DNA from: Cytophagaceae bacterium ABcell3
GTDB lineage: Bacteria > Bacteroidota > Bacteroidia > Cytophagales > Cytophagaceae
Direction of reading: 5' to 3'
DNA: 64,000 nucleotides
NCBI GenBank assembly: GCA_030913385.1
Contig: CP133159.1
Span: 5,001,001-5,065,000 of the forward strand
Position 1 is the first letter of the stretch, and each line of letters begins with the position of its first letter. The position numbers and the translations under genes are program-made. Below the pieces are notes generated by a model. That model saw only the letters and a program-made list of their open reading frames with translations. It had not been told where the DNA came from and did no database searches. Shown one piece after another: positions 1 through 64,000 of the stretch.

Positions 1-1078
1 CTTCCTTGACATAGGCAGCACTTCTGGTTTCCAGCATATTATCTTCCAGAAATTTAAAAGCACCCTCTCCTTCTTCGCACAGAAATTGACCATACCCCCT
101 ATTTTCGTTAAACAACTCACTGCCCAATACATTGTTCTTATCATCTACTGTTATTAGATGATGCTTATTATTCCAGTAATCCCTACCGTCAATACCGCTT
201 TCTTTAAATGAAGAAATTAACGCAACAATTTTATCGGTAATTGACAAAGACTCTATAATTTTGCCTTCGGCAGATCCGACACCAAATTCATTCTGAGCTT
301 GGTTAATACCTGTTATAACTTCTGGAGCATAGCCTAGTTGATGAATGTAGGAAGGAGTAATTACTACCCTTTCCCCTGTATTCGGCCCGTTACCTTCTAT
401 TATATGATAACTGTCATAAAGATATTTTATATGAGGAGCCCTGATGTCAAATGCCCATTTCTCCCCATGCATTTTATATAAAGGAATATCTTCATCAATC
501 AGCTCTGCTCCTTCTTCTTTAATAGCATAATGCTTATCTCCAATTTTCCCAAATGCTAAAACCCCGGAAATGTCAGACGGAAATATCACCTCATATTGTG
601 GCTCTATAACATGATGTGTCTTATAGTTAAACAACCCTTTCATTCCATTGATTTCAATTTCAATATAGTCTTTAACAGTAGCATCCGGATTATATATTTT
701 TGAGTAATCAGGGGCCAAAATGGTATCATAAGCCTCATTGATGATGCCCATTTGAATCAAGGGTTTATCATCCTGTTCCTTTCGAGAGTAACACCCATTA
801 CACACATAGAAGAAGTATTCGCCTTCAGAATTTATATAGTAAGGGGTTTGGTCAAACAAAGAATCTAATTTTATAATGTAGGGGCGAATGGCAGGGTTAA
901 TATTCTCATAGTTCACGGATGCACTATACCGTTCCTGCACCTCCGGTTCTTCATTGGTACGAACAACCTCTGTTTGTTCCGAAACATGTCCTGCCTCTTC
1001 GGCTATATGCTCAGTTTGACTTTCAGAACACCCTGAAAAAAGAACTATAATGGACAAAAGGCAAAATAAAGCTTTCAT
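1..1078 (-). CDS. Lipoprotein, partial (runs off the left edge)
   Basis: An uninterrupted reading frame starts at 1078 and is still open at base 1, so the C-terminus lies outside the window. It begins MKALFCLLSIIVLFSGCSES, a signal peptide with lipobox LFSGC (lipidated Cys17), so the product should be a membrane-anchored lipoprotein. About 360 residues are visible. The stretch after residue 140 (KGLFNYKTHHVIEPQYE, then VLAFGKIGDKHYAI) faintly recalls WG/KWG-type beta repeats, but I do not claim the family. It is rich in Tyr and Asn with no catalytic motif I recognise. The next gene (1154-1624) is on the same strand 75 bp upstream. Function unknown. Confidence 0.75.
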   Translation of the reverse strand, partial: MKALFCLLSIIVLFSGCSESQTEHIAEEAGHVSEQTEVVRTNEEPEVQERYSASVNYENINPAIRPYIIKLDSLFDQTPYYINSEGEYFFYVCNGCYSRKEQDDKPLIQMGIINEAYDTILAPDYSKIYNPDATVKDYIEIEINGMKGLFNYKTHHVIEPQYEVIFPSDISGVLAFGKIGDKHYAIKEEGAELIDEDIPLYKMHGEKWAFDIRAPHIKYLYDSYHIIEGNGPNTGERVVITPSYIHQLGYAPEVITGINQAQNEFGVGSAEGKIIESLSITDKIVALISSFKESGIDGRDYWNNKHHLITVDDKNNVLGSELFNENRGYGQFLCEEGEGAFKFLEDNMLETRSAAYVKE

Positions 1079-1153
1079 AATCTAAAGGTTAACATGTCTA
1101 TAAAATCAATGTAAAGAAAAGTGAAACGTGCCAGACACTTTCTGATAAAAAGT

Positions 1154-1624
1154 TTATGGCAGACTGCTAGATGATAATTGCAAGCACTTCACAACCTTCC
1201 TCTTCAAAAAGTCAATACAAACTAAAGAAATAAGGTATTGACTGAAACCGACCCCAATAATAAATAAAGCAACCTTAATGAGGCTACTATAGCTTATGTT
1301 ATTAATAAAAGTAAAAAGTACAATACTCAGAACAACAATTAATTGAAGCAATGAGAAAACATTCGTCTGTCCGACTTTAAGTTCTACAAAAGCCCCTTCG
1401 TCATCACCTACTACCTTTCCCTTAACTTTATACATATGAAAAGGCAACATTATAAAATGCCCTGTTGGGAAATACCTAAATGACACTTCAGAAATAAAAC
1501 CGTTGATATTCTCACACCAAGAAGCATCCTCTATATTTTTGTGGAACACATCTCTGAAATTTGATAAAGATAAATTTGTGCGATATGTAAAAGCCCTAGA
1601 CAGAACCATATGATTTGAAATCAA
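1154..1624 (-). CDS. Hypothetical membrane protein
   Basis: A 156-residue protein with a soluble N-terminal part (about 1-90) followed by two hydrophobic helices (about 90-112 and 116-138) and a short basic tail (FLKRKVVKCL). The N-terminal part (GHFIMLPFHMYKVKGKVVG) looks like a small beta domain, possibly beside the membrane. The start at ATG 1624 is followed by a second possible start five codons later. It is transcribed in the same direction as the lipoprotein 75 bp downstream and may be co-transcribed with it. I do not recognise a family. Confidence 0.55.
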   Translation of the reverse strand: MISNHMVLSRAFTYRTNLSLSNFRDVFHKNIEDASWCENINGFISEVSFRYFPTGHFIMLPFHMYKVKGKVVGDDEGAFVELKVGQTNVFSLLQLIVVLSIVLFTFINNISYSSLIKVALFIIGVGFSQYLISLVCIDFLKRKVVKCLQLSSSSLP

Positions 1625-1783
1625 CCTTTAAGCCAAATCGGCTTCTAATAAATTTTTTATGAACAAAGAGCCTAGATCTTCTATCACCCCAGCTTAATAG
1701 TCTAATATAACTTTTCCCTATGATTATACAGTTATTTACCACCTAATTTTGTTATAAATTAGACATAAACCATATACTAGTAC

Positions 1784-2042
1784 CAGCACCAAAGGTGCGA
1801 AATAAATAACAATGGGCGGCAGCCCATGGAAACAGATAACAAGACTGTCCAAAGCCCAACCGGGGCGCAATATAAGTCCCACCATTCCTGAACATATCTT
1901 TATCTTTAATCCCACCCCGTTGGGGCTATGTTTTATTACATGCCCTATTGCTCAGGGCCAAACCCCTGAGTTGATCTCTTTCGCTCCGTTGGAGCTTATT
2001 AGCTTCTTTGCATCGGTAACTGGCATTATGCGGGCAGCGCTC
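1784..2042. repeat. Hairpin-string repeat, copy 1
   Basis: Non-coding stretch made of consecutive short inverted repeats: GCACC-aaa-GGTGC, GGGC-ggca-GCCC, a CCCC/GGGG pair around AACC, a partner segment ACCCCGTTGGGGCT, CTCAGGG-...-CCCTGAG and GCTCC-gtt-GGAGC. The same ordered string recurs at 2131-2378 and, split by an insertion sequence, at 4366-4496 plus 6151-6178. An open frame at 1812-2096 is only a by-product of the repeat. It could be a structured RNA, a mobile repeat or recombination-derived; the sequence does not decide. Confidence 0.7.
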
Positions 2043-2130
2043 TTTTGGCATAACACTTCTAAGGCACTAGACGTAAGACTTCTAACAGAGTTATAATCAT
2101 AAACGGAAGATTAAATAAAACCTTAGCAAA

Positions 2131-2378
2131 AGCACCAAAGATGCGAAATATATAACAATGGGTGACAGCCCTTTGGAGAAAATCACTAGACTAACCAAAG
2201 CCCCAACCGGGGCGCAATATAAATTCCCACCATTCCTGTCCTGAGCATATCTTTTATCGCACCCCGTTGGGGCTATGTTTTATTATATGCCTCATTGCTC
2301 AGGGCCAAACCCCTGAGTTGATCTATTTCGCTCCTTTGGAGCTTATAACATTAACTGGTATTATCCGTGCAGCGCTAC
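2131..2378. repeat. Hairpin-string repeat, copy 2
   Basis: Second copy of the ordered string of short hairpins described at 1784-2042. The order of elements is the same: AGCACCAAAGATGCG, the GGGTGACAGCCC segment, CCCCAACCGGGG, ACCCCGTTGGGGCT, CTCAGGGCCAAACCCCTGAG and GCTCCTTTGGAGC. Several substitutions fall in loops or on both sides of stems, so the arms stay largely paired. It lies between the first repeat copy and the 3' end of the gene at 2431-3201. Confidence 0.7.
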
Positions 2379-2430
2379 CTGCTTAAAAAGCAAGGGTATT
2401 ATAGGTTAGCCGAATTATGCACTCTACTAG

Positions 2431-3201
2431 TTATTTTTCAAATTTTTCCGTTTTACTATTCCATTTCAATTCAACTTTTCCATAAACCACAAATCCATCA
2501 ACTTCCCATTTATCTTTTATCAACTCACTCAGACTACCCATAAAGTCTTTATTTTCGCTACTTAAAGAATAATATAACCCTGCTTGAATGGCTGTTCCTT
2601 GACGAGGCAAATAATAAAAAACGAGCAATTCATTTATTATATCACCAGCATTTTTAAAATGCTTTTGCAAATCATTATAGTCTTCAGATGTAATAAAATC
2701 ATATATGTCAACTTCTGGAAGAACTTGGCTGTGAGGCAACTCATATACCTTACCTTTCAAAGCCTTATAAAAATTTAAAGAATTTTGTTGAGGACTATTT
2801 TTGTCAATATAGTTAAAAGCCAAGATGTGATCTCCTGAAGCTTTTCTAAATACTTTAAACTGTTCTTCAGGAGTATAGTCACCAACGCCGGGTAAATATC
2901 CATTTGCACGTATATACCCGTTAGATGTATCCAAGTCAGCTACCTGAACAAGCCAACTGTCTGGATGTCCTTCTTGAATAAGTCCTTTATCTGTACTAAC
3001 AAATGAAGTCTCTGTGTAGTCATACCTGGTTAATTCTATCGGCAAGGCCTTTACCCAATCAATAACATTAGACTTAGGCTTTATTTCAGCCCTACTGTCA
3101 AGTGCTTTCATTATATCTTGACTTATACCAAGAAATGGCGAACCAGCCAAAATCGCTACAAGAGCTATCTTTCTAGAAAACAAATATAAAATATTGCTCA
3201 T
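2431..3201 (-). CDS. Hypothetical exported protein
   Basis: A 256-residue protein with an N-terminal signal peptide (SRKIALVAILAGSPFLGIS, cleavage near residue 28), so probably periplasmic or secreted. No transmembrane segment follows and no catalytic motif is recognisable. Its start codon overlaps the stop of the upstream gene (TAATG at 3199-3203), which indicates translational coupling with the anchored protein 3201-4283; the two probably act together. The pair is bracketed by hairpin-string repeats on both sides. Function unknown. Confidence 0.7.
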   Translation of the reverse strand: MSNILYLFSRKIALVAILAGSPFLGISQDIMKALDSRAEIKPKSNVIDWVKALPIELTRYDYTETSFVSTDKGLIQEGHPDSWLVQVADLDTSNGYIRANGYLPGVGDYTPEEQFKVFRKASGDHILAFNYIDKNSPQQNSLNFYKALKGKVYELPHSQVLPEVDIYDFITSEDYNDLQKHFKNAGDIINELLVFYYLPRQGTAIQAGLYYSLSSENKDFMGSLSELIKDKWEVDGFVVYGKVELKWNSKTEKFEK

Positions 3202-4283
3202 TAGCTTTTTTTGATCTTTATTATAAAAGCTATATTTAATAAAACACTAACAATTAATAGGCCAATCAACCACCCTGAGACAGTCTTTTCTTTAAGTTTC
3301 ATATCTGAATACCCCCCTTCCTCTTTACTTATAAGACTAGCGATAAACTCATCTTCAGTTGATTTAAAATCAGAAATGACTAAATCTTTACCGGGAACAA
3401 ACATAACTTTCCTTGAATCAACATAATTTGTAAAGAAAAAGGTAAACCTTTTTTCAGGAGAATGGTCATAAATAATATTCTCGACAGGAGCTCTAGTTCC
3501 CCACAAACCGGTTACAACATATGGGCCTTTGGCTTTTTTCTCGTATGAGGACAAAAAATAAAAGGTACTATCATTAGAAAAAATAAAGTACCCATATTGG
3601 GAGTCACCCAAGATTTCATGTATGTGAGGAATCTCCAGTACTACAAGTTCCTCGTCTCCTTCTTTATTACTTGGTACATAAAAATTAAAGCACCTTTGAC
3701 TATAAAAATAATCGATTGCCAACCTTTCTTCGGAAGGATTGATAAACCTATAGGTCTTTTCGCTCAACAGCTCTTCCACTAGCTTATTATATTGTTGAAA
3801 GTTTAAAACCTTTTCCAACGGAATTGATTCAAACCTGTATTTTTTATCAAAGAAAAATGCTCTTTGTTCTTTTTTAATATCTTCAACCCTTTCAAAAGCT
3901 GAGTTTATGAGATATAATACCTTAGGAATGTCGATCGTCCTTTCCTTTATAAAGACCTTAATTCCGGTAGCGGTATCTTCTCCCGACTTACTTTCATCAA
4001 AATAGGTAAATGCCCCATAGCCCAGTGAATAAGTAGCAGAATCCGAGTAAGTGTAGTCATGGTTAAAATAAACAAACACTTTTTCGCCACTATACTCGGC
4101 TTTATTCTTCAGATTATCAATTAAATGCAATAATATATTTGCTTTCTGCTTTATTTCAAATTCTGCCCATCCGGTTTTTAGAACAAGGTGTACATCATTT
4201 TTATTAAAAAAAATATTTAGATCCTGGTGAGCAAAAGTTGCGAAGGGAATAAAACAAACGAATATTATAACAGCTACTCTCAT
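3201..4283 (-). CDS. Hypothetical exported protein with C-terminal membrane anchor
   Basis: A 360-residue protein with a signal peptide (MRVAVIIFVCFIPFATFA, cleavage before HQ at about 19) and one C-terminal transmembrane helix (about 338-356, SGWLIGLLIVSVLLNIAFII) followed by a short basic tail. The bulk would therefore lie in the periplasm. It is rich in aromatic residues and predicted beta strands, with no motif I can name. It is the first gene of a two-gene unit: its TAA stop overlaps the ATG of the exported protein 2431-3201. Upstream (4284-4365) lies the start of a hairpin-string repeat. Confidence 0.7.
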   Translation of the reverse strand: MRVAVIIFVCFIPFATFAHQDLNIFFNKNDVHLVLKTGWAEFEIKQKANILLHLIDNLKNKAEYSGEKVFVYFNHDYTYSDSATYSLGYGAFTYFDESKSGEDTATGIKVFIKERTIDIPKVLYLINSAFERVEDIKKEQRAFFFDKKYRFESIPLEKVLNFQQYNKLVEELLSEKTYRFINPSEERLAIDYFYSQRCFNFYVPSNKEGDEELVVLEIPHIHEILGDSQYGYFIFSNDSTFYFLSSYEKKAKGPYVVTGLWGTRAPVENIIYDHSPEKRFTFFFTNYVDSRKVMFVPGKDLVISDFKSTEDEFIASLISKEEGGYSDMKLKEKTVSGWLIGLLIVSVLLNIAFIIKIKKS

Positions 4284-4365
4284 ACACCTTGTTGTTATTC
4301 GTACTATATTAATTAATGATCACTAACACGACCTTAAGCCTTATTACAAATAAATTCCTAATGCA

Positions 4366-4496
4366 AGCACCAAAGGTGCGAAATATATAACAATGGGCGA
4401 CAGCTCATTGGAAAAAATCACTAGACTAACCAAAGCCCCAACCGGGGCGCAATATCAGTTATATCTTCTATACCCCATTAGGGCTATGTTTATTTA
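4366..4496. repeat. Hairpin-string repeat, copy 3 (left part, split by IS)
   Basis: Third copy of the repeat found at 1784 and 2131, intact from GCACCAAAGGTGC through CCCCAACCGGGG to the element CCCCATTAGGGCTATG. It then stops at an insertion sequence. The remainder resumes at 6151 (about 6151-6178, catactccattgctcag). The last six bases, TATTTA at 4491-4496, are repeated directly at 6145-6150 as the target duplication. Confidence 0.7.
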
Positions 4497-4518
4497 GGGT
4501 CTGCTGAAAAACTCAAAT

Positions 4519-6069
4519 TTAACATATGTAAAAAACCGGCCCTGAGCGCTCGCCAGGCCGGTTTTTTATTGTCATCCTTTCAAATACGTCTTTCAGACCC
4601 CGAATTATGTTAAAAATTGACTTATGCCATGCTGAAAAACTCAGAAAATAGAGTGCCTGCCTGGTCAATTTGACCAGGTTGAGCACCAGGATTATTGAGG
4701 CGATCCACGTTTGGCTGGTATTCTTAAGTCTGGCACGGATACGGTTCATCCCATAGCTGTTTTTTGCTTGTCCAAACTTTCCTTCAACCGGATTCCTCTC
4801 TCCTGGACTTACGTGGTTTTCCACTGCCTTTGCGGATGGCCTGCCCAAAGGTTTGGCTGCCAGTTTTATTCCTTTTCCCTTCAACCACTTCCGGTTTTCA
4901 CGGGTGCAGTAAATTTTGTCTGCCAGTACTTTGGCAGGATAAAAACCAAACCGTTTCCGATATTTTTCAACGTAATCAACAAGATGACTGCCCTCGTTAA
5001 AAGCCTCCCAGGACACAGTGTCCAGAAAGGAAAAACCATCCACCATGCTAAGGTGGATCTTGGCTCCAAATTCAGTTTTGGCTCGTGACTTTCCCCGTAC
5101 AATAGGTCGCACATGAGGCTGATGGATACTAACAATCCGATCTGCTACATGGTGGCCCCGGTTCTTAAACATGCCAAGCTGTTGTTCATAAAGTGTCTGA
5201 ATGACCCAGTATGACCGCTGTGTACGATGACACAAAGGAAAAACCTCAAAGCTGTCCAGCTGCTTTTCAATGGTCTTGAAGTTTCTTCTAAGGTATTGGA
5301 GCTGGGCTTTTATCCCTTTGCGAATTACTTTTCTTGATGGATTCTTGTTCTGGGCCACCTTCAGATAGGTTTTACGAGCTATTTTTCTGTAAGTCCTTGG
5401 TTTCTTCCCCTGGGTATTTTTACAATGAAGCTCATCTATGATCTGTTGGGTGATTTCCCTTGCTTTGTTCAGCAGCCCCAAATCGGTTGGGTAAATGATA
5501 TCTTGAGGACAGGCAGTTGCGTCAAAGATTGCCTCTCCTTTGTTAGACTCTTGCCCACTGGCAAAGGAAGGAGGGTCATTTTTTCCTTTCGTAGTTTTGT
5601 CAACTTTTTTTGGGGCTTTTTCCATGTAAAACTCATGGATCCTTTCATTCATCGCATTGATAAGTTCCTGCCCCAACCGTTTTCTGATATCTACAAACAA
5701 AGATGGATCAAATGGAGGCTCCTTGATATAAGAACTGTACCCCAGAAAGTATTGCAGATACATGTTTTCGGTAATCTGGGCAACTGTCTCACGATCATCC
5801 AGGTTGAGGATATGCTTGATGATCACCACTCCAATCAGCACACGAGGGTTAAGCGCCGGTCTCCCTGTCTTTTTTGGAGGATTGCGTTTGTTGTAGAGAT
5901 TGACAAGTTCATCCCATGGAATTTTGTTGCTGAGCAAAACCCACCGGTTGTTGGGGTCAAGCTGATTATGAAACGGTGTCTCGAAACCAATAATTGACAA
6001 CTGGCTGGGACTTGAATATTCGCAGCGTGGTGCACGCCTTTTAGGGGTCTTCTGCATATTTCTTTGCAC
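4519..6069 (-). CDS. IS5/IS1182-like DDE transposase
   Basis: A 516-residue transposase. The N-terminal half carries the DUF772-type domain (NRWVLLSNKIPWDELVNLY, then GRPALNPRVLIGVVIIKH and YLQYFLGY). The C-terminal half is a DDE domain: EAIFDATACPQDI (first Asp), KVLADKIYCTRENRKWL (second Asp) and the NPVEGKFGQAKNSYGMNRIRA segment with the Glu. It cuts and rejoins the ends of the surrounding insertion sequence. The last 16 codons overlap a strong hairpin (4530-4567). The frame is undamaged, so it could be active and could act in trans on related non-autonomous elements in this window. Confidence 0.93.
   Translation of the reverse strand: MQRNMQKTPKRRAPRCEYSSPSQLSIIGFETPFHNQLDPNNRWVLLSNKIPWDELVNLYNKRNPPKKTGRPALNPRVLIGVVIIKHILNLDDRETVAQITENMYLQYFLGYSSYIKEPPFDPSLFVDIRKRLGQELINAMNERIHEFYMEKAPKKVDKTTKGKNDPPSFASGQESNKGEAIFDATACPQDIIYPTDLGLLNKAREITQQIIDELHCKNTQGKKPRTYRKIARKTYLKVAQNKNPSRKVIRKGIKAQLQYLRRNFKTIEKQLDSFEVFPLCHRTQRSYWVIQTLYEQQLGMFKNRGHHVADRIVSIHQPHVRPIVRGKSRAKTEFGAKIHLSMVDGFSFLDTVSWEAFNEGSHLVDYVEKYRKRFGFYPAKVLADKIYCTRENRKWLKGKGIKLAAKPLGRPSAKAVENHVSPGERNPVEGKFGQAKNSYGMNRIRARLKNTSQTWIASIILVLNLVKLTRQALYFLSFSAWHKSIFNIIRGLKDVFERMTIKNRPGERSGPVFYIC
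4530..4567. terminator. Bidirectional terminator at the transposase 3' end
   Basis: A perfect 12-bp stem (AAAAAACCGGCC / GGCCGGTTTTTT) with a 14-base loop lies inside the last codons of the transposase and just inside the left end of the insertion sequence. A and T runs on both sides allow termination in either direction, which would shield the transposase from, and block, transcription across the element boundary. Confidence 0.8.
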
Positions 6070-6197
6070 TTGGACTCCCTCAAATTCATAAAAATAGTTC
6101 TAAAATCCTCTTAATGCCGCTATTTTTTATTTCTAAGCAGACCCTATTTACATACTCCATTGCTCAGACCCATGATCTCTTTTGCCAGAATAAGAAT

Positions 6198-6233
6198 AAA
6201 AAAGGTCTGGCTTCAAATAGAAACCAGACCTTT
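6198..6233 (-). terminator. Terminator of nhaA
   Basis: A 10-bp stem AAAGGTCTGG / CCAGACCTTT (6201-6210 / 6224-6233) with a 13-base loop, followed on the minus strand by a T run. It starts 22 bp past the nhaA stop codon, as expected for an intrinsic terminator. Confidence 0.8.
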
Positions 6234-6254
6234 GCATTAACTTATATTTCAGTC

Positions 6255-7625
6255 CTAGACAGGAACCGCTCCTGAAACATCAGATTGTTCAGCCACTTTC
6301 TTTCTACGTGGTGCTTTACTTAAGATAAGGTAGCCGAGCACACCTGAAATGGTAGAGGCCGTTAATACACCAATCTTCGCTTGGTTAATAGTATCCGGAT
6401 TCAAGAAAGCAAGATCCGTAATAAATAGGGACATGGTGAAACCAACGCCAGCCAACAAGGCAACGCCGTAAATATGCATCCAAGTCACATTTTTAGGAAG
6501 CTTAGTCCATTTTAGCGCAACAACAAGTTTACAAAACAAAGCAATACCTAACAGCTTTCCTAGACTAAGGCCAAGGATAATACCTAATGCCAAAGGGCTC
6601 ATAAGGTCCTGAATAAAATTACCTGAAACAGTCACACCTGCATTGGAAAAAGCAAAGATTGGAAGTATCACAAACCCTACAATCGGGTGCAATGCGTGTT
6701 CTAGACGTTGCAGTGGCGTATGGGCATCTTTAGAAAGCGTGGTAACTTTATCCAACACATGCAATTCGTCATGGTTTAACATACGCTTGGAGTTTGCAGT
6801 ACTATTATCAATTTGGGTGTTGAGCTTTCCTAAAAGCGACTTCACTTTATTTGAAAACACAGAAGTGTCTATCCTATAACTTGCAGGGATGGTAAAGGCT
6901 GCAAGTACTGCCGCAATGGTAGCATGCACCCCTGACAATAAGAATGCAAGCCAAAGACCTCCAATCCCCAGAATACCATAAAAAGTAGTATTTCTAATTC
7001 CAAGCAAATTGGCGCCGATCAGCAAGCCAAAGAACAGAGCACCAAAACCTAGGCTCACAAAAGAGATTTCAGAGGTATAGAAAAACGCAACGACAAGTAC
7101 AGCACCAAGGTCATCCACAATAGCTAAAGCCGTTAAGAAGACTTTTAGTGCAACAGGCACCTTGTCCCCCAAGATAAAAAGGATACCAAGCGCAAAAGCG
7201 ATATCAGTAGCCATAGGTATTCCCCAGCCTTTGCTGAAAGGTGTACCATCGTTCAACAAAGAAAAAATAAGTGCGGGTGCTACCATACCGCCAATAGCTG
7301 CTACTATAGGCAAAAGGGCTTCTCTAGGTTTGGCGAGCTCTCCTGCCATCATTTCTCGTTTGAGCTCAAGGCCTACTACAAAAAAGAAAATAGCCATAAG
7401 ACCGTCATTGATCCAGTGGCTCAAGTCTTTTTCTAATCTGGCATTTTCGAACCCGATGGTAAATTTCTGATGCCAAAGTGCATGATAATATTCAGCAAGT
7501 GGCGAGTTGGCAACAATTAAGGCAAGAATAGTAACACTAAGCAACACAATACCTGTAGAGGTTTGCTTGTGCATAAAGTGCGATACTGGTTCTACAATAT
7601 AACGCTCAATTACGGTAGGTTTCAT
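6255..7625 (-). CDS. nhaA: Na+/H+ antiporter NhaA
   Basis: A 456-residue inner-membrane secondary transporter that expels Na+ in exchange for protons, giving sodium and alkaline pH tolerance. It shows the family's key segments: GWGIPMATDIAFALGIL with Asp141, LTALAIVDDLGAVLVV with the paired Asp171-Asp172 that bind Na+ (163/164 in the E. coli protein), SGVHATIAAVLAAFTIP and GVGFTMSLFITDLAF near the C-terminus. It is longer than E. coli NhaA (388 aa), mainly through a hydrophilic insertion at about 255-310 and a basic tail. It is a single gene with its own terminator. Sodium tolerance fits a marine or brackish habitat, which is inference. Confidence 0.96.
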   Translation of the reverse strand: MKPTVIERYIVEPVSHFMHKQTSTGIVLLSVTILALIVANSPLAEYYHALWHQKFTIGFENARLEKDLSHWINDGLMAIFFFVVGLELKREMMAGELAKPREALLPIVAAIGGMVAPALIFSLLNDGTPFSKGWGIPMATDIAFALGILFILGDKVPVALKVFLTALAIVDDLGAVLVVAFFYTSEISFVSLGFGALFFGLLIGANLLGIRNTTFYGILGIGGLWLAFLLSGVHATIAAVLAAFTIPASYRIDTSVFSNKVKSLLGKLNTQIDNSTANSKRMLNHDELHVLDKVTTLSKDAHTPLQRLEHALHPIVGFVILPIFAFSNAGVTVSGNFIQDLMSPLALGIILGLSLGKLLGIALFCKLVVALKWTKLPKNVTWMHIYGVALLAGVGFTMSLFITDLAFLNPDTINQAKIGVLTASTISGVLGYLILSKAPRRKKVAEQSDVSGAVPV

Positions 7626-7934
7626 AGATAATTTCTATCTGTTTTTTTTGTGGAATATTCATTAAACAAACAACGTTCCAAATATCGTTAACAGATAATT
7701 AAAATTCCCCTTTTTTGCCATTTTTTCGCAAAGCCAAGCCTAAATTTTAATCTACCCCCAAAATTAAAACATATAAAATGTTCAATTTCTACCCCACTTA
7801 AAACAACGAAAGCAGATAAAGAGTGGCGGCTTAAACCCGAAAGACACATGTGCGAGCGGAAATTCTGATCCGAATTTTTGCCTGCATAAAACTCTTGTTT
7901 TTCGAGCAAAAGAAACACCGCCACTAAACTAACA
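7626..7934. other. Intergenic gap between nhaA and ssb
   Basis: About 310 bp without a convincing gene. A 78-codon frame at 7688-7924 has no recognisable domain and no family resemblance. I see no clear hairpin or repeat here. The left part must hold the nhaA promoter, but no confident match to the Bacteroidota promoter consensus was found. Confidence 0.4.
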
Positions 7935-8288
7935 TTATTCTGCCTCTGCCTTTTCTTTCCTTGGAACTAATTCAATGTCATAAACTACAACTTCTGTAAT
8001 ATAGTTTCTCTTTCCTGAATTATCTTCATAGCTCCTGGAAACCAGCTTCCCTTCCACCTTAACTTCTGCCCCCTTATGCAGATTACTCTCAGCGTACTCT
8101 GCAAGTTTCCCCCACGCCACCAATGTATGCCAATTGGTATCTGACATCCATTGTCCAGAATAATTTTTGTACGACTCGGACACTCCGATAGACATCCGTG
8201 CCATGGTGCGGTTATTAGAAAATGTCTTAATCTCAGGATCTCTGCCTAAAAAACCATTCAAGTAAACTTTGTTTTTAATGTTAGCCAT
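7935..8288 (-). CDS. ssb: Single-stranded DNA-binding protein
   Basis: A 117-residue OB-fold protein: NKVYLNGFLGRDPEIKTF, the conserved W-H-LVAWGKLAEYAESNL segment and GAEVKVEGKLVSRSYEDNSG. It binds single-stranded DNA as a tetramer during replication and repair. It is short: after the OB fold it ends PRKEKAEAE and lacks the Gly/Gln-rich linker and acidic DDDIPF-type tip that recruits partner proteins. It is therefore probably a second, specialised SSB rather than the main replication SSB. It is divergent from the zinc-ribbon gene at 8465, with a palindrome cluster between them. Confidence 0.93.
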   Translation of the reverse strand: MANIKNKVYLNGFLGRDPEIKTFSNNRTMARMSIGVSESYKNYSGQWMSDTNWHTLVAWGKLAEYAESNLHKGAEVKVEGKLVSRSYEDNSGKRNYITEVVVYDIELVPRKEKAEAE

Positions 8289-8392
8289 AATTATCTTGTT
8301 TTTAAATAGTTGATTAATTTATTTTTACAATCCCGGCCGTGATTAATGTTGTGATGCAAAAGTGGAAAAGCATTGAAAAATTATTCGTCTAT

Positions 8393-8438
8393 TAAACATT
8401 TATAAGCGTTTATAAATGTTTGCAAACGTTTATAAACG
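8393..8438. promoter_or_regulatory. Nested palindrome cluster, putative operator
   Basis: Between divergent ssb and the zinc-ribbon gene lies ACATTTATAA-gcgt-TTATAAATGT, followed immediately by TTTGCAAA, AAACGTTT and GTTTATAAAC. The unit CGTTTATAAA recurs in both orientations at about 10-bp steps. It ends 27 bp before ATG 8465. Regularly phased palindromes ahead of a gene suggest a dimeric repressor or activator site. No regulator gene is adjacent. Confidence 0.5.
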
Positions 8439-8464
8439 ATTTTTTAACTATAAATCAACTTGTT

Positions 8465-8827
8465 ATGAAACCAAAAAAATGCCTGGAATGTCAGCAATTT
8501 TTTCAAGGCAGAAGTGACAAGAAGTTCTGTTCCGACTACTGCCGCAATGCCTGGCACAACCGGCAGAATGGAGGTGCCAACCATCTCATGCGTACAGTAA
8601 ACAGCGTACTTCGAAAAAACAGACGTATATTAGCAGAATGTAATCCAGATGGGAAAGCCCGTATGTCCAAAGAAAGACTGATGGCCATGGGCTTTAACTT
8701 TAACTACTTTACCAATATATACCGGACAAATTCAGGCAAGGCCTATTACTTCTGCTATGACCAAGGATATTTAGAGCTGGAAGATGAAACAGTGACACTG
8801 GTTGTTAGACAAGAATACGTAAAGTAG
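8465..8827 (+). CDS. Small zinc-ribbon protein conserved in Bacteroidota
   Basis: A 120-residue protein starting MKPKKCLECQQFFQGRSDKKFCSDYCRNAW: a four-Cys zinc ribbon (CxxC ... CxxxC) at residues 6-26, followed by a helical region (RTVNSVLRKNRRILAECNP) and a C-terminal FNYFTNIYRTNSGKAYYF-CYDQGYLEL segment. I recall similar proteins from other Bacteroidota ending RQEYV, as this one does, so the C-terminus is natural. ATG 8465 is chosen over an in-frame start at 8420 because the upstream codons overlap the palindrome cluster and the zinc ribbon normally begins the protein. The TAG stop is formed by TA of the gene plus the first G of the element that follows. Function unknown; nucleic acid binding is plausible. 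Confidence 0.8.
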   Translation: MKPKKCLECQQFFQGRSDKKFCSDYCRNAWHNRQNGGANHLMRTVNSVLRKNRRILAECNPDGKARMSKERLMAMGFNFNYFTNIYRTNSGKAYYFCYDQGYLELEDETVTLVVRQEYVK

Positions 8828-9097
8828 GACGCGCTGAAAAACGTCCAAAATATTGATCTGTTTATATTTGTATAATTAGGAGGTATAGGTGCAAGGGTCT
8901 ATCGGTTATTTTTTATTTTCCGTGCACAGTAAATTGAGAAGCTTTTAACCCTTTTTTTGGGCTAGCCACAAGCGCACAATTTACTTTATGGCCTTACATT
9001 CGAAGTATGCCAATACGTCTTCATGTAAGGCCATGCTTAGCGTAGCCACAAGACATGCCTTGTGGCTACGCACACTTGTGACTTTTTCAGCAGGGAC
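8827..9097 (+). mobile_element. MITE-like element, copy A
   Basis: A 271-bp non-coding element, with two further copies at 60877 and 63030. The left end is GGACGCGCTGAAAAA and the right end TTTTTCAGCAGGGAC. The interior has a perfect 12-bp inverted repeat, ATGGCCTTACAT at 8988-8999 and ATGTAAGGCCAT at 9023-9034. This copy has an extra hairpin (AGCCACAAGACATGCCTTGTGGCT), making it longer than the other two. Flanks TAAAGTA and CTAAATA are a weak, decayed target duplication. The first base completes the TAG stop of the upstream gene. Confidence 0.8.
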
Positions 9098-9180
9098 CTA
9101 AATAAACAATTAAGGCTAGGAGAGGTAGTGTTGAACACTAGTACCTAATAGTTTATCCTATAACCTTAGCCATAATTTAC

Positions 9181-9188
9181 TACATTTG
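9181..9188 (+). promoter_or_regulatory. Possible -7 promoter element
   Basis: TACATTTG matches the Bacteroidota -7 consensus TAnnTTTG exactly and lies 34 bp before the ATG of the TPR/HEAT gene. No clean TTTG -33 partner is present at the usual spacing, so this is tentative. Confidence 0.35.
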
Positions 9189-9222
9189 GCACAAAGTAAG
9201 GCGAGTTTTAATTTTTACAATA

Positions 9223-11418
9223 ATGACAGTACATGAACTTCTCGACAGGGCCTTGTTTTACTCCTACCGCAAACAGTGGGACAAAGCGCTTGAATATGCC
9301 CAGCAAGCAGTAGGCAGTGCCCCTGATGATTTTTTGGCTTATAAGAGGTTGAGCCTAGCACTATGGAATACCAATAGAAAAGAAGAGGCTGTTGAGATAT
9401 TGGAAAAGTCGATTGAACTGAATCCAGAGTTTGCAAGCGCTTACTATAATATGGCATGTTACCAAGCGCTTAATAACAACAAAAAAGACATGTTGGTGAA
9501 TTTGAAAAAATCGATTCAGTTGGACGAGTATACCGACTATTGTAAAATGGCGAAAGAAGACGAAGATTTTAAAAGTTATTGGAATGATAAAGACTTTGGG
9601 GAAGTAGTTGAATCGAAAAAACCGAACAGAAGGTTGCTTAAAGAGATATTTGCCAGCGAAAATTATGAACTTATAAGCAATACACTTCTTAAAATAGATA
9701 ATGAGATCCCAACTGGTGCAGTTACATGGTCTTCTGACGATGGCGACGACAGCATTAGTACTTTATTGGAAAGTAAAGCCGATAAACTTAGAGTAGATTC
9801 ATTGCTGTACTTGTATCAAATTACTACAATGAATGAGTCCATAGAAGAGTTTGACGGACTTTCAACTTTGATCAACACGCTGCATTCTAAACTTACTGAT
9901 ACATTTGAGGATATATTGATAGACACTTGGAAAAACAAATCCGACAACAATGATGAAAGACGCAATGTCAAATACTGTTTGCTAAACGCCATGGAAGAGC
10001 TCCCCGTAAATAAAATGGCAGAGATAAGTTTATGGGGACTAAAATCTTATGGCAAAAGTGCAATTAAGGACTATGAGGATTTAGTTGCCATTTCGCTTGA
10101 AAAATTACCAGAACAACATTTGCTAAGAACAGAGCTGGTGAATCTGTTATACGATTATCTGTTCACTGAAGCGCCTGAGCATAAAACATTCGAAGAAAAG
10201 CAATATAGCGTTAAAATAACTTTGGAACCGCCCCCGATAACCATTGACTACTCTCAAAAAGGTGACTGGCTATATGAAAAGGCAGCACTGTCTCATTTTC
10301 ACCCGGTACATGTTATTAATGGAGCATGCCAATTGGCTATTCAAAGGAATCCTGCCTTAGTTAATTTAGTAAGGGAGAAACTTCCGGATATTTGTAAAAT
10401 TATCCTCAACCCTGAAATAGATTTAGATTTACGCACAACGGCTGTAAAAGACATAATTAAAAAACTGGGGAATAAAAAGATCGCAGTATCACTCTCCCCT
10501 ACGTTACACGAAAAATCTCCGATGTTCTTAGAGGCCATTGGTGAACTGCTGCACTATCATAACATAATGCCCGAGGAAAGCAAAGTTGCTGTAAGTTATC
10601 TCATTGATGCATATAAGGAAGCAGATGAATACTATATGTACGATATAATATGTGCATTAAGATGGTACAAAGACCAACGGGTCGTCCCACTATTGGTACA
10701 ACAGCTTGATAAAAACTATGAAGCTTTGAGAAGAGAAGCAATTATCGGGTTAGGAATACAACAAGCTACATCAGCAATTCCGGAATTGGTAAAACAGCTT
10801 ACTGAAGGTTCTGGACAATGTATAAGTGCTGCTGCCAAAAGCCTATCGGCGATTAAAGGAGATGCATTGTCGGAACTCAAGGATACAGTTATCTATAATA
10901 AAGTTTTAGAAGCTGCCAAACAAAACCCACGTTGGGCTACAGAAGCACTAGCTTATTTTGATGTACCGGGCATTACAGATGATTTATTAAATCTATTGAT
11001 TAATAACAAAGAGTACGAAGCTACTGTTCACTTAGCTAACGGTTTAGCAAAGCGAGGCACTGAGAGGGTTTTTCCGGAATTATTACAAATAGGACTTGAT
11101 AGACACAAAGGCAAAACTATCGGAGAAAGATACTTTGTAAAAATTTTCAGGTCCATTGCTCGACGGTTGGGCACTCCTTCAGATGAAGAAAGCTTAAAGA
11201 ACACAAAAGATATAGTCGCTAAATGTGACAGGCAAGACCTGAACGATTTTATAAATAGCATGAATGCTGATGCAAAGTATGCATTTTTAAAAGAACCTAC
11301 AGAGACTGAAAAAACAGCAGAAGAAAACTTTGCCAAGATCTACGCCAGCGCATTTAAAAGTTTAACACCTGAAGCATATAAATTGGGAGAAGTAATGTTC
11401 TTAGGCCAAATCCGGTAA
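9223..11418 (+). CDS. TPR and HEAT repeat protein
   Basis: A 731-residue cytoplasmic protein without signal peptide. Residues about 1-105 form tetratricopeptide repeats (YRKQWDKALEYAQQAV; FLAYKRLSLALWNTNRKEEA; FASAYYNMACYQALNNNKK). The middle is mostly helical. Residues about 480-660 contain HEAT-like repeats (RVVPLLVQQLDKNYEALRREA; SAIPELVKQLTEGSGQCISAAAKSL; RVFPELLQIGLDRHKG). Such proteins are protein-protein scaffolds; no enzymatic motif is visible. It stands alone between a MITE and a short palindromic repeat. The partner is unknown. Confidence 0.8.
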   Translation: MTVHELLDRALFYSYRKQWDKALEYAQQAVGSAPDDFLAYKRLSLALWNTNRKEEAVEILEKSIELNPEFASAYYNMACYQALNNNKKDMLVNLKKSIQLDEYTDYCKMAKEDEDFKSYWNDKDFGEVVESKKPNRRLLKEIFASENYELISNTLLKIDNEIPTGAVTWSSDDGDDSISTLLESKADKLRVDSLLYLYQITTMNESIEEFDGLSTLINTLHSKLTDTFEDILIDTWKNKSDNNDERRNVKYCLLNAMEELPVNKMAEISLWGLKSYGKSAIKDYEDLVAISLEKLPEQHLLRTELVNLLYDYLFTEAPEHKTFEEKQYSVKITLEPPPITIDYSQKGDWLYEKAALSHFHPVHVINGACQLAIQRNPALVNLVREKLPDICKIILNPEIDLDLRTTAVKDIIKKLGNKKIAVSLSPTLHEKSPMFLEAIGELLHYHNIMPEESKVAVSYLIDAYKEADEYYMYDIICALRWYKDQRVVPLLVQQLDKNYEALRREAIIGLGIQQATSAIPELVKQLTEGSGQCISAAAKSLSAIKGDALSELKDTVIYNKVLEAAKQNPRWATEALAYFDVPGITDDLLNLLINNKEYEATVHLANGLAKRGTERVFPELLQIGLDRHKGKTIGERYFVKIFRSIARRLGTPSDEESLKNTKDIVAKCDRQDLNDFINSMNADAKYAFLKEPTETEKTAEENFAKIYASAFKSLTPEAYKLGEVMFLGQIR

Positions 11419-11563
11419 ATAACGACCAAGTTTTAGAAAACAAAGAAAAGAGCTTATCATATGTGCCGTATAAAAAACTTGAGCATAGTACTTGTCACTT
11501 TCAAAACCTGTATTCTTTTTCCACCGCAAAAGATAAACCCTATTGCGTAATCTGAGTTATATG

Positions 11564-11617
11564 TTAAACCTGAAATATGCAATAGAACTTTCTTTTGCGC
11601 AGCAAGACTCAAGTTAA
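11564..11617. repeat. Short palindromic repeat (ACCTGAAATATGCAATAGAA family)
   Basis: TTAAACCTGAAATATGCAATAGAACTTTC begins here in a 219-bp gap after the TPR/HEAT gene and is followed by a degraded second arm. Related copies are at 21441-21488, where both arms are well kept, and at 63957-64000. Confidence 0.55.
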
Positions 11618-11637
11618 AATTCTAATACATAAACCAT

Positions 11638-12081
11638 ATGATGAAAAATATACCTTCCAAAACCATTGGCGTATTTGTGTTAGCACAACTATTGTTTATG
11701 ATTGTGTACAGCCATAGCAGAGAACACCTATTTCAGGCCGTACCTGGACACGCCTTAGGGCTTATAACAACTTTTGGCACTACCTTAATACTAACAGTTG
11801 CTTTACTTCAAATAAAAAAAGAAATTAAACACCTACTTGATTACAAAATCGCTTTTATGGCCTGTGCCACTATTGCTGTCTTCGCAAATTTCCTCTTCCA
11901 AGGTTATTGGCTCACGATAAACATTGGCCATTTGGACGGAGACTTTGCCTCAGATCGCCTGACAAAGTTTTCTGTAACTACTTCTTGGATGCTGGTGGTG
12001 AGTGCTACAGTTTCAATATTCTTTAGAAAAACAAGCACAAATGAGAAAAATCCTCTATCAAATAAAGAGCATAGTTATTAG
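11638..12081 (+). CDS. Hypothetical four-helix membrane protein
   Basis: A 147-residue protein with four hydrophobic helices (about 10-24, 38-58, 73-93 and 116-133), short loops and a hydrophilic tail, predicted to be an inner-membrane protein. Helix 1 is followed by the polar segment YSHSREHLFQAVPGHALG, whose conserved-looking His and Arg could be functional. It has two adjacent Met codons at the start (MMKNI). No family recognised. The next gene is 150 bp downstream on the same strand. Confidence 0.65.
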   Translation: MMKNIPSKTIGVFVLAQLLFMIVYSHSREHLFQAVPGHALGLITTFGTTLILTVALLQIKKEIKHLLDYKIAFMACATIAVFANFLFQGYWLTINIGHLDGDFASDRLTKFSVTTSWMLVVSATVSIFFRKTSTNEKNPLSNKEHSY

Positions 12082-12230
12082 AAAATTATTCAACCAAAAC
12101 ACTTATAATCAATATATTATACTTTAAATTCAAAAATATCTTTTAACATTTAAATATATAATTGCCGATAAAGTTCCAGTTTTTATATATTAGAATTATT
12201 TTAGCAAAATAAAATAGTATAAATATTTAA

Positions 12231-13085
12231 TTGGGAGCAGACTTGGCATCTAAATTGGCACAAATCAGCAAAGCTTTTTATCTCTTTTTAGCTTTATCAT
12301 TTTCAACTTCTTATTTTGTACAAGCGCAGGTACCAGACAGGAAAATAGTGTATCCACATACACTGTTATGGAACAAGTTGGAAGTAGCGGAAATTATTGA
12401 AAACACAAAATTCGGTATTGGCTTTGATGCCATACACAGACGCTCAAATGAGCTTGGGACAGGAACTGTATTTGATCGACACCTCCGTACGAGCGTACGT
12501 CCTTGGGTACACTATCAGTTTTCTCCTTATGCAAGACTATCTGTTAGTCCGTTAGGGTATTTTCACAGTAACGAATATGCTGCTTTAGAGGCAGATTTGG
12601 AGCGACCTACCTTTCACGAACTGCGATCCACCATCCAATTTTTCCATCATCATCCCATGTTAGGTGGACGAATTATGCATACTTGGCGTTATAGGTATGA
12701 GTTTCGTAACCAATATCAACCAGGCAGCGAAAGTTATCGCTTTTTCACAAGGTTTCGTTTCCGTTATAGAATAAGGGTAATGCTCAACACACCAGACTTT
12801 TATACACCAGGCACCATATATGCAGCTGTATCCAATGAAATTGGTTTAAATATTGGAAGAAATGTAGTAATGAACACTTTTAACCAAAACCGTGTTTATG
12901 CCGGGATAGGATACCGATTCCTTAATGCAATGAGGGTTGAACTCCGGTATCTTGACCGCTTCCGTACCCGCGGAGCTACAGGTTTTGAATTTGATCATGG
13001 AAGGGGAATTATGATAGCCCTTAATATTGACCAGTTAACCTATATTGGCAGAAGGTATACTCGACCTATTCAATATGCCGATTAA
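12231..13085 (+). CDS. DUF2490-like outer-membrane beta-barrel protein
   Basis: Up to 284 residues. The hydrophobic signal segment (FYLFLALSFSTSYFVQAQ) is followed by alternating beta strands with many aromatic and Arg residues (RTSVRPWVHYQFSPYARLSVSPLGYF, broken here only by notation; MHTWRYRYEFRNQY; VYAGIGYRF), typical of DUF2490 outer-membrane barrels. No in-frame ATG precedes the signal peptide. Translation must start at TTG, either 12231 or more likely 12243, which has GGGAG five bases upstream. The MORN protein begins 14 bp after its stop, suggesting co-transcription. The role of the family is unknown. Confidence 0.75.
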   Translation: MGADLASKLAQISKAFYLFLALSFSTSYFVQAQVPDRKIVYPHTLLWNKLEVAEIIENTKFGIGFDAIHRRSNELGTGTVFDRHLRTSVRPWVHYQFSPYARLSVSPLGYFHSNEYAALEADLERPTFHELRSTIQFFHHHPMLGGRIMHTWRYRYEFRNQYQPGSESYRFFTRFRFRYRIRVMLNTPDFYTPGTIYAAVSNEIGLNIGRNVVMNTFNQNRVYAGIGYRFLNAMRVELRYLDRFRTRGATGFEFDHGRGIMIALNIDQLTYIGRRYTRPIQYAD

Positions 13086-13099
13086 AAACTTAAAGAACA

Positions 13100-13948
13100 A
13101 TGCATTTTATAAAAAAGTACTATCGGATTCCTACAATAATCCTAGCTCTAATTGGTGCATACATACTTGGACAGCGTGCACCAAAAGCCTCTTACACAGG
13201 AGAAATTATTCCTCGGAAAGAAGCATTTTCGTTATACACGCTCAAGTCTGAGGCAGACGAACTGTTTATTGACAAAAAATACCAAGAAGCTTTTGAGATT
13301 TACAATAAGTTAACAAAGAAAACAGGGGACAGTACCCTATTACAGAAAAGGGAAATTAGTAGAAAAGAAAATGCTTTCGTTAAGAAGGAACTACTGACGC
13401 TTTTAAAAAACTGCCCAGAATCACTAAAAAAATACGGGGCAAAAAGCCCAGAAGAGCTTCAGCAGGAAGACCTCCTAGACTGCACCGTCGACTGCTTTAA
13501 GGATGTTAAACAAACAGCATCTTATTCTAAAGAGCGGTTAAAAGAGATAGACGGAAAAACGCTTCTTCAGTTTAAAAGCAGCGGCGGGAACAAAGTATAT
13601 TATTTGGGCTATATCCTAGACAGTTTGGCCAGTGGCATGGGCACGGGCATCTTCGAAACGGGCAGCATTTATGAAGGAGAATGGAAAAATAACCAGCGTC
13701 ACGGCAAAGGTTTCCAAAAATTCAAAAATGGAGAGGTCTATGAAGGTGATTGGAGAAACGACAAGCGCGAAGGTTCCGGTATTTACACTTTCAGAAATGG
13801 TGACTACTATAAAGGTGAATGGAAAGCAAACAAAAGAGATGGTTTTGGCACAGTAGTTAGTGCCAGAGGCGATACTCTGGTTCACGGGTACTGGAAAGAA
13901 GACAGCTTCGACCGTAGAAAAACCCGCAAAATGAAAGTGGAACAATAA
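13100..13948 (+). CDS. Membrane-anchored MORN-repeat protein
   Basis: A 282-residue protein with an N-terminal helix (about 9-24, IPTIILALIGAYILG) that acts as signal anchor, a helical middle (about 45-170) and three to four C-terminal MORN repeats. The repeats are YEGEWKNNQRHGKGFQKF, YEGDWRNDKREGSGIYTF and YKGEWKANKRDGFGTV, plus a degenerate fourth (VHGYWKEDSF). MORN repeats form beta hairpins that bind lipids or proteins. It follows the outer-membrane barrel gene by 14 bp, so the two probably form an operon. A convergent terminator follows. Confidence 0.82.
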   Translation: MHFIKKYYRIPTIILALIGAYILGQRAPKASYTGEIIPRKEAFSLYTLKSEADELFIDKKYQEAFEIYNKLTKKTGDSTLLQKREISRKENAFVKKELLTLLKNCPESLKKYGAKSPEELQQEDLLDCTVDCFKDVKQTASYSKERLKEIDGKTLLQFKSSGGNKVYYLGYILDSLASGMGTGIFETGSIYEGEWKNNQRHGKGFQKFKNGEVYEGDWRNDKREGSGIYTFRNGDYYKGEWKANKRDGFGTVVSARGDTLVHGYWKEDSFDRRKTRKMKVEQ

Positions 13949-13961
13949 AGACATTCTTACA

Positions 13962-13988
13962 AAGCCCTAAGATTACTTCTTAGGGCTT
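13962..13988. terminator. Shared convergent terminator
   Basis: A perfect 11-bp stem AAGCCCTAAGA / TCTTAGGGCTT with a five-base loop lies between the MORN gene (+) and the gene at 13980-14459 (-). The right arm contains the TAA stop codon of the minus-strand gene, so one hairpin serves both transcripts. Confidence 0.8.
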
Positions 13989-14459
13989 CTGTTTTACTGC
14001 CATCTTTTCCCCTCTTGAAATGTACTGGTATACCCGTTTCGTCAAAGCACGAATTTCTTTTCGATCTCCCTGAGCTACCCGTACATATTTTTGACTCATA
14101 GTTTCATGCAATTCAAGAGCAGTATATTGACTGTTCATTTGCAGAGGGTTAACACTTGTTCTACCGCCATAAACCAACCAAGATTTATTCCTGTGTACAA
14201 GTTTGCATTTAGAAAATTCAGATAAGGGTTTACAATTATGGGAAGAAAAGACAAAGTAAGACCTACTAAAAATTACCTCTTGTTTTTCTAAGTCTAATGT
14301 TACAGTTTTCCTCAAACTAAATAGGGAACATAACAGGAAAACAAACCCAATGGAATAAACCTCTCCCATAAGAGCTGTAAGAGCTAATGGGATCAAGGCC
14401 ATGACCAACAAGGCCATAACCAATGGATTTAAAATAGGGCTAGTATACTTGTACCGCAA
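13980..14459 (-). CDS. Hypothetical membrane protein with PH-like domain
   Basis: A 159-residue protein with two N-terminal hydrophobic helices (about 10-30 and 34-48) and a soluble C-terminal part (about 50-159). The soluble part starts RKTVTLDLEKQEVIFSRSYF, a beta pattern as in bacterial PH/YcxB-like domains, and ends in a helix and basic tail. I infer an inner-membrane protein with a cytoplasmic beta domain; the family is not certain. It is a single gene sharing a terminator with the convergent MORN gene. Confidence 0.65.
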   Translation of the reverse strand: MRYKYTSPILNPLVMALLVMALIPLALTALMGEVYSIGFVFLLCSLFSLRKTVTLDLEKQEVIFSRSYFVFSSHNCKPLSEFSKCKLVHRNKSWLVYGGRTSVNPLQMNSQYTALELHETMSQKYVRVAQGDRKEIRALTKRVYQYISRGEKMAVKQKP

Positions 14460-14644
14460 GAAGATTGTTGTTTAACAGTATTTTAAAATATAAAGCATCA
14501 CTATTTCCCAAAGCGAACCATATATTCCACCCCCTTATACGGCATGACTAAATAGGGAGTTTTTTAGTTTATGATCTCCTAAAAGAGCAAATGGGGCAAT
14601 AATAAACTCACCCCATTTATTCATTTGAAATGTATTTCCTTTTT

Positions 14645-15607
14645 TTACTTAATAAGTTTTCTATCCAGTGCAGTTTTTGTGTACACTTCCTTAATGGCAT
14701 TTACTTCTTCAAACAAACCCTTGATTTCTTTTTGCTTTTGGAAATCTTGGTGAATGTGGTTAAGCAACTGCAAAGAAGCTTCTATTTCGTCTTTCTTAAT
14801 GGCTACACTTTCTACATTAAAACCCACAGGAATTCCCTTGTCTTTTGCAAAACTGCTTAATTCCTTATATATCTGATAGCTGATATCGTAAGATTTTTGC
14901 AAAATATCTTGCGCATTTAACAAATCATTCTCAACCCATTTAGGAATAGACACCCCCAACCACTTCAGAAATTCCAAGGTTTTAGGAGACCCACATAAAG
15001 TCAATGTGAAAATAATAGGCTTTTTTTCCAGTCCTGTATGCTCACATAAGTAATGGTAATCCGACAAAAAGTTTTTTGAAGCTTCTGCATGATATACCGC
15101 CTGGGAAATAAAGAAATTACACCCACTTTTTATTTTATCCCTCACCCTAATATGTTCATCATTTTTCTTCTGATGCCTCTCAGGAATCATTATACCTCCC
15201 AAATTAATCAGGTCAGACTTTTGAATAAGCTTATAAGCCTCCGGCAAAGTAATAGAAACCTTTTGAGAGCTGGACGAAGGCCCTACAAAAACATAATGTT
15301 GTTTTTGGTTTACCTCTCTTATCTCCTTACTAAGTTTATTTGGACAACAGTTGCCAACGCACTTAAATAAAACCTTAGGGACATTTATTTCATTTAGATA
15401 AGAATCGGCATATTTCTTAGGATCCATGGTCGGCAAAAATGGGTAAGGCCGGTCATCTGAAATCCGATCAGACTCATCCTGTATGTCGTAAATAATAAGT
15501 GCGTCAATGTTCAGGTTCTTGATCCTGTCAATCTGTTTTTTTGCAATCTCCTGTACTTTCTCCTCTGTATTGTTCGCTTTAGGCGGAGTAATTCCGTATG
15601 TCAGCAT
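14645..15607 (-). CDS. Methylenetetrahydrofolate reductase-like protein
   Basis: A 320-residue TIM-barrel protein of the MetF superfamily: YGITPPKANNTEEKV at the start, DALIIYDIQDESDR, then GGIMIPERHQKKNDEHIRV and GCNFFISQAVYHAE, which parallel the conserved ERH and FF-Q segments of MetF. True MetF reduces methylenetetrahydrofolate to methyl-THF with FAD and NADH. This protein diverges elsewhere (the YPFLPTMDPKKYA region and C-terminal extension), so it is better called MetF-like; a second gene may supply classical MetF. Single gene. Its ATG is 24 bp past a short upstream AT-rich region with no clear promoter. Confidence 0.75.
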   Translation of the reverse strand: MLTYGITPPKANNTEEKVQEIAKKQIDRIKNLNIDALIIYDIQDESDRISDDRPYPFLPTMDPKKYADSYLNEINVPKVLFKCVGNCCPNKLSKEIREVNQKQHYVFVGPSSSSQKVSITLPEAYKLIQKSDLINLGGIMIPERHQKKNDEHIRVRDKIKSGCNFFISQAVYHAEASKNFLSDYHYLCEHTGLEKKPIIFTLTLCGSPKTLEFLKWLGVSIPKWVENDLLNAQDILQKSYDISYQIYKELSSFAKDKGIPVGFNVESVAIKKDEIEASLQLLNHIHQDFQKQKEIKGLFEEVNAIKEVYTKTALDRKLIK

Positions 15608-15837
15608 AATCTTCCCTTCTTTTTTACTGCAATTTACAAAATTAATATGTAAAACTTACATGATCCGACACTTTGAAACCATGTGCCAGTGAGATGCTCC
15701 GTTTAACCATAGCTGGCAAAAAGTTGCTGACCATATATCGCAGGCTTTTTGCTATTGTAAACCTTTTATAATAACAATTGTAATATGGACTATTTGTTTT
15801 TAAAACTGAGAAAGTTACAATCCCAAAAAACGGGACA

Positions 15838-17754
15838 TTATTTCTCATTCAGAACCTCTTTCATTACTGAAGAATGATATTGGACCCACCTGGCCAATCT
15901 TTTATGGCTAGTATCAACAAAATCAGGCAAACTGTCGGCAATATTATGCGCTTCTTTAGGGTCTTTGGCAAGATCAAACACCATGGATTTATTTTCAGTA
16001 GCGTCATAAATAAATTTATATTCCGGGGTTCTATAACCAAACAGATAGTTTGAGCGAGGATTGAAAAAATAAGCCCGGTTTGCCCTTTTAGTATTAAACA
16101 AGCTACCCCCTTGCCATTCTGAAGGAGTAGGCAGGTTTAAAACATCCATTATGGTCGGAGCTAAGTCTACTTGTCCACCAACAACCTCTTTCACATTTTC
16201 ATTATACAAAACAGGATTGATAAAAATCAACGGAATCCTGACATTTTCCTCATATACATAAACCGCATGCCCCACCTGTCCATGCCTGCCAAAAGCTTCG
16301 CCATGGTCGCCCAGGATTATTACCAATGTTGAATCCATCAAATCACGTTGCTTTAATGCGCCCAAAACTTTTCCGAACACCGCATCGCTGTGGTTCAACG
16401 CATTCAAATACCGATTTAGCTCGGGATTTTCGTCTCCAATATAATCCTTTTCCGGCCCAGAAGCAAAATAAGGGTAATGGGTTTGCATAGTCCATATAGT
16501 TGAGAAAAAAGGAGCGTCCACATCATCCAGCCAATTGATAAAAGCATCTGCCATACACTCTTCATCAACCCCATCCAAATATTTCCATTCTTTGGTACTA
16601 CCCACCATTACTTCGCCATCACAAGGTATGTTTTGATAATCCTTTATCAAATCGAACTTTCTATGGGAAAGGTATTCATCCATTTTCTGAAACCGATTGT
16701 CGGAAGCATGGAAAAAAGACGTTTGGAATCCGTGACTTTTTAATTCTGAACTAATAGTAGGCCATTTAATATCGGGATACTCTACAGTCAGGGTTTTATA
16801 TGATATTAAAGGATATATAGACCCCAATATTGACACCAAAGAATTATTGGTGGTAGGAGTATGCGCATAGATATCAGAAAAAACCAACGCGTGCTTTAAA
16901 TGCTTTTCGATATTTGGTGTCACTTCATACTCCCGGTCATAACCTGCAACATATTCAGCGGGAACAGATTCCAGTACATATAATAATACATTCTTTATTT
17001 GAGATGCCTTGGGGTCTAGGTTAGCTTTATGGTTAATTTCAGGCTTAGGGAACGGCTCAAAATCATCCGGCAGCTCCATATTATACAAATCAGGCTGATC
17101 AAAATACATCGTATGAATGGCTGATTCTGTAAATGCAACAATAGGATTTGCTGTCTGGTTATATTTCAGCCCCTTTTGCTCAATGAAATATCTTGCTCCA
17201 ATAAAATATGTAAAAAGCAATAAAATGGAAACATAAGTAACAGACCTTAGCTTAAGATTAGAAATGGCCCATTTGTCAATAGCCCATTTCAACAACCAGC
17301 CACCACTAATAACCAAACCACTGAAGCATAAAATTTCGAGTATCAGCCATAGATTCACATTGGCCATTATGGCTTGCTTACTGTCACTATTGCCCAGAAA
17401 ATCTGAATAATAAAGCCATTGATAGTTGAATGGCGTACCTAACATATGCACATTGACCACATTGACCAAGGCTGCCAAAATAACCAAAACAGCTAGCCCA
17501 TTATAGGTGTAGCCAAGCATCTTTAACCGCTTTACCTTATGGATCCACACATATCCTAATAATAAAAAAAAGAGGGTTATCGCACTAATGAAAAGCCAGT
17601 CGTACCAGGCAGCCGCCAAAATGTAAGGCGCTGACCTTGGTGATGTAAAAAAAGAGAAATAGCTCAACTGCATTACCTTGCCACGGATAAGCAGAAGAAC
17701 AAACAGCAAAAAAACATAGCTTCCTATTATCTTATACAACAAGTTCTTGTTCAT
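15838..17754 (-). CDS. LTA synthase-like sulfatase/phosphotransferase (second gene)
   Basis: A 638-residue inner-membrane protein with five N-terminal transmembrane helices (about 1-190) and a periplasmic alkaline-phosphatase-superfamily domain. Motifs: LYVLESVPAEYVAGYD (metal-binding Glu), TPTTNNSLVSILGS (Thr nucleophile region as in LtaS) and ILGDHGEAFGRHGQVGHA (Asp-His metal ligands). These enzymes move phosphoglycerol or phosphoethanolamine to surface glycans. In a bacterium without lipoteichoic acid the acceptor is unknown. The start is set at ATG 17754 because AGAGGAG lies seven bases upstream and the preceding gene ends two bases before it. It is a clear paralogue of the gene before it. 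Confidence 0.88.
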   Translation of the reverse strand: MNKNLLYKIIGSYVFLLFVLLLIRGKVMQLSYFSFFTSPRSAPYILAAAWYDWLFISAITLFFLLLGYVWIHKVKRLKMLGYTYNGLAVLVILAALVNVVNVHMLGTPFNYQWLYYSDFLGNSDSKQAIMANVNLWLILEILCFSGLVISGGWLLKWAIDKWAISNLKLRSVTYVSILLLFTYFIGARYFIEQKGLKYNQTANPIVAFTESAIHTMYFDQPDLYNMELPDDFEPFPKPEINHKANLDPKASQIKNVLLYVLESVPAEYVAGYDREYEVTPNIEKHLKHALVFSDIYAHTPTTNNSLVSILGSIYPLISYKTLTVEYPDIKWPTISSELKSHGFQTSFFHASDNRFQKMDEYLSHRKFDLIKDYQNIPCDGEVMVGSTKEWKYLDGVDEECMADAFINWLDDVDAPFFSTIWTMQTHYPYFASGPEKDYIGDENPELNRYLNALNHSDAVFGKVLGALKQRDLMDSTLVIILGDHGEAFGRHGQVGHAVYVYEENVRIPLIFINPVLYNENVKEVVGGQVDLAPTIMDVLNLPTPSEWQGGSLFNTKRANRAYFFNPRSNYLFGYRTPEYKFIYDATENKSMVFDLAKDPKEAHNIADSLPDFVDTSHKRLARWVQYHSSVMKEVLNEK

Positions 17755-17756
17755 AA

Positions 17757-19670
17757 TTACTCCTCTAAGATTTTTTCCATTGTTTTTGAATGATATTGCA
17801 CCCATTGCGCCAAACGCACCTTGCTTGTGTCCACAAAACCGGGGATCTGTTTGGCTATATTGATCTTCTCCTCGGGGTCATCCTTAAGGTCAAATACCAT
17901 TATTTCATCAAGAGCGGCATCGTAAATAACCTTACGGCTATCAATACGATACCCAAAAAGGTATCCTGAATAGGGGTTAAAGAAAAAGGTACGATTGGGA
18001 TGTTCTTCATTAAATAGGCTTATACCTTGCCATTCTTTAGGAGGTTCTAGGTTCAGAACATCCATAATACTAGGAGCAATGTCTATATGCCCGCCAATAA
18101 TTTCTTTAGTTTGCCCACTAAACAATGCAGGGTTTATAAAAATAAGAGGAACTTTAATGTTTTCTTCATAAACATGAACAGCATGTCCAAATTGTTCATG
18201 TTGCCCAAAAGCCTCACCATGATCACCTACAATTACAATCAAGGTTGACTCCATCAACTCTCGTTTTTCTAGATCTGAAATTATTTTCCCAAGCACATCA
18301 TCGCTATGGTTTAAAGCATTTAAGTACCGGTTAAATACAGGGTCCCCTACCTGATAATCTTTTTCTTCTCCAGAAACAAAATAAGGGTAATGGGTCTGCA
18401 TGGTCCATAAAGTGGCAAAAAATGGTCCATCATCTTTTCTTTGATCCATCCATTTAATAAAAGCAGCACCCATACACTCCTCATCAACACCATCTAGGTG
18501 CTTCCACTCCTCTGTACTGCCAATGAAAGTATCTCGCTCACAAGGTATGGTCTTATAGTCATGCACCTCATCATACTGACGGTAAGATAAAAAAGTATCA
18601 ACTTTTTGGAAACGGTTGTCAGAAGCATGCAAAAAATTCGTATGATAATTCCTTTTTTTCAGTTCTGCGCTTAAATCTGGCCAATGAATGTTGGGATATT
18701 CATGAGTAATTGATTTATAAGAAATCATCGGATATAGCGAACTTAAAATAGACACTAGTGAATTATTCGTTGCCGGTACATGTGCATAAATATCAGAAAA
18801 AACCATACCCCGACTTAAGTTATCCTCAATAACCGGTGTTACTTTGATATTCCCTGGGTAACCTGCCACATAATCTACTGGGACAGATTCTAGAACAAAA
18901 AGAAGTACATTTTCAATAGAATTATCTACTCCTTTGTATGAAGTTTTACGAACTAATTCTCGCTGGTCAAAAGGCTCAAAGTCTTTTGGGATGTCCATTG
19001 TAAAAAGGTCCGGTTGATCGTCTGATAAAACCTTAATTACGGATTCGGAGAAAGCAATAACCGGATTGGCAATATGACTGTAAGAAAAATCACTACGGTT
19101 GATATAATATTTTGCGGATAAAAAGTACCCCACCATTAAAATTGCGAATACGGCGAAGACATGCTTTTTATATCGAAAACCATGAACCCTCTTTAGCGCT
19201 TTACCTAATACTAATCCACATGAAATAGTCAATAAACTAAAGGCCACAAAGTCAAGCAACAGTCTTTTGGTAAGGTTAGCAGCTATGGCCTTTTTGCTAT
19301 CGCTGTTATCCAAAAAATCGGAATAATAAAGCCATTGATAATTGAAAGGTCCTCCCAACATGGCAATATTTTTCACATTCACAAGTGCAACAAAAATCAA
19401 CAAAACAACTATTGCACTATATAAAGTGGACATGTGCTTTAAAATGCCAGGTCTGCTTTTCAACCAAAAACAACATATTAAAAATATGGCAGAAAGCCCT
19501 ATAGCAAAAGCCACATCATAAAAAGCTCCAAAAGCAATACGCCCGGCAAGTCCAGGTGATTTTAAAATAGCAAAATAACCATGGTTTAGTGCATTTCCAC
19601 GAATAACCACAAGCACTAATAAAAAAAAGCATGTTATACCTAAGATTGCTCTACTAGTAGACCTTAGCAT
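17757..19670 (-). CDS. LTA synthase-like sulfatase/phosphotransferase (first gene)
   Basis: A 637-residue paralogue of the downstream gene with the same plan: five transmembrane helices (about 7-190) then a periplasmic sulfatase-fold domain. Motifs: LFVLESVPVDYVAGYP, VPATNNSLVSILSSLYP and VIVGDHGEAFGQHEQFGHA. The shared GGPFNYQWLYYSDFLDNSDSKK-type loop between helices and similar length throughout show a tandem duplication, now well diverged. Both genes form one operon (2-bp gap), so two related transferases are co-expressed, perhaps with different acceptors or as a primase and extender pair, as known for some LtaS-family pairs in Firmicutes. That last idea is inference. Confidence 0.88.
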   Translation of the reverse strand: MLRSTSRAILGITCFFLLVLVVIRGNALNHGYFAILKSPGLAGRIAFGAFYDVAFAIGLSAIFLICCFWLKSRPGILKHMSTLYSAIVVLLIFVALVNVKNIAMLGGPFNYQWLYYSDFLDNSDSKKAIAANLTKRLLLDFVAFSLLTISCGLVLGKALKRVHGFRYKKHVFAVFAILMVGYFLSAKYYINRSDFSYSHIANPVIAFSESVIKVLSDDQPDLFTMDIPKDFEPFDQRELVRKTSYKGVDNSIENVLLFVLESVPVDYVAGYPGNIKVTPVIEDNLSRGMVFSDIYAHVPATNNSLVSILSSLYPMISYKSITHEYPNIHWPDLSAELKKRNYHTNFLHASDNRFQKVDTFLSYRQYDEVHDYKTIPCERDTFIGSTEEWKHLDGVDEECMGAAFIKWMDQRKDDGPFFATLWTMQTHYPYFVSGEEKDYQVGDPVFNRYLNALNHSDDVLGKIISDLEKRELMESTLIVIVGDHGEAFGQHEQFGHAVHVYEENIKVPLIFINPALFSGQTKEIIGGHIDIAPSIMDVLNLEPPKEWQGISLFNEEHPNRTFFFNPYSGYLFGYRIDSRKVIYDAALDEIMVFDLKDDPEEKINIAKQIPGFVDTSKVRLAQWVQYHSKTMEKILEE

Positions 19671-19919
19671 AGTACTTCTGTTTAAAATTTATAAAAAACA
19701 CTAACAACTAACCACATAAGAACTAAAGTTAACTATAGGTTAAGCCTACATTAAGAAATAGTTAAGCATTACTAACCGTAGAATGTTTGAAATAAAGCAG
19801 ATGGAAAGTGACAGGAGGGTTATAAAGGAAATGAGCATTCAGTAAGACACTAAAATACAATAAGATAATAGGGTTACCCACTTAGATATCTTATGTGTTA
19901 TTATCTTACTTAGGCTCGC

Positions 19920-20160
19920 TAAGTTACTTTTTGCCTCGCCGGCAGGGCCTTACTTTTTTTCTTAGACAAAAAAAGTAAGCAAAAAAGTCAAGGCCTGTGA
20001 TGAAATTTGCTAAACTTTATAACCATTACGCTATCCCGATAGCTATCGGGATGAAACTCACCCTCCTTGCGTCGGGCTCAAACAGCAAATTTTTTGGCCG
20101 CTTCATGCTTATAAAGTTCTTAACGCAATTTCATCAATGGCCACCTTATTTTCTAACAAT
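19920..20160. repeat. Bacteroidota intergenic repeat with 20-bp palindrome
   Basis: A non-coding stretch within the 19671-20390 gap. It contains CTTACTTTTTTT ... AAAAAAAGTAAG as an inverted repeat, CAAGGCCTGTGATGAAATTTGC, and the perfect palindrome ATCCCGATAGCTATCGGGAT at 20033-20052. I remember closely similar intergenic sequence from other Bacteroidota. A 60-codon frame at 19997-20179 lies wholly in the repeat and is not a gene. The palindrome core CCCGATAGCTATCGGG recurs inside the tRNA-Asn copies near 49 kb. Confidence 0.6.
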
Positions 20161-20390
20161 GGAACTTATCGCCATTTAAGAAAGGCAGTTTAAAGCATTT
20201 TATCGTACAAAAAAACTTATACCTCCTAGAGACTTAAATGGGCAATCTTATAAGATAAAACCATCAGATACACAGGCAAAACAGATCCCCCTTTAACGTT
20301 TCACAAAGAAACCGATCTTAAGTAGCCGAACCAGGCAATCTTTTTATTAAATTTACGTTTTTGAAAAGTTTGTATATTGCCAATATGTTA

Positions 20391-20987
20391 ATGAAAAGAC
20401 ATTTCTTATTTTATGCTTTGCTGTTATTAGTATTTGCATGCAACAAAGATGATGATGATCCTGAAGAGGAAGTCATAGCAAGACCATCTGAGTACAACAA
20501 TTATATGCCTTTGACCATTGGCAATAGCTGGGAATACGAGGTAAACGAAGGGGGCTCTTCCCGGACTATACATTTACAGCTCAATGACTTTAAAGTCATT
20601 GACAATAAAGAAGTTTTCGCATGGGAAGATAAAGGAGGCTTTAGGACCTATAAGAATGATGTTATCTTCTGGTACCACAACAGTACCACCAACAAGTGGC
20701 ACCCATTGGTCTTTTTCCGTACTGACGTAATGGGAAGTAGCAGATCTCAAGATATTCGGTGCAGCAACGGAACAGACAGAATAACTATTGATCAAGAAAG
20801 ACTAAATTCTTTTTCCATTAATGAAAAGAACTTTTCTAATGTTATAAAGGTCACTCCCCAAACTTCTTGTGAAAGTTTCCCTTTAAAAGGCACCTACTAT
20901 TTTGCACCGGGGATAGGGCTAATAAAACATGAAACAGAAGGAAAAGTAAAAGAAATAAGGAACTATAATATTAAAGACCCTGAATAA
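20391..20987 (+). CDS. Hypothetical lipoprotein
   Basis: A 198-residue lipoprotein: MKRHFLFYALLLLVFACNKDDDDPEEE, where the residues after the lipobox (VFAC, Cys17) are strongly acidic. The mature part is predicted to be mostly beta (MPLTIGNSWEYEV, a start typical of Bacteroidota surface lipoproteins; GTYYFAPGIGLIKHE). ATG 20391 gives the shortest n-region; ATG 20385 or TTG 20361 are possible. It ends eight bases before a convergent terminator. Function unknown. Confidence 0.75.
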   Translation: MKRHFLFYALLLLVFACNKDDDDPEEEVIARPSEYNNYMPLTIGNSWEYEVNEGGSSRTIHLQLNDFKVIDNKEVFAWEDKGGFRTYKNDVIFWYHNSTTNKWHPLVFFRTDVMGSSRSQDIRCSNGTDRITIDQERLNSFSINEKNFSNVIKVTPQTSCESFPLKGTYYFAPGIGLIKHETEGKVKEIRNYNIKDPE

Positions 20988-20994
20988 TAATAGA

Positions 20995-21017
20995 AAAGCC
21001 GGTGATTAGCCGGCTTT
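20995..21017. terminator. Convergent terminator
   Basis: An 8-bp stem AAAGCCGG / CCGGCTTT with a seven-base loop, flanked by A runs on the left and T-rich sequence (TGTTTTTTAT) on the right. It separates the lipoprotein gene on the plus strand from the exported protein gene on the minus strand. Confidence 0.75.
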
Positions 21018-21044
21018 CATTGTTTTTTATCTTTCAAATTGCAC

Positions 21045-21407
21045 TTATAGTTCGTGCAAAAAGTCATTAACATCCAGCTCCATCTCAATTTGATGTACAT
21101 AACGAAGGTCTACATTTCTTAGGTGTACAGGAACGCTCATCTCTGTGATCCACCTATTGTTGTTCAAATAAATATAAACACCCCTTTGCGTATCGTAGTA
21201 CGTGTTATATTGAGGCATAAAAATATGCCATGATTTTGTTTTGACACCCTTGACAGGAACACCAAGCAATGAATTGTAATACTTGTGACATTTTACCTGA
21301 ACAAGAGATTCCCTCATAACTTGCTTATTGCTATATCTAGGCTGCGCCTCAACATTTTCCAAGCACAAAATCATAATCAAAACATATATGATAAGTAAGG
21401 GCTTCAT
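21045..21407 (-). CDS. Hypothetical small exported protein
   Basis: A 120-residue protein with a signal peptide (MKPLLIIYVLIMILCLENVEA, cleavage before QPRYS), so periplasmic or secreted. The mature 99 residues contain one Cys and a beta-rich stretch (YNTYYDTQRGVYIYLNNNRWI). This YDT..GVYIYLNN.RW pattern occurs in small Bacteroidota exported proteins of unknown role. Convergent with the lipoprotein gene; no partner gene nearby. Confidence 0.7.
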   Translation of the reverse strand: MKPLLIIYVLIMILCLENVEAQPRYSNKQVMRESLVQVKCHKYYNSLLGVPVKGVKTKSWHIFMPQYNTYYDTQRGVYIYLNNNRWITEMSVPVHLRNVDLRYVHQIEMELDVNDFLHEL

Positions 21408-21440
21408 ACCATATTATACGTCCACCCTTGCCCGTTTGTT

Positions 21441-21488
21441 ACCTCTCGACAATATGCAATAGAGCTTTCTATCGCATACTTCAGGTTA
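21441..21488. repeat. Short palindromic repeat, best-preserved copy
   Basis: Both arms are visible: ACCT...AATATGCAATAGA on the left and TCTATCGCATACTTCAGGT on the right, forming a long imperfect hairpin. The right end overlaps the stop codon of the gene at 21486-21944, so on the minus strand the palindrome follows directly after the stop. It may serve as its terminator or as a 3' stabiliser. Related copies: 11564 and 63957; a half copy (CCGAAATATGCAAAAGAA) lies at about 21963. Confidence 0.6.
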
Positions 21489-21944
21489 AACGACAGCTAG
21501 AACTTTGTATTTTTTACCGTTAAAAACACCTGTTTCTCCGACCTTTAAACCCATAAGGACATTAGCCAAAGGAGCTGCGCCAGACAATGCAAAGTATGTC
21601 TCACCTTCCAAATCAACCTTACCTATACTAACAGAAAAGTAAAGGTTCCCTCCTGTCGTTATGGCAAGGCTTCCATGTGTCACTTTATCATAGGTCTTAT
21701 TAGGGTCTAATTGATCAATAGCCTGAAAAGACGCTTTAGCATCTGATAGCTGTTTGGCCAATTTCTCCTGCTCCAAATGCATCATAGACCTGCTGGTATC
21801 GTACTTATCGCCAGCGGTGCTCCTTGTTTCCAGATTAGCGGCATCTTGAACGGCGTTTACCGATTTTTGAATATTATCCAACCGCTGCTGTGCCTGCTCC
21901 TTACACTTACTATGCAACTGTTTTTTAATTGCTAAATAATCCAC
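21486..21944 (-). CDS. GreA/GreB C-terminal-like protein
   Basis: A 152-residue protein with an N-terminal coiled-coil (about 1-75, rich in Gln, Lys and Glu, with RSTAGDKYDTSRSMMHLEQEK) and a C-terminal domain resembling the FKBP-like end of transcript cleavage factors (ALSGAAPLANVLMGLKVGETGVFNGKKYKVLAV). This layout parallels GreA, whose coiled coil enters the RNA polymerase secondary channel. The GreA acidic tip is not obvious. Database entries for similar proteins are often mislabelled as 3-oxoacyl-ACP synthase. I infer an RNA polymerase-binding factor. Confidence 0.7.
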   Translation of the reverse strand: MDYLAIKKQLHSKCKEQAQQRLDNIQKSVNAVQDAANLETRSTAGDKYDTSRSMMHLEQEKLAKQLSDAKASFQAIDQLDPNKTYDKVTHGSLAITTGGNLYFSVSIGKVDLEGETYFALSGAAPLANVLMGLKVGETGVFNGKKYKVLAVV

Positions 21945-22270
21945 TGGTACTATATTTAAAATCCGAAATATGCAAAAGAAAATGGATTGCTAAGAAACAC
22001 TCCACAAACAGGGATAAAACTATGGTATTACCCATCAAGAAACAAACCCTCTTTACCAGCCATTGGTTAAACAAGACCAAATATATACATTCCAGTTATT
22101 AGGTCTATAACTCTTTTCGCTTATAGCTTAGCTAGGCACATGCTATTTCCATAAAAATGGAAGAATATATATCACATTTATTAACTTAACCTTTCGATAA
22201 TCAACAACCAATGATTATAACCTGAACAGTAAAGAAAATCATATAATTCTAATATTTTAATCCAAGGCAA
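21945..22270. other. Intergenic gap before the GNAT gene
   Basis: About 325 bp between divergent genes. It holds a half copy of the ACCTGAAATATGC repeat near 21963 (CCGAAATATGCAAAAGAAAA) and a short inverted repeat (TTTCCATAAAAATGGAA). The rest is AT-rich with no gene and no convincing promoter match. Confidence 0.4.
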
Positions 22271-22711
22271 TTGAACAACTTCCAAAAGCTCTCACCAGAA
22301 AGTCTAAACGAAGCCACAAGGCTTTTCATAAAAGTTTTTAACGATAGTCCATGGAGCGAATCTTGGAACGAAATATCGGCCTATGCAAAGTTGCACCAGC
22401 TTTACTCTACTCCGGGATTCTCTGGTTATGGAATGTATGACAAAGAACAGCTCATCGGTTTTTGTGCAGGATATAAAGAGATATGGGACCAAGGGCAAAA
22501 CTTCTACCTACTGGAGTTTTGCATTAGCAACGGTTTACAAGGCAAAGGTCTAGGTTCTGAACTTCTTGCATTCCTTGAGCTTAAGTTAAAGGAAGAAGGT
22601 ATCTGCAATATCTATTTGTTAACCATGCGTAATGGTGTGGCTGAGAAGTTTTATAAAAAAAACGGATACCAAGTAAATCAGCAAATTGTTTTAATGGACA
22701 AGAAGCTATGA
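22271..22711 (+). CDS. GNAT family N-acetyltransferase
   Basis: A 146-residue GNAT protein that transfers an acetyl group from acetyl-CoA to an unknown amine. The acetyl-CoA-binding motif A is clear: LLEFCISNGLQGKGLGSELLAFLELKLKEE at about 84-112, split here only by description, with Q-x-x-G-x-G/A in GLQGKGLGSE. It is followed by IYLLTMRNGVAEKFYKKNGYQ, the usual FYKKxGF end. Translation probably starts at TTG 22271, preceded by AAGGCAA; there is no ATG before the conserved region. Single gene. Confidence 0.85.
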   Translation: MNNFQKLSPESLNEATRLFIKVFNDSPWSESWNEISAYAKLHQLYSTPGFSGYGMYDKEQLIGFCAGYKEIWDQGQNFYLLEFCISNGLQGKGLGSELLAFLELKLKEEGICNIYLLTMRNGVAEKFYKKNGYQVNQQIVLMDKKL

Positions 22712-22786
22712 TATAAAAAAATGAGTCCGTACGATTTTTAATGTGCACTTAGACCTACTTCTTTTAAAATTCGCTGCCTTCCAATC

Positions 22787-22825
22787 CACCCCCTCCAAGG
22801 TTTTTTGAAACACTTGGAGGGGGTG
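22787..22825. repeat. Strong hairpin
   Basis: A perfect 13-bp inverted repeat, CACCCCCTCCAAG / CTTGGAGGGGGTG, with a 13-base loop, about 75 bp past the GNAT stop. There is no T run right after it, so it is not a standard terminator. The arm CTTGGAGGGG recurs near 23317. Confidence 0.6.
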
Positions 22826-22889
22826 TGGAGCTTACCGCTAGTTTTAGCTGTTAGTTTTGAGGATTATCTTTTACGTAATTTAGCCATGC

Positions 22890-22945
22890 CGATAAAAAAT
22901 CGGCACTACAGGAATGTCGTTTTGCCGATAGGAAATCGGCTAAAC
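22890..22945. repeat. REP-like paired hairpins
   Basis: Two short hairpins, GCCGATAAAAAATCGGC and GCCGATAGGAAATCGGC, lie about 20 bp apart, as in REP/BIME-type repeats. Their arms share CCGAT/ATCGG with the palindrome CCCGATAGCTATCGGG found elsewhere in the window. Confidence 0.5.
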
Positions 22946-23406
22946 ATTCGCCTCATCCAATGATCGAACAATTCTTCTTTCAAAATTGTAATTAGCAGAA
23001 AAACAGAGTTTAGCCGTCATTGCGAGGCGCTAGATAGTGGTGGGGAAAGTTTTTGGTTTTGATTTTAAGACTTTAGTTTCTTATGAAAAAATGCCGCGGC
23101 AATCTGGTTGCGGTAAGCTGTGCAGGTTGATTCACAAAGTTAACTTATATGTGTCAGAGGCTGACCTGGTCTTATGGACGCTGACAGGTATTACGCTGCC
23201 GGGCTACTGATTATGGAATTACCCCTTCCGTCTACTCTTCGGCACTTACCATCATAGAACTTACCGTCAAGGATGTTACCAATTGACTTTTAAAATCAAG
23301 CTATAACCGTTAAGGAGCCCTTGGAGGGGTTGAAACAAGCAAAAGAAAACACTATACTTTCTGCTTCATTATATGTAAATTTGTTCTCGTATAAACATTC
23401 GAATCC

Positions 23407-23883
23407 TTGGAAAACGAACAAATTTCAGAATTTGGCAACGTCCTGCTGTTCATCATCGGCGGTTTCCTCTTCGTATTGATATCCATGGCCGTTTCCCGTA
23501 TGCTGAGCCCTTCAAAGCCAGACCCGGAAAAACTACAGCCATACGAATGCGGCGAAGAAGCCATAGGCAACCCATGGGTACAGTTCAACACAAGATTTTA
23601 CGTTATAGCACTAATATTCCTGCTTTTTGAGGTAGAAATAGTCTTTCTCTTTCCATGGTCAGTAGTCTTTGGTCAGAAAGAACTTATAGAAGGAACCGGC
23701 GGATTGTGGGGCTGGTTTGCCTTGGGAGAAGTCTTCATCTTTGCCCTCATACTTGCCCTCGGACTTGCCTATGCATGGGTAAAAGGACATCTCGACTGGA
23801 TAATTCCACAGCCCGAAAAGAAAGAATACAAATCGCCTGTACCACGCAGACTGTACGACGAACTTAATGAAAGATATAAATAA
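23407..23883 (+). CDS. nuoA: NADH-quinone oxidoreductase subunit A
   Basis: A 158-residue membrane subunit of respiratory complex I. It has three transmembrane helices (about 10-32, 65-85 and 103-125) and the family signature in the first loop and helix 2: [20 protein letters not shown] then [16 protein letters not shown], whose Glu and Asp-like charges lie in the quinone/proton path. Translation probably starts at TTG 23407 (no upstream in-frame ATG). It is first in nuoABCD and its end overlaps the nuoB start by 17 bases. Confidence 0.95.
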
Positions 23884-24412
23884 CATCACCGGCGAAAAAA
23901 CCGGACAAGGCGGCATAGTCGTCACGCGGCTCGACGACCTCGTCAACTGGGCAAGGCTTTCCTCCCTGTGGCCTATGGGTTTTGGCATTGCCTGCTGCGC
24001 CATTGAAATGATGTCTGCCTACGCCTCAGGCTACGACCTTGATAGGTTTGGCATCTTTCCAAGAGGCTCACCGCGCCAGTCAGACGTCATGATAGTCGCC
24101 GGAACCGTCACCTTCAAAATGGCCGCACGTATACGCCGGCTTTACGATCAGATGCCCGAGCCAAGGTACGTCATTTCCATGGGCTCATGCTCCAACTGCG
24201 GTGGCCCCTACTGGGACCACGGATACCATGTGGTGAAAGGCGTAGACCGGATTATTCCGGTTGACATTTACGTACCCGGCTGTCCGCCACGACCGGAAGC
24301 ACTTATCGGGGGCTTCCTGAAACTTCAAGAAAAAATCAGGCAGGAAAAATCTGTAAAAGCACCCGAAGCCCTGCAACGACTGCTGGCTAAAAAAGAAAAA
24401 CAGAATTCGTAA
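23867..24412 (+). CDS. nuoB: NADH-quinone oxidoreductase subunit B
   Basis: A 181-residue peripheral subunit that carries the terminal iron-sulphur cluster N2, which passes electrons to quinone. All ligands are present: tandem Cys43-Cys44 in [13 protein letters not shown], Cys108 in MGSCSNCGG and Cys139 in [14 protein letters not shown]. It overlaps nuoA by 17 bases and is followed after 18 bp by nuoC. Codon use is rich in G and C at third positions compared with flanking genes. Confidence 0.97.
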
Positions 24413-24430
24413 ACCTAAAACATCAGGGTT

Positions 24431-24931
24431 TTGACATTTCAGGAAATAAAAGAACTACTCATACAGGAATGTGGCGAAGACGCCATAACAGACGAAGTAC
24501 AGGGCAAGCAGCCCCAACTGGTTATCCCGGCCTCAAAACTCCTTGAAGTCTGTCAAGTGCTCCATGCCCATGAAAACACCTACTTCGACTTCCTGTCCTG
24601 CATCACCGGCCTGGACAACGGACCGGAAAAAGGCACCATGGAAGTCATCTATCACCTGTATTCGGTGCCGTTCAACCACCACATGGTGCTGAAAGTCATC
24701 CTGCAGCGTAACAATACAGAGGAAGTCCCGATTCCTGCCGTGCCAAGCCTCTGCAACATCTGGAAAACGGCCAACTGGCACGAGCGCGAAACATGGGACC
24801 TGCTGGGCATCCGTTTTGAAGGCCACCCCGACCACCGCCGTATACTTCTTCCAGACGACTGGCAGGGATTTCCTCTGCGCAAGGACTATAAACTGCAGGA
24901 TTATTATCAGGGAATCAAAACCGTTTACTGA
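24431..24931 (+). CDS. nuoC: NADH-quinone oxidoreductase subunit C
   Basis: A 166-residue hydrophilic subunit of the complex I connecting arm (30-kDa type). The signature ERETWDLLGIRFEGHPDHRR is followed by ILLPDDWQGFPLRKDY near the C-terminus, the expected end. Translation starts at TTG 24431 (ttgacatttcagg); no ATG precedes the conserved N-terminal helix. It is a separate gene, not fused to nuoD as in some bacteria. nuoD starts 3 bp after the stop. Confidence 0.94.
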   Translation: MTFQEIKELLIQECGEDAITDEVQGKQPQLVIPASKLLEVCQVLHAHENTYFDFLSCITGLDNGPEKGTMEVIYHLYSVPFNHHMVLKVILQRNNTEEVPIPAVPSLCNIWKTANWHERETWDLLGIRFEGHPDHRRILLPDDWQGFPLRKDYKLQDYYQGIKTVY

Positions 24932-24934
24932 TTT

Positions 24935-26155
24935 ATGCCTACCGACCAGATTCAATACATATATAAGGAAGAAAACTTCCGCAATTCGGAGCCCAACTAC
25001 TTTAAGGAAGAAGACCTCAAAGAAGGTGAGATGATTATCAACATCGGCCCCCAGCACCCCTCCACACACGGCGTGCTGAGGCTCGAAGTCCTCACCGATG
25101 GCGAAATAGTAAAGGAAATCATTCCGCACATGGGCTACCTGCACCGCTGTTTCGAAAAACATGCCGAGAACCTGCCCTACAACCAGACCATCCCTTTCGT
25201 TGACCGGATGGACTACCTCGCGGCCATGAACTCCGAGCATATCTATTGTATGGGCGTGGAGCAGCTCATGGGCATGGAAGACAAAATCCCGCCAAGGATA
25301 GAATACATCCGCGTACTGGTGGCCGAACTAAACCGCATTGCTTCACACTTTGTGGCAGTCGGCACCTATGGCCTTGACATCGGTGCTTTCACCCCTTTCC
25401 TGTGGCTTATGCGCGACCGCGAGCACATCAACCGCATGCTTGAGTGGGTTTCCGGCGCCCGAATGCTCTACAACTACATCTGGGTAGGAGGCCTCTTCTA
25501 CGACCTGCCGGTAGGCTTTGAGGAAAAATGTCAGGAATTTTCCAGCTACCTGAAGCCAAAACTACAGGAGCTGCAAAAAATCATTATCGAAAATAAAATC
25601 TTCATACAGCGTACCGCCAATGTAGGCGTGCTGCCCCTCGACCTTGCCCTGAACTATGGCATCTCCGGCCCCATGCTTCGTGGCTCCGGCCTCCGTTATG
25701 ACCTGCGTCGGGTAGACGGTTATTCCGTATATCCCGAACTCGAATTTGACATACCCATAGGAAAAGGTGAAATGGGCACCACCGGCGACTGCTGGGACAG
25801 GGCATACGTCCGTGTCATGGAGTGTTACGAGTCCCTGCGCATCATAGACCAGTGCCTCGAAAAGCTCCTCGGCGAGCACAAGCGCACCCGCGACTTCAAC
25901 CCTCAGGCACTTGTACCAAAAAAAATCCGCCCCAAAGCCATGGATTTATACGTCCGCGGCGAATCACCCAAAGGCGAGCTTGGCTTCTTCTTCCGCAGCA
26001 CCGGCACCTACGACCTGCCATTCCGCTGCAAAGGCCGCAGCCCATGCTTTGTCAACCTTTCCGTCATTTCCGAAATTGCCAAAGGCACCATGATAGCCGA
26101 CCTCGTGGCCATATTAGGTTCCATAGACATTGTAATGGGGGAAATAGACCGGTAG
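24935..26155 (+). CDS. nuoD: NADH-quinone oxidoreductase subunit D
   Basis: A 406-residue subunit (49-kDa type) that forms the quinone pocket with NuoB. Signatures: INIGPQHPSTHGVLRLEV, GYLHRCFEKHAENLPYNQ, FVDRMDYLAAMNSEH and, at the end, IADLVAILGSIDIVMGEIDR. Start ATG 24935. The cluster stops here; nuoE onward are not in this window, so the remaining subunits must be encoded elsewhere. The gene is markedly GC-rich (many CGC, GGC and CTG codons) against AT-rich neighbours. A GC-rich repeat follows. Confidence 0.97.
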   Translation: MPTDQIQYIYKEENFRNSEPNYFKEEDLKEGEMIINIGPQHPSTHGVLRLEVLTDGEIVKEIIPHMGYLHRCFEKHAENLPYNQTIPFVDRMDYLAAMNSEHIYCMGVEQLMGMEDKIPPRIEYIRVLVAELNRIASHFVAVGTYGLDIGAFTPFLWLMRDREHINRMLEWVSGARMLYNYIWVGGLFYDLPVGFEEKCQEFSSYLKPKLQELQKIIIENKIFIQRTANVGVLPLDLALNYGISGPMLRGSGLRYDLRRVDGYSVYPELEFDIPIGKGEMGTTGDCWDRAYVRVMECYESLRIIDQCLEKLLGEHKRTRDFNPQALVPKKIRPKAMDLYVRGESPKGELGFFFRSTGTYDLPFRCKGRSPCFVNLSVISEIAKGTMIADLVAILGSIDIVMGEIDR

Positions 26156-26159
26156 AAAA

Positions 26160-26340
26160 TATTCAGGGCGTGCCCCCGGCCACACACAAACCAACCCACA
26201 AAGCCGGCCGGGGTCGGGCTCTACGCTATTACTCCTCGCCCTCCTGGCGTCGGGACTGCGGGGTAACCGCTCCGATCCCTCACGCAAAGCAACCGCAGGT
26301 GGGTATTAGCAGCCTTCACTTTAATCTTAATTCCTGAGCT
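26160..26340. repeat. GC-rich intergenic repeat after nuoD
   Basis: GGGCGTGCCCCCGGCCACAC, GCCGGCCGGGGTCGGGCT and CTCCGATCCCTCACGCAAAG are parts of a GC-rich repeat that I recall seeing between genes in many Bacteroidota. It includes the inverted pair CCCCGGCC / GGCCGGGG. An open frame at 25822-26337 spans nuoD's other frame and this repeat and is not a gene. The repeat borders the GC-rich nuo block. Confidence 0.5.
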
Positions 26341-26402
26341 TTCTCATCTATAAAGTCACCAAAACGCCTTATCTTGACGTTATAAGATGAATACCGAATA
26401 CT

Positions 26403-27647
26403 ATGAACTTTACCCAAACCCAAAAAACAACCCTAAAAACCGGCATTGCCCTGCTTTTAGTTGCACCCGTTATATTTCTTGTCACAGGCAACATAAACGA
26501 GGGCATCAACAGCTATGCTTTCATAGCTATGGCAACAGCTTTTTTTGCCTTTCACGGGTGGAGGGACTTATCTAAAACGCAGTTTTCAAAATATATAGTA
26601 GTTCTACTGATTATCACTAGCATTTCACTGGCGTTAAGAGTAGCAACTGACGACTTAACATTTATTCCGGTAATGGTATTTCTGGGAATCTATTCTATAA
26701 ATTTCACCCTGCTAGAAATATTTTCAGGAAACAAAATCAAAACCTTAGGAGCGTTTCTCTTAGGGGTAAGCTTTCAAATTTTCAGTTATGTATTTTTGCC
26801 CGTCATTCACCTGCTTGCCCTCAAAACCTCCGGCGATGGAACAATTTCAAAACTAATTCCCGGACTTTTGTATGGGTTTATGCTCCTGACAGGAACCACT
26901 ATTTACTTTCTTTATAGCAATCTGTTCAATACAAAACAGTTAAAAAACCTGCCCCTTGTGGAGGCACATTACAGTAAAAAAGAGTATATCTTCTCTTTTA
27001 CTATTTTATACACACTTATATTATTGTCCTTGTATTCATTAAGTACAAACAACCCTAAGCCACTGAGCAACTATGCGACCTTAGCAGCCCTTCCCTTTTT
27101 CTACTTCATCACACTTTTACTTGCAGGTAGTTTAAGAGCGCGTTTCCGCCAACTAGGCAAACCAGCACACTGGCTCTACCTGATAAGCTTTATTCCGGTA
27201 ATAAATTTCATACCCTTTTTAATCTTATGCCTGAACAAGACAGAGGAGCCATCAAAAATCTCAGCATTAGCGCATAAAAAATTCGGACTGATTTTCTTTT
27301 TTATTTTTGTAGCATTAAGCGCACTGAAAATAATACCTACATATTCTTCACTTCAAAAAGCCGATGTAAGCGATTACATGTTTACCGTGTTCATAATCCT
27401 CAATGTTATATTCCTGATTTCCCAATGCTGGGCCATGTTCTCCGCCCTCACATCCAAAAGAGGTTTATACCTGCTGATAGGCATGAACATAGTCTTTTAC
27501 ATCGTTTATTCATACCTCGGAGCCATCACCGCAGAAAAGGCACTAAATGAATTTGCCCGTGTTCTAATAGGATATACATTTATCTGCTGCGCGTTTTTCT
27601 CCTACCAAACCCAAACAGTACCCCCGAAAGAAAAAGCATTGGCTTAA
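26403..27647 (+). CDS. Hypothetical polytopic membrane protein
   Basis: A 414-residue protein with about ten to twelve hydrophobic helices over its whole length. The segment RARFRQLGKPAHWLYLISFIPVINFIPFLILC resembles the Arg-x-x-x-x-Gly-Lys-helix pattern of DUF805 proteins, but the protein is much longer than that family; the segment is named here only in parts RQLGKPAHWLYL and IPVINFIPFL. A start at 26388 (15 bases earlier) is also possible. No transport signature is visible. Base composition returns to AT-rich here, after the GC-rich nuo cluster. Confidence 0.7.
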   Translation: MNFTQTQKTTLKTGIALLLVAPVIFLVTGNINEGINSYAFIAMATAFFAFHGWRDLSKTQFSKYIVVLLIITSISLALRVATDDLTFIPVMVFLGIYSINFTLLEIFSGNKIKTLGAFLLGVSFQIFSYVFLPVIHLLALKTSGDGTISKLIPGLLYGFMLLTGTTIYFLYSNLFNTKQLKNLPLVEAHYSKKEYIFSFTILYTLILLSLYSLSTNNPKPLSNYATLAALPFFYFITLLLAGSLRARFRQLGKPAHWLYLISFIPVINFIPFLILCLNKTEEPSKISALAHKKFGLIFFFIFVALSALKIIPTYSSLQKADVSDYMFTVFIILNVIFLISQCWAMFSALTSKRGLYLLIGMNIVFYIVYSYLGAITAEKALNEFARVLIGYTFICCAFFSYQTQTVPPKEKALA

Positions 27648-27789
27648 GAAGCATGAACTCAAACATAATAATAACAACAGTAAACCATACCTATTTCAGA
27701 CAAAAAAACTTTCCTTATAAAGAGTTTCTTACTATCTTAATTACTTGAGATAGCCTTAACAATTTGCACCCAAACAAGTATTTTTTGAT

Positions 27790-29289
27790 ATGAAAATCTT
27801 TACTGCTGCACAGACTAGAGAGCTTGACGCCCATACTATAGAAAATGAGCCTATCCTTTCCATTAACTTGATGGAAAGAGCTGCAACCACCGTTACCGAT
27901 TGGCTCGTCAAAAACTTTCAACGAGAAAAAAAATTCACCATCTTCTGCGGCCCCGGCAACAATGGCGGCGATGGACTGGCAGTAGCCAGGCAACTGCTAA
28001 GTTATTCTTATAAGGTAGAGGTTTACATAGTGCATACCGGTAAAACTTCTGATGACTTCAAGGCTAATGAAGAAAGGTTAAAACGGTTTCTATCCATTAA
28101 TCACATTACAGCCCCGGAAAACATACCGGACATCCCAGAGGAAAATCTTATTATAGATGCCCTTTTTGGGTCAGGACTGAACAAGCCAGCTCAAGGTATA
28201 TTTGCAGAAGTAATACAAAAAATCAACAACTCAGGTGCAGAAACCATTAGTATCGACATTGCATCCGGCTTATTTGCCGATGAACATACACCAGAAGACG
28301 CTGTTGTCGTCCAGCCGACACATACACTGACCTTTCAGATGCCCAAACTGGCTTTTTTAATGTCAGAAAACGAAGCATATACAGGTTCTTTTCACATTTT
28401 GGATATCGGACTGGACAAAAACTTTATAGAACAGAAAGACACACCGCACTATTTTACGGATAAACAGCACATCACTAAGATAGTAAAAGCCAGAAATAAG
28501 TTTTCCCACAAAAATACATTCGGCAAAGTCCTCATTGTAGCTGGCAGTCATGGCATGATGGGCGCGGCTTTGCTTACTTCCAAAGCATGCTTGAGAACAG
28601 GCTGCGGAGTATTAAAAGCATACGTTCCAGAATGCGGCTACACCATATTCCAGACCGCCCTTCCTGAAGCCATGGTCATGACTGACCCTGATTATAAAAA
28701 GTTGACCCAAACACCAGAACTGGAAGGTTACCACGCCATAGGCATAGGTCCGGGAGTGCAGGAAGATGAAGATGGGAAAAAAGTTCTTGAAGAAATATTT
28801 AAAACGGCAGAATGCCCCTTGGTTCTTGACGCTGGTGCATTAAACCTAATGGCAAAACACAAAGAGTTTCTGGAAATACTACCTGCCGGTTCCGTACTAA
28901 CGCCCCATCCCGGGGAGTTTTCGAGGTTAGCAGACAAAGCAGAAAACGACTTCCACCGCCTGCAGATGTTGAAGGATTTTGCAGCCAAAACGAAAAGTGT
29001 AGTGTTGCTAAAAGGAGCCTACACAGCCATAGCCACTCCTGAAGGAAAAGTCCACTTCAACTCAACCGGTAACCCAGGCATGGCCACCCCAGGCACAGGA
29101 GATGCTTTGACAGGCATCATCACCTCATTATTGGCACAAGGCTACTCATCAGAAGAAGCCGCCATAGCAGGAGCATATATCCACGGCCACGCAGGAGACA
29201 CCGCAGCCCAAATGCTCAGCCAGACCTCCATGCTCGCAGGAGATTTAATTGAGGGAATTAGTGACTTTTTTAAGGATTATGAGAGATAA
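27790..29289 (+). CDS. nnr: Bifunctional NAD(P)H-hydrate epimerase/dehydratase
   Basis: A 499-residue two-domain repair enzyme. The N-terminal YjeF/NnrE domain (about 1-215) epimerises damaged NAD(P)HX: FCGPGNNGGDGLAVARQLL, LIIDALFGSGLNKP, SIDIASGLFADE. The C-terminal ribokinase-like NnrD domain (about 225-499) dehydrates S-NAD(P)HX using ADP: KVLIVAGSHGMMGAALL, VLTPHPGEFSRL and NPGMATPGTGDALTGII with the catalytic Asp in GTGD. Full length and undamaged. A 28-bp stretch matching its 3' end recurs at 33021-33048, on the far side of the toxin-antitoxin patch. Confidence 0.95.
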   Translation: MKIFTAAQTRELDAHTIENEPILSINLMERAATTVTDWLVKNFQREKKFTIFCGPGNNGGDGLAVARQLLSYSYKVEVYIVHTGKTSDDFKANEERLKRFLSINHITAPENIPDIPEENLIIDALFGSGLNKPAQGIFAEVIQKINNSGAETISIDIASGLFADEHTPEDAVVVQPTHTLTFQMPKLAFLMSENEAYTGSFHILDIGLDKNFIEQKDTPHYFTDKQHITKIVKARNKFSHKNTFGKVLIVAGSHGMMGAALLTSKACLRTGCGVLKAYVPECGYTIFQTALPEAMVMTDPDYKKLTQTPELEGYHAIGIGPGVQEDEDGKKVLEEIFKTAECPLVLDAGALNLMAKHKEFLEILPAGSVLTPHPGEFSRLADKAENDFHRLQMLKDFAAKTKSVVLLKGAYTAIATPEGKVHFNSTGNPGMATPGTGDALTGIITSLLAQGYSSEEAAIAGAYIHGHAGDTAAQMLSQTSMLAGDLIEGISDFFKDYER

Positions 29290-29371
29290 AGTGAGGTTTG
29301 TGTCTGGTGACAAGCAAAATAGTTTGATGTAAAAAGGTCTTACCATGAGGCGGCGTTTAAGAATTCACCTT

Positions 29372-29765
29372 TCATGAAAATTCAGAAAATATTAGCTCTT
29401 TCTTTTCTTTATCCGTTGACACACTAAACAACTTTTGAGTCTTAATGGCCTCGACTACTAATTTCAGCAGCTTTGCTTTTGCTTCATTCGTAATATTTGA
29501 AGCTCCATCTGCCCCTGTTTTGGGATGCAAAAATAGGAGATATAAATCGTCCTTACACAAAACAACGAAAAAATATATACGATAACCGCCTTTTCTTAAT
29601 GAAAGGAGTTTTATCGCCATTATTAAGCCTGGTACCTGATAATAGCTGGTTTGAGCGTTTATTGAAAAAATACTCAATTATTACTTTTTCAATATCTGCA
29701 TAATGCTTTTTTGATTTCAGTCTGTCAAACTGAACCTTAAACTCTTCAATACAAAAAATTTTCAC
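29372..29765 (-). pseudogene. Frameshifted RelE/HigB-like toxin gene
   Basis: Two overlapping frames together read as one toxin-sized protein. The first (GTG 29765) gives KIFCIEEFKVQFDRLKSKKH and SNQLLSGTRLN; the second continues RKGGYRIYFFVVLCKDDLYL then FLHPKTGADGASNITNEA to 29372. The switch falls at the run AAGAAAAGG near 29600 and needs one base skipped. The small size, GGYRIYF strand and GAsNI segment resemble RelE/HigB-type mRNA interferases that inhibit translation. It could be a decayed gene or a sequencing error in an A run. The partner upstream is also frameshifted. Confidence 0.55.
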
Positions 29766-29783
29766 TAAAAATAGATTTGTTCT

Positions 29784-30257
29784 TTAGTCAAAAAGACTTT
29801 CAAGTTCATCATTCAAGTCTTTTAAACTTTTTATCATAAGGAAGCTCAAAAAATACACACTCTAAATCCTTATACGATTCACTAAAGAGATCTATTGATT
29901 CTTTAAACTTTCTTATTTCTTCTTTTGCAATCCCCTTTTACCAAGAGTATTATTTAATAAAATATAAGTTTTAATCACAGAAGACCTTAAGTCTTTAGAT
30001 GAAGCTACTAACTCATTTAAAAGTCTTAATTCACCTTCAGATGGATTAGTGAACCAGATCAGCTCATCATACTCTTTAGAAAGATTATTTAACTTATCAG
30101 CCTTATGTGAAAGAACTTTCTTAAGTTCTAATATTTTATCCAGGAAATAGTCAACCTGTACTTGAGAAAAAATATTTCTTTTTTCTTCAAATGAACTGTT
30201 TTTTACCTTATCAACTACAACTTGTAGTTTTTCTTTTTGTAAAACATTTATTGCCAT
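29784..30257 (-). pseudogene. Frameshifted putative antitoxin gene
   Basis: The frame from ATG 30257 encodes about 110 helical residues (AINVLQKEKLQVVVDKVKNS) and stops early after LGKRGLQKKK. Shifting at the run TAAAAGGGG restores GIAKEEIRKFKESIDLFSES and YKDLECVFFELPYDKK; a second shift at TAAAAAGTTTAAAAG restores SLKDLNDELESLFD with a stop at 29784, about 20 bases before the toxin-like frame. The layout (helical protein, acidic tail, toxin right after) fits an antitoxin. Two shifts, both in homopolymer runs, suggest decay. Confidence 0.5.
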
Positions 30258-30347
30258 AGACCTATTATACGTTTTTTTGTATAATAATATTACTTATTAA
30301 ACTACACAATTGATTCCAATTATGCCAATAATTAACATTAAAATTTC

Positions 30348-30509
30348 CTCACACATCCAGCCTCGACCTGAAACCCTTCCGTTCCCGCGCAAAAACTACC
30401 AGCAGGTATATCAGAATAAGAAAAAACCTGAATCCGTAATCAAACAAAGGATCTGGCAGATGGAGCTCTATGGAAATTATTACCAGAGCCACTGCTAATA
30501 AAATATAAA
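30348..30509 (-). pseudogene. Duplicated 3' end of the flippase gene (fragment 1)
   Basis: About 160 bp closely match the last 160 bp of the flippase gene (33547-33705), beginning at its stop codon (CTCACACATCCAGCCTCG). Characteristic shared pieces are CCGTTCCCGCGCAAAAAC, CAGGTATATCAGAATAAG and GGAGCTCTATGGAAATTATT. The homology ends sharply inside the gene. It lies next to the start of the decayed toxin-antitoxin pair, just as the true gene end lies next to the DUF433 gene at 33217. Confidence 0.85.
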
Positions 30510-30580
30510 GAGGATTCTATTGAGGAATAAATGATTTGTTTTAAAAAACTTTAGGAAATAGATAGTCTTCTAAAAAGATT

Positions 30581-30922
30581 TTAAACAAGTTCAAGGCATC
30601 CTATGCTTTCCCATTCTTTCAAATTTAAGAAGTCATATATAATGCTCTTGTTTTTGATTAACAGATCAGCTAAAAATTTTGTCGAAGTATTACCTGACCT
30701 CAGCCATATAATTTTGGGAGGATGCCCTTTCAATACGGTTAAGTCATAGAAATCCGCATCAAATGAAACTATAGCATATTGATTATCTTTAGCATATTTC
30801 CAAATCTGAATATCGGATTTATTGTCTAAACCTAATAATCGCACCTGATTTGCCTCCGGAAACTCTACTTTTATTTTATTTAAAATCCTAAAAGAAATAT
30901 TTTGGTCAAAAAGTAACCTCAT
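30581..30922 (-). CDS. DUF5615 PIN-like toxin
   Basis: A 113-residue PIN-like protein of the DUF5615 (Mut7-C-like) type: MRLLFDQNISFRILNKI with the first acidic residue, SDIQIWKYAKDNQYAIVSFD then ADFYDL with the central Asp pair, and a helical end. PIN proteins are Mg2+-dependent RNases and this family is paired with DUF433 proteins as toxin and antitoxin. Its ATG overlaps the stop of the DUF433 gene by four bases (ATGA), confirming the pair. Both genes look intact, unlike the neighbouring modules. Confidence 0.85.
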   Translation of the reverse strand: MRLLFDQNISFRILNKIKVEFPEANQVRLLGLDNKSDIQIWKYAKDNQYAIVSFDADFYDLTVLKGHPPKIIWLRSGNTSTKFLADLLIKNKSIIYDFLNLKEWESIGCLELV

Positions 30923-31143
30923 GAGGCAATTTTCAATTTATGTTCTCTGTCTGCGGCATAAGCCAGGCATGCTTTCACATCTTCATCTGTGAGTTCAGGA
31001 AAATCCTCCAGAATTTCAGATATGCCCATTCCAGAGGCCAGCCATCCCAGAACGTCGTAAACAGTAATTCTGAGCCCTCTTATACAAGGTTTCCCAAAAC
31101 GTTTATTAGGGTCTATGGTAATTATTTCAGTGTAGTGTTTCAT
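30919..31143 (-). CDS. DUF433 antitoxin
   Basis: A 74-residue DUF433 protein: ITIDPNKRFGKPCIRGLRIT at the start, YDVLGWLASGMGISEILEDF (helix-turn-helix region) and PELTDEDVKACLAYAADRE. The GKPCIRG-R-TV-VL-LA-G pattern defines the family. It binds and neutralises the DUF5615 toxin encoded downstream and probably represses its own promoter. It overlaps the toxin start by four bases. About 55 bp upstream begins a duplicated end of the flippase gene. Confidence 0.88.
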   Translation of the reverse strand: MKHYTEIITIDPNKRFGKPCIRGLRITVYDVLGWLASGMGISEILEDFPELTDEDVKACLAYAADREHKLKIAS

Positions 31144-31196
31144 TAGCTTAAAGTTCTCTATACTAATTTAACGAAAAAAATTAAAAAAGTTTCCGA

Positions 31197-31312
31197 CTCA
31201 CACATCCAACCTCGTCCTGAAATCCTTCCGTTCTCGCGCAAAAACAATTAGCAGGTATATCAGAATAAGAAAAAACCTGAATCCGTAATCAAACAAAGGA
31301 TCTGGCAGATGA
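31197..31312 (-). pseudogene. Duplicated 3' end of the flippase gene (fragment 2)
   Basis: About 115 bp match the last part of the flippase gene from its stop codon inward (CTCACACATCCAACCTCGTC, GCAAAAACAATTAGCAGG, AATCCGTAATCAAACAAAGG). The match extends a little beyond the stop into CTAATTTAAC-A-rich sequence that also precedes the true gene end at 33520. It sits upstream of the DUF433 antitoxin gene in the same position and orientation as at the other two sites. Confidence 0.85.
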
Positions 31313-31430
31313 ACTTCAAGAGATATAAACCTATAACAGACATTTACAACCACTAGGCTTCACTGCTTGTAACACCTCTACTCTATCAGGATAAACTGCA
31401 ACTAGAATGCTAAGACCTTCAGGAGGACAT

Positions 31431-31868
31431 TTAATTTTCTTCTTTTTTGCTTACTAGTGAAACTTTACCTGCTTCATAATCTTCAATCTCAACATGCCAG
31501 GAATAAAAACCTTTTTCCAAAGCATCTTGTCCAACATAATCAATTGGCTGAAGCACAAACTCTTTATCTCCAATAGAGAACTGAATATAACCATAAGAAT
31601 AAGCAGTCGAATAAGCCCTATAGCAAGTCTTCTCATCCTTTTTCAGGTTGCCATGATTCTTTTTCTCATTATATGGATTAACCACAAGATTACATATATC
31701 ATGACCAGTGTTGTTAACTACCCTGATATTAACCTTATCGGCATTCTCTCTACATTCTGAAACCTCATGCTCCTTGCATTCCTTTACTTCATCTTCTTTC
31801 TGGCAGGCAGAAAAAACAGCTAATAAACTAAACAATAATAATGTTAAAAACCTACTTGTACACTTCAT
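31431..31868 (-). CDS. Hypothetical lipoprotein
   Basis: A 145-residue lipoprotein with a signal peptide ending in lipobox VFSAC (Cys22), followed by a highly charged stretch with further cysteines (KECKEHEVSECRENADK). The mature part has IRVVNNTGHDICNLVVNPYN and CYRAYSTAYSYGYIQFSIG, which looks like a beta-sandwich domain. Cys residues could pair in the periplasm. It stands alone between a gene-end fragment and an AT-rich gap. Function unknown. Confidence 0.72.
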   Translation of the reverse strand: MKCTSRFLTLLLFSLLAVFSACQKEDEVKECKEHEVSECRENADKVNIRVVNNTGHDICNLVVNPYNEKKNHGNLKKDEKTCYRAYSTAYSYGYIQFSIGDKEFVLQPIDYVGQDALEKGFYSWHVEIEDYEAGKVSLVSKKEEN

Positions 31869-32325
31869 ACTCCTCTTCGTTTATTTTGATTAAAGTTTCA
31901 ATTACAAGACTGCAATATAAGACAAAAACCAAAGAAACTATTAAACATATCATTTTTACACATATTGCATTTGATGCTCTTTACTACTCAAAAACAATGT
32001 TTTACTTACTAAAAAATGAGAGGTCTTGTCTAGATGCTAAGGCCATAAGTATTTACAGCACTGAAAAATACCAGTTCCTCAAAAAACTACAATAACGGAC
32101 AGGTTCAAACATACTATTAATTCATTGCACAAATAGCACATCCCATACATATAATACTCACTACATATTTTTCGAAAAAAATTGCCGTTATACCTCAAAA
32201 AAGGATCCATTACCGCCAAAATCGTAGTTAAAATTGATTAAACTAACCCTCAATATTACATAAACCACATCAATAAAAGTGTTTTTTATAATTTTGCTCA
32301 GATTTCTTACTAAACTTTAAAGAAA
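31869..32325. other. AT-rich intergenic gap
   Basis: About 457 bp, very AT-rich, between divergent genes. A small frame at 31841-32095 overlaps the lipoprotein start and has no family resemblance. At 32294 TAATTTTG matches the -7 consensus TAnnTTTG about 24 bp before the barrel gene, without a clear -33 TTTG. Nothing else was recognised. Confidence 0.4.
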
Positions 32326-32862
32326 ATGAAAACGAAATTTTATCTGATCTGCCTATTTATTTTGGCTGGTTTTTCAAACAATGTTTATTCCCAAGTATCC
32401 TTTTCACATTCACTTGGAGCGTCATACTTTGCTGGAGGACATGCCGCTGCCCCTGCGATTACTTATTCGCCAAGACTTAACGTAGTAGAAATGAGCGATG
32501 ATATGACCGTGTCAGTAGGAACTCATTTAAGTTTAGGTTTAACCATAGGAGAACAAGGCAACTCCTTTGCCCTTGATGCACCAGCTGTGGCGGAATTCAA
32601 CTTCGGGCATGCTGCAACAAGAAACTCTGATGCTGCATTTGGAGGGTTTGTGGGAGCTGGCTATGGTATCAGCCGAATTGGTTCACAAGGTGCTTTTGGT
32701 GCCGATTTTAACGAAGCAGCTGGTCCTGTACTCAACGGCGGTATTAGAGCGCTAATAAACGATATTCCTCTAACCCTAAGAGTTTCATATATGATCAACA
32801 CCCTTGATGATGCCAGCGATGTATTTGGCGTAGGACTTTTCTTTAATTTCGGCGACTTCTAA
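32326..32862 (+). CDS. Small outer-membrane beta-barrel protein
   Basis: A 178-residue protein with a signal peptide (KFYLICLFILAGFSNNVYS, cleavage before QVSFS) and eight or so amphipathic strands: FSHSLGASYFAGGHAAAPAI, VSVGTHLSLGLTIG, FGGFVGAGYGISRIGSQG and the terminal strand DVFGVGLFFNFGDF ending in aromatic Phe, the usual barrel-assembly signal. It is predicted to be a small OmpA/OmpX-like barrel. Single gene with its own terminator. Function unknown. Confidence 0.78.
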   Translation: MKTKFYLICLFILAGFSNNVYSQVSFSHSLGASYFAGGHAAAPAITYSPRLNVVEMSDDMTVSVGTHLSLGLTIGEQGNSFALDAPAVAEFNFGHAATRNSDAAFGGFVGAGYGISRIGSQGAFGADFNEAAGPVLNGGIRALINDIPLTLRVSYMINTLDDASDVFGVGLFFNFGDF

Positions 32863-32924
32863 TATCAAATCTGTTTTCTAAGGGTATTTATACATCCCAC
32901 TGAAATAGCTATATAACCATAGTA

Positions 32925-32955
32925 AAAAAGGCCATGTAACAACCATGGCCTTTTT
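32925..32955 (+). terminator. Terminator of the beta-barrel gene
   Basis: A perfect 12-bp stem AAAAAGGCCATG / CATGGCCTTTTT with a seven-base loop and T run, 62 bp after the barrel gene stop. The symmetrical A and T runs would let it work in both directions. Confidence 0.85.
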
Positions 32956-33023
32956 CATAGCCCCTGACGAAAGATTTCATAATGAGGAGCAAAACCAATG
33001 CTTTTATAAACAGCAATACGGGT
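32955..33023 (-). pseudogene. C-terminal fragment of a GNAT acetyltransferase gene
   Basis: On the minus strand the sequence reads TRIAVYKSIGFAPHYEIFRQ followed by GL and a stop at 32955. The N-x-x-A-x-x-x-Y-x-x-x-G-F pattern is the typical end of GNAT enzymes. No upstream part of such a gene is present, so this is a relic about 22 codons long. It directly touches a fragment resembling the end of nnr. Confidence 0.5.
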
Positions 33024-33048
33024 GATTTAATTGAAGGAATAAGTGGAA
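33021..33048 (+). repeat. Short fragment resembling the nnr 3' end
   Basis: GGTGATTTAATTGAAGGAAT followed by AAGTGG matches the nnr end at 29242-29269 (GGAGATTTAATTGAGGGAAT, TAGTGA); in frame it reads GDLIEGIS as in nnr. It is short, but its place directly across the toxin-antitoxin patch from nnr suggests a duplication boundary. Confidence 0.45.
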
Positions 33049-33073
33049 TTATAGAGACTTTCAGAAGTAGCAA

Positions 33074-33217
33074 TTATTTCAGACAATAAATCCGATAGCA
33101 GATTTGGAGATATGCTACGGAAAACCTCATCTGGTTTGCCTTAAGAAAGTCAGCTTTTAATTTATTCCATAAAGAAAAATAATAAGGAAGGTTGACATCA
33201 ATTAAAAAATTAGCCAT
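33074..33217 (-). pseudogene. Truncated DUF5615 toxin gene
   Basis: The frame starts at ATG 33217, overlapping the DUF433 stop by one base (TGATG), and reads MANFLIDVNLPYYFSLWNKL, the typical start of DUF5615 PIN-like toxins. It then loses the family pattern and stops after 47 residues. A different frame further on reads GKPDEVFRSISPNLLSDLLS, perhaps the original C-terminus. An internal deletion that removed the catalytic centre is the simplest explanation; the toxin should be inactive. Confidence 0.65.
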
Positions 33218-33459
33218 CAGGCGACGGATTTGACTATAAAACTATTATTCATCATCTTTGAGGCGAAGTCAAGACATGCCTTAATATCTTCTTCCTCCAA
33301 ATTCGGATACTGTGCTAAAATTTCTTTAGGAGTATCCCCCGCTGCTAAAAACTCAAGAATAGTCTGAACGGTCACTCTTTTACCCCTTATTGTAGGCTTT
33401 CCGTTACAAATGTTAGGGTCAATTGTAATTCTTGTTGAAAAGTTGCTCATAGATTTCAT
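33217..33459 (-). CDS. DUF433 antitoxin, toxin partner lost
   Basis: An 80-residue DUF433 protein: ITIDPNICNGKPTIRGKRVT, VQTILEFLAAGDTPKEILAQ and PNLEEEDIKACLDFASKMM. It is a diverged homologue of the one at 30919. The gene is intact while its toxin (33074-33217) is truncated, so it is now an orphan antitoxin that may still protect against related toxins. Start ATG 33459, or 33447 four codons later. It begins 87 bp downstream of the flippase stop. Confidence 0.85.
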   Translation of the reverse strand: MKSMSNFSTRITIDPNICNGKPTIRGKRVTVQTILEFLAAGDTPKEILAQYPNLEEEDIKACLDFASKMMNNSFIVKSVA

Positions 33460-33546
33460 GGTCTTTACATTATCAACGTAAACTTTAAACAGTTAGTTTT
33501 TTTCTTAAAAATTGCATAAACCTAATTTAACAAAAATATTCACAAC

Positions 33547-35049
33547 TCACACATCCAGCCTCGTCCTAAAATCTTTCCGTTCCCGCGCAAAAACAATTAG
33601 CAGGTATATCAGAATAAGAAAAAACCTGAATCCGTAATCAAATAAAGGGTCTGGCAGATGGAGCTCTATGGAAATTATTACCAGAGCTACTGCTAATAGA
33701 ATATAAAAAGCTGCCGATTTCAGGTTGTAAGGAACAGGGAAATAACGGTTGCCAAGCATATAGCTTCCTGCTGCCATTAAAAAATAGCAAATAAAAGTAG
33801 CCACTGCGCTCCCCATGTAACCAATCACAGGAATCAACAGGAAGTTTGCCAGAATGGTGACTCCTGCACCAAAGAAACTGAGGAACGTACCCATAAACGT
33901 CCGGTCGGTAAGTTTGAACCAGACACTGAGGTTGTAATAAACCCCCAAAAAAAGATTTGCCAGCAACAATACCGGAACGATCATAAGTCCCTGGCGGTAT
34001 GACTCGTCTCTTAAAAGCAAGCCGAACAAGTCCAGATTAACACTTACGCCCAGAAAAATAATTGTACAAACGATGATAAAGTATTTCATCACTTTGGCAA
34101 AAAGCGCAGGTGCGTTTTTATTTTGTGCTTGAGAAAAGAAAAAAGGGTCACCAGCATAACGAAATGCCTGAATGGCCAAAGTCATAAACATGCTCAGTTT
34201 ATAGCAGGCACCATACACCCCCACGGCCTCCTGACTGGTAAGGCCTGCATAAAAATCATCGGGAAGCATAAACTTCAGCATGATCCTGTCCACAACTTCA
34301 TTCACCATACCCGCAAGTCCCATAAACATGAGTGGGTAAGCATAAATAAACATGGGCCTAATGGCTTCCAAGTTAAATGAAAACCGAAAACCTTTAAATG
34401 AAGGTGCATGGAAGGGAAACTGTAGCGCATTGGCTATAAGGTTTGAGAGCAGGATATACCCCACCTCATAACCAGGTACGTAAATCATTTCCACATAAAG
34501 CTGAAGGTCGGGCAACATTTTCCCCAAATAAATTTGCCGGCAAAAGACCAAAAAGAAAATGTTGAGAGAAATGGTAGTTATAATACTAAAGAGCTTAACG
34601 AACGCAAACCTACCAGCCCTGTTCTGTAGCCGCAACCGGGCAAATGGAATGGCTAAAATGGTGTCGGTAAACAGGATTAAACCTAACCAAATCAAATAAT
34701 CGTAATGCTGGGGATACTGCAAGAAAGATGCAATGGGTTGTGAAAAAAGGATTATCAGTCCCGAAAAAACTACACTTGTAAGCAGAACAAAACTTTGTGT
34801 ATAATTATAAGAAGTTTGCTCTTTGGAAGTATCTTTTGTGGAATACCGGAAATAGGTGGTTTCCATCCCAAACAAAAAGACAATATTTAAAAAAGCTACA
34901 TAAGCGTACAGTTCCGTATAAATACCAAAGTCAGCCAAGGGAAGGACAGATGTATAGAAAGGTACCAGCAGAAAGTTTAATACCCTACCGACAATGCTAC
35001 TAAGCCCATACAATGCAGTTTGTCCTGCAAGCTTCTTTATTTTTGACAA
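33547..35049 (-). CDS. Polysaccharide (oligosaccharide) flippase, Wzx/MATE-like
   Basis: A 500-residue integral membrane protein with about 14 helices, of the MOP superfamily that flips lipid-linked glycans across the inner membrane. The start KIKKLAGQTALYGLSSIVGR then VLNFLLVPFYTSVLPLADFG and GMETTYFRYS are typical. Its last ~160 bp are duplicated at 30348 and 31197. No glycan gene cluster surrounds it, so the transported glycan cannot be inferred. It is the last gene of a minus-strand run but is separated from the enoyl-CoA hydratase gene by a terminator. Confidence 0.9.
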   Translation of the reverse strand: MSKIKKLAGQTALYGLSSIVGRVLNFLLVPFYTSVLPLADFGIYTELYAYVAFLNIVFLFGMETTYFRYSTKDTSKEQTSYNYTQSFVLLTSVVFSGLIILFSQPIASFLQYPQHYDYLIWLGLILFTDTILAIPFARLRLQNRAGRFAFVKLFSIITTISLNIFFLVFCRQIYLGKMLPDLQLYVEMIYVPGYEVGYILLSNLIANALQFPFHAPSFKGFRFSFNLEAIRPMFIYAYPLMFMGLAGMVNEVVDRIMLKFMLPDDFYAGLTSQEAVGVYGACYKLSMFMTLAIQAFRYAGDPFFFSQAQNKNAPALFAKVMKYFIIVCTIIFLGVSVNLDLFGLLLRDESYRQGLMIVPVLLLANLFLGVYYNLSVWFKLTDRTFMGTFLSFFGAGVTILANFLLIPVIGYMGSAVATFICYFLMAAGSYMLGNRYFPVPYNLKSAAFYILLAVALVIISIELHLPDPLFDYGFRFFLILIYLLIVFARERKDFRTRLDV

Positions 35050-35071
35050 ATCAAAAGCTATTTAAAAAAGA

Positions 35072-35101
35072 ACCGGAAACCAGTATATACTGATTTCCGG
35101 T
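35072..35101 (-). terminator. Terminator after the enoyl-CoA hydratase gene
   Basis: An 8-bp stem ACCGGAAA / TTTCCGGT extended by imperfect pairing (CCAGTATATACTG) and followed on the minus strand by TCTTTTTT. It lies between the enoyl-CoA hydratase stop and the flippase start, so the flippase probably has its own promoter or receives read-through. Confidence 0.75.
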
Positions 35102-35120
35102 GTATAATTATAAAAAAGTT

Positions 35121-35903
35121 TTACTCTCCTTTAAATTCAGGCTGCCTTTTTTCAAGAAAAGCAGTTACGCCTTCCCTAAAGTCATCGGTTTTGCAACAAA
35201 TACCAAAAGAGTTGGCTTCTGTTTGAAAACCATTTTCGCTTGGGTCATAAGCAGCGTTAACACACTCCAACACCTGAGCGATAGCCAAGGGAGCATTCGC
35301 AAGAATTTTTTCCAATAACTCTTCGCACTTGGCCATCAAGTCTTCATTGGTCGTTACATAATTGACCAAGCCGATGTTTTTTGCTTCCTCTGCCACCACC
35401 ATTTCTCCCGTCATCATGAGTTCTATGGCTTTTCCTTTGCCTACCAGTTGGGTTAAGCGCTGTGTACCGCCATAACCAGGGATAATACCCAAAGAAACCT
35501 CAGGCAAACCAAAGCGGGCGTTGTAATTAGCTACCCGGAGATGACAAGCCATAGCAAGTTCACAGCCACCACCTAAGGCAAAGCCATTAACAGCAGCAAT
35601 TACAGGCTTCGTACAAGTCTCTATCAACTTGAAAACCTCCTGTCCATTTTCTGAAAACTTCCGGGCAGTAAGTTCATTAACCTCCGAAATTTCTTTAATA
35701 TCAGCACCTGCCACAAAAGCTTTTTCGCCAGCCCCGGTAATGATAACAGCTTTTACATCTGTATTATCAATGATTCCTGCAAACACATCCCTTAGTTCTT
35801 CTAAAGTAGCAGTATTCAGTGCATTCAATTTGTCGGCCCTGTTGATAGTAATTTTCAAAATTCCATCTTGAAGCTCTGTAAGCAGGTTTATATATGCTGC
35901 CAT
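35121..35903 (-). CDS. Enoyl-CoA hydratase/isomerase (crotonase) family protein
   Basis: A 260-residue crotonase-fold enzyme that hydrates trans-2-enoyl-CoA in fatty acid degradation. It has the oxyanion-hole segments AFVAGADIKE (about 62-71) and VNGFALGGGCELAMAC (105-120), and both catalytic glutamates, Glu115 in GGGCELA and Glu135 in FGLPEVSLGIIPGYGG. With both Glu present it is likely a true hydratase. No thiolase or dehydrogenase gene is adjacent. It follows two rhomboid genes after 52 bp. Confidence 0.92.
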   Translation of the reverse strand: MAAYINLLTELQDGILKITINRADKLNALNTATLEELRDVFAGIIDNTDVKAVIITGAGEKAFVAGADIKEISEVNELTARKFSENGQEVFKLIETCTKPVIAAVNGFALGGGCELAMACHLRVANYNARFGLPEVSLGIIPGYGGTQRLTQLVGKGKAIELMMTGEMVVAEEAKNIGLVNYVTTNEDLMAKCEELLEKILANAPLAIAQVLECVNAAYDPSENGFQTEANSFGICCKTDDFREGVTAFLEKRQPEFKGE

Positions 35904-35955
35904 AAAAAATTTATTATTTAAGCGTTTCTTTCACAAATATACAAGCCTTTATTAT

Positions 35956-36837
35956 TTATTTCTGACTTGCCTTGAAAAGCTTTTCCTTTTCTTCCCTAGT
36001 CAGGCTTTCATAACCTGAAACAGATATTTTGTCCAGAATGGCATCTATTTCTTTTTCATCTGGAACCACTTTGACATTGGCCTTAGGATTTTTATTTTTA
36101 TAAGACACTTTTAGGTGCCGGTTCCTTCCGAGTTTCTGGAAAAATGCAGCCATTGCACTAATCGGTTTACCAATATCCCTGCCTTTCTTTAATTGCTTAA
36201 TATAAACAAATCCAAGTAAAGCACCGCCCAAGTGAGCAAGATTCCCACCTGAATTGTCCCCTACAGATCCTAAAAACGAGATAAAGACAAAGAAAGCCGC
36301 TATGTAAACAATTTTAACCGGCCCAAGAAATATCATATAAAAGCGATAATCAGGCGCAAGTGTCGCAGCGGCAACCACCACCGCATAAACGCTGCCTGAA
36401 GCACCTATCAATATAGCCGGTTGGTTGCTCAATGCTGGAATAAAGTTATAAGCCATCAAAAAAACAACACCTGCCACCAAACCTCCGATAATATAAATAT
36501 TAACAAATCGCCTGTGCCCTAAGTATTCCATTATCAGCCTTCCAAACCAATATAATGCCAACATATTAAACAATATATGAAAGATGTTATTTATGGAGTG
36601 GCTAAAGAAATAAGTAACGATAGTCCAAGGCCTGGTCAAAAATTCTGCAGGAGCCGAAGGGAGGTGCATGTTCTTATAATAAATAAAATCAAAGACACGT
36701 GAATCTCCTAAAAGTTTGGAAAAAACATAGATAATAGCAGTAAGTACAAAAATTCCGACATTGAGAATGATAATTTGTATCAGTCCGTTGTCCTGCTTTT
36801 TAAAGCTATATTTAAATTCATTTAGTAAGCTGTTCAT
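35956..36837 (-). CDS. Rhomboid family intramembrane serine protease (second)
   Basis: A 293-residue membrane protease with six helices that cuts substrates within the lipid bilayer. The catalytic Ser147 is in LIGASGSVYAV and the catalytic His202 in GNLAHLGGALLG; the HxxxN oxyanion segment is FHILFNML. A hydrophilic C-terminal extension (about 215-293) ends in YESLTREEKEKLFKASQK, a helical tail common in Bacteroidota rhomboids. It lies 13 bp after the first rhomboid gene; the two paralogues are co-transcribed with mutL. Substrates unknown. Confidence 0.92.
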   Translation of the reverse strand: MNSLLNEFKYSFKKQDNGLIQIIILNVGIFVLTAIIYVFSKLLGDSRVFDFIYYKNMHLPSAPAEFLTRPWTIVTYFFSHSINNIFHILFNMLALYWFGRLIMEYLGHRRFVNIYIIGGLVAGVVFLMAYNFIPALSNQPAILIGASGSVYAVVVAAATLAPDYRFYMIFLGPVKIVYIAAFFVFISFLGSVGDNSGGNLAHLGGALLGFVYIKQLKKGRDIGKPISAMAAFFQKLGRNRHLKVSYKNKNPKANVKVVPDEKEIDAILDKISVSGYESLTREEKEKLFKASQK

Positions 36838-36850
36838 AATCCCTACTTGG

Positions 36851-37639
36851 TTAATTATACCTTCTGTAACCCCAATATTTAATTAGTATAAACGCAAAAA
36901 TCATTCCGCCCAAATGCGCAAAGTGTGCTATGTTATCGCCTGGTGTTCTTTGGATTCCAGCATACAAAGTATATAGACCATAGAAAAATACCAGATACTT
37001 AGCCTTAATCGGGAAAGGGAAAAACAACAAGAATAATTCCGTATTGGGAAAAATTAATGCAAAGCCCATCAGAATCCCGAAGACAGCACCCGACGCACCT
37101 ACCATCGGAATGTTTATCCTACTATTATAAATCCGATTTACTACCCTTTTTGTTTCTTGAATAAGCGCTGTATTGTCTGGATTGTTTCTAAAATCATCCG
37201 CCAGATTCATATACTCAATTCGTGCTGTGCCGGTTACGTACTCATTGACAATGCTCTGAAAGAGTGCAGGATCTGGGTCAATAAGAAAGGTCTGAACCAT
37301 ATCTTGCAAACCACCGATTTCATACCATACAAAACCCATGTAAATAAGAGAAGCACCCAACCCACAAATAAGATAATATACCAAAAACCTTTGCGACCCA
37401 AAAGTCCTTTCCAGCATCGGGCCAAAGAAAAACAAGCCAATCATGTTGCCGAACAAGTGACCAAACCCAGCGTGCATAAACATGTGCGTGAGAAACTGCC
37501 ATGGCTGAAATGCTGGGGACTCAAAATATTTAAGCCCCAATATAAATATAGCATCGTCACCAATGAGCATAGAGGCCAAAATAAAAACACCTATATTGAT
37601 TAGAAGTAAATTTTTTACAATGGGGGTAAGGTTATACAT
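36851..37639 (-). CDS. Rhomboid family intramembrane serine protease (first)
   Basis: A 262-residue rhomboid with six helices: [18 protein letters not shown] (oxyanion segment), Ser183 in [16 protein letters not shown] and His242 in [15 protein letters not shown]. It has a long insertion between helices (about 108-175, hydrophilic, with [11 protein letters not shown]) that the second rhomboid lacks; this would face the periplasm and may control substrate access. Its start overlaps the mutL stop by eight bases, so translation is coupled. Confidence 0.92.
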
Positions 37640-39530
37640 TATGGTCTGGTTTTTTATTAAAAAATCCGGCTATCTTGTTCATATCCATAACCACTATCGT
37701 ATGGTTTCCGTTTGGCGCATACGAGGGGTTTTTACAGGCAAACAACTGGTCTATCAATGTATTCATCTCTGTAACAGAAAGTTTAGTACCTGGTCTAAGG
37801 GCAGCTTTTTTTGCCAGAGACCTTGCCAGGTTTTCCCGCTTATCGAGCTTAAGCTCTGATTTGTTAAACTTAAACTGTTCTATTAAATTTTCAAACAGGC
37901 CTTTTTCATTTCCGGGAGAAACATCCGCCGGTGTTCCATTGATAACGATGGTATTATTACCAAATACCTCATATACAAAGCCAAGCCCTTTTATTTCTTC
38001 CTCCATTTCAGTGACCAGAGCAAAATCTGCCGGATTCAATTCAAGCTTTTGAGGAAAAAGAAACTGTTGTGATGCGCCTGAGCGGTTTTCCATCATGCCA
38101 ACAAACTTCTCGTACAAGATACGTTCGTGTGCCGCCTGCTGATCTACAATAACCATTCCAGACTTAATCTGTGCCACAATATAGCGATTGTGTAACTGAA
38201 AAGTCATATCATTCTCAGGATTTAACAGCTCTTTGACAAGATTAAGGCTGTTGCTCCGCATGGAATTGGCTTTACTTTCAAAAGTAATCATTTCCTGCTG
38301 AGTCCCTTCCTCGTCGTTCATATCCTGCGAAAACTCCGGCCTGGCTGACGTTTCAAAGTTTTGATACAACATCTCCCAATTGGATGCACCACCTTTGTCC
38401 GGCCTGAAACTACCGCCTCCAGACGCAGGGGAAGACCCTCCGGAAGAAAAATTGGTTTCCGGCATAGAGAAGGACTGGTGTGACGCTCCGGTAAGCAGCT
38501 TAAAGTTTACGTCCTGATCAAAGTCTATAGAAGGTGTTATGTTATGTGTCCCTAAAGCTTTTTTTACACAAGCCCGCATAATAGCATACACTGTACGCTC
38601 GTCATCAAACTTGATTTCTGTCTTGGTGGGATGCACATTGATATCAATATGTCTCGGATCAATTTCTATAAATAAAACATAGAAAGGAAAATGATCATCT
38701 GGAAGTAGGTTCTCATAAGCAGACATGACCGCATGGTGCAAGTAATTATTTCTTATAAACCTATCATTGACAAAGAAAAACTGCTCACCACGTGTCTTTC
38801 TGGCATTTTCAGGTTTTCCTGCATAGCCATGAATTTTTACCATTTCGGTTTCTTCCTGGCAAGGAATCAACTGCTCTTTATAAGAATTGCCAAAAAGGGA
38901 GATTATCCTACGGCTAAGTTTTTCAGAAGGCAAATTATAAACTTCCAGATCGTTTTGTATCAATGAAAATGAAATTTCTGGATTAGCCAAAGCCACCCGT
39001 TGAAACTCATCGAGTATATGTTTCATTTCCACAGGATTGGATTTCAAAAAATTCCTTCTGGCCGGCACATTGAAAAAAAGATTTTTCACACTAATGGAAG
39101 TACCTTCTGGAGTGGCCACAGGCTCCTGAACTTTTACCTCAGAGCCTTCGACTTTTAGGAGGGTGCCAAGCTCACTGTCCCTGGCACAAGACTTTAACTC
39201 CACTTGGGCAACGGCTGCAATAGACGCCATGGCCTCCCCGCGAAAGCCCATGGTACGTATGCAAAACAAATCTTCGGTAGATGAAATTTTTGAAGTAGCA
39301 TGCCTTTCAAAACACATTCTAGCGTCTGTTTCGGTCATACCTTTTCCATCGTCCACCACTTGTATCAACTGTTTGCCAGCCTCCTTCACTATTAAGGTAA
39401 TGCGGGTGCTACCGGCATCTATAGAGTTTTCAAGCAACTCCTTGACAACAGAAGAAGGACGTTGAACAACCTCACCAGCCGCAATCTGGTTGGCAAGGGC
39501 ATCGGGCAATAATTTTATTATATCAGACAT
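37632..39530 (-). CDS. mutL: DNA mismatch repair protein MutL
   Basis: A 632-residue GHKL ATPase that links mismatch recognition to strand cleavage. N-terminal motifs: [20 protein letters not shown] with the catalytic Glu, VDDGKGM, RHATSKI and [11 protein letters not shown] low-complexity linker ([12 protein letters not shown], about 360-375) precedes the dimerisation domain. At 463 the endonuclease-type motif reads [12 protein letters not shown], with Gln where DQHA is usual, so the metal-binding site may be altered. It is the first gene in a minus-strand run with two rhomboid genes. Confidence 0.96.
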
Positions 39531-39843
39531 CAGGGAACTCCCTTTTATTACGTTTAATTATATAAAGAACAAAATTAAAACTAATAATAACTCGTTTTTC
39601 TTTCAGTATGTTTTAAATTACCCTTAAGTTTAAGCCGGAAATGCGATAACGCTGCTAACGATCACCGCTATTGCACAAACCCGACCCTATAAGGGGAACA
39701 AACTGATTCTGGAATAGATATGTGTTTGCTATTTCACAAACAAGTTAAACGAATAACAAATTTAAGGCTTTTATAGCTGAAGCCATATAAATTTCTTAAT
39801 TGCTAAACTTTTTTTGAATTTTCAGCACAAATTTTAAGTTTAT
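39531..39843. other. Intergenic gap between mutL and the GH3 gene
   Basis: About 313 bp between divergent genes. AT-rich, with a short GC-richer piece (39635-39700, AATGCGATAACGCTGCTAACGA). I see no convincing hairpin, RNA or promoter match. Promoters for both divergent units must lie here. Confidence 0.35.
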
Positions 39844-42825
39844 TTGTTTCAAAAAAAATCAACACAAAAGGTAATGCCTGGGAGATTACTAAACTTTGCC
39901 ATTGTTCCGCTACTTCTAATGCTTGTTGCATGGGAGAAGCCGCATGTTAACCAAAAATCAAAACCACGAATAGACCAGTGGGTAGATAGCGTCATGTCTT
40001 CTATGACTGCCGAACAAAGAATTGGTCAACTTTTTATGGTTGCAGCTTATTCTAATAAAGACAAGAAACACACCGCTGAAATCGAAGAACTTATCACCAA
40101 ACACAACCTTGGAGGCCTTATATTTTTTCAAGGCGGGCCTTACCGGCAGGCTGTCCTTACCAACCGTTACCAAAGCTTGGCCAAAGTGCCCCTACTCATT
40201 GCTATGGATGCAGAATGGGGGCTATCCATGCGCTTGGACAGTACCATCAGCTTCCCTAAACAAATGACCCTTGGAGCCATTGAGGACAATAAGCTCGTCT
40301 ACACCATGGGTTCGGAGGTAGCCAGGCAATGCAACCGTTTAGGCGTGCATGTAAATTTTGCACCGGTTGTTGACATCAACAGCAATCCTAGAAACCCGAT
40401 CATTGGTATGCGGTCTTTTGGCGAAGACAAAAAAAATGTTGCTTTAAAAGGCATTGCCTACATGAAAGGCATGCAAAACAATAGAGTGATGGCCAATGCC
40501 AAGCACTTCCCAGGCCATGGCGACACCGGCACTGACTCCCACTTGACACTACCAGTAATTATGCACTCTAAAGAAAGGCTCAGCGAAATAGAACTGTTCC
40601 CTTTCAGAGAGTTGATCAAAGACAGCATCATGAGCATTATGGTGGCACATATACACGTGCCTGCTTATGACAATGCAAAAAACAAAGCTACCACACTTTC
40701 TAAATATGTAGTAACCGACCTTCTGAAAAACGAAATGAAGTTTAAAGGGCTGGTTTTTACAGACGCACTCAATATGAAAGGCGTCAGCAACTTCTATAAG
40801 CCTGGCGAGGTAGATGTACTGGCATTGTTGGCAGGAAACGATGTATTATTATATGCCGAGGATGTCCCTTTGGCTATTAAAAAAATAGCTACTGCCATTA
40901 AAAACAAAGAAATTACACAAGAAGAGATCGATGAAAGAGTAAGGAAAATACTAAGGGCTAAATATTGGGCTGGATTGGACCACACCCCTCAGATAGACCT
41001 GAAAAACCTTTATGCCGACCTCAACGACACACAGGCGAAAGCTGTTCAGCAAGAGCTTTTTGAAAAAGCCATTACCCTGGTCAAAAACGACCACAAGCTG
41101 CTTCCGATCAAAATAGTGGACACAGCCAGCTTTGCCTCCGTTTCAATAGGTATTGACAAAGACAATGCATTCCAAAAATCTTTAGACAAATATGCACCTT
41201 TCAAACACTACTCAGTGCCAAACAAGTATGCCGAAGAAGCCTTTTATGATAATATTTTAAAAGAACTGCTTTCGCACGAAGTAGTCGTAGTCGGGCTGCA
41301 CAATACGAACCCATGGAACAATAAAGATTACGGCATTACTGAAAACTCACGTAAGTTCATTGAAAAACTGCACAAGGCCCATCCCAATGTGGTTTTGTCA
41401 GTCTTTGCCAACCCATACAGCCTTAAGCACTTTGACCAATACCCACATGTAATTTGTGGCTTTGAAGATAATGAAACGACCAATCGGATAGTGCCACAAA
41501 TAATATTTGGCGCGCTTTCTCCTTCAGGAAAACTTCCGGTAACTGTATCAGAAAGCCTGCCAATCGGAACAGGTTTAATAACCCAAAACCTGGACAGGCT
41601 TCGCTATGGACAACCTGAAAGTGTAGGCCTCAACGGCAGTTCTCTGGCCAAAGTCGACAGTATTTTCAATAAAGCCATAGAAGATGGGGCGACTCCGGGC
41701 GGTCAAGTACTGATTGCCAAAGACGGAATGGTGGTCTATAACAAAAGTTTTGGCCATATGACCTATGACAGAGAACAACCCGTTACCGAAAGTACCATCT
41801 ACGATATTGCTTCTATTACGAAGGTAGCTGGCACCATGCAAGCAGTTATGTTTTTGCATGAGAAAGGTTTGTTGGACCTAAATCAAAAAGCGTCTTATTA
41901 CTTACCAGAACTCAAAAATACCAATAAGGCAGATCTTATCGTAAAAGATATATTAGGACATCAGGCAGGTTTGGTTCCTTTTATACCCTATTGGAAAAAA
42001 ACAATGGACACCAATGGTTTCTCACCGACCTGTTATGCCAGGCAAAAAGATGAAGAACACCCTTATGAAGTAGTACCGGGGGTTTATTCCATCGGCTCCA
42101 TAGAAGATAGCCTTTGGAAATGGACAGTGGAGTCTGACATGTTAAAAAAGAAGAAAAAAGAAAAGTACCGGTATGTATATAGCGACCTCGGCTTTTACAT
42201 TATGAAAAGAATATCAGAAAAACTCCTTAACCAGCCCATAAACGAGTTTTTGCAACAAAACTTTTATGACCCCATGGGCATGTCGACTATGGGCTATAAC
42301 CCTCTTTGCAAATTTGAACAAGGATGCATAGCCCCTACTGAAGATGACAAACTATTCCGCAGAACAGTGATAAGAGGCACCGTTCACGACCAAGGAGCCG
42401 CCATGCTTGGAGGCGTTGCCGGACATGCGGGACTTTTCAGCAATGCCAATGATTTGGCCATTCTTTTGCAGATGCACCTACAAAAAGGAAGATATGGGGG
42501 CTATCAATATTTTAAGCCAGAGACGATAGAGCGGTTTACCAAAAAACAGTTTGACAAAAACCGTAGAGGCTTAGGCTGGGACAAACCAGAGCCTGACGGG
42601 GGTGGTCCTACCTCAGATTTGGCCTCTCCTATGACTTACGGGCACACTGGCTTCACCGGCACCGCAGCCTGGGTAGACCCAGAATATAACCTTATTTATA
42701 TTTTTCTGTCAAACAGGGTGTGTCCAGATGCCAACAACACAAAATTGATAAAAAACAACGTTAGAACAGTTATACAAGACCAAATCTACAATTCAATTTT
42801 AGAATACAATCTGGCAAAAGAATAA
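39844..42825 (+). CDS. GH3 glycosidase fused to a class C beta-lactamase-like serine hydrolase
   Basis: A 993-residue exported two-domain enzyme. After a signal segment (about 15-29) comes a GH3/NagZ-type domain (about 45-400): KHFPGHGDTGTDSHLTLP (220-237) with the His-Asp general acid/base, and VFTDALNMKGV with the Asp307 nucleophile. This suggests beta-N-acetylhexosaminidase action on peptidoglycan. Residues about 590-990 form a serine hydrolase: SITK (657-660), YSD (779-781, the YxN position) and GHTGFTG. The fusion is known in Bacteroidota and suggests combined glycan and peptide or ester trimming of cell wall. Start: TTG 39844 or ATG 39874. Confidence 0.92.
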   Translation: MFQKKSTQKVMPGRLLNFAIVPLLLMLVAWEKPHVNQKSKPRIDQWVDSVMSSMTAEQRIGQLFMVAAYSNKDKKHTAEIEELITKHNLGGLIFFQGGPYRQAVLTNRYQSLAKVPLLIAMDAEWGLSMRLDSTISFPKQMTLGAIEDNKLVYTMGSEVARQCNRLGVHVNFAPVVDINSNPRNPIIGMRSFGEDKKNVALKGIAYMKGMQNNRVMANAKHFPGHGDTGTDSHLTLPVIMHSKERLSEIELFPFRELIKDSIMSIMVAHIHVPAYDNAKNKATTLSKYVVTDLLKNEMKFKGLVFTDALNMKGVSNFYKPGEVDVLALLAGNDVLLYAEDVPLAIKKIATAIKNKEITQEEIDERVRKILRAKYWAGLDHTPQIDLKNLYADLNDTQAKAVQQELFEKAITLVKNDHKLLPIKIVDTASFASVSIGIDKDNAFQKSLDKYAPFKHYSVPNKYAEEAFYDNILKELLSHEVVVVGLHNTNPWNNKDYGITENSRKFIEKLHKAHPNVVLSVFANPYSLKHFDQYPHVICGFEDNETTNRIVPQIIFGALSPSGKLPVTVSESLPIGTGLITQNLDRLRYGQPESVGLNGSSLAKVDSIFNKAIEDGATPGGQVLIAKDGMVVYNKSFGHMTYDREQPVTESTIYDIASITKVAGTMQAVMFLHEKGLLDLNQKASYYLPELKNTNKADLIVKDILGHQAGLVPFIPYWKKTMDTNGFSPTCYARQKDEEHPYEVVPGVYSIGSIEDSLWKWTVESDMLKKKKKEKYRYVYSDLGFYIMKRISEKLLNQPINEFLQQNFYDPMGMSTMGYNPLCKFEQGCIAPTEDDKLFRRTVIRGTVHDQGAAMLGGVAGHAGLFSNANDLAILLQMHLQKGRYGGYQYFKPETIERFTKKQFDKNRRGLGWDKPEPDGGGPTSDLASPMTYGHTGFTGTAAWVDPEYNLIYIFLSNRVCPDANNTKLIKNNVRTVIQDQIYNSILEYNLAKE

Positions 42826-43061
42826 GATCGTCCAAACAAAACAAAAAACCTGTAACACAACGGGTTGAACATATATTTTTTACTACTCAAAACAAGCAAA
42901 GGTTTTTCAATCAAAACACCTTTTTACTCAAAAAGATGTTACAACAAATAATTTCAACATTTTTTCTTTCAATGCCTTTAGGGTTATATCTTAAAAATGT
43001 ATTTTTGCTATGATTTTTTCTGTTAAGGAAACAGGAAATTTTTACCAATGAATTGTTTCCC

Positions 43062-44192
43062 ATGAAAATAGGCATTGTCTGTTACCCTACCTTTGGCGGC
43101 AGTGGTGTAGTAGCTACAGAGTTAGGCATTGCACTCGCCAAACAAGGGCATGAAGTTCACTTTATTACATATACCCAACCTGTCAGGTTGGATTTCTTTA
43201 ACGAGAACCTTTTCTACCATGAGGTTGCCGTAGCCCCCTACCCTTTATTTTTGTACCCGCCATATGAGCTAGCACTGGCAAGCAAATTGGTCAATGTGGT
43301 AAAATTCGAAAAACTCGATATTTTACATGTACATTATGCCATACCACACGCCTCTGCTGCCTATCTGGCCAGGCAAATACTACAGGACGAAGGCATTTCA
43401 ATACCTTTTATTACCACACTTCATGGCACGGATATAACCTTGGTTGGGAAAGACGTCTCCTATGCCCCAGTAGTTGCTTTCAGCATCAACCAATCGGACG
43501 GGGTAACAGCCGTTTCCTCAGACCTGAGGAAGGACACTTATGCGCATTTTGACATAAAAAAAGACATCAAGGTCATTCCCAATTTTATAGACCTGATGAA
43601 GTTCAAAAAGCAGAAAAGGGAGTATTTCAGGCGCGCCATTTGCCCTGACAATGAAAAGTTGATTGTACATACCTCAAACTTTAGGCCTGTAAAAAGGGTG
43701 CATGATGTTATACGAATGTTTCATGCCTTGCGAACCCACATTCCATGCAAGTTATTAATGGTAGGAGATGGGCCAGAAAGACAAAAAATAGAAATCTTAT
43801 GCCGAGAGCTTAATGTACATAAAGACATACGTTTTTTAGGAAAACTTGAAGCCGTAGAGGAAATTTTGTCAGTTTGCGATTTATTTATCCTTCCCTCAGA
43901 AAAGGAAAGCTTTGGCCTTTCGGCACTTGAAGCCATGGCCTGTGAGGTTCCTTTGATTTCTTCTGACGCCGGAGGGTTGCCTGAGTTAAACATTCATGGC
44001 AAAACTGGGTTCATTAGTAAAACAGGAGATGTTGATGACATGGTCAAAAATGCTTTGCATATTTTAGATGACCGAAACCTCCCTCAGTTTAGAAAAAATG
44101 CACTAAAAAGAGCAGGGGATTTTGATGTTAATGTTATAGTCCCGCAATACATTGCTCTTTACGAGGAAGTGTTGAAACAAACGGGGGAGTAA
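43062..44192 (+). CDS. bshA: N-acetyl-alpha-D-glucosaminyl L-malate synthase
   Basis: A 376-residue GT-B glycosyltransferase (GT4) that joins UDP-GlcNAc and L-malate, the first step of bacillithiol synthesis. Start MKIGIVCYPTFGGSGVVATE, then TYTQPVRLDFFNENLFYHEV, HVHYAIPHASAAYLA and TLHGTDITLVGKD are characteristic of BshA; the sugar-nucleotide site is PSEKESFGLSALEAMAC. ATG 43062 is preferred to an in-frame TTG three codons earlier because the conserved start follows it directly. bshB and bshC are not in this window. Single gene, 50 bp before the hydroxylase gene. Confidence 0.95.
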   Translation: MKIGIVCYPTFGGSGVVATELGIALAKQGHEVHFITYTQPVRLDFFNENLFYHEVAVAPYPLFLYPPYELALASKLVNVVKFEKLDILHVHYAIPHASAAYLARQILQDEGISIPFITTLHGTDITLVGKDVSYAPVVAFSINQSDGVTAVSSDLRKDTYAHFDIKKDIKVIPNFIDLMKFKKQKREYFRRAICPDNEKLIVHTSNFRPVKRVHDVIRMFHALRTHIPCKLLMVGDGPERQKIEILCRELNVHKDIRFLGKLEAVEEILSVCDLFILPSEKESFGLSALEAMACEVPLISSDAGGLPELNIHGKTGFISKTGDVDDMVKNALHILDDRNLPQFRKNALKRAGDFDVNVIVPQYIALYEEVLKQTGE

Positions 44193-44242
44193 GCTCGACA
44201 TCAACAATATTTTTACATGAAATTTTTGAATATTAGGGTCAT

Positions 44243-44875
44243 ATGGAAAACGTATACACAAAAGCTCGACCAAAACATTCGGGTTCAAAACAGCTATTTG
44301 AGAACCCTGTACTGGAAAAATTGTCCAGAACACACATATCAGTTCCAATTACTATTTTTTTAAGCATCTCAGCAGGGTTGCTGTTTTATGCATTTAAACA
44401 TACTGCACTGCCAGCATACCTCATACCGCTGGTCTTTATGGCAGGCACATTGCTGTTTTCTTTTTTAGAATATTTGGTTCACAGGTACCTCTTCCATATG
44501 AGTACACATACAGAGGGCCGCAAGAGAATGCAGTATATATGCCATGGCGTCCACCATGAATATCCAAAAGATAAAACAAGATTGGCCATGCCTCCATTGG
44601 CAAGTATCTTTCTGGCTACGGCATTTTTTGCCCTATACTATCTAGTTATGGACACGTGGGTATTTGCTTTTTTGCCAGGTTTCCTTACAGGGTATGCAGC
44701 CTATCTTTTTGTACATTTTATTGTACACGCTTACCCACCACCAAAGAATGTTTTCAAAGCCCTTTGGTTAAACCACAGCATACACCACTATAAGGATCAA
44801 GAAATTGCGTTTGGAGTATCCTCACCCCTGTGGGACTATGTATTTGGCACAATGCCAGAAAAAAAGCCTAAATAA
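44243..44875 (+). CDS. Fatty acid hydroxylase (sterol desaturase superfamily)
   Basis: A 210-residue integral membrane di-iron enzyme with four helices. The histidine boxes are complete: HRYLFHMSTH, HGVHHEYPKD and HAYP...NHSIHHYKD. The order and spacing match fatty acid 2-hydroxylases (Scs7/FA2H type) without the cytochrome b5 domain. Such enzymes make the 2-hydroxy fatty acids of Bacteroidota sphingolipids and aminolipids, a likely role here. It follows bshA by 50 bp and ends at a strong convergent terminator. Confidence 0.9.
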   Translation: MENVYTKARPKHSGSKQLFENPVLEKLSRTHISVPITIFLSISAGLLFYAFKHTALPAYLIPLVFMAGTLLFSFLEYLVHRYLFHMSTHTEGRKRMQYICHGVHHEYPKDKTRLAMPPLASIFLATAFFALYYLVMDTWVFAFLPGFLTGYAAYLFVHFIVHAYPPPKNVFKALWLNHSIHHYKDQEIAFGVSSPLWDYVFGTMPEKKPK

Positions 44876-44886
44876 GAATGGTAGAC

Positions 44887-44918
44887 AAAAAAAGCCACCT
44901 AGACAGGTGGCTTTTTTT
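44887..44918. terminator. Convergent terminator
   Basis: A perfect 14-bp stem AAAAAAAGCCACCT / AGGTGGCTTTTTTT with a four-base AGAC loop between the hydroxylase gene (+) and the cold-shock gene (-). It has A and T tracts on both sides, so it should work in both directions. Confidence 0.9.
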
Positions 44919-44939
44919 GTACTATGTATTTTAAAACTG

Positions 44940-45134
44940 TCACTCTATAACCTCTACTTTTACTGCATTCATACCCTTTTTACCAGGCTCAACCTCAAAC
45001 TGAACCTTGTCATTTTCATGGACTTCATCAATAAGCCCAGAAGTATGAACAAATATATCCTCTCCTCCATTTTCTGGTTTAATAAACCCAAAACCTTTTG
45101 AGTTATTAAAAAATTTCACTGTTCCTTTTTGCAT
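44940..45134 (-). CDS. Cold-shock protein (CspA family)
   Basis: A 64-residue OB-fold RNA/DNA chaperone. RNP1 is NSKGFGFIKPENG and RNP2 is EDIFVHTSGL, the full set of aromatic residues needed for single-stranded nucleic acid binding. The length is typical for the family. The 377-bp upstream gap could hold a long 5' leader as in other csp genes, but no specific structure was identified. Single gene. Confidence 0.96.
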   Translation of the reverse strand: MQKGTVKFFNNSKGFGFIKPENGGEDIFVHTSGLIDEVHENDKVQFEVEPGKKGMNAVKVEVIE

Positions 45135-45511
45135 TACTCTTACTAATTATTGTTACTGCTATAAAAGCATAACATTGCCCTACCAAATAAGTTCAAATGT
45201 TCAATATAACCCTAGCTACCGTCCGCAGGACGATCCACTAAATACATTTTAAAGCAAAAGCAATAAAAATATTACACAAAAAAAATATATTCCAAACAAA
45301 AAAGCTATACCATCAAAATTTAAAAAGTAGGCCATTGAGCAACATGCAAAAGAAAATACCACTTGATTTAAAATAGCCAAACAGGTGTATTTATGGACAA
45401 TTTCAACAATTTACTTACACCGCTGAAACCTAATTTCATCTACACAACCTTTGCTTTTAAGGGAAAACCCTCTCATCTTTGGACAATCACTAATTTTTAA
45501 TCCATTAAATC
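45135..45511. other. Intergenic gap, csp leader and duplication start
   Basis: A 377-bp AT-rich region between divergent genes. The left part should hold the csp promoter and leader; it has a small GC-rich piece (CTACCGTCCGCAGGACGATC near 45216). From about 45426 the sequence resembles 46771-46856 and is the upstream end of the tandem duplication, with a promoter candidate at 45450-45481. Confidence 0.45.
45450..45481 (+). promoter_or_regulatory. Promoter candidate, copy 1
   Basis: TTTG (45450-45453), a 20-base spacer and CATCTTTG (45474-45481) fit the Bacteroidota -33/-7 consensus TTTG / TAnnTTTG with one mismatch. They end 30 bp before the lipoprotein ATG. The same arrangement is kept at 46795-46826 although the spacer has diverged, which supports function. 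Confidence 0.6.
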
Positions 45512-45706
45512 ATGAAAAAACTTACTACTTTAGCACTAGGTGTACTTTTCGCTTCAGCAGTTCTTTCAAGCTGTAAAAAAGATCAAAATTGCGTTTGCGA
45601 GGTGGACGGAGAAACAATTTACAACGAGCCAATTGAAGGCAATGACAAAGCGTGGTGTGACAGCCAAAGCGACCCTGATCACGGCGTTCATTGTGAACTT
45701 AAATAA
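45512..45706 (+). CDS. Small Cys-rich lipoprotein, copy 1
   Basis: A 64-residue lipoprotein: signal peptide MKKLTTLALGVLFASAVLSS, lipidated Cys21, then a 43-residue mature part with Cys27, Cys29, a Cys in AWCDSQ and one in HCELK. Four Cys in so small a domain suggest two disulphides or redox activity. The protein and nucleotide sequence are identical to copy 2 at 46857. It is followed by a MauE/DoxX-thioredoxin gene, so it may be a substrate or partner of that membrane redox protein. That link is inference from context. Confidence 0.8.
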   Translation: MKKLTTLALGVLFASAVLSSCKKDQNCVCEVDGETIYNEPIEGNDKAWCDSQSDPDHGVHCELK

Positions 45707-45719
45707 TTTAGCCATTATA

Positions 45720-45753
45720 ATTTACAGAGGTTAACAAACCAACCTCTGTAAAT
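45720..45753 (+). promoter_or_regulatory. Intercistronic hairpin, copy 1
   Basis: A perfect 13-bp stem ATTTACAGAGGTT / AACCTCTGTAAAT with an eight-base loop lies between the lipoprotein stop and the next ATG (28 bp on). No T run follows, so rather than a strong terminator it may partly attenuate transcription or protect the lipoprotein mRNA 3' end. It is identical in copy 2. Confidence 0.65.
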
Positions 45754-45781
45754 CCTTATCACAAACCTTCGTTAAGAAGAA

Positions 45782-46694
45782 ATGACAAACAAAGTAGTAT
45801 TCCACAGCCTCTCGGTATTCACAGGCTTTTTATTCATCTTCTCCGCTTACACAAAGCTCTACCCCATAGAATTTTTCGAAATGAGACCAAGGACTAGGCT
45901 CTTGGACTACCGCACCGTTCATTTCCAGGCTTATTATAGGTATAGAGTTTTTTGCCGGCCTTATTTTAATTTCTGGCATTGCTACAGGCAAATGGTTTTA
46001 CCGGTCTCTTTATATATTACTAGGCATATTTTCACTCTATCTTGCCGGACAAATTGCCACCAAAAGCAATACCGGCAACTGTGGCTGTTTCGGGGATGCA
46101 TTTCCCATGACGCCTTTAGAAGGCATTTTAAAAAATATATTGCTCATAGCAGCCGTCTTTGGCCTTCAGAAACTCAAGTCTGGGTTTACGTTCCGTTTCC
46201 GCAAAGCATCAATAGCACTTGCACTATTAATCACACTGGCACTACCTTTTATACTCAACCCTATTTATTCAGGCGCAGCAAACTTTGACAGGGAAGCCAA
46301 AGATTACGAACTGCCTTTGGACATCCTTTACAACAGTTCAACCAACACGCCTCCCCACAAAGACTTAAAAAACGGAAAATGGCTTATTGCTTATATAAGC
46401 TTAACTTGCCCTCACTGCAAGATAGCTGCGTATAAACTACACATCTTGCAAAAAAACAACCCTGACCTTCCCATTTATATGGTCTTAAACGGGAAAGATG
46501 AAAACATAGAACCTTTTTTCGAAAAAACAAAAGCGAACAACATTTCCTACAGCATGTTTTCAGGTGGAAGCGAGTTTTTAAAAATGAGCGGTCCTGCACT
46601 ACCTGCTATATTTATGGTAGAAAATGGTGTCGTATATAAAAAAACTGATTATCTAGACCTTTCTGAAAAAGAGCTTTTAGAGTGGCTGGAATAG
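45782..46694 (+). pseudogene. MauE/DoxX-thioredoxin gene, copy 1 (frameshifted)
   Basis: It begins exactly like copy 2 (MTNKVVFHSLSVFTGFLFIF) but after EFFEM an 8-bp deletion near 45885-45895 changes the frame. Where copy 2 reads GFVDQGLSSWTT, this copy reads RPRTRLLDYRTV and stops at 46288. The original frame reappears downstream, and an internal ATG at 46107 could still give a 195-residue product with the CPHC thioredoxin domain but without the CGC pair. Probably non-functional as a full protein. Confidence 0.9.
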
Positions 46695-46794
46695 CCTAGG
46701 ATATCACAGAGAAAAAAACACGGAAACTATGTCACATCAGTCAATTTGACATAATTTTATCACACCAATAAAACCTAGATTAATCTACATAACC

Positions 46795-46826
46795 TTTGCT
46801 TTTAAAGAAAAAACCTTTCATCTTTG
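46795..46826 (+). promoter_or_regulatory. Promoter candidate, copy 2
   Basis: TTTG (46795-46798), a 20-base spacer and CATCTTTG (46819-46826) at the same distance from the lipoprotein ATG as in copy 1. The spacer differs while both boxes are kept. Confidence 0.6.
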
Positions 46827-46856
46827 AACAATAACCAATTTTTAACCCATAAAATC

Positions 46857-47051
46857 ATGAAAAAACTTACTACTTTAGCACTAGGTGTACTTTTCGCTTC
46901 AGCAGTTCTTTCAAGCTGTAAAAAAGATCAAAATTGCGTTTGCGAGGTGGACGGAGAAACAATTTACAACGAGCCAATTGAAGGCAATGACAAAGCGTGG
47001 TGTGACAGCCAAAGCGACCCTGATCACGGCGTTCATTGTGAACTTAAATAA
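46857..47051 (+). CDS. Small Cys-rich lipoprotein, copy 2
   Basis: Identical in protein and DNA sequence to copy 1 at 45512: 64 residues, lipobox LSSC with Cys21, four further Cys in the mature 43 residues. The start is ATG 46857; an in-frame ATG at 46824 would add 11 residues but lies within the promoter region and has no counterpart in copy 1. This copy is followed by the intact MauE/DoxX-thioredoxin gene and is therefore the functional pairing. Confidence 0.82.
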   Translation: MKKLTTLALGVLFASAVLSSCKKDQNCVCEVDGETIYNEPIEGNDKAWCDSQSDPDHGVHCELK

Positions 47052-47064
47052 TTTAGCCATTATA

Positions 47065-47098
47065 ATTTACAGAGGTTAACAAACCAACCTCTGTAAAT
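47065..47098 (+). promoter_or_regulatory. Intercistronic hairpin, copy 2
   Basis: The same perfect 13-bp stem and loop as at 45720-45753, in the same place between lipoprotein and membrane redox gene. Confidence 0.65.
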
Positions 47099-47126
47099 CC
47101 TTATCACAAACCTTCGTTAAGAAGAA

Positions 47127-48047
47127 ATGACAAACAAAGTAGTATTCCACAGCCTCTCGGTATTCACAGGCTTTTTATTCATCTTCTCCGCTTACACAAA
47201 ACTATACCCCATAGAATATTTCGAAATGGGATTTGTAGATCAAGGACTAAGTTCTTGGACTACCGCACCGTTCATTTCCAGGTTTATTATAGGTATAGAA
47301 TTTTTTGCCGGCCTCATTTTAATTTCAGGCATTGCTACTGGCAAATGGTTTTACAGGTCTCTTTATTTATTACTAGGCATATTTTCAATCTATCTTGCAG
47401 CACAAATTGCCACCAAAGGCAATACCGGCAACTGTGGCTGTTTCGGGGATGCATTCCCCATGACACCTTTAGAAGGTATTTTGAAAAACATATTGCTCAT
47501 AGCAGCCGTCTTTGGCCTTCAGAAACTCAAATCTGGGCTTACGTTCCGTTTCCGCAAAGCATCAATATCCCTTGCCTTATTAATCACACTGGCACTACCT
47601 TTCATACTCAACCCTATCTATTCAGGCGCAGCAAACTTTGACAGGGAAGCCAAGGATTACGAACTGCCTTTAGACATCCTTTACAATAGTTCAACCAACA
47701 CGCCCCCCAACAAAGACCTGAAAAACGGAAAATGGCTTATTGCTTATATCAGCCTAACTTGCCCTCACTGCAAGATAGCTGCTTACAAACTACACATCTT
47801 ACAAAAAAACAACCCTGACCTTCCAATTTATATGGTCTTAAACGGGAAAGATAAAAACATAGAACCTTTTTTCGAAAAAACAAAAGCGAACAACATTTCC
47901 TACAGCATGTTTTCAGGTGGAAGCGAGTTTTTAAAAATGAGCGGCCCTGCACTACCTGCTATATTTATGGTAGAAAATGGTGTCGTATACAAAAAAACAG
48001 ATTACCTAGACCTTTCTGAAAAAGAACTTGTAGAGTGGGTTCAATAA
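47127..48047 (+). CDS. MauE/DoxX-type membrane protein fused to a thioredoxin domain
   Basis: A 306-residue inner-membrane redox protein. Residues 1-165 form a four- to five-helix MauE/DoxX-like domain with the cysteine pair Cys103-x-Cys105 in GNCGCFGD, the site that in related proteins exchanges electrons with quinone or a partner thiol. Residues about 175-306 form a thioredoxin-fold domain with CPHC at 212-215 and the cis-Pro segment SGPALPAIFMVENG. The fusion could pass disulphides from the membrane to periplasmic proteins; the neighbouring Cys-rich lipoprotein is a candidate substrate. This copy is intact; copy 1 is frameshifted. Confidence 0.87.
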   Translation: MTNKVVFHSLSVFTGFLFIFSAYTKLYPIEYFEMGFVDQGLSSWTTAPFISRFIIGIEFFAGLILISGIATGKWFYRSLYLLLGIFSIYLAAQIATKGNTGNCGCFGDAFPMTPLEGILKNILLIAAVFGLQKLKSGLTFRFRKASISLALLITLALPFILNPIYSGAANFDREAKDYELPLDILYNSSTNTPPNKDLKNGKWLIAYISLTCPHCKIAAYKLHILQKNNPDLPIYMVLNGKDKNIEPFFEKTKANNISYSMFSGGSEFLKMSGPALPAIFMVENGVVYKKTDYLDLSEKELVEWVQ

Positions 48048-48076
48048 ACCGCCGAACATGATCCGGAAATATTTAA

Positions 48077-48111
48077 TACGCCATTAGGTCTATTGACGCT
48101 GATGAGTATTA
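48077..48111. repeat. Short interspersed repeat, copy 1
   Basis: TACGCCATTAGGTCTATTGA then CGCTGATGAGTATTA. It matches 48284-48319 with a few differences and, more weakly, 23165-23205. The flanking parts pair partly (CCGTCAG / CTGACGG in the better copy), so it is a small palindromic repeat. Confidence 0.5.
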
Positions 48112-48283
48112 AACTACCCTTTAACATAATGACTTAGCAGCATGTTATGCATATGGAGCCTTAAACAACCTTACCAAAAAAACTACAACACCTATTGCTC
48201 TTTTTTAAAAACAAGCATTTTTGAAAAGCTTTCCTTGAAAAACACCTTTACAAACTTTGTTGCACACGCGCCTGCTAATTAAA

Positions 48284-48319
48284 TACGCCGTCAGGTCTAT
48301 TGACGCTGACGGGTACTAA
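48284..48319. repeat. Short interspersed repeat, copy 2
   Basis: TACGCCGTCAGGTCTATTGA then CGCTGACGGGTACTAA, with inner arms CCGTCAG and CTGACGG. It lies about 207 bp after copy 1 in the same orientation in the gap 48048-48415, which otherwise holds no recognisable gene. Confidence 0.5.
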
Positions 48320-48415
48320 TTACCTTTACACATACCGACTTCGCAATAAGCTATACTCTTGGAGTTCTTTTAGAGGACAGAGTAATTAAATAAAACCTAT
48401 TTAACTTTGGGCATA

Positions 48416-48448
48416 AAAAAAGCCTTCTGTAAAACAGAAGGCTTTTTT
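48416..48448 (-). terminator. Terminator after truncated tRNA-Asn copy
   Basis: A perfect 15-bp stem AAAAAAGCCTTCTGT / ACAGAAGGCTTTTTT with a three-base loop, directly after the 3' end of the truncated tRNA copy on the minus strand. The same terminator follows each of the four tRNA copies. Confidence 0.85.
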
Positions 48449-48449
48449 G

Positions 48450-48513
48450 CTCCCCCTCTTGGGCTCAAACCAACCCCGATAGCCATCGGGGCATGATTAA
48501 CAGTCATGTGAGC
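48450..48513 (-). pseudogene. Truncated tRNA-Asn copy with palindromic variable arm
   Basis: On the minus strand this keeps the anticodon arm (CATGACTGTTAATCATG, anticodon GTT), an 18-bp palindrome (CCCCGATGGCTATCGGGG, one base different from the other copies) and the T arm and acceptor 3' half (TTGGTTTGAGCCCAAGAGGGGGAG). The T loop is mutated (TTTGAGC) and the whole D arm and 5' acceptor strand are missing, replaced by the GIY-YIG gene region. It cannot be a functional tRNA. Confidence 0.85.
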
Positions 48514-48537
48514 ACAAAACTATAAATACCTCATATT

Positions 48538-48819
48538 TCAACGGTACTTTTCCAGCAATTTGGCAACCATATCAGGATACTTGGTCAGGTTTTCTATATA
48601 TCGACGACTTTTCATTTCTTTAATATGACGCTCTACCCTCATCGCCTGCTTTATGGTTTGACATTCGATGGAAAAGTACAAAACCCAAGGCTGACCACTA
48701 CGAGTCAAATAGGTGCTTTCAGGGCAATTGTGCTGCTGCAATCTCTTTTTTAGATCTGAGGTCTGGCCTATATAAAACCTTTGGCTTTTCTGGGAAAGTA
48801 TGATGTACACAAAATACAC
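48538..48819 (-). CDS. GIY-YIG domain nuclease
   Basis: A 93-residue single-domain protein: the GIY part is FVYIILSQKSQRFYIGQT (with VYI and YIG), followed by the catalytic Arg in DLKKRLQQHN and the Glu in MRVERHIKEMKSR. Such stand-alone UvrC-like domains are common in Bacteroidota and related to homing endonucleases; their substrate is mostly unknown. It lies within a tRNA-Asn array, between a copy that lost its 5' half and a complete one, suggesting that its arrival truncated the former. Same strand as the tRNAs. Confidence 0.9.
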   Translation of the reverse strand: MYFVYIILSQKSQRFYIGQTSDLKKRLQQHNCPESTYLTRSGQPWVLYFSIECQTIKQAMRVERHIKEMKSRRYIENLTKYPDMVAKLLEKYR

Positions 48820-48877
48820 AACAAAAAAATCTAACCCTTAAAAATATCAGAACAATACTATCTATTTAAGTTTAGGC

Positions 48878-48910
48878 AAAAAAAACCTCTGTAAAACAGA
48901 AGGCTTTTTT
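48878..48910 (-). terminator. Terminator after tRNA-Asn copy 2
   Basis: A degraded version of the array terminator (AAAAAACCTCTGT / ACAGAAGGCTTTTTT), imperfectly paired because the left arm lost bases. Confidence 0.6.
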
Positions 48911-48916
48911 CTAATG

Positions 48917-49002
48917 CTCCCCCTCTTGGGCTCGAACCAACCCCGATAGCTATCGGGGCATGATTAACAGTCATGTGCCCTAACAAACTGAGCTAAGAAG
49001 GA
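48917..49002 (-). pseudogene. tRNA-Asn(GTT)-like copy 2 with long palindromic variable arm
   Basis: An 86-base tRNA-like sequence. Anticodon arm CATGA-CTGTTAA-TCATG, T arm and 3' acceptor are the same as in the normal gene at 49213, but GGGTCC between anticodon stem and T stem is replaced by the 18-bp palindrome CCCCGATAGCTATCGGGG (48941-48958). The D loop has lost a conserved G (GTTTG for GTTGG) and the D and acceptor stems carry wobble changes (TCCTTCT). Probably decaying; I call it a pseudogene, though transcription is possible since it keeps a terminator. Confidence 0.75.
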
Positions 49003-49025
49003 GTATTAAATAAAAACTAAATCAT

Positions 49026-49058
49026 AAAAAAGCCCTCTGTAGAACAGAAGGCTTTTTT
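49026..49058 (-). terminator. Terminator after tRNA-Asn copy 3
   Basis: AAAAAAGCCCTCTGT / ACAGAAGGCTTTTTT with one mismatch and a short loop, just past the 3' end of the tRNA copy at 49065. Confidence 0.75.
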
Positions 49059-49064
49059 CTAATG

Positions 49065-49150
49065 CTCCCCCTCTTGGGCTCGAACCAACCCCGATAGCTA
49101 TCGGGGCATGATTAACAGTCATGCGCTCTAACCAACTGAGCTAAGGAGGG
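49065..49150 (-). tRNA. tRNA-Asn(GTT) variant with class-II-like variable arm
   Basis: An 86-base sequence with intact D arm (GCTCAGTTGGTTAGAGC), anticodon arm with GTT, T loop TTCGAGC and discriminator G. The only large change from the normal tRNA-Asn at 49213 is replacement of the variable loop GGGTCC by the palindrome CCCCGATAGCTATCGGGG (49089-49106), which can fold into a 7-bp arm with loop AGCT. The first acceptor pair is C-A and the first T-stem pair is lost (G-G). It may be a functional tRNA with a long variable arm or a recent pseudogene. Confidence 0.6.
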
Positions 49151-49174
49151 ATATTAAATAAAAACTAAATCATA

Positions 49175-49206
49175 AAAAAGCCCTCTGTAAAACAGAAGGC
49201 TTTTTT
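49175..49206 (-). terminator. Terminator after tRNA-Asn copy 4
   Basis: AAAAAGCCCTCTGT / ACAGAAGGCTTTTT hairpin with one mismatch, directly after the normal tRNA-Asn gene on the minus strand. Confidence 0.75.
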
Positions 49207-49212
49207 TAAATG

Positions 49213-49286
49213 CTCCCCCTCTTGGGCTCGAACCAAGGACCCCATGATTAACAGTCATGTGCTCTAACCAACTGAGCTAAGGAGGA
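49213..49286 (-). tRNA. tRNA-Asn (anticodon GTT), normal copy
   Basis: A 74-base cloverleaf: acceptor TCCTCCT / AGGGGGA, D arm GCTCAGTTGGTTAGAGC, anticodon stem CATGA / TCATG with loop CTGTTAA (anticodon GTT), variable loop GGGTC, T arm CTTGG-TTCGAGC-CCAAG and discriminator G. CCA is not encoded. All stems pair. It is the promoter-proximal member of an array of four with a repeat period of 148 bp; the other three carry a palindrome in the variable loop. Confidence 0.95.
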
Positions 49287-49398
49287 GTATCCCGTATTGA
49301 TGATGCAATATTACAGGTTTCTTTTTAATATCGCAAATCCCTTTCTAAAAAAATTAACTTTTTTTTCAAGGCGAATGTTTGCCCAAACGGAGTGAAAG

Positions 49399-50274
49399 CT
49401 ACAATATATTGAGCACCTGCTCTTTAATTTTCTCTAGCTCTTCCTTCATTTCAACCACACACTTTTGAATATTTGCATCATTAGCTTTGGAGCCAATGGT
49501 ATTTATTTCCCTTCCGATTTCCTGAGCTATAAAACCTAGCTTTTTACCACTGCCATCACTTTCCATTGTTTTAACAAAATAATCAAGATGGTTTTTAAGG
49601 CGGATTTTTTCCTCGGTAATATCTAACTTTTCAATATAATAGATCAGCTCCTGCTCAAAACGGTTCTTATCTATTTGCTCATTATTCAAATAATCATTCA
49701 TGTGCGTTTGAATACGCTCCCTTACATTTTCTATTCGCTTAGGGTCATGAGCAATTACTTGTTCAAGGAGCATGGCAATTTTTTCAATATAAGCACCAAA
49801 CTTTTCTTTAAGGCTTAATCCTTCATCAGCTCTATAGCTATTGCACTTGTCTATTGCTGCTCTAATAGTGTCTGTAATTTGCTTCCATTCTTCAGCATTG
49901 TCTTCTGCTTCTATATCTGTCTCTATTGCTTTAGGCATGCCTAGCGCCATTCTAAAAAGGTCGCTATTGCTTACCCCAAGCTCCTCTGCTGTTTCTTGGA
50001 GGTCTTTATAGTATTGCTTTACAATTGCACGGTTCACCGCCACCTTAGGCTTGGTGTCTTTCTTTTGCTGTATCTCAATATTTAGGGACACTTTTCCCCT
50101 TTCCAATAAATTCGCCAGCAAATTCCGAACCTCTATTTCCTTGTCTGCATACTCTTTTGGAAGGCGAAGATTGGTATCCAAAAACTTCGAGTTTAGAGAT
50201 TTAACCTCCACCACAATCAGCCTGTCTTCACTATCGCTACTCGCAGAGCCAAAGCCCGTCATTGATTTTATCAT
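49399..50274 (-). CDS. YicC family endoribonuclease-like protein
   Basis: A 291-residue YicC/YloC protein: N-terminal domain MIKSMTGFGSASSDSEDRLI, VEVKSLNSKFLDTNLRLPKE, ELRNLL-like EVRNLLANLLERGKVSLNIE, and the C-terminal DUF1732 part ending GREINTIGSKANDANIQKCV and VEMKEELEKIKEQVLNIL. E. coli YicC is reported as an RNase acting on small RNA. Full length. Guanylate kinase, a frequent neighbour in other bacteria, is not adjacent. Divergent from the glycosyltransferase at 50487. Confidence 0.92.
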   Translation of the reverse strand: MIKSMTGFGSASSDSEDRLIVVEVKSLNSKFLDTNLRLPKEYADKEIEVRNLLANLLERGKVSLNIEIQQKKDTKPKVAVNRAIVKQYYKDLQETAEELGVSNSDLFRMALGMPKAIETDIEAEDNAEEWKQITDTIRAAIDKCNSYRADEGLSLKEKFGAYIEKIAMLLEQVIAHDPKRIENVRERIQTHMNDYLNNEQIDKNRFEQELIYYIEKLDITEEKIRLKNHLDYFVKTMESDGSGKKLGFIAQEIGREINTIGSKANDANIQKCVVEMKEELEKIKEQVLNIL

Positions 50275-50406
50275 AGAAAAAAATTAATTTTTATAACTTA
50301 CCTTACTTTATTAATTATTCTTTTGTTCCAAAAATACGGATGTTTTGTTAAATCGTGTTCTTAAAATCAATATACTTACTAAATTCAACACAACTAAAAT
50401 AACATA

Positions 50407-50454
50407 GACCCTGCTGGAAAATTCACAAATGCGCGTGACCACAAGGCATGCCTT
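50407..50454 (-). mobile_element. Solo end of a MITE-like element (relic)
   Basis: GACCCTGCTGGAAAATTCAC followed by AAATGCGCGTGACCACAAGG CATGCCTT (written in parts) matches the inward-reading right end of copy A at 9050-9097 with scattered changes. No second end is present; the match fades near 50455. It is a remnant of the element family in the gap before the glycosyltransferase gene. Confidence 0.6.
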
Positions 50455-50486
50455 ATTAAATTTGTGAGAGAATACATTTAAGTGCA

Positions 50487-51452
50487 ATGCCGAAATATTC
50501 ATTAATTATACCTGTCTACAATAGGCCTGAAGAAATAGAAGAGCTTCTTGAAAGCCTGACACATCAAATTTATAAAGACTTTGAAGTCATTGTGGTAGAA
50601 GATGGCTCATCAAGGCCTTCAGAAAATATTGTGCGGAGCTACTATGACAAACTGTCAATTAAGTACCTTACAAAGAAAAACTCTGGGCCAGGATTGAGCA
50701 GGAATTACGGGGCCGTACACGCACAAGGACTCTTTTTAATCTTTCTGGACTCTGATTGCGTTATACCCAAAGGGTACCTCCGTGCAGTAGATGAGTTTCT
50801 TACAGAAACGCCTGTAGACTGCTTTGGAGGCCCTGATATGGCTGATCCGGAATTTAATGTTATGCAGAAAGCCGTCAGCTATGCCATGACTTCATTTTTC
50901 ACCACCGGAGGGATTAGGGGCGGCAAAAAACGTATTGGCAAGTTTTTACCGCGTAGTTTTAATATGGGCTATAGCAGCAAAGTATTTGAAGCTACTTCAG
51001 GCTTTTCTTCCATACGTTATGGTGAAGATATTGACATGACCTTAAGAATCATAAAAAAAGGTTTTAAAACAGCATTAATTCCTGAGGCTTATGTTTACCA
51101 CAAAAGACGAACAGATTTAAGAAAGTTTTTCAACCAAGTTTACCAGTCAGGAAAAGCAAGGCTTGTTCTTTTCCAACTTCACCCAGAAAGTTTAAAGCCA
51201 GTCCATTTCCTACCTACCGCTTTCACCCTGGGGGCCGCGTTTCTTCTCATATTGTCCCTATTTTATCCTGTAGCACTTGCGCCTCTACTTTTCTACCTAA
51301 TGCTGGTTTTAATAGATGCCTCTATCAGAAACAGCAGCTTCTTTACTGGCCTTTTTTCGGTTGCGGCTTCTGTAACGCAACTTACAGGTTATGGAACAGG
51401 TTTTATTAGCGGATGCATTCAACTCATCAGTAAGAAAAAAAAGCCTGACTAA
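50487..51452 (+). CDS. Glycosyltransferase family 2 with C-terminal membrane helices
   Basis: A 321-residue GT2 enzyme with a GT-A fold: MPKYSLIIPVYNRPEEIEEL, VVEDGSSRPSENI, GPGLSRNYGAVHAQG and the metal-binding LDSDC (about 90). A large hydrophobic region (about 245-305) gives two to three membrane helices, placing the active domain at the inner membrane. It should transfer a sugar to a lipid or surface glycan. Its stop codon lies in the loop of a terminator shared with the convergent GH63 gene. Confidence 0.9.
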   Translation: MPKYSLIIPVYNRPEEIEELLESLTHQIYKDFEVIVVEDGSSRPSENIVRSYYDKLSIKYLTKKNSGPGLSRNYGAVHAQGLFLIFLDSDCVIPKGYLRAVDEFLTETPVDCFGGPDMADPEFNVMQKAVSYAMTSFFTTGGIRGGKKRIGKFLPRSFNMGYSSKVFEATSGFSSIRYGEDIDMTLRIIKKGFKTALIPEAYVYHKRRTDLRKFFNQVYQSGKARLVLFQLHPESLKPVHFLPTAFTLGAAFLLILSLFYPVALAPLLFYLMLVLIDASIRNSSFFTGLFSVAASVTQLTGYGTGFISGCIQLISKKKKPD

Positions 51453-51465
51453 GAGGCAGGCTTTT
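51439..51465. terminator. Shared convergent terminator containing two stop codons
   Basis: A 9-bp stem AAAAGCCTG / CAGGCTTTT with a nine-base loop, preceded by a longer A run. The loop holds the TAA of the glycosyltransferase gene and the right arm overlaps the stop of the GH63 gene at 51464, so both genes end inside one hairpin. Confidence 0.8.
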
Positions 51466-54139
51466 ACTCAAGTTCTATTTGTTCGGAAGGAGCATCCTCC
51501 CATACTTCCCGGTTGTTACAACAGTCGCTTATAAGGTCTGCCACCAAGCCTGTCCAGCCAGTCTGATGAGAAGCTCCAATTCCGGCACCAATATCACCAT
51601 GAAAATATTCATAGAATAAAACATGGTCATTAAACAGGGGATTGGTTTGCATAAGGGCATTACCGCCAAATACAGGTCTTTTACCTTTGGCATCTTTGCA
51701 AAAAATATTTATCAGCCTCCTGCTAATAGCGAAAGCTACTTCTTCCAGATTTAACTTCTTCCCAGACCCGGTAGGAAATTCTATTAAAAAATCATTTCCA
51801 TAGAACCTATAATACTCTTTTAGCGCTTCGATGATCATAAAATTGACAGGGAACCATACGGGGCCACGCCAATTAGAATTGCCACCAAAAAGCGTAGAGT
51901 CAGACTCGGAAGGCAAGTAACTAACGGACAATACCTCGCCATTTATATGAAACTGATAAGGGTGCTTCTTATGATATTTAGACAAGGCACGTATTCCAAA
52001 ATCAGAAAGGAACTCATCCTCATCCAACATTCTGGTAAGAACCTTGCGCAGCCTGGTCTCATTTACCAATGACAGAAGTCGTGTCTCTCCCTTTCCATGC
52101 TCATACCACGAAGAAATAAGCCGTGACAAATCAGGCCGGTTTTCAATAACCCACTCTAACCTCCGTTTAAAATCAGGAAGTTTTTCGAGCATTTCGGGGT
52201 TAATGGTCTGCACTGCATATAGGGGAATCAACCCGACCATAGAATGAATCTTCAACGGCATGCTTTTTCCATTAGGCAAGTGCAAAACGTCAAAATAAAA
52301 CTCTTCGTCCTCATCCCAAAGGCTAATTCCTTCACCACCTATATTGTTCATGGCACCGGCAATAAACAGAAAATGCTCAAAAAACTTAGAAGCGGCATCT
52401 TGATAGGATGGTCGCTCCAGGGCAAGTTCACATGAAATTCGAAGCATATTAAGGCAGTACATTCCCATCCAACTGGTAGCGTCCGCCTGCTCCATTTTTC
52501 CACCATGCGGCAACCCATGACTTCTATCAAACACCCCAATATTGTCCAAGCCTAGGAAACCTCCTTCAAAAATATTATTTCCAGTAGTATCTTTTTGATT
52601 TACCCACCATGTAAAGTTCATCAAAAGCTTATGGAAAACACGTTCCAGAAAATCAATATCTCCTTTACCCTTATTCTTTTCCTTGTCAATTTCATAAACC
52701 CTCCAAGTAGCCCAAGCATGCACAGGCGGGTTCACATCATTAAAATTCCATTCATAGGCCGGAATTTGACCGTTAGGATGGAGATAATATTCCCTAAGAA
52801 GAATTGTCAACTGCCTTTTGGCAAAATCTGGGTCTAAATGGGCCAGTGGAATACAGTGAAAAGCAAGATCCCAAGAGGCATACCAAGGGTATTCCCACTT
52901 ATCGGGCATAGAAATGATATTACTATTATTCAAATGAGACCAATTGGCATTCCGACCTTTCAACCTTTCACGTGGTGGTTTCATTTGCCCCGGATCGCCA
53001 TTAAGCCATTGCTGAATATTAAAGTAATAATACTGCTTGCTCCACATCATACCAGCAAAAGCTTGGCGTTGGATCATCTTCAGTTCATCGTCATAAATAT
53101 CTTTCTGAAGATCTTCGTAAAACTCATCGGTTTCCTTAACCCTCTCTTCAAAAATTTGGTCAAAATCAGCAAAAGGCTCCTCGTGAGGTTTACTGGACAA
53201 CCTAAGGCAAACCACTTCTTCCTGCCCTGGTTTAAGCTTGAACTTGTATGTGGCAGACGCTTTGGTGCCCTCCTTTTCAGGGTTAACAGCTTTCTTCTGC
53301 CCCGAAACTATATAATCATTTATACCATCTTTACAATATTTGCATTTATTCTGAACACCAAACAACCTTTTATAATTGGTCTCATTGTTACAAAAAAGCA
53401 AATCAGTTTTACGGTCAGTATAAAAATAGTAGTCCCCAGCAAGGTGGTGTTCTACATGAATACTCTGAGCACTGTTCGCCTTCATCCGGCTAACACCACA
53501 CTCATATCCCAAAGACCAAATATTCCGAAGCCATAGAGTAGGCAAAACGGTCAGCTCGGAAGTGTCCGGCCCTTGATTTTTTACCGTTATTTTAATTAAG
53601 ATATCGTGAGGGTCGGCCTTGGCATATTCTGTATGAACATCAAAAAAACGGTTTTTATTAAATACACCTGTATCATATATTTCATACTCCATTTCCTTCT
53701 TGCTCCTATGCCTGTTCACATTTTTAAGTGCAGCATAAGGAAATTCCGCTTGAGGGTAGCGGTAAAGCATTTTCATATAAGAATGAGTAGGCGAACTGTC
53801 CAGGTAATAGTAAATTTCTTTGACATCTTCACCATGATTGCCTTCAGGCCCAGCAAGCCCGAAAAGCCGTTCTTTCAGAATAGGGTCTTTCCCATTCCAC
53901 AAAGCCACTGCAAAACATACTAGAGATTTATGGTCTGATATGCCAGCTATTCCTTCTTCACCCCAGCGGTAGGCTTTACTTCTGGCCATGTCATGGGTAA
54001 TAAAATCCCAAGCCGAACTATTAGAACTATAATCTTCCCGTACAGTTCCCCATTGTCTTTCTGTCAAATAAGGCCCCCATATTTTCCAGGGATTATTTTC
54101 CTTACAATCTTTAAGTCTCTTAACTTCTTGAAGTGCCAT
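51464..54139 (-). CDS. GH63-type glucosidase
   Basis: An 891-residue (alpha/alpha)6-barrel glycosidase like the bacterial GH63/MGH1 glucosidases. N-terminal beta domain: RLKDCKENNPWKIWGPYLTE, RQWGTVREDYSSNSSAWDFI. C-terminal catalytic barrel: WEYPWYASWDLAFHCIPLAH with the catalytic Asp, GGFLGLDNIGVFDRSHGLPH, and NSNWRGPVWFPVNFMIIEAL. No signal peptide is visible, so it acts in the cytoplasm on alpha-glucosides or oligosaccharides. The start includes MALQEVKRL at 54139. Length matches the family. Single gene. Confidence 0.88.
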   Translation of the reverse strand: MALQEVKRLKDCKENNPWKIWGPYLTERQWGTVREDYSSNSSAWDFITHDMARSKAYRWGEEGIAGISDHKSLVCFAVALWNGKDPILKERLFGLAGPEGNHGEDVKEIYYYLDSSPTHSYMKMLYRYPQAEFPYAALKNVNRHRSKKEMEYEIYDTGVFNKNRFFDVHTEYAKADPHDILIKITVKNQGPDTSELTVLPTLWLRNIWSLGYECGVSRMKANSAQSIHVEHHLAGDYYFYTDRKTDLLFCNNETNYKRLFGVQNKCKYCKDGINDYIVSGQKKAVNPEKEGTKASATYKFKLKPGQEEVVCLRLSSKPHEEPFADFDQIFEERVKETDEFYEDLQKDIYDDELKMIQRQAFAGMMWSKQYYYFNIQQWLNGDPGQMKPPRERLKGRNANWSHLNNSNIISMPDKWEYPWYASWDLAFHCIPLAHLDPDFAKRQLTILLREYYLHPNGQIPAYEWNFNDVNPPVHAWATWRVYEIDKEKNKGKGDIDFLERVFHKLLMNFTWWVNQKDTTGNNIFEGGFLGLDNIGVFDRSHGLPHGGKMEQADATSWMGMYCLNMLRISCELALERPSYQDAASKFFEHFLFIAGAMNNIGGEGISLWDEDEEFYFDVLHLPNGKSMPLKIHSMVGLIPLYAVQTINPEMLEKLPDFKRRLEWVIENRPDLSRLISSWYEHGKGETRLLSLVNETRLRKVLTRMLDEDEFLSDFGIRALSKYHKKHPYQFHINGEVLSVSYLPSESDSTLFGGNSNWRGPVWFPVNFMIIEALKEYYRFYGNDFLIEFPTGSGKKLNLEEVAFAISRRLINIFCKDAKGKRPVFGGNALMQTNPLFNDHVLFYEYFHGDIGAGIGASHQTGWTGLVADLISDCCNNREVWEDAPSEQIELE

Positions 54140-54214
54140 TTGCCTGAGGTTATAAAAAATACCATATTTTTTAAATAACCTTCAGGTGCAAAATAAGTTA
54201 AAGCACGTCTGACA

Positions 54215-56908
54215 TCAAGGAATGTCGGAAACCATAACCTGTTCTATTACACCATCATACTCTTTGTAAAAAATAATCCCCCTACCCAAAATGGGCGATC
54301 CACTTTGTAACCTACGGCTATTGATTGCCAGGTCATGTGTAAGGTTCTTTCCTGAAAGAGAGAATACGTACAGCCTGTTGTTTCCTTTGTCCATAACTAT
54401 CACAGCTTCTCTCGACGACCCAGCATTGATATATTCTACTTGCAAGCCATAGCCACTAAAGCCCTGAAGGTCTACCATCAGATCACCTTGCTGATCAAGA
54501 AAGTCTAACTGCGTACGTGTCTGCCTAAAAATTTTATAACCTTTTCCATTAAAATCAGGGCGGAGCTTGAAGGTAGACTCCGGCGACAAACGAACCAATT
54601 GCTTTCTCTTTTTAACCTTGCCGGTCATATCTATACTAAAAAACTCACCTTTGTCTGACAATATGTTGATTATGGTAGAATTAAAACTAGTGCCTTCATT
54701 AATATAAAATGGACTTTTTACGATAGCTTTTAAATCTACAGGAAATCCTGGATAAGGCTCAGACCTGCGGTTAGTCACATGAAGCTTGCCGTTTTCTGTA
54801 AGTACTACAATCATATCCTTACCTTTTATCCGAATATGCTTTACCGGACAGGCAAGGCGGTAGTCAAACTCAGCAGGGTCCCATGGAGCCAGAATTTTTC
54901 CTTTGCGGTCAATGAGCATTACGTTTCCGGAAATATCAGAAACAGAAATCCTATAATTCCCAGAGTTGTTGTAATCTAAGAGTGAAAGCGTATGCAACCT
55001 AATATCTTCAGGAGCTTTAACAGGAAAACCTTCTTTTAAATTAAGCTTTTGATCACAAGCAAAAACCTCCGTTCCGGCTATGAAAATAAAATCATCAATG
55101 CTATTTCCATCAAGATCAGCAGAAACCATCATTTTGACCTCTGGCAAGGAATCTATCCTATAGGTGTTTTTATTTTTTCTAAAATACAGTTTTCCAGTAC
55201 TGTCCTGCCAAGCGATTCCATTAGAAAAAGTAAACGGCCCTGCTAAAAGCCCCTCTTCAATTTTGAGCTCCTTTTCGGCAGAAACCAATGTTGGAGGCAG
55301 TTCTTCACTTTCTCCACTATTTAAATGCAAGGCCAAACTGGTAATATAGCTATCTCCTGCCCGGCTTAGCTGTACGGAAAGCAAATCGTTCTTTTTGAAC
55401 GAAGGGTCATTTTCCAACTTCGCCTTAACATGCTCTGCAGCATAATGCTTCATAAAGTTTTTAGATGCAGAAATATTCATGCTAAAAAACATATTAAAAC
55501 CAGACAAAGTTTCTTCGACCAGTTTATTGAACCTTATTGTTTTGCCCCAGACATTTTCATCATCTATATCAGAAATAAGCTTCTTAAGATTTTTAGCATT
55601 TTCCGCCAAAACGACAAAATCGCCACATATAGTGGCATAACAAGAGCCAAATCCCTTCATTGGATTCCCGAAAAGCAGGCTCGGGATTTCTGCACGCTCT
55701 AAAAGGAAAATCTTATGCCCTTTGAAAGTTTCGGGGTTAGAAACAGTATCACCGGCGAGTTTTCTCAGTTTTTTTAAATACGTGTCAGCTTCTTTAGCTT
55801 TCAAATAAACAACCCGTTCTGACTTAGATGGATTGGAAGGCTCCAAATAGGCAATTCCTGCCAGGTTGGCAAGGCCATGATATAGCCCTTCTAAATTATA
55901 ATTTAGACTAACAGAGTCCCAACGGGCAGTTTGATCGGCCTGATTTTTCACACTCCAGTGATCATACAATGCGTTCATAAACCGTCCGCCATCACTAAAC
56001 CCCCAAAAGTAGACCACTGCAGATTGGTTGGATACATAGTTGACAAAATCTGGAGATACAGGGCGTTGTTCATTAAATACATTCAAGAACTCGTTGCCGG
56101 CTACATCGGTAAATCCATTCATCAGAACCTCATCTTCCCGAAAAGTCATATCCAACACGGCAAATGCTGCCAAATCTTTCAACCCCTGAAAGGTCTCAGC
56201 CCCTTTATTATTAGCAAAAGAAGAAAAGTAGGAAGGCAGGGCATCATAGTTAACCAATACAGCGCCCGAGCTTGCATGTATGGCATGCCGCTCCGCCTTT
56301 TTTCTTATTTTACTAAAAGAAGAAGCCTCCCCTTTATACACACGTATAACATCTTCAAGCAAAGAAGGAGCGTCCCCTAAAACAATATAATCCCCTATTG
56401 TTACATATGCCACCGCAGGCTCTCCATCAGGGTCAATTACTTCAGAAAGGTAAACTCCCTTATACTTCCTTTTTTTAATCTTCAACCCACTGTTTTTTAT
56501 CATTCCAGGCAAGCCCTTCCGCTTACTTTTAGCGGGGACATACAAAAGGTAGCTGCATTGGTATCTCCCGTTAGGAAACATGGCGGCAGAAACTTTCTCA
56601 GATCCCCAAAGAGAACTTAAGTCTTGATCTGCAATCAATGAATCTAAACCTATAACCTTTTTCTTCAGCCCATCCAGAAGCATCACCTGATGAACATTTT
56701 CTAACGCTGGGGTCACTAAACTATCTTCCGCTTCGAATAAGATATTCTCATACACCAGTATGGCACTAGACGGAACCAAGGCATATAGTTTTTCTTCGGG
56801 CCCATCTGAGTCAGAAGGTAAAAATTTTATAAAAAAAACTACAACCGCTACAGCAAAGCCGACAAGTATATATTTTATTAATTTTTTAAAACTGGAGTCC
56901 TTTTCCAT
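54215..56908 (-). CDS. Large membrane-anchored protein with C-terminal propeller-like domain
   Basis: An 897-residue protein with one N-terminal helix (about 11-28, YILVGFAVAVVVFFIKFL) and a large exported part. Residues about 40-500 (ALVPSSAILVYENI; SGAVLVNYDALPSYFSSFAN; VFAVLDMTF-like AAFAVLDMTFRED) recall DUF3352-type proteins. Residues about 560-890 have repeated beta blades (VSADLDGNSIDDFIFIAGTE, LLDYNNSGNYRISVSDISGN, VVLTENGKLHVTNRRSEPYP), as in an FG-GAP or WD-like propeller. It stands alone and is divergent from dtd. Function unknown. Confidence 0.78.
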   Translation of the reverse strand: MEKDSSFKKLIKYILVGFAVAVVVFFIKFLPSDSDGPEEKLYALVPSSAILVYENILFEAEDSLVTPALENVHQVMLLDGLKKKVIGLDSLIADQDLSSLWGSEKVSAAMFPNGRYQCSYLLYVPAKSKRKGLPGMIKNSGLKIKKRKYKGVYLSEVIDPDGEPAVAYVTIGDYIVLGDAPSLLEDVIRVYKGEASSFSKIRKKAERHAIHASSGAVLVNYDALPSYFSSFANNKGAETFQGLKDLAAFAVLDMTFREDEVLMNGFTDVAGNEFLNVFNEQRPVSPDFVNYVSNQSAVVYFWGFSDGGRFMNALYDHWSVKNQADQTARWDSVSLNYNLEGLYHGLANLAGIAYLEPSNPSKSERVVYLKAKEADTYLKKLRKLAGDTVSNPETFKGHKIFLLERAEIPSLLFGNPMKGFGSCYATICGDFVVLAENAKNLKKLISDIDDENVWGKTIRFNKLVEETLSGFNMFFSMNISASKNFMKHYAAEHVKAKLENDPSFKKNDLLSVQLSRAGDSYITSLALHLNSGESEELPPTLVSAEKELKIEEGLLAGPFTFSNGIAWQDSTGKLYFRKNKNTYRIDSLPEVKMMVSADLDGNSIDDFIFIAGTEVFACDQKLNLKEGFPVKAPEDIRLHTLSLLDYNNSGNYRISVSDISGNVMLIDRKGKILAPWDPAEFDYRLACPVKHIRIKGKDMIVVLTENGKLHVTNRRSEPYPGFPVDLKAIVKSPFYINEGTSFNSTIINILSDKGEFFSIDMTGKVKKRKQLVRLSPESTFKLRPDFNGKGYKIFRQTRTQLDFLDQQGDLMVDLQGFSGYGLQVEYINAGSSREAVIVMDKGNNRLYVFSLSGKNLTHDLAINSRRLQSGSPILGRGIIFYKEYDGVIEQVMVSDIP

Positions 56909-56994
56909 GTTTAAATTTTTGTGTTGTTTTAGGGCTACTAAGAAAATTAGTAGATTTACCTAGGCATGAAATCTTATTACAAAAATATTAAATA

Positions 56995-57447
56995 ATGATT
57001 GCGGTTCTACAAAAAGTTTCAGAAGCTTCGGTATTAATTGATAAAAAAATCAAAAGCAGGATAAACAATGGCTTGCTCATCCTTCTGGGCATTACCCATG
57101 AAGACACTGAGGATGATATAGTATGGCTAAGCAAGAAAATTGTACAAATGCGTATCTTTTCTGATAAAGAGGGCAAAATGAACCTTTCGGTAAAAGATAT
57201 ACAAGGCGAAATAATTGTGGTCAGCCAATTTACCCTTCATGCCAGTACAAAAAAAGGCAACCGGCCATCTTTCACCAATGCAGCTCCGCCACCGATTGCC
57301 ATCCCACTCTATGAGCAATTTGTTAATATCTTATCTATTAACTTAGGTAAAAATGTACAAACGGGAGAATTCGGGGCAGACATGAAAGTATCCCTTACCA
57401 ATGATGGCCCCGTAACTATAATAATTGATTCTAAAAACAGGATTTAA
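56995..57447 (+). CDS. dtd: D-aminoacyl-tRNA deacylase
   Basis: A 150-residue homodimeric enzyme that hydrolyses D-aminoacyl-tRNA and glycyl-tRNA-Ala, preventing D-amino acid incorporation. The two signatures are present: SQFTLHASTKKGNRPSF (about 79-95) and the cross-subunit Gly-cisPro motif NDGPVTIIID near 138-147. Length is typical. The mazG-like gene starts 2 bp after its stop (TAATAATG), so they form a two-gene quality-control operon. Confidence 0.96.
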   Translation: MIAVLQKVSEASVLIDKKIKSRINNGLLILLGITHEDTEDDIVWLSKKIVQMRIFSDKEGKMNLSVKDIQGEIIVVSQFTLHASTKKGNRPSFTNAAPPPIAIPLYEQFVNILSINLGKNVQTGEFGADMKVSLTNDGPVTIIIDSKNRI

Positions 57448-57449
57448 TA

Positions 57450-57776
57450 ATGACTATTGAAGAAGCACAGAAAAAAGTTGATGAATGGATAAACACTACA
57501 GGTGTCCGTTACTTCAATGAGCTAACCAATATGGCTATCCTCACAGAAGAAGTGGGAGAAGTTGCAAGGATTATATCACGAAAATACGGTGAGCAGTCAT
57601 TAAAAGAAAGTGACAAAGACAAAAACCTCAGTGACGAAATGGCTGATGTAATGTTTGTACTTATCTGCCTGGCCAACCAGACAGGAGTTAACCTAACCGA
57701 TGCACTGGAAAAAAACCTTGCAAAGAAAAGCATTAGAGACAAAGAAAGGCATAAGAACAATGAAAAACTCAAGTAG
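57450..57776 (+). CDS. MazG-like nucleotide pyrophosphohydrolase
   Basis: A 108-residue single-domain all-alpha NTP-PPase of the MazG superfamily. The Mg2+-binding pattern is EEVGEVARIISRKYGEQSL (helix 1 Glu residues) and DEMADVMFVLICLANQTG (helix 2 Glu and Asp). These enzymes remove damaged or excess nucleoside triphosphates. It is co-transcribed with dtd. Substrate unknown. Confidence 0.9.
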   Translation: MTIEEAQKKVDEWINTTGVRYFNELTNMAILTEEVGEVARIISRKYGEQSLKESDKDKNLSDEMADVMFVLICLANQTGVNLTDALEKNLAKKSIRDKERHKNNEKLK

Positions 57777-57795
57777 GCCTTGTATATATGAGGCT

Positions 57796-58758
57796 TTACT
57801 TCTTTTTCAATAGACAATAATTCTTAAATGTACCGATCTGCTTTCCACCTAAAACCTTTTGTTCAATAAAAGTCGTTAGCCGGTTTTTCAGTTTTTCATG
57901 CTTATGTAAATTACGTCCTTGCCGGACGTTGCCTTTATACTGAAGGCTTGATTTCCAGTAAAGCTCATTTATCTTGTCCTTCATTGCTACGGGATGGCTT
58001 CCATGAAAAACAGGAAGTTTATTTAATGGACCGTAGTCAAATTCCAGAGGGGTAGCCTGATTCATCACCTGACCTTTGTCAGAGCCATGGTGTAAGCTAT
58101 CGTGATTTACTTTTTTGCTAGTCATCACTTCTGGCGGACGAACCCATCCATAATGGTAGATATCTGCACCAGCCCGGACTACTTTGAGTTTCTCTGTTCC
58201 TTCTTTACGGTAGTATTCATGCCAGTCCCCTTCTTTAAAATCTTGTATTTTCCGAAACGACTGTGCATCTCGCCATGGCCTTATATCTGGTCTATTTTTT
58301 ATGACACGAATTTCTGAAGGATACCAACCATGAGCATTATGGTAGTGGTCATAATCTCCCCAAAAATGTTTGTAATCAAAAAGAAGTCCCTCTACTTCAT
58401 CATCATGTTGAAATTCAGCGCATCTATTCTTAATAATTTCTAAGTCCTTTTCATGAACCACCTCATCGCTCTGCAGGTAAAACAACCAGTCACCCTTGCA
58501 TGCCTTTCGGGCTATATCGGTTTGGCGAGCCAACTCTGTACTTCGAGGAAATTTTCTGGTATCCCATACCGTGTCAATAATCTTAATTTTAGGAGATAAA
58601 ATAGAGGATATTTCATCCCTTGTCTTGTCGTCTTCGTCGCAGTCGCCAAGTGCTACTATGAATTCATCTACAATTGGAAGTATGGAAAGTATTGACTCCT
58701 TTATCGGAAAATACAGTTTAGTCGCATTTTTGGCCATCGTAAATCCACTAATTGTCAT
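57796..58758 (-). CDS. Glycosyltransferase (GT2-like)
   Basis: A 320-residue cytoplasmic GT-A protein: MTISGFTMAKNATKLYFPIK, PIVDEFIVALGDCDEDDKTR and the metal-site variant GDWLFYLQSDEVVHEKDLE (QSD for DxD). The C-terminal half has conserved His and Trp residues (YDHYHNAHGWYPSEIRVIKN; ADIYHYGWVRPPEVM). Such proteins are often annotated as GT family 2 glycosyltransferases in Bacteroidota. No membrane helix. Convergent with mazG; the donor and acceptor cannot be told. Confidence 0.85.
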   Translation of the reverse strand: MTISGFTMAKNATKLYFPIKESILSILPIVDEFIVALGDCDEDDKTRDEISSILSPKIKIIDTVWDTRKFPRSTELARQTDIARKACKGDWLFYLQSDEVVHEKDLEIIKNRCAEFQHDDEVEGLLFDYKHFWGDYDHYHNAHGWYPSEIRVIKNRPDIRPWRDAQSFRKIQDFKEGDWHEYYRKEGTEKLKVVRAGADIYHYGWVRPPEVMTSKKVNHDSLHHGSDKGQVMNQATPLEFDYGPLNKLPVFHGSHPVAMKDKINELYWKSSLQYKGNVRQGRNLHKHEKLKNRLTTFIEQKVLGGKQIGTFKNYCLLKKK

Positions 58759-59066
58759 GATTGAGATTTCAGCTTATTGATTGTCTAATTTGAACCGCAA
58801 ATTACTACATTTTCAGAAACCCTTAAAAAATTCCTGTTTTCCCAAAAACTATTGCATTACATTACATACCCAAGCATAATTATTACGTATTAGAAAAGAG
58901 AATTAATACCATTAAACAATTATTGTCTGGCAAAAAATGAGACATTTCAAAAAATATAAAAAAATAGCGTTAAACACAACTCTTTCCTGTTTGTTTTAGG
59001 TTTATAAATACATAATTTTACAAAAACTTAGCATTTCAGGTCTATCAGACTAATTATTATACAACA
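58759..59066. other. Intergenic gap between divergent glycosyltransferase and ilvE
   Basis: About 308 bp of AT-rich sequence. A good promoter match for ilvE lies at 58990-59020. A possible leader follows; I see no terminator-antiterminator or leucine-rich leader peptide, so attenuation is not supported. Confidence 0.45.
58990..59020 (+). promoter_or_regulatory. Promoter candidate for ilvE
   Basis: TTTG (58990-58993), a 19-base spacer and TAATTTTA (59013-59020) match the Bacteroidota consensus TTTG / TAnnTTTG with one mismatch in the last base. It ends 46 bp before the ilvE ATG. Confidence 0.55.
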
Positions 59067-60131
59067 ATGGCTTTAAATATAGAGATCCAAAAGACGTCCG
59101 GCTCGCGGTTAAAGGAAACAGATTTCAGCAATCTGGAATTTGGAGCAGTATATGCCGACCATATGCTGACCGTAGATTATGCCAACGGTGAGTGGCAAAA
59201 CCCCAAAATATCTCCTTTCGGAAATATAAACATGAGTCCTGCAACATCTGTCCTGCATTATGGACAAACTGTTTTTGAAGGCCTGAAAGCATATAAGGAT
59301 GACAACGGCGATATAGTCATTTTTCGCCCTTTAGATCACCATAAGCGTTTTAACCGCTCTGCAGAACGCCTGTGCATGCCCGAAATACCTGAAGATGTAT
59401 TCATGGACGGACTAGCAGAGCTATTGAAGCTTGACCATGCATGGATCCCTAACCAAAAAGGGTGCTCTTTATACCTAAGACCTTTTATGTATGCCTCCGA
59501 TGAGTATATAGGAGTTAGACCATCCAGAACCTATAAGTTTATTATATTCACATCTCCGGTATCTGGCTACTACAAAGGCAGTGTAAAAGTGTTGGTAGAA
59601 ACTAATTTTGTTAGGGCAGCAGAAGGGGGAATTGGATTTGCAAAATCGGGCGGTAATTATGCAGCGTCTCTTTTGCCTGCAAAACTTGCCGGCGAAAAAG
59701 GTTTTCACCAATTACTGTGGACAGACAGCAAAGAGCATAAATACTTTGAAGAGTCAGGAACAATGAATGTCATGTTCCTAATTGGCGACACGCTTGTTAC
59801 CCCTCCACTCTCTACCTCTATCTTATCTGGCATCACAAGAGACAGTGTGATACAGCTAGCTAAAGACTGGGGCGTAAAAGTAGAGGAGCGTAAAGTAAGT
59901 ATTGATGAAGTGTTGGAAGCGCACAGAAACGGAACTTTAAACGATGCGTTTGGAACCGGAACCGCTGCTACCATTACACACATAGCAATGATCCACCATA
60001 ATGGTCAAGATTATTATCTTCCTGATACATCAAAAAGGGAGCTTTCTAATAAATTGAACGATACGTTAAACGATATGAAACTAGGCCAGGCTGAAGACAA
60101 GTTTGGATGGATTTACAAATTAAAAGTATAA
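59067..60131 (+). CDS. ilvE: Branched-chain amino acid aminotransferase
   Basis: A 354-residue PLP enzyme (fold type IV) that interconverts Leu, Ile and Val with their 2-oxo acids. Family signatures: HYGQTVFEGLKAYKDDNGDI, NRSAERLCMPEIPED, LYLRPFMYASDEYIGVRPS, AKSGGNYAASLLPAKLAGEK with the PLP-binding Lys, and FEESGTMNVMFLI. Length fits the larger (BCAT-like) subgroup. Single gene with its own promoter candidate and terminator; other ilv genes are not nearby. Confidence 0.96.
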   Translation: MALNIEIQKTSGSRLKETDFSNLEFGAVYADHMLTVDYANGEWQNPKISPFGNINMSPATSVLHYGQTVFEGLKAYKDDNGDIVIFRPLDHHKRFNRSAERLCMPEIPEDVFMDGLAELLKLDHAWIPNQKGCSLYLRPFMYASDEYIGVRPSRTYKFIIFTSPVSGYYKGSVKVLVETNFVRAAEGGIGFAKSGGNYAASLLPAKLAGEKGFHQLLWTDSKEHKYFEESGTMNVMFLIGDTLVTPPLSTSILSGITRDSVIQLAKDWGVKVEERKVSIDEVLEAHRNGTLNDAFGTGTAATITHIAMIHHNGQDYYLPDTSKRELSNKLNDTLNDMKLGQAEDKFGWIYKLKV

Positions 60132-60132
60132 T

Positions 60133-60162
60133 AAAAGGCTGTCAGTATTGGCAGCCTTTTTT
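60133..60162 (+). terminator. Terminator of ilvE
   Basis: A 9-bp stem AAAAGGCTG / CAGCCTTTT with a ten-base loop and T run (CTTTTTTG), 2 bp after the ilvE stop. Confidence 0.85.
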
Positions 60163-60277
60163 GTTAAAACACTTTTTTTTAGCAAAGAGTAAGCTGACAC
60201 ATTGCGATAGCTAAACTGCGCGAAAAACTACAAATATCTCACCGAATAAATGCAAGCAAGTCGATAGCCTTATCTAT

Positions 60278-60877
60278 ATGAAATTCGTCACCGCCCTTGT
60301 ACTACTACTGATTTTCGGAATATCTTGTGCCCCAAGACCACAGCAACAAACAACAGATGTCAACTTAGACGATTCTTCTCAAGTAATTCTTTTTACCAAC
60401 CATGTAACAAGGTATATACACGGACAAAAGTGGCGACAACTACTTTACCATATCCATCCAACAAAAGGAATTACTTTCTCGCCCTACACGTATATAGACA
60501 CATCAACAGCGGTTCAAATGCGTCCTGGTGGCCCTGAGGCATTCTGGACCGACACAACACGCACCTTGACCTGGGGATATGAAGATGGCACAGGGGAACC
60601 AATCCGTATGAACTTCAGGGAGTATTATGAAGAACACCTGTACCCGGTAAATTTCATGAACGCTGAAAAAGTAGCTTTTAACGAACAAATTGGCCAAGGG
60701 AATACGGTCAATAACATAGAAGAAGTTTTTCCAAATGCAGTGTTTACAGAATACCATTTTGCCGGTTTCAACCCTGAATTTGGAGGAATGGATTGGAGAA
60801 GCTTAAGAGTTGTTGTAGAGGCTTATGAAGGCAACCTATATGTGGTAGCATTAGTAAATGACCGTTGGACCATTTAG
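60278..60877 (+). CDS. Hypothetical lipoprotein
   Basis: A 199-residue lipoprotein: MKFVTALVLLLIFGISCAPR with lipobox FGISC (Cys17). The mature domain is aromatic-rich: HIHPTKGITFSPYTYIDT, MRPGGPEAFWTDTTRTLTWG, FREYYEEHLYPVNFMNAEKV, YHFAGFNPEFGGMDWRSLRV. The final strand VVALVNDRWTI ends directly at the MITE, whose first G completes the TAG stop. The fold looks like an NTF2-like or SnoaL-type domain, but this is uncertain. Function unknown. Confidence 0.78.
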   Translation: MKFVTALVLLLIFGISCAPRPQQQTTDVNLDDSSQVILFTNHVTRYIHGQKWRQLLYHIHPTKGITFSPYTYIDTSTAVQMRPGGPEAFWTDTTRTLTWGYEDGTGEPIRMNFREYYEEHLYPVNFMNAEKVAFNEQIGQGNTVNNIEEVFPNAVFTEYHFAGFNPEFGGMDWRSLRVVVEAYEGNLYVVALVNDRWTI

Positions 60878-61130
60878 GGCGCGCTGAAAAACGCCCAAAA
60901 TGTTGACTTATTTATATTTGTGTAAAAATTATGAGGGATAGGTGCAAGGTTTTTTCGGTTATTTCTTAATTTACCGTGCACAGTAAATTGAGAGACTTTT
61001 AATCCAATACTTTTTTTGGGCTAGCCACAAGCGCGCAATCTACTTTATGGCCTTACATTCAAAGTATTCCAATACGTCTTCATGTAAGGCCATGCCTATC
61101 TTGCACACTTGTGATTTTTTCAGCAGGCCC
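60877..61130 (+). mobile_element. MITE-like element, copy B
   Basis: A 254-bp element with ends GGGCGCGCTGAAAAA and TTTTTCAGCAGGCCC, clearly homologous to copies at 8827 and 63030 over its whole length (GTGCACAGTAAATTGAGA, TTTTTTTGGGCTAGCCACAA, ATGGCCTTACAT...ATGTAAGGCCAT). Flanks CCATTTA and CTATCTA agree at five of seven positions, a decayed target duplication. The first base completes the in-frame TAG stop of the lipoprotein gene. Confidence 0.88.
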
Positions 61131-61260
61131 CTATCTAGAACCTCCGTTATCAAACGAGGCGTTGTAAATCCCAAAGTATTCTTATAAAAAACCGCATTTT
61201 ACAGAACTAACTTTTCCAAGCCCCGGTTTTTCTTTTCATAATAAGCATTCATCCATCCAG

Positions 61261-63030
61261 ATGAGAAAAGAACAAACGACTTCCAAAACCGCTACCAAAC
61301 AACTTCTTCGGGCATTAAGTTATGCAAAACCTCAGAAGAGGACAGTCATTGGTATAATAACGCTTACACTGTTGGTCGCAGCAAGCGGTGTAGCAGAGCC
61401 GCTTATTATAAAGCATATTTTTGATAATTTAGGAACAGAAAGCCAAGCCTTAACCCAAGTAGCCATGGGCATCGGTGGATTACTAGCACTGAGCTTATTA
61501 AAAGAAACCTTTTCAGGGTTAAGCAATTGGTTAACTTGGCGTACACGAATTAATATCCACTATGGTCTGCTGGGAGCAACAGTAGAAAGAATACACCGCC
61601 TTCCATTAGACGCCCACCGCAAAGAAGGGGTTGGGTCTGTTATGACCAAACTGGAAAGAGGCATACAAGGCTTTATCACTGCCATATCAGAAATTGCTTT
61701 TAACGTATTGCCAGCATTGGCGTATTTGGTCATGGCCATCGTCATTATGATCCAGCTCGATTGGCGTATGACTATTTTGGTCCTGGCCTTTGCCCCACTG
61801 CCCACTATTATTGCAGCCTATGCAGCACCTTCTCAAACCGAACGGGAAAGGTTCTTGATGAACCGATGGGGAAAAATATACTCCAGGTTCAATGAAGTGC
61901 TTTCAGGAATTGTTACTGTCCGCAGTTTTGCCATGGAAGACTATGAGAAAAAACGTTTCTTGCAAGATGTAGATGAGGCTAATGACCGGGTAGTAAAAGG
62001 TGTTGGTTTTGACAGCCGCATAGGAGCCTTTCAAAATATTGTGGTGACCATGGCCCGTATTTCAGCCATTGCCCTAGGAGGTTATTTTGTTATCAAAGGC
62101 GAATTTCAAATAGGAACTTTAATGGCCTTCTTAGGCTATGTTGGGGGACTTTTTGGCCCTGTGCAAGGACTGACAGGCATTTATAAAACTACTCAAACGG
62201 CAAAGGTTTCCCTAGAGCATATCTTTAATATACTTGACACCCAAGACCACCTCGGAGATGCCCCTAACGCTATAGAGCCTGGGCCATTTAAAGGAGAAGT
62301 GAAATTTAGCCATATACATTTCAATTATAAAGGATGTGAAAAGCTATTGAACGGGATAAACCTGCATGTAAAACCTGGAGAATGTGTAGCCATTGTAGGC
62401 CCTTCCGGATCTGGAAAATCGACCTTAATGGCACTGCTACAACGTTTTTATGACCCTCAAGAAGGAACGGTTGAAATAGACGGCATGGATGTCCGCACGT
62501 TGAAGCAGCAAGCATTAAGAAAGCAAACAGGTGTGGTCATGCAAGATGCACTGCTGTTTAATGACAGCATAAAAAATAACATTGCTTACGGCCGCCCGAA
62601 TGCTTCAGACAAAGAAATTATTGAAGCAGCCATTGCCGCCAACGCCCATGAGTTTATTATGAAAATGGAAGATGGTTACAATACTATATTAGGCGAAAAA
62701 GGCAATGGACTTTCTGTCGGAGAAAGGCAAAGAATAGCCATAGCACGCGCCTTGCTCAAAAGCCCGCCTATCCTGATCTTGGACGAAGCTACTTCTGCAC
62801 TAGACGCGGAACTGGAAGCGAAGGTCCAAGAGGCCTTGGACAGGCTTATAAAAGGACGAACTACCTTTATTATAGCCCATAGACTGGCTACAGTGGTCAA
62901 TGCGGATAGAATTGTGGTATTCAAAAACGGTAAGATTATAGAAACAGGAACTCATAAAGACTTACTAAACGAGAATGGCTATTATGCCACACTTGTAGAA
63001 AGACAGACTAAAGGATTATTGGTAGCATAG
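61261..63030 (+). CDS. ABC exporter (fused permease and ATPase)
   Basis: A 589-residue half-transporter of the MsbA/BmrA type. Six transmembrane helices (about 28-310) are followed by the ATPase: Walker A GPSGSGKST (380-388), Q-loop VVMQDALLFNDS, signature LSVGERQRIAIARAL (LSVGE rather than LSGGQ), Walker B ILILDEATSALD and H-loop IAHRLATV. It works as a dimer at the inner membrane and exports lipids or hydrophobic compounds. The C-terminus KGLLVA is directly followed by a MITE whose first G forms the TAG stop; the flanking duplication shows the stop was TAA before insertion. Confidence 0.95.
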   Translation: MRKEQTTSKTATKQLLRALSYAKPQKRTVIGIITLTLLVAASGVAEPLIIKHIFDNLGTESQALTQVAMGIGGLLALSLLKETFSGLSNWLTWRTRINIHYGLLGATVERIHRLPLDAHRKEGVGSVMTKLERGIQGFITAISEIAFNVLPALAYLVMAIVIMIQLDWRMTILVLAFAPLPTIIAAYAAPSQTERERFLMNRWGKIYSRFNEVLSGIVTVRSFAMEDYEKKRFLQDVDEANDRVVKGVGFDSRIGAFQNIVVTMARISAIALGGYFVIKGEFQIGTLMAFLGYVGGLFGPVQGLTGIYKTTQTAKVSLEHIFNILDTQDHLGDAPNAIEPGPFKGEVKFSHIHFNYKGCEKLLNGINLHVKPGECVAIVGPSGSGKSTLMALLQRFYDPQEGTVEIDGMDVRTLKQQALRKQTGVVMQDALLFNDSIKNNIAYGRPNASDKEIIEAAIAANAHEFIMKMEDGYNTILGEKGNGLSVGERQRIAIARALLKSPPILILDEATSALDAELEAKVQEALDRLIKGRTTFIIAHRLATVVNADRIVVFKNGKIIETGTHKDLLNENGYYATLVERQTKGLLVA

Positions 63031-63282
63031 GGCGCGCTGAAAAACGCCCAAAACATTGATCTGTTTATATTTGTATAAAAATTAGGAGGTATAGGTGCAA
63101 GGGTTTTTCTGTTATTTCTTATTTTTCCGTGCACAGTAAATTGAAAAGCTTTAACCCAATACTTTTTTTGGGCTACCCACAAGCGCACAATCTACTTTAT
63201 GGCCTTACATTCGAAGTATTCCAATACGTCTTCATGTAAGGCCATGCATATCTTGCACACTTGTGACTTTTTCAGCAGGCCC
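63030..63282 (+). mobile_element. MITE-like element, copy C
   Basis: A 253-bp element, the best-preserved copy: ends GGGCGCGCTGAAAAA and TTTTTCAGCAGGCCC (rc GGGCCTGCTGAAAAA) with a perfect 7-bp target duplication TAGCATA at 63023-63029 and 63283-63289. No open frame of note inside. The internal 12-bp inverted repeat ATGGCCTTACAT / ATGTAAGGCCAT is kept. The duplication includes TA of the upstream stop codon, so the stop changed from TAA to TAG. Confidence 0.92.
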
Positions 63283-63366
63283 TAGCATAAGATAAGCTCA
63301 CAAAGTATGTCTCATGTAAGCGCATAGCACAATGTCATACTTGAGACGCTTAACAAGCATTAGCTT

Positions 63367-63396
63367 AAAAGCTGGCGATGGAAACCGCCAGCTTTT
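63367..63396. terminator. Terminator downstream of the Tudor/CarD-like gene
   Basis: A perfect 11-bp stem AAAAGCTGGCG / CGCCAGCTTTT with an eight-base loop. It lies 15 bp past the stop of the minus-strand gene at 63411 and could also stop transcripts leaving the ABC exporter and MITE C. Confidence 0.85.
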
Positions 63397-63410
63397 GCTT
63401 TATATCAATC

Positions 63411-63935
63411 TCATTCTGATTTTTGACCTACGAAGTAGTCTTCTTTATATTTAAACAAAACGTTAAAAGTCGTAAGGCTGCCATAAATCCTGGTGATATA
63501 CTGCTGCATATCCACCTTTTCTTCAGCGTTTAAGTTTTTGTGGCTATTAATTTTTTGTTCGAGCACCCTCAACCTATCCCGAAGCATCGTGATTTTATGA
63601 AAAAAAGTTTCAATAGGAATTTCTTTAGGTGCTAATTTTTCATCAAAGGGCTGAAGGATCAGTTTACCTTTGTACCAACGTTCCCCCAATTTCACCACTT
63701 CAGTAATGTCAGCCCATTTTTCGAGGATATCAGTCATCATCAACTGAACATCCTTAACAGTTATATACTCTCCTTCGTTAACACTTTCAATAACTTCTAT
63801 TTCATCATCCTTATCTATTTCCTGCACCCCTTTTTCAAGAAAGCTAACCTTATATACCCTGAAACGTGAAGCGAAAATTACCCCCTCGCCATATGAAGGG
63901 TGCTGAATACGAGAGCCAATTCCTAGTTCTTTCAT
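63411..63935 (-). CDS. Hypothetical protein with UvrD-tail/CarD-like N-terminal domain
   Basis: A 174-residue cytoplasmic protein. The first 50 residues (GIGSRIQHPSYGEGVIFASR; VYKVSFLEKGVQEIDKDDEI) form a small beta barrel with the G-x-x-V-x-H-x-x-Y/F-G-x-G-x-V pattern of UvrD/PcrA C-terminal and CarD-type Tudor domains, which bind RNA polymerase. The rest is helical (about 75-165), with a likely coiled coil (ITMLRDRLRVLEQKINSH). An RNA polymerase- or DNA-associated role is possible but unproven. It is preceded by a palindromic repeat at 63957. Confidence 0.72.
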   Translation of the reverse strand: MKELGIGSRIQHPSYGEGVIFASRFRVYKVSFLEKGVQEIDKDDEIEVIESVNEGEYITVKDVQLMMTDILEKWADITEVVKLGERWYKGKLILQPFDEKLAPKEIPIETFFHKITMLRDRLRVLEQKINSHKNLNAEEKVDMQQYITRIYGSLTTFNVLFKYKEDYFVGQKSE

Positions 63936-63956
63936 TTATTTATACAGATTATATTT

Positions 63957-64000
63957 TTAACCTGAAATATGCATTAGAACTTTATATTGCGTGGCAAAAC
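63957..64000. repeat. Short palindromic repeat (ACCTGAAATATGCAATAGAA family), cut by the window edge
   Basis: TTAACCTGAAATATGCATTAG AAC (in parts) matches the start of the copies at 11564 and 21441 and is followed by a TTATATTGCGTGG segment like the second arm. The window ends inside it. Confidence 0.5.

Follow-up and report, generated by a model that had tools for sequence, protein, structure and literature searches.

A MITE family in Cytophagaceae bacterium ABcell3 that often rebuilds neighbouring stop codons, very probably without guided insertion

Cytophagaceae bacterium ABcell3 carries a new family of MITEs, short elements without a gene of their own that are most likely moved by transposases of an IS5-family group. 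Every copy begins with G directly after TA, and as a result roughly one copy in three restores, by coincidence, the stop codon of a gene next to it. We consider it highly likely that this pattern is an unguided by-product of a stop-like target motif, the loss of harmful insertions and the terminal G of the element. The transposase would insert at TAnnTA, less often at TAnnnTA, with A preferred outside each TA, and the preferred target TTAnn(n)TAA would thereby offer a TAA-like triplet on either strand. As both MITE ends start with G, an insertion whose outer TA belongs to an in-frame stop, TAA or TAG, would produce TAG and keep the protein. Copies inside genes or before promoters would be removed by selection, and the survivors would concentrate between convergent genes, in short gaps where stop codons make up a large share of the target sites. 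A terminator or RNA role would be unnecessary.

Sampling and counting

The window is the whole stretch of DNA from which the analysis started, 64,000 nucleotides corresponding to bases 5001001-5065000 of the 5.115-Mb, one-contig genome. Family copies were sought genome-wide with the DNA of copy C and with left-end, interior and right-end patterns, which matched at 60, 48 and 78 places, respectively. The 1.56 Mb analysed comprises the surroundings of all pattern and copy matches together with adjoining controls, and a profile search of this sample returned about 71 elements and fragments. The family count of 52 includes 47 full-length copies and five length variants with duplications, a list that is near complete for copies with recognisable ends only.

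A script rebuilt the empty sites by excising every element together with one copy of its duplication. Gene calling on the rebuilt empty sequence used a hexamer model (a simple caller rather than curated annotation), and the null for the stop test consisted of all TAnnTA and TAnnnTA sites. Control sites come from the 1.56-Mb sample, itself centred on the elements, a centring to which the within-gap test is immune. DNA similarity recovered no full copy, and hence no sister-strain empty site, in 97 relatives, so the empty sites are inferred from the duplications. No match was obtained for an exact 24-mer in GTDB contigs, for a similarity search of plasmids or for an exact pattern in viral contigs. 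Across the window, Rfam recognised three tRNAs and nothing else; these are three consecutive genes on the minus strand (48917-49286).

Copies A, B and C in the window

The three window copies open with GG[GA]CGCGCTGAAAAACG, immediately 3' of TA, and the resulting TAG closes the upstream gene in frame in each case, exactly as the original prediction described. The features are as follows, a slash in TA/G marking the left boundary of the element.

8827..~9098, plus strand: MITE copy A, a longer form of the element that has an additional internal hairpin (9040-9071)
8825-8827, plus strand: TA/G stop made by copy A, where the upstream zinc-ribbon-like ORF ends (8827)
60877..61130, plus strand: MITE copy B; its TA/G (60875-60877) terminates the 199-aa ORF upstream (ends 60877)
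63030..63282, plus strand: MITE copy C; TA/G at 63028-63030 is the stop of an ABC exporter (61261-63030)
63023..63029, plus strand: left target duplication of copy C, TAGCATA, 7 bp, exact
63283..63289, plus strand: right target duplication of copy C, TAGCATA, then A
63366..63397, plus strand: terminator-like hairpin with a T tail, now 3' of copy C, a consensus match only

The right-hand TAGCATA at copy C precedes an A, so the exporter stop before insertion was TAA, in agreement with the earlier reading of this site. Since the duplications of the other two copies have decayed, with two mismatches each (TAAAGTA against TAAATAA at copy A, CATTTA against TATCTA at copy B), their old stops can only be given as presumably TAA and TAG, respectively. 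The exporter of copy C has no orthologue in the same family at E <= 1e-100. A perfect or near-perfect hairpin, TAGCCACAAGRCATGCCTTGTGGCTA, lies near the right end in copy A (9040-9071) and in several diverged relatives, and the copies bearing it appear to form a subfamily of this MITE that is older or longer.

Anatomy of the MITE family

The consensus of the family is 254 bp long, and some 50 complete or almost complete copies are dispersed over both strands. Their terminal inverted repeats span 22-24 nt and are 77-79% complementary in copies B and C. A target duplication with at most one mismatch borders 45 of the 47 full copies, in the form TAnnTA in 35 cases and TAnnnTA in 10. A short, geneless and dispersed element with terminal inverted repeats and a target duplication has the features of a MITE.

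Two copies (genome 1297525-1297947 and 2392908-2393320) contain an insert of about 160 bp whose ends, AACCTG...CAGGTT, are inverted. Its end motif, GCATATTTCAGGTTTAAT, occurs 87 times in the 1.56-Mb sample when up to three mismatches are allowed, which suggests a second small repeat, more abundant than the MITE. In a further copy (genome 3169240-3169494), the left 171 bp are inverted relative to the right part, and TAATTA stands on both flanks.

A putative IS5-family partner

The window also holds a candidate autonomous element, whose transposase is assigned to the IS5 family by a profile score above the curated cut-off.

4497..6144, minus strand: probable autonomous partner IS, 1,648 bp, IS5 family, one of eight identical copies
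4519..6069, minus strand: transposase of the partner IS, 516 aa; NCBIfam NF033578 (IS5 family), 376.8 bits, cut-off 275

The partner IS has the ends GGGTCTGCT... and ...AGCAGACCC. An exact 6-bp TAnnTA duplication flanks all eight copies; at 4497-6144 it reads TAAATA on the minus strand. The MITE and the partner IS have similar terminal repeats of the GGGYCTGCTGAAAAA type, and both produce 6-bp TAnnTA duplications. At the right end the two elements are nearly the same; at the left end they are only similar, with GGGCGCGCTGAAAAA in the MITE and GGGTCTGCTTAGAAA in the partner IS. The pairing is drawn from this agreement of ends and target, and the MITE would most likely have been moved, presumably in trans, by transposases of the IS5-family group to which the 4497-6144 element belongs. 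Because the left repeats differ, the actual parent of the MITE may be a relative that is now extinct. A second, distant transposase, 31% identical to that of the partner IS over residues 179-470, is present in five copies (genome 4715999, 4764444, 4951681, 433889 and 4219350).

Related ISs with this terminal repeat and with TAnnTA duplications occur in a same-family genome (L116; 58% identical, its duplication being TAATTA and its repeat GGGTCTGCTGA) and in Algoriphagus sp. PAP.12 (L169; 74% identical, with a TAACTA duplication), and the repeat and duplications recur in MITE-sized elements elsewhere in the order. Of 291 genomes of the order, 12 contain the motif TAGGGYCTGCTGAAAAA; the elements bearing it measure 70-418 bp, most of them lying between TAnnTA duplications.

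Target motif and stop-codon counts

Of the positions flanking each TA on the outside, 55% hold A in non-stop insertions and 38% in controls; with A favoured there, the preferred target becomes TTAnn(n)TAA, which is TAA-like on both strands. The original proposal of a TA-nnn-TA target combined with selection and a harmless terminal G is thereby supported, its target being refined to TAnnTA or TAnnnTA within this motif. MITE target sites carry no hairpin signature, leaving hairpin targeting unsupported, and a weak test for avoidance of terminator hairpins (two insertions inside hairpins against 1.3 expected) gave no support either.

An in-frame stop is rebuilt by 16 of the 52 copies (31%), comprising 14 of the 47 full-length copies and two of the five length variants, and the other 36 lie away from stops. 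The three of three seen in the window is therefore no rule of the family, and the outcome that was to speak against the original prediction, a majority of copies away from stops or in both orientations relative to the upstream gene, was largely what the genome returned, even though stops are over-represented. Nor are the element and the gene always in the same strand and orientation, as had been claimed from the window: the left end forms the stop in nine cases, and in seven the right end is the stop of an opposite-strand gene. The reconstructed empty-site codon is TAA or TAG in all 16 cases, so the protein of the gene concerned is unchanged, a conclusion that for copies A and B passes through their decayed duplications.

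Compared with a naive null of all non-coding target sites, stops account for 15 of 48 non-disruptive insertions where 3.45 are expected (P 8e-7). The expectation rises to 6.3 when sites are stratified by gene orientation and target motif (P 8e-4) and to 10.7 when the null is drawn from the intergenic gap that holds the insertion (P 0.016). The excess is highly significant against the naive null, with P about 1e-6, but within gaps the expected number comes much closer to the 15 observed. Motif, location and gap size account for most of the excess; a modest remainder persists in the last two tests, so some extra preference or selection may operate at gene edges.

Selection versus guided insertion

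Only four of the 52 MITEs disrupt a called gene, though genes hold 70% of the weighted target sites. Between convergent genes there are 31 MITEs against 5% of the weighted sites, between tandem genes 16 against 15%, and between divergent genes one against 9%; survivors would cluster between convergent genes because insertions in genes or before promoters are lost. The eight partner IS copies, presumably young because they are identical, are distributed differently from the old MITEs: three interrupt called genes, two lie in convergent and three in tandem gaps, and none is at a stop. This contrast in gene insertions (3/8 against 4/52, Fisher P 0.04) favours selection over guided insertion, albeit with small numbers, the young comparison consisting of eight IS copies only, each 6.5 times the length of the MITE. 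One IS copy (genome 1503433-1505080) truncates a 2.2-kb gene at a Tyr codon, converting TAT to TA/G, so the same junction can also truncate genes. The age of MITE copies, taken from private mutations, shows no correlation with location, which counts against the explanation preferred here, since a slow selection filter might predict one.

The original prediction had also offered insertion guided to gene ends; on such a reading the transposase or a host factor would steer the MITE to gene 3' ends or to stops as such. The strong 3'-3' preference of the MITEs and the residual stop excess, both within gaps and after stratification, would agree with such steering. Nevertheless, we regard it as very unlikely: of the eight young IS copies, which make the same target duplication, none is at a stop and three are inside genes, non-stop insertions already show the TAA-like motif on both strands, target sites lack a hairpin signature, and elsewhere in the order only two element ends that carry this terminal repeat lie at in-frame stops (L159 and L162). 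Guidance to gene ends is therefore unneeded as well as unsupported, and Tn7-like targeting of one site independently of selection does not fit a distribution in which 36 of the 52 MITEs and all eight IS copies lie away from stops. A transposase with a genuine extra preference for stops or gene ends beyond motif and selection is likewise improbable; if such a preference were true, for example through recognition of TTAnnTAA at transcription or translation ends, insertions would tend to be harmless from the outset.

Secondary structure and possible usefulness

The MITE might instead be retained between convergent genes for its usefulness, as a bidirectional terminator or a 3'-end RNA structure, a reading that seems very unlikely to us. 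Its convergent location would suit such a role, as would its right half (consensus positions 141-236), which folds as a long imperfect hairpin and varies at 1.6% per site against 8.5% in the left half (21-140), a difference of about five-fold. However, left-half variation is mostly common to several copies, as in subfamilies, so the gap is weak evidence of right-half constraint; subfamily mixing likely lies behind it, and constraint on the right half may contribute. Singleton changes per site amount to 0.63 in the left half and 0.39 in the right.

The right hairpin shows no double compensatory change, its single changes break pairs in 41 cases and keep them in 15, and its paired sites are as variable as the unpaired ones. 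In the short left hairpin (GGGCG...CGCCC), double changes number two and broken pairs 13, which is not enough to speak of covariation. Within copies B and C no terminator-like site was found, and a hairpin of that kind stands beyond copy C. Classification as a functional RNA or terminator repeat is not supported by these observations. Finally, chance is scarcely credible: with other copies at stops about 30% of the time the window could be a lucky sample, yet the enrichment persists without copies A, B and C (10 stops among 39, where 2.4 would be expected, with P about 1e-4).

Comparison with known systems

By-product or not, the family is a warning against deriving rules from three copies in one window. 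If our preferred explanation of motif, selection and terminal G is right, it would provide a countable example in which a target motif, an end sequence and purifying selection together mimic aiming at stop codons, and the TTAnn(n)TAA target with the TA/G end would be a testable case of stop-rebuilding, protein-neutral insertion. In the literature searched, a scope that left most subscription journals outside, no report was found of MITEs rebuilding stop codons in such a manner.

The partner element resembles the IS5 family in its transposase, which scores above the family cut-off and contains a DDE domain, and in terminal repeats that start with G. Named IS5 subgroups generally have other duplication lengths, and the 6-bp TAnnTA duplication found here, in Algoriphagus sp. 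PAP.12 and in the same-family genome would set these elements apart within the family.

Intergenic ISs were reportedly described by Plague in 2010 (a study cited in PMC7371109) as over-represented between convergent and under-represented between divergent genes, with selection given as the reason. The present MITEs are similarly abundant in convergent and scarce in divergent gaps, but differ in that the overlap between stop codon and target motif often places the stop itself within the duplicated sequence.

MITEs that share the ends and duplication length of a resident IS are well known, and MITEAba12/ISAba12 (PMC6382973) and RUP/IS630-Spn1 (reviewed in PMC2229807) are examples of bacterial MITEs mobilised by a resident IS; mobilisation of this kind is thus already known, and it is the family that is new. 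Like these two, the present MITE is short, geneless and mostly intergenic, with inverted repeats and a duplication of IS type; unlike them, it has 6- or 7-bp TAnnTA or TAnnnTA duplications with a TTAnn(n)TAA target, and it cleanly rebuilds stops as TAG in a third of its copies.
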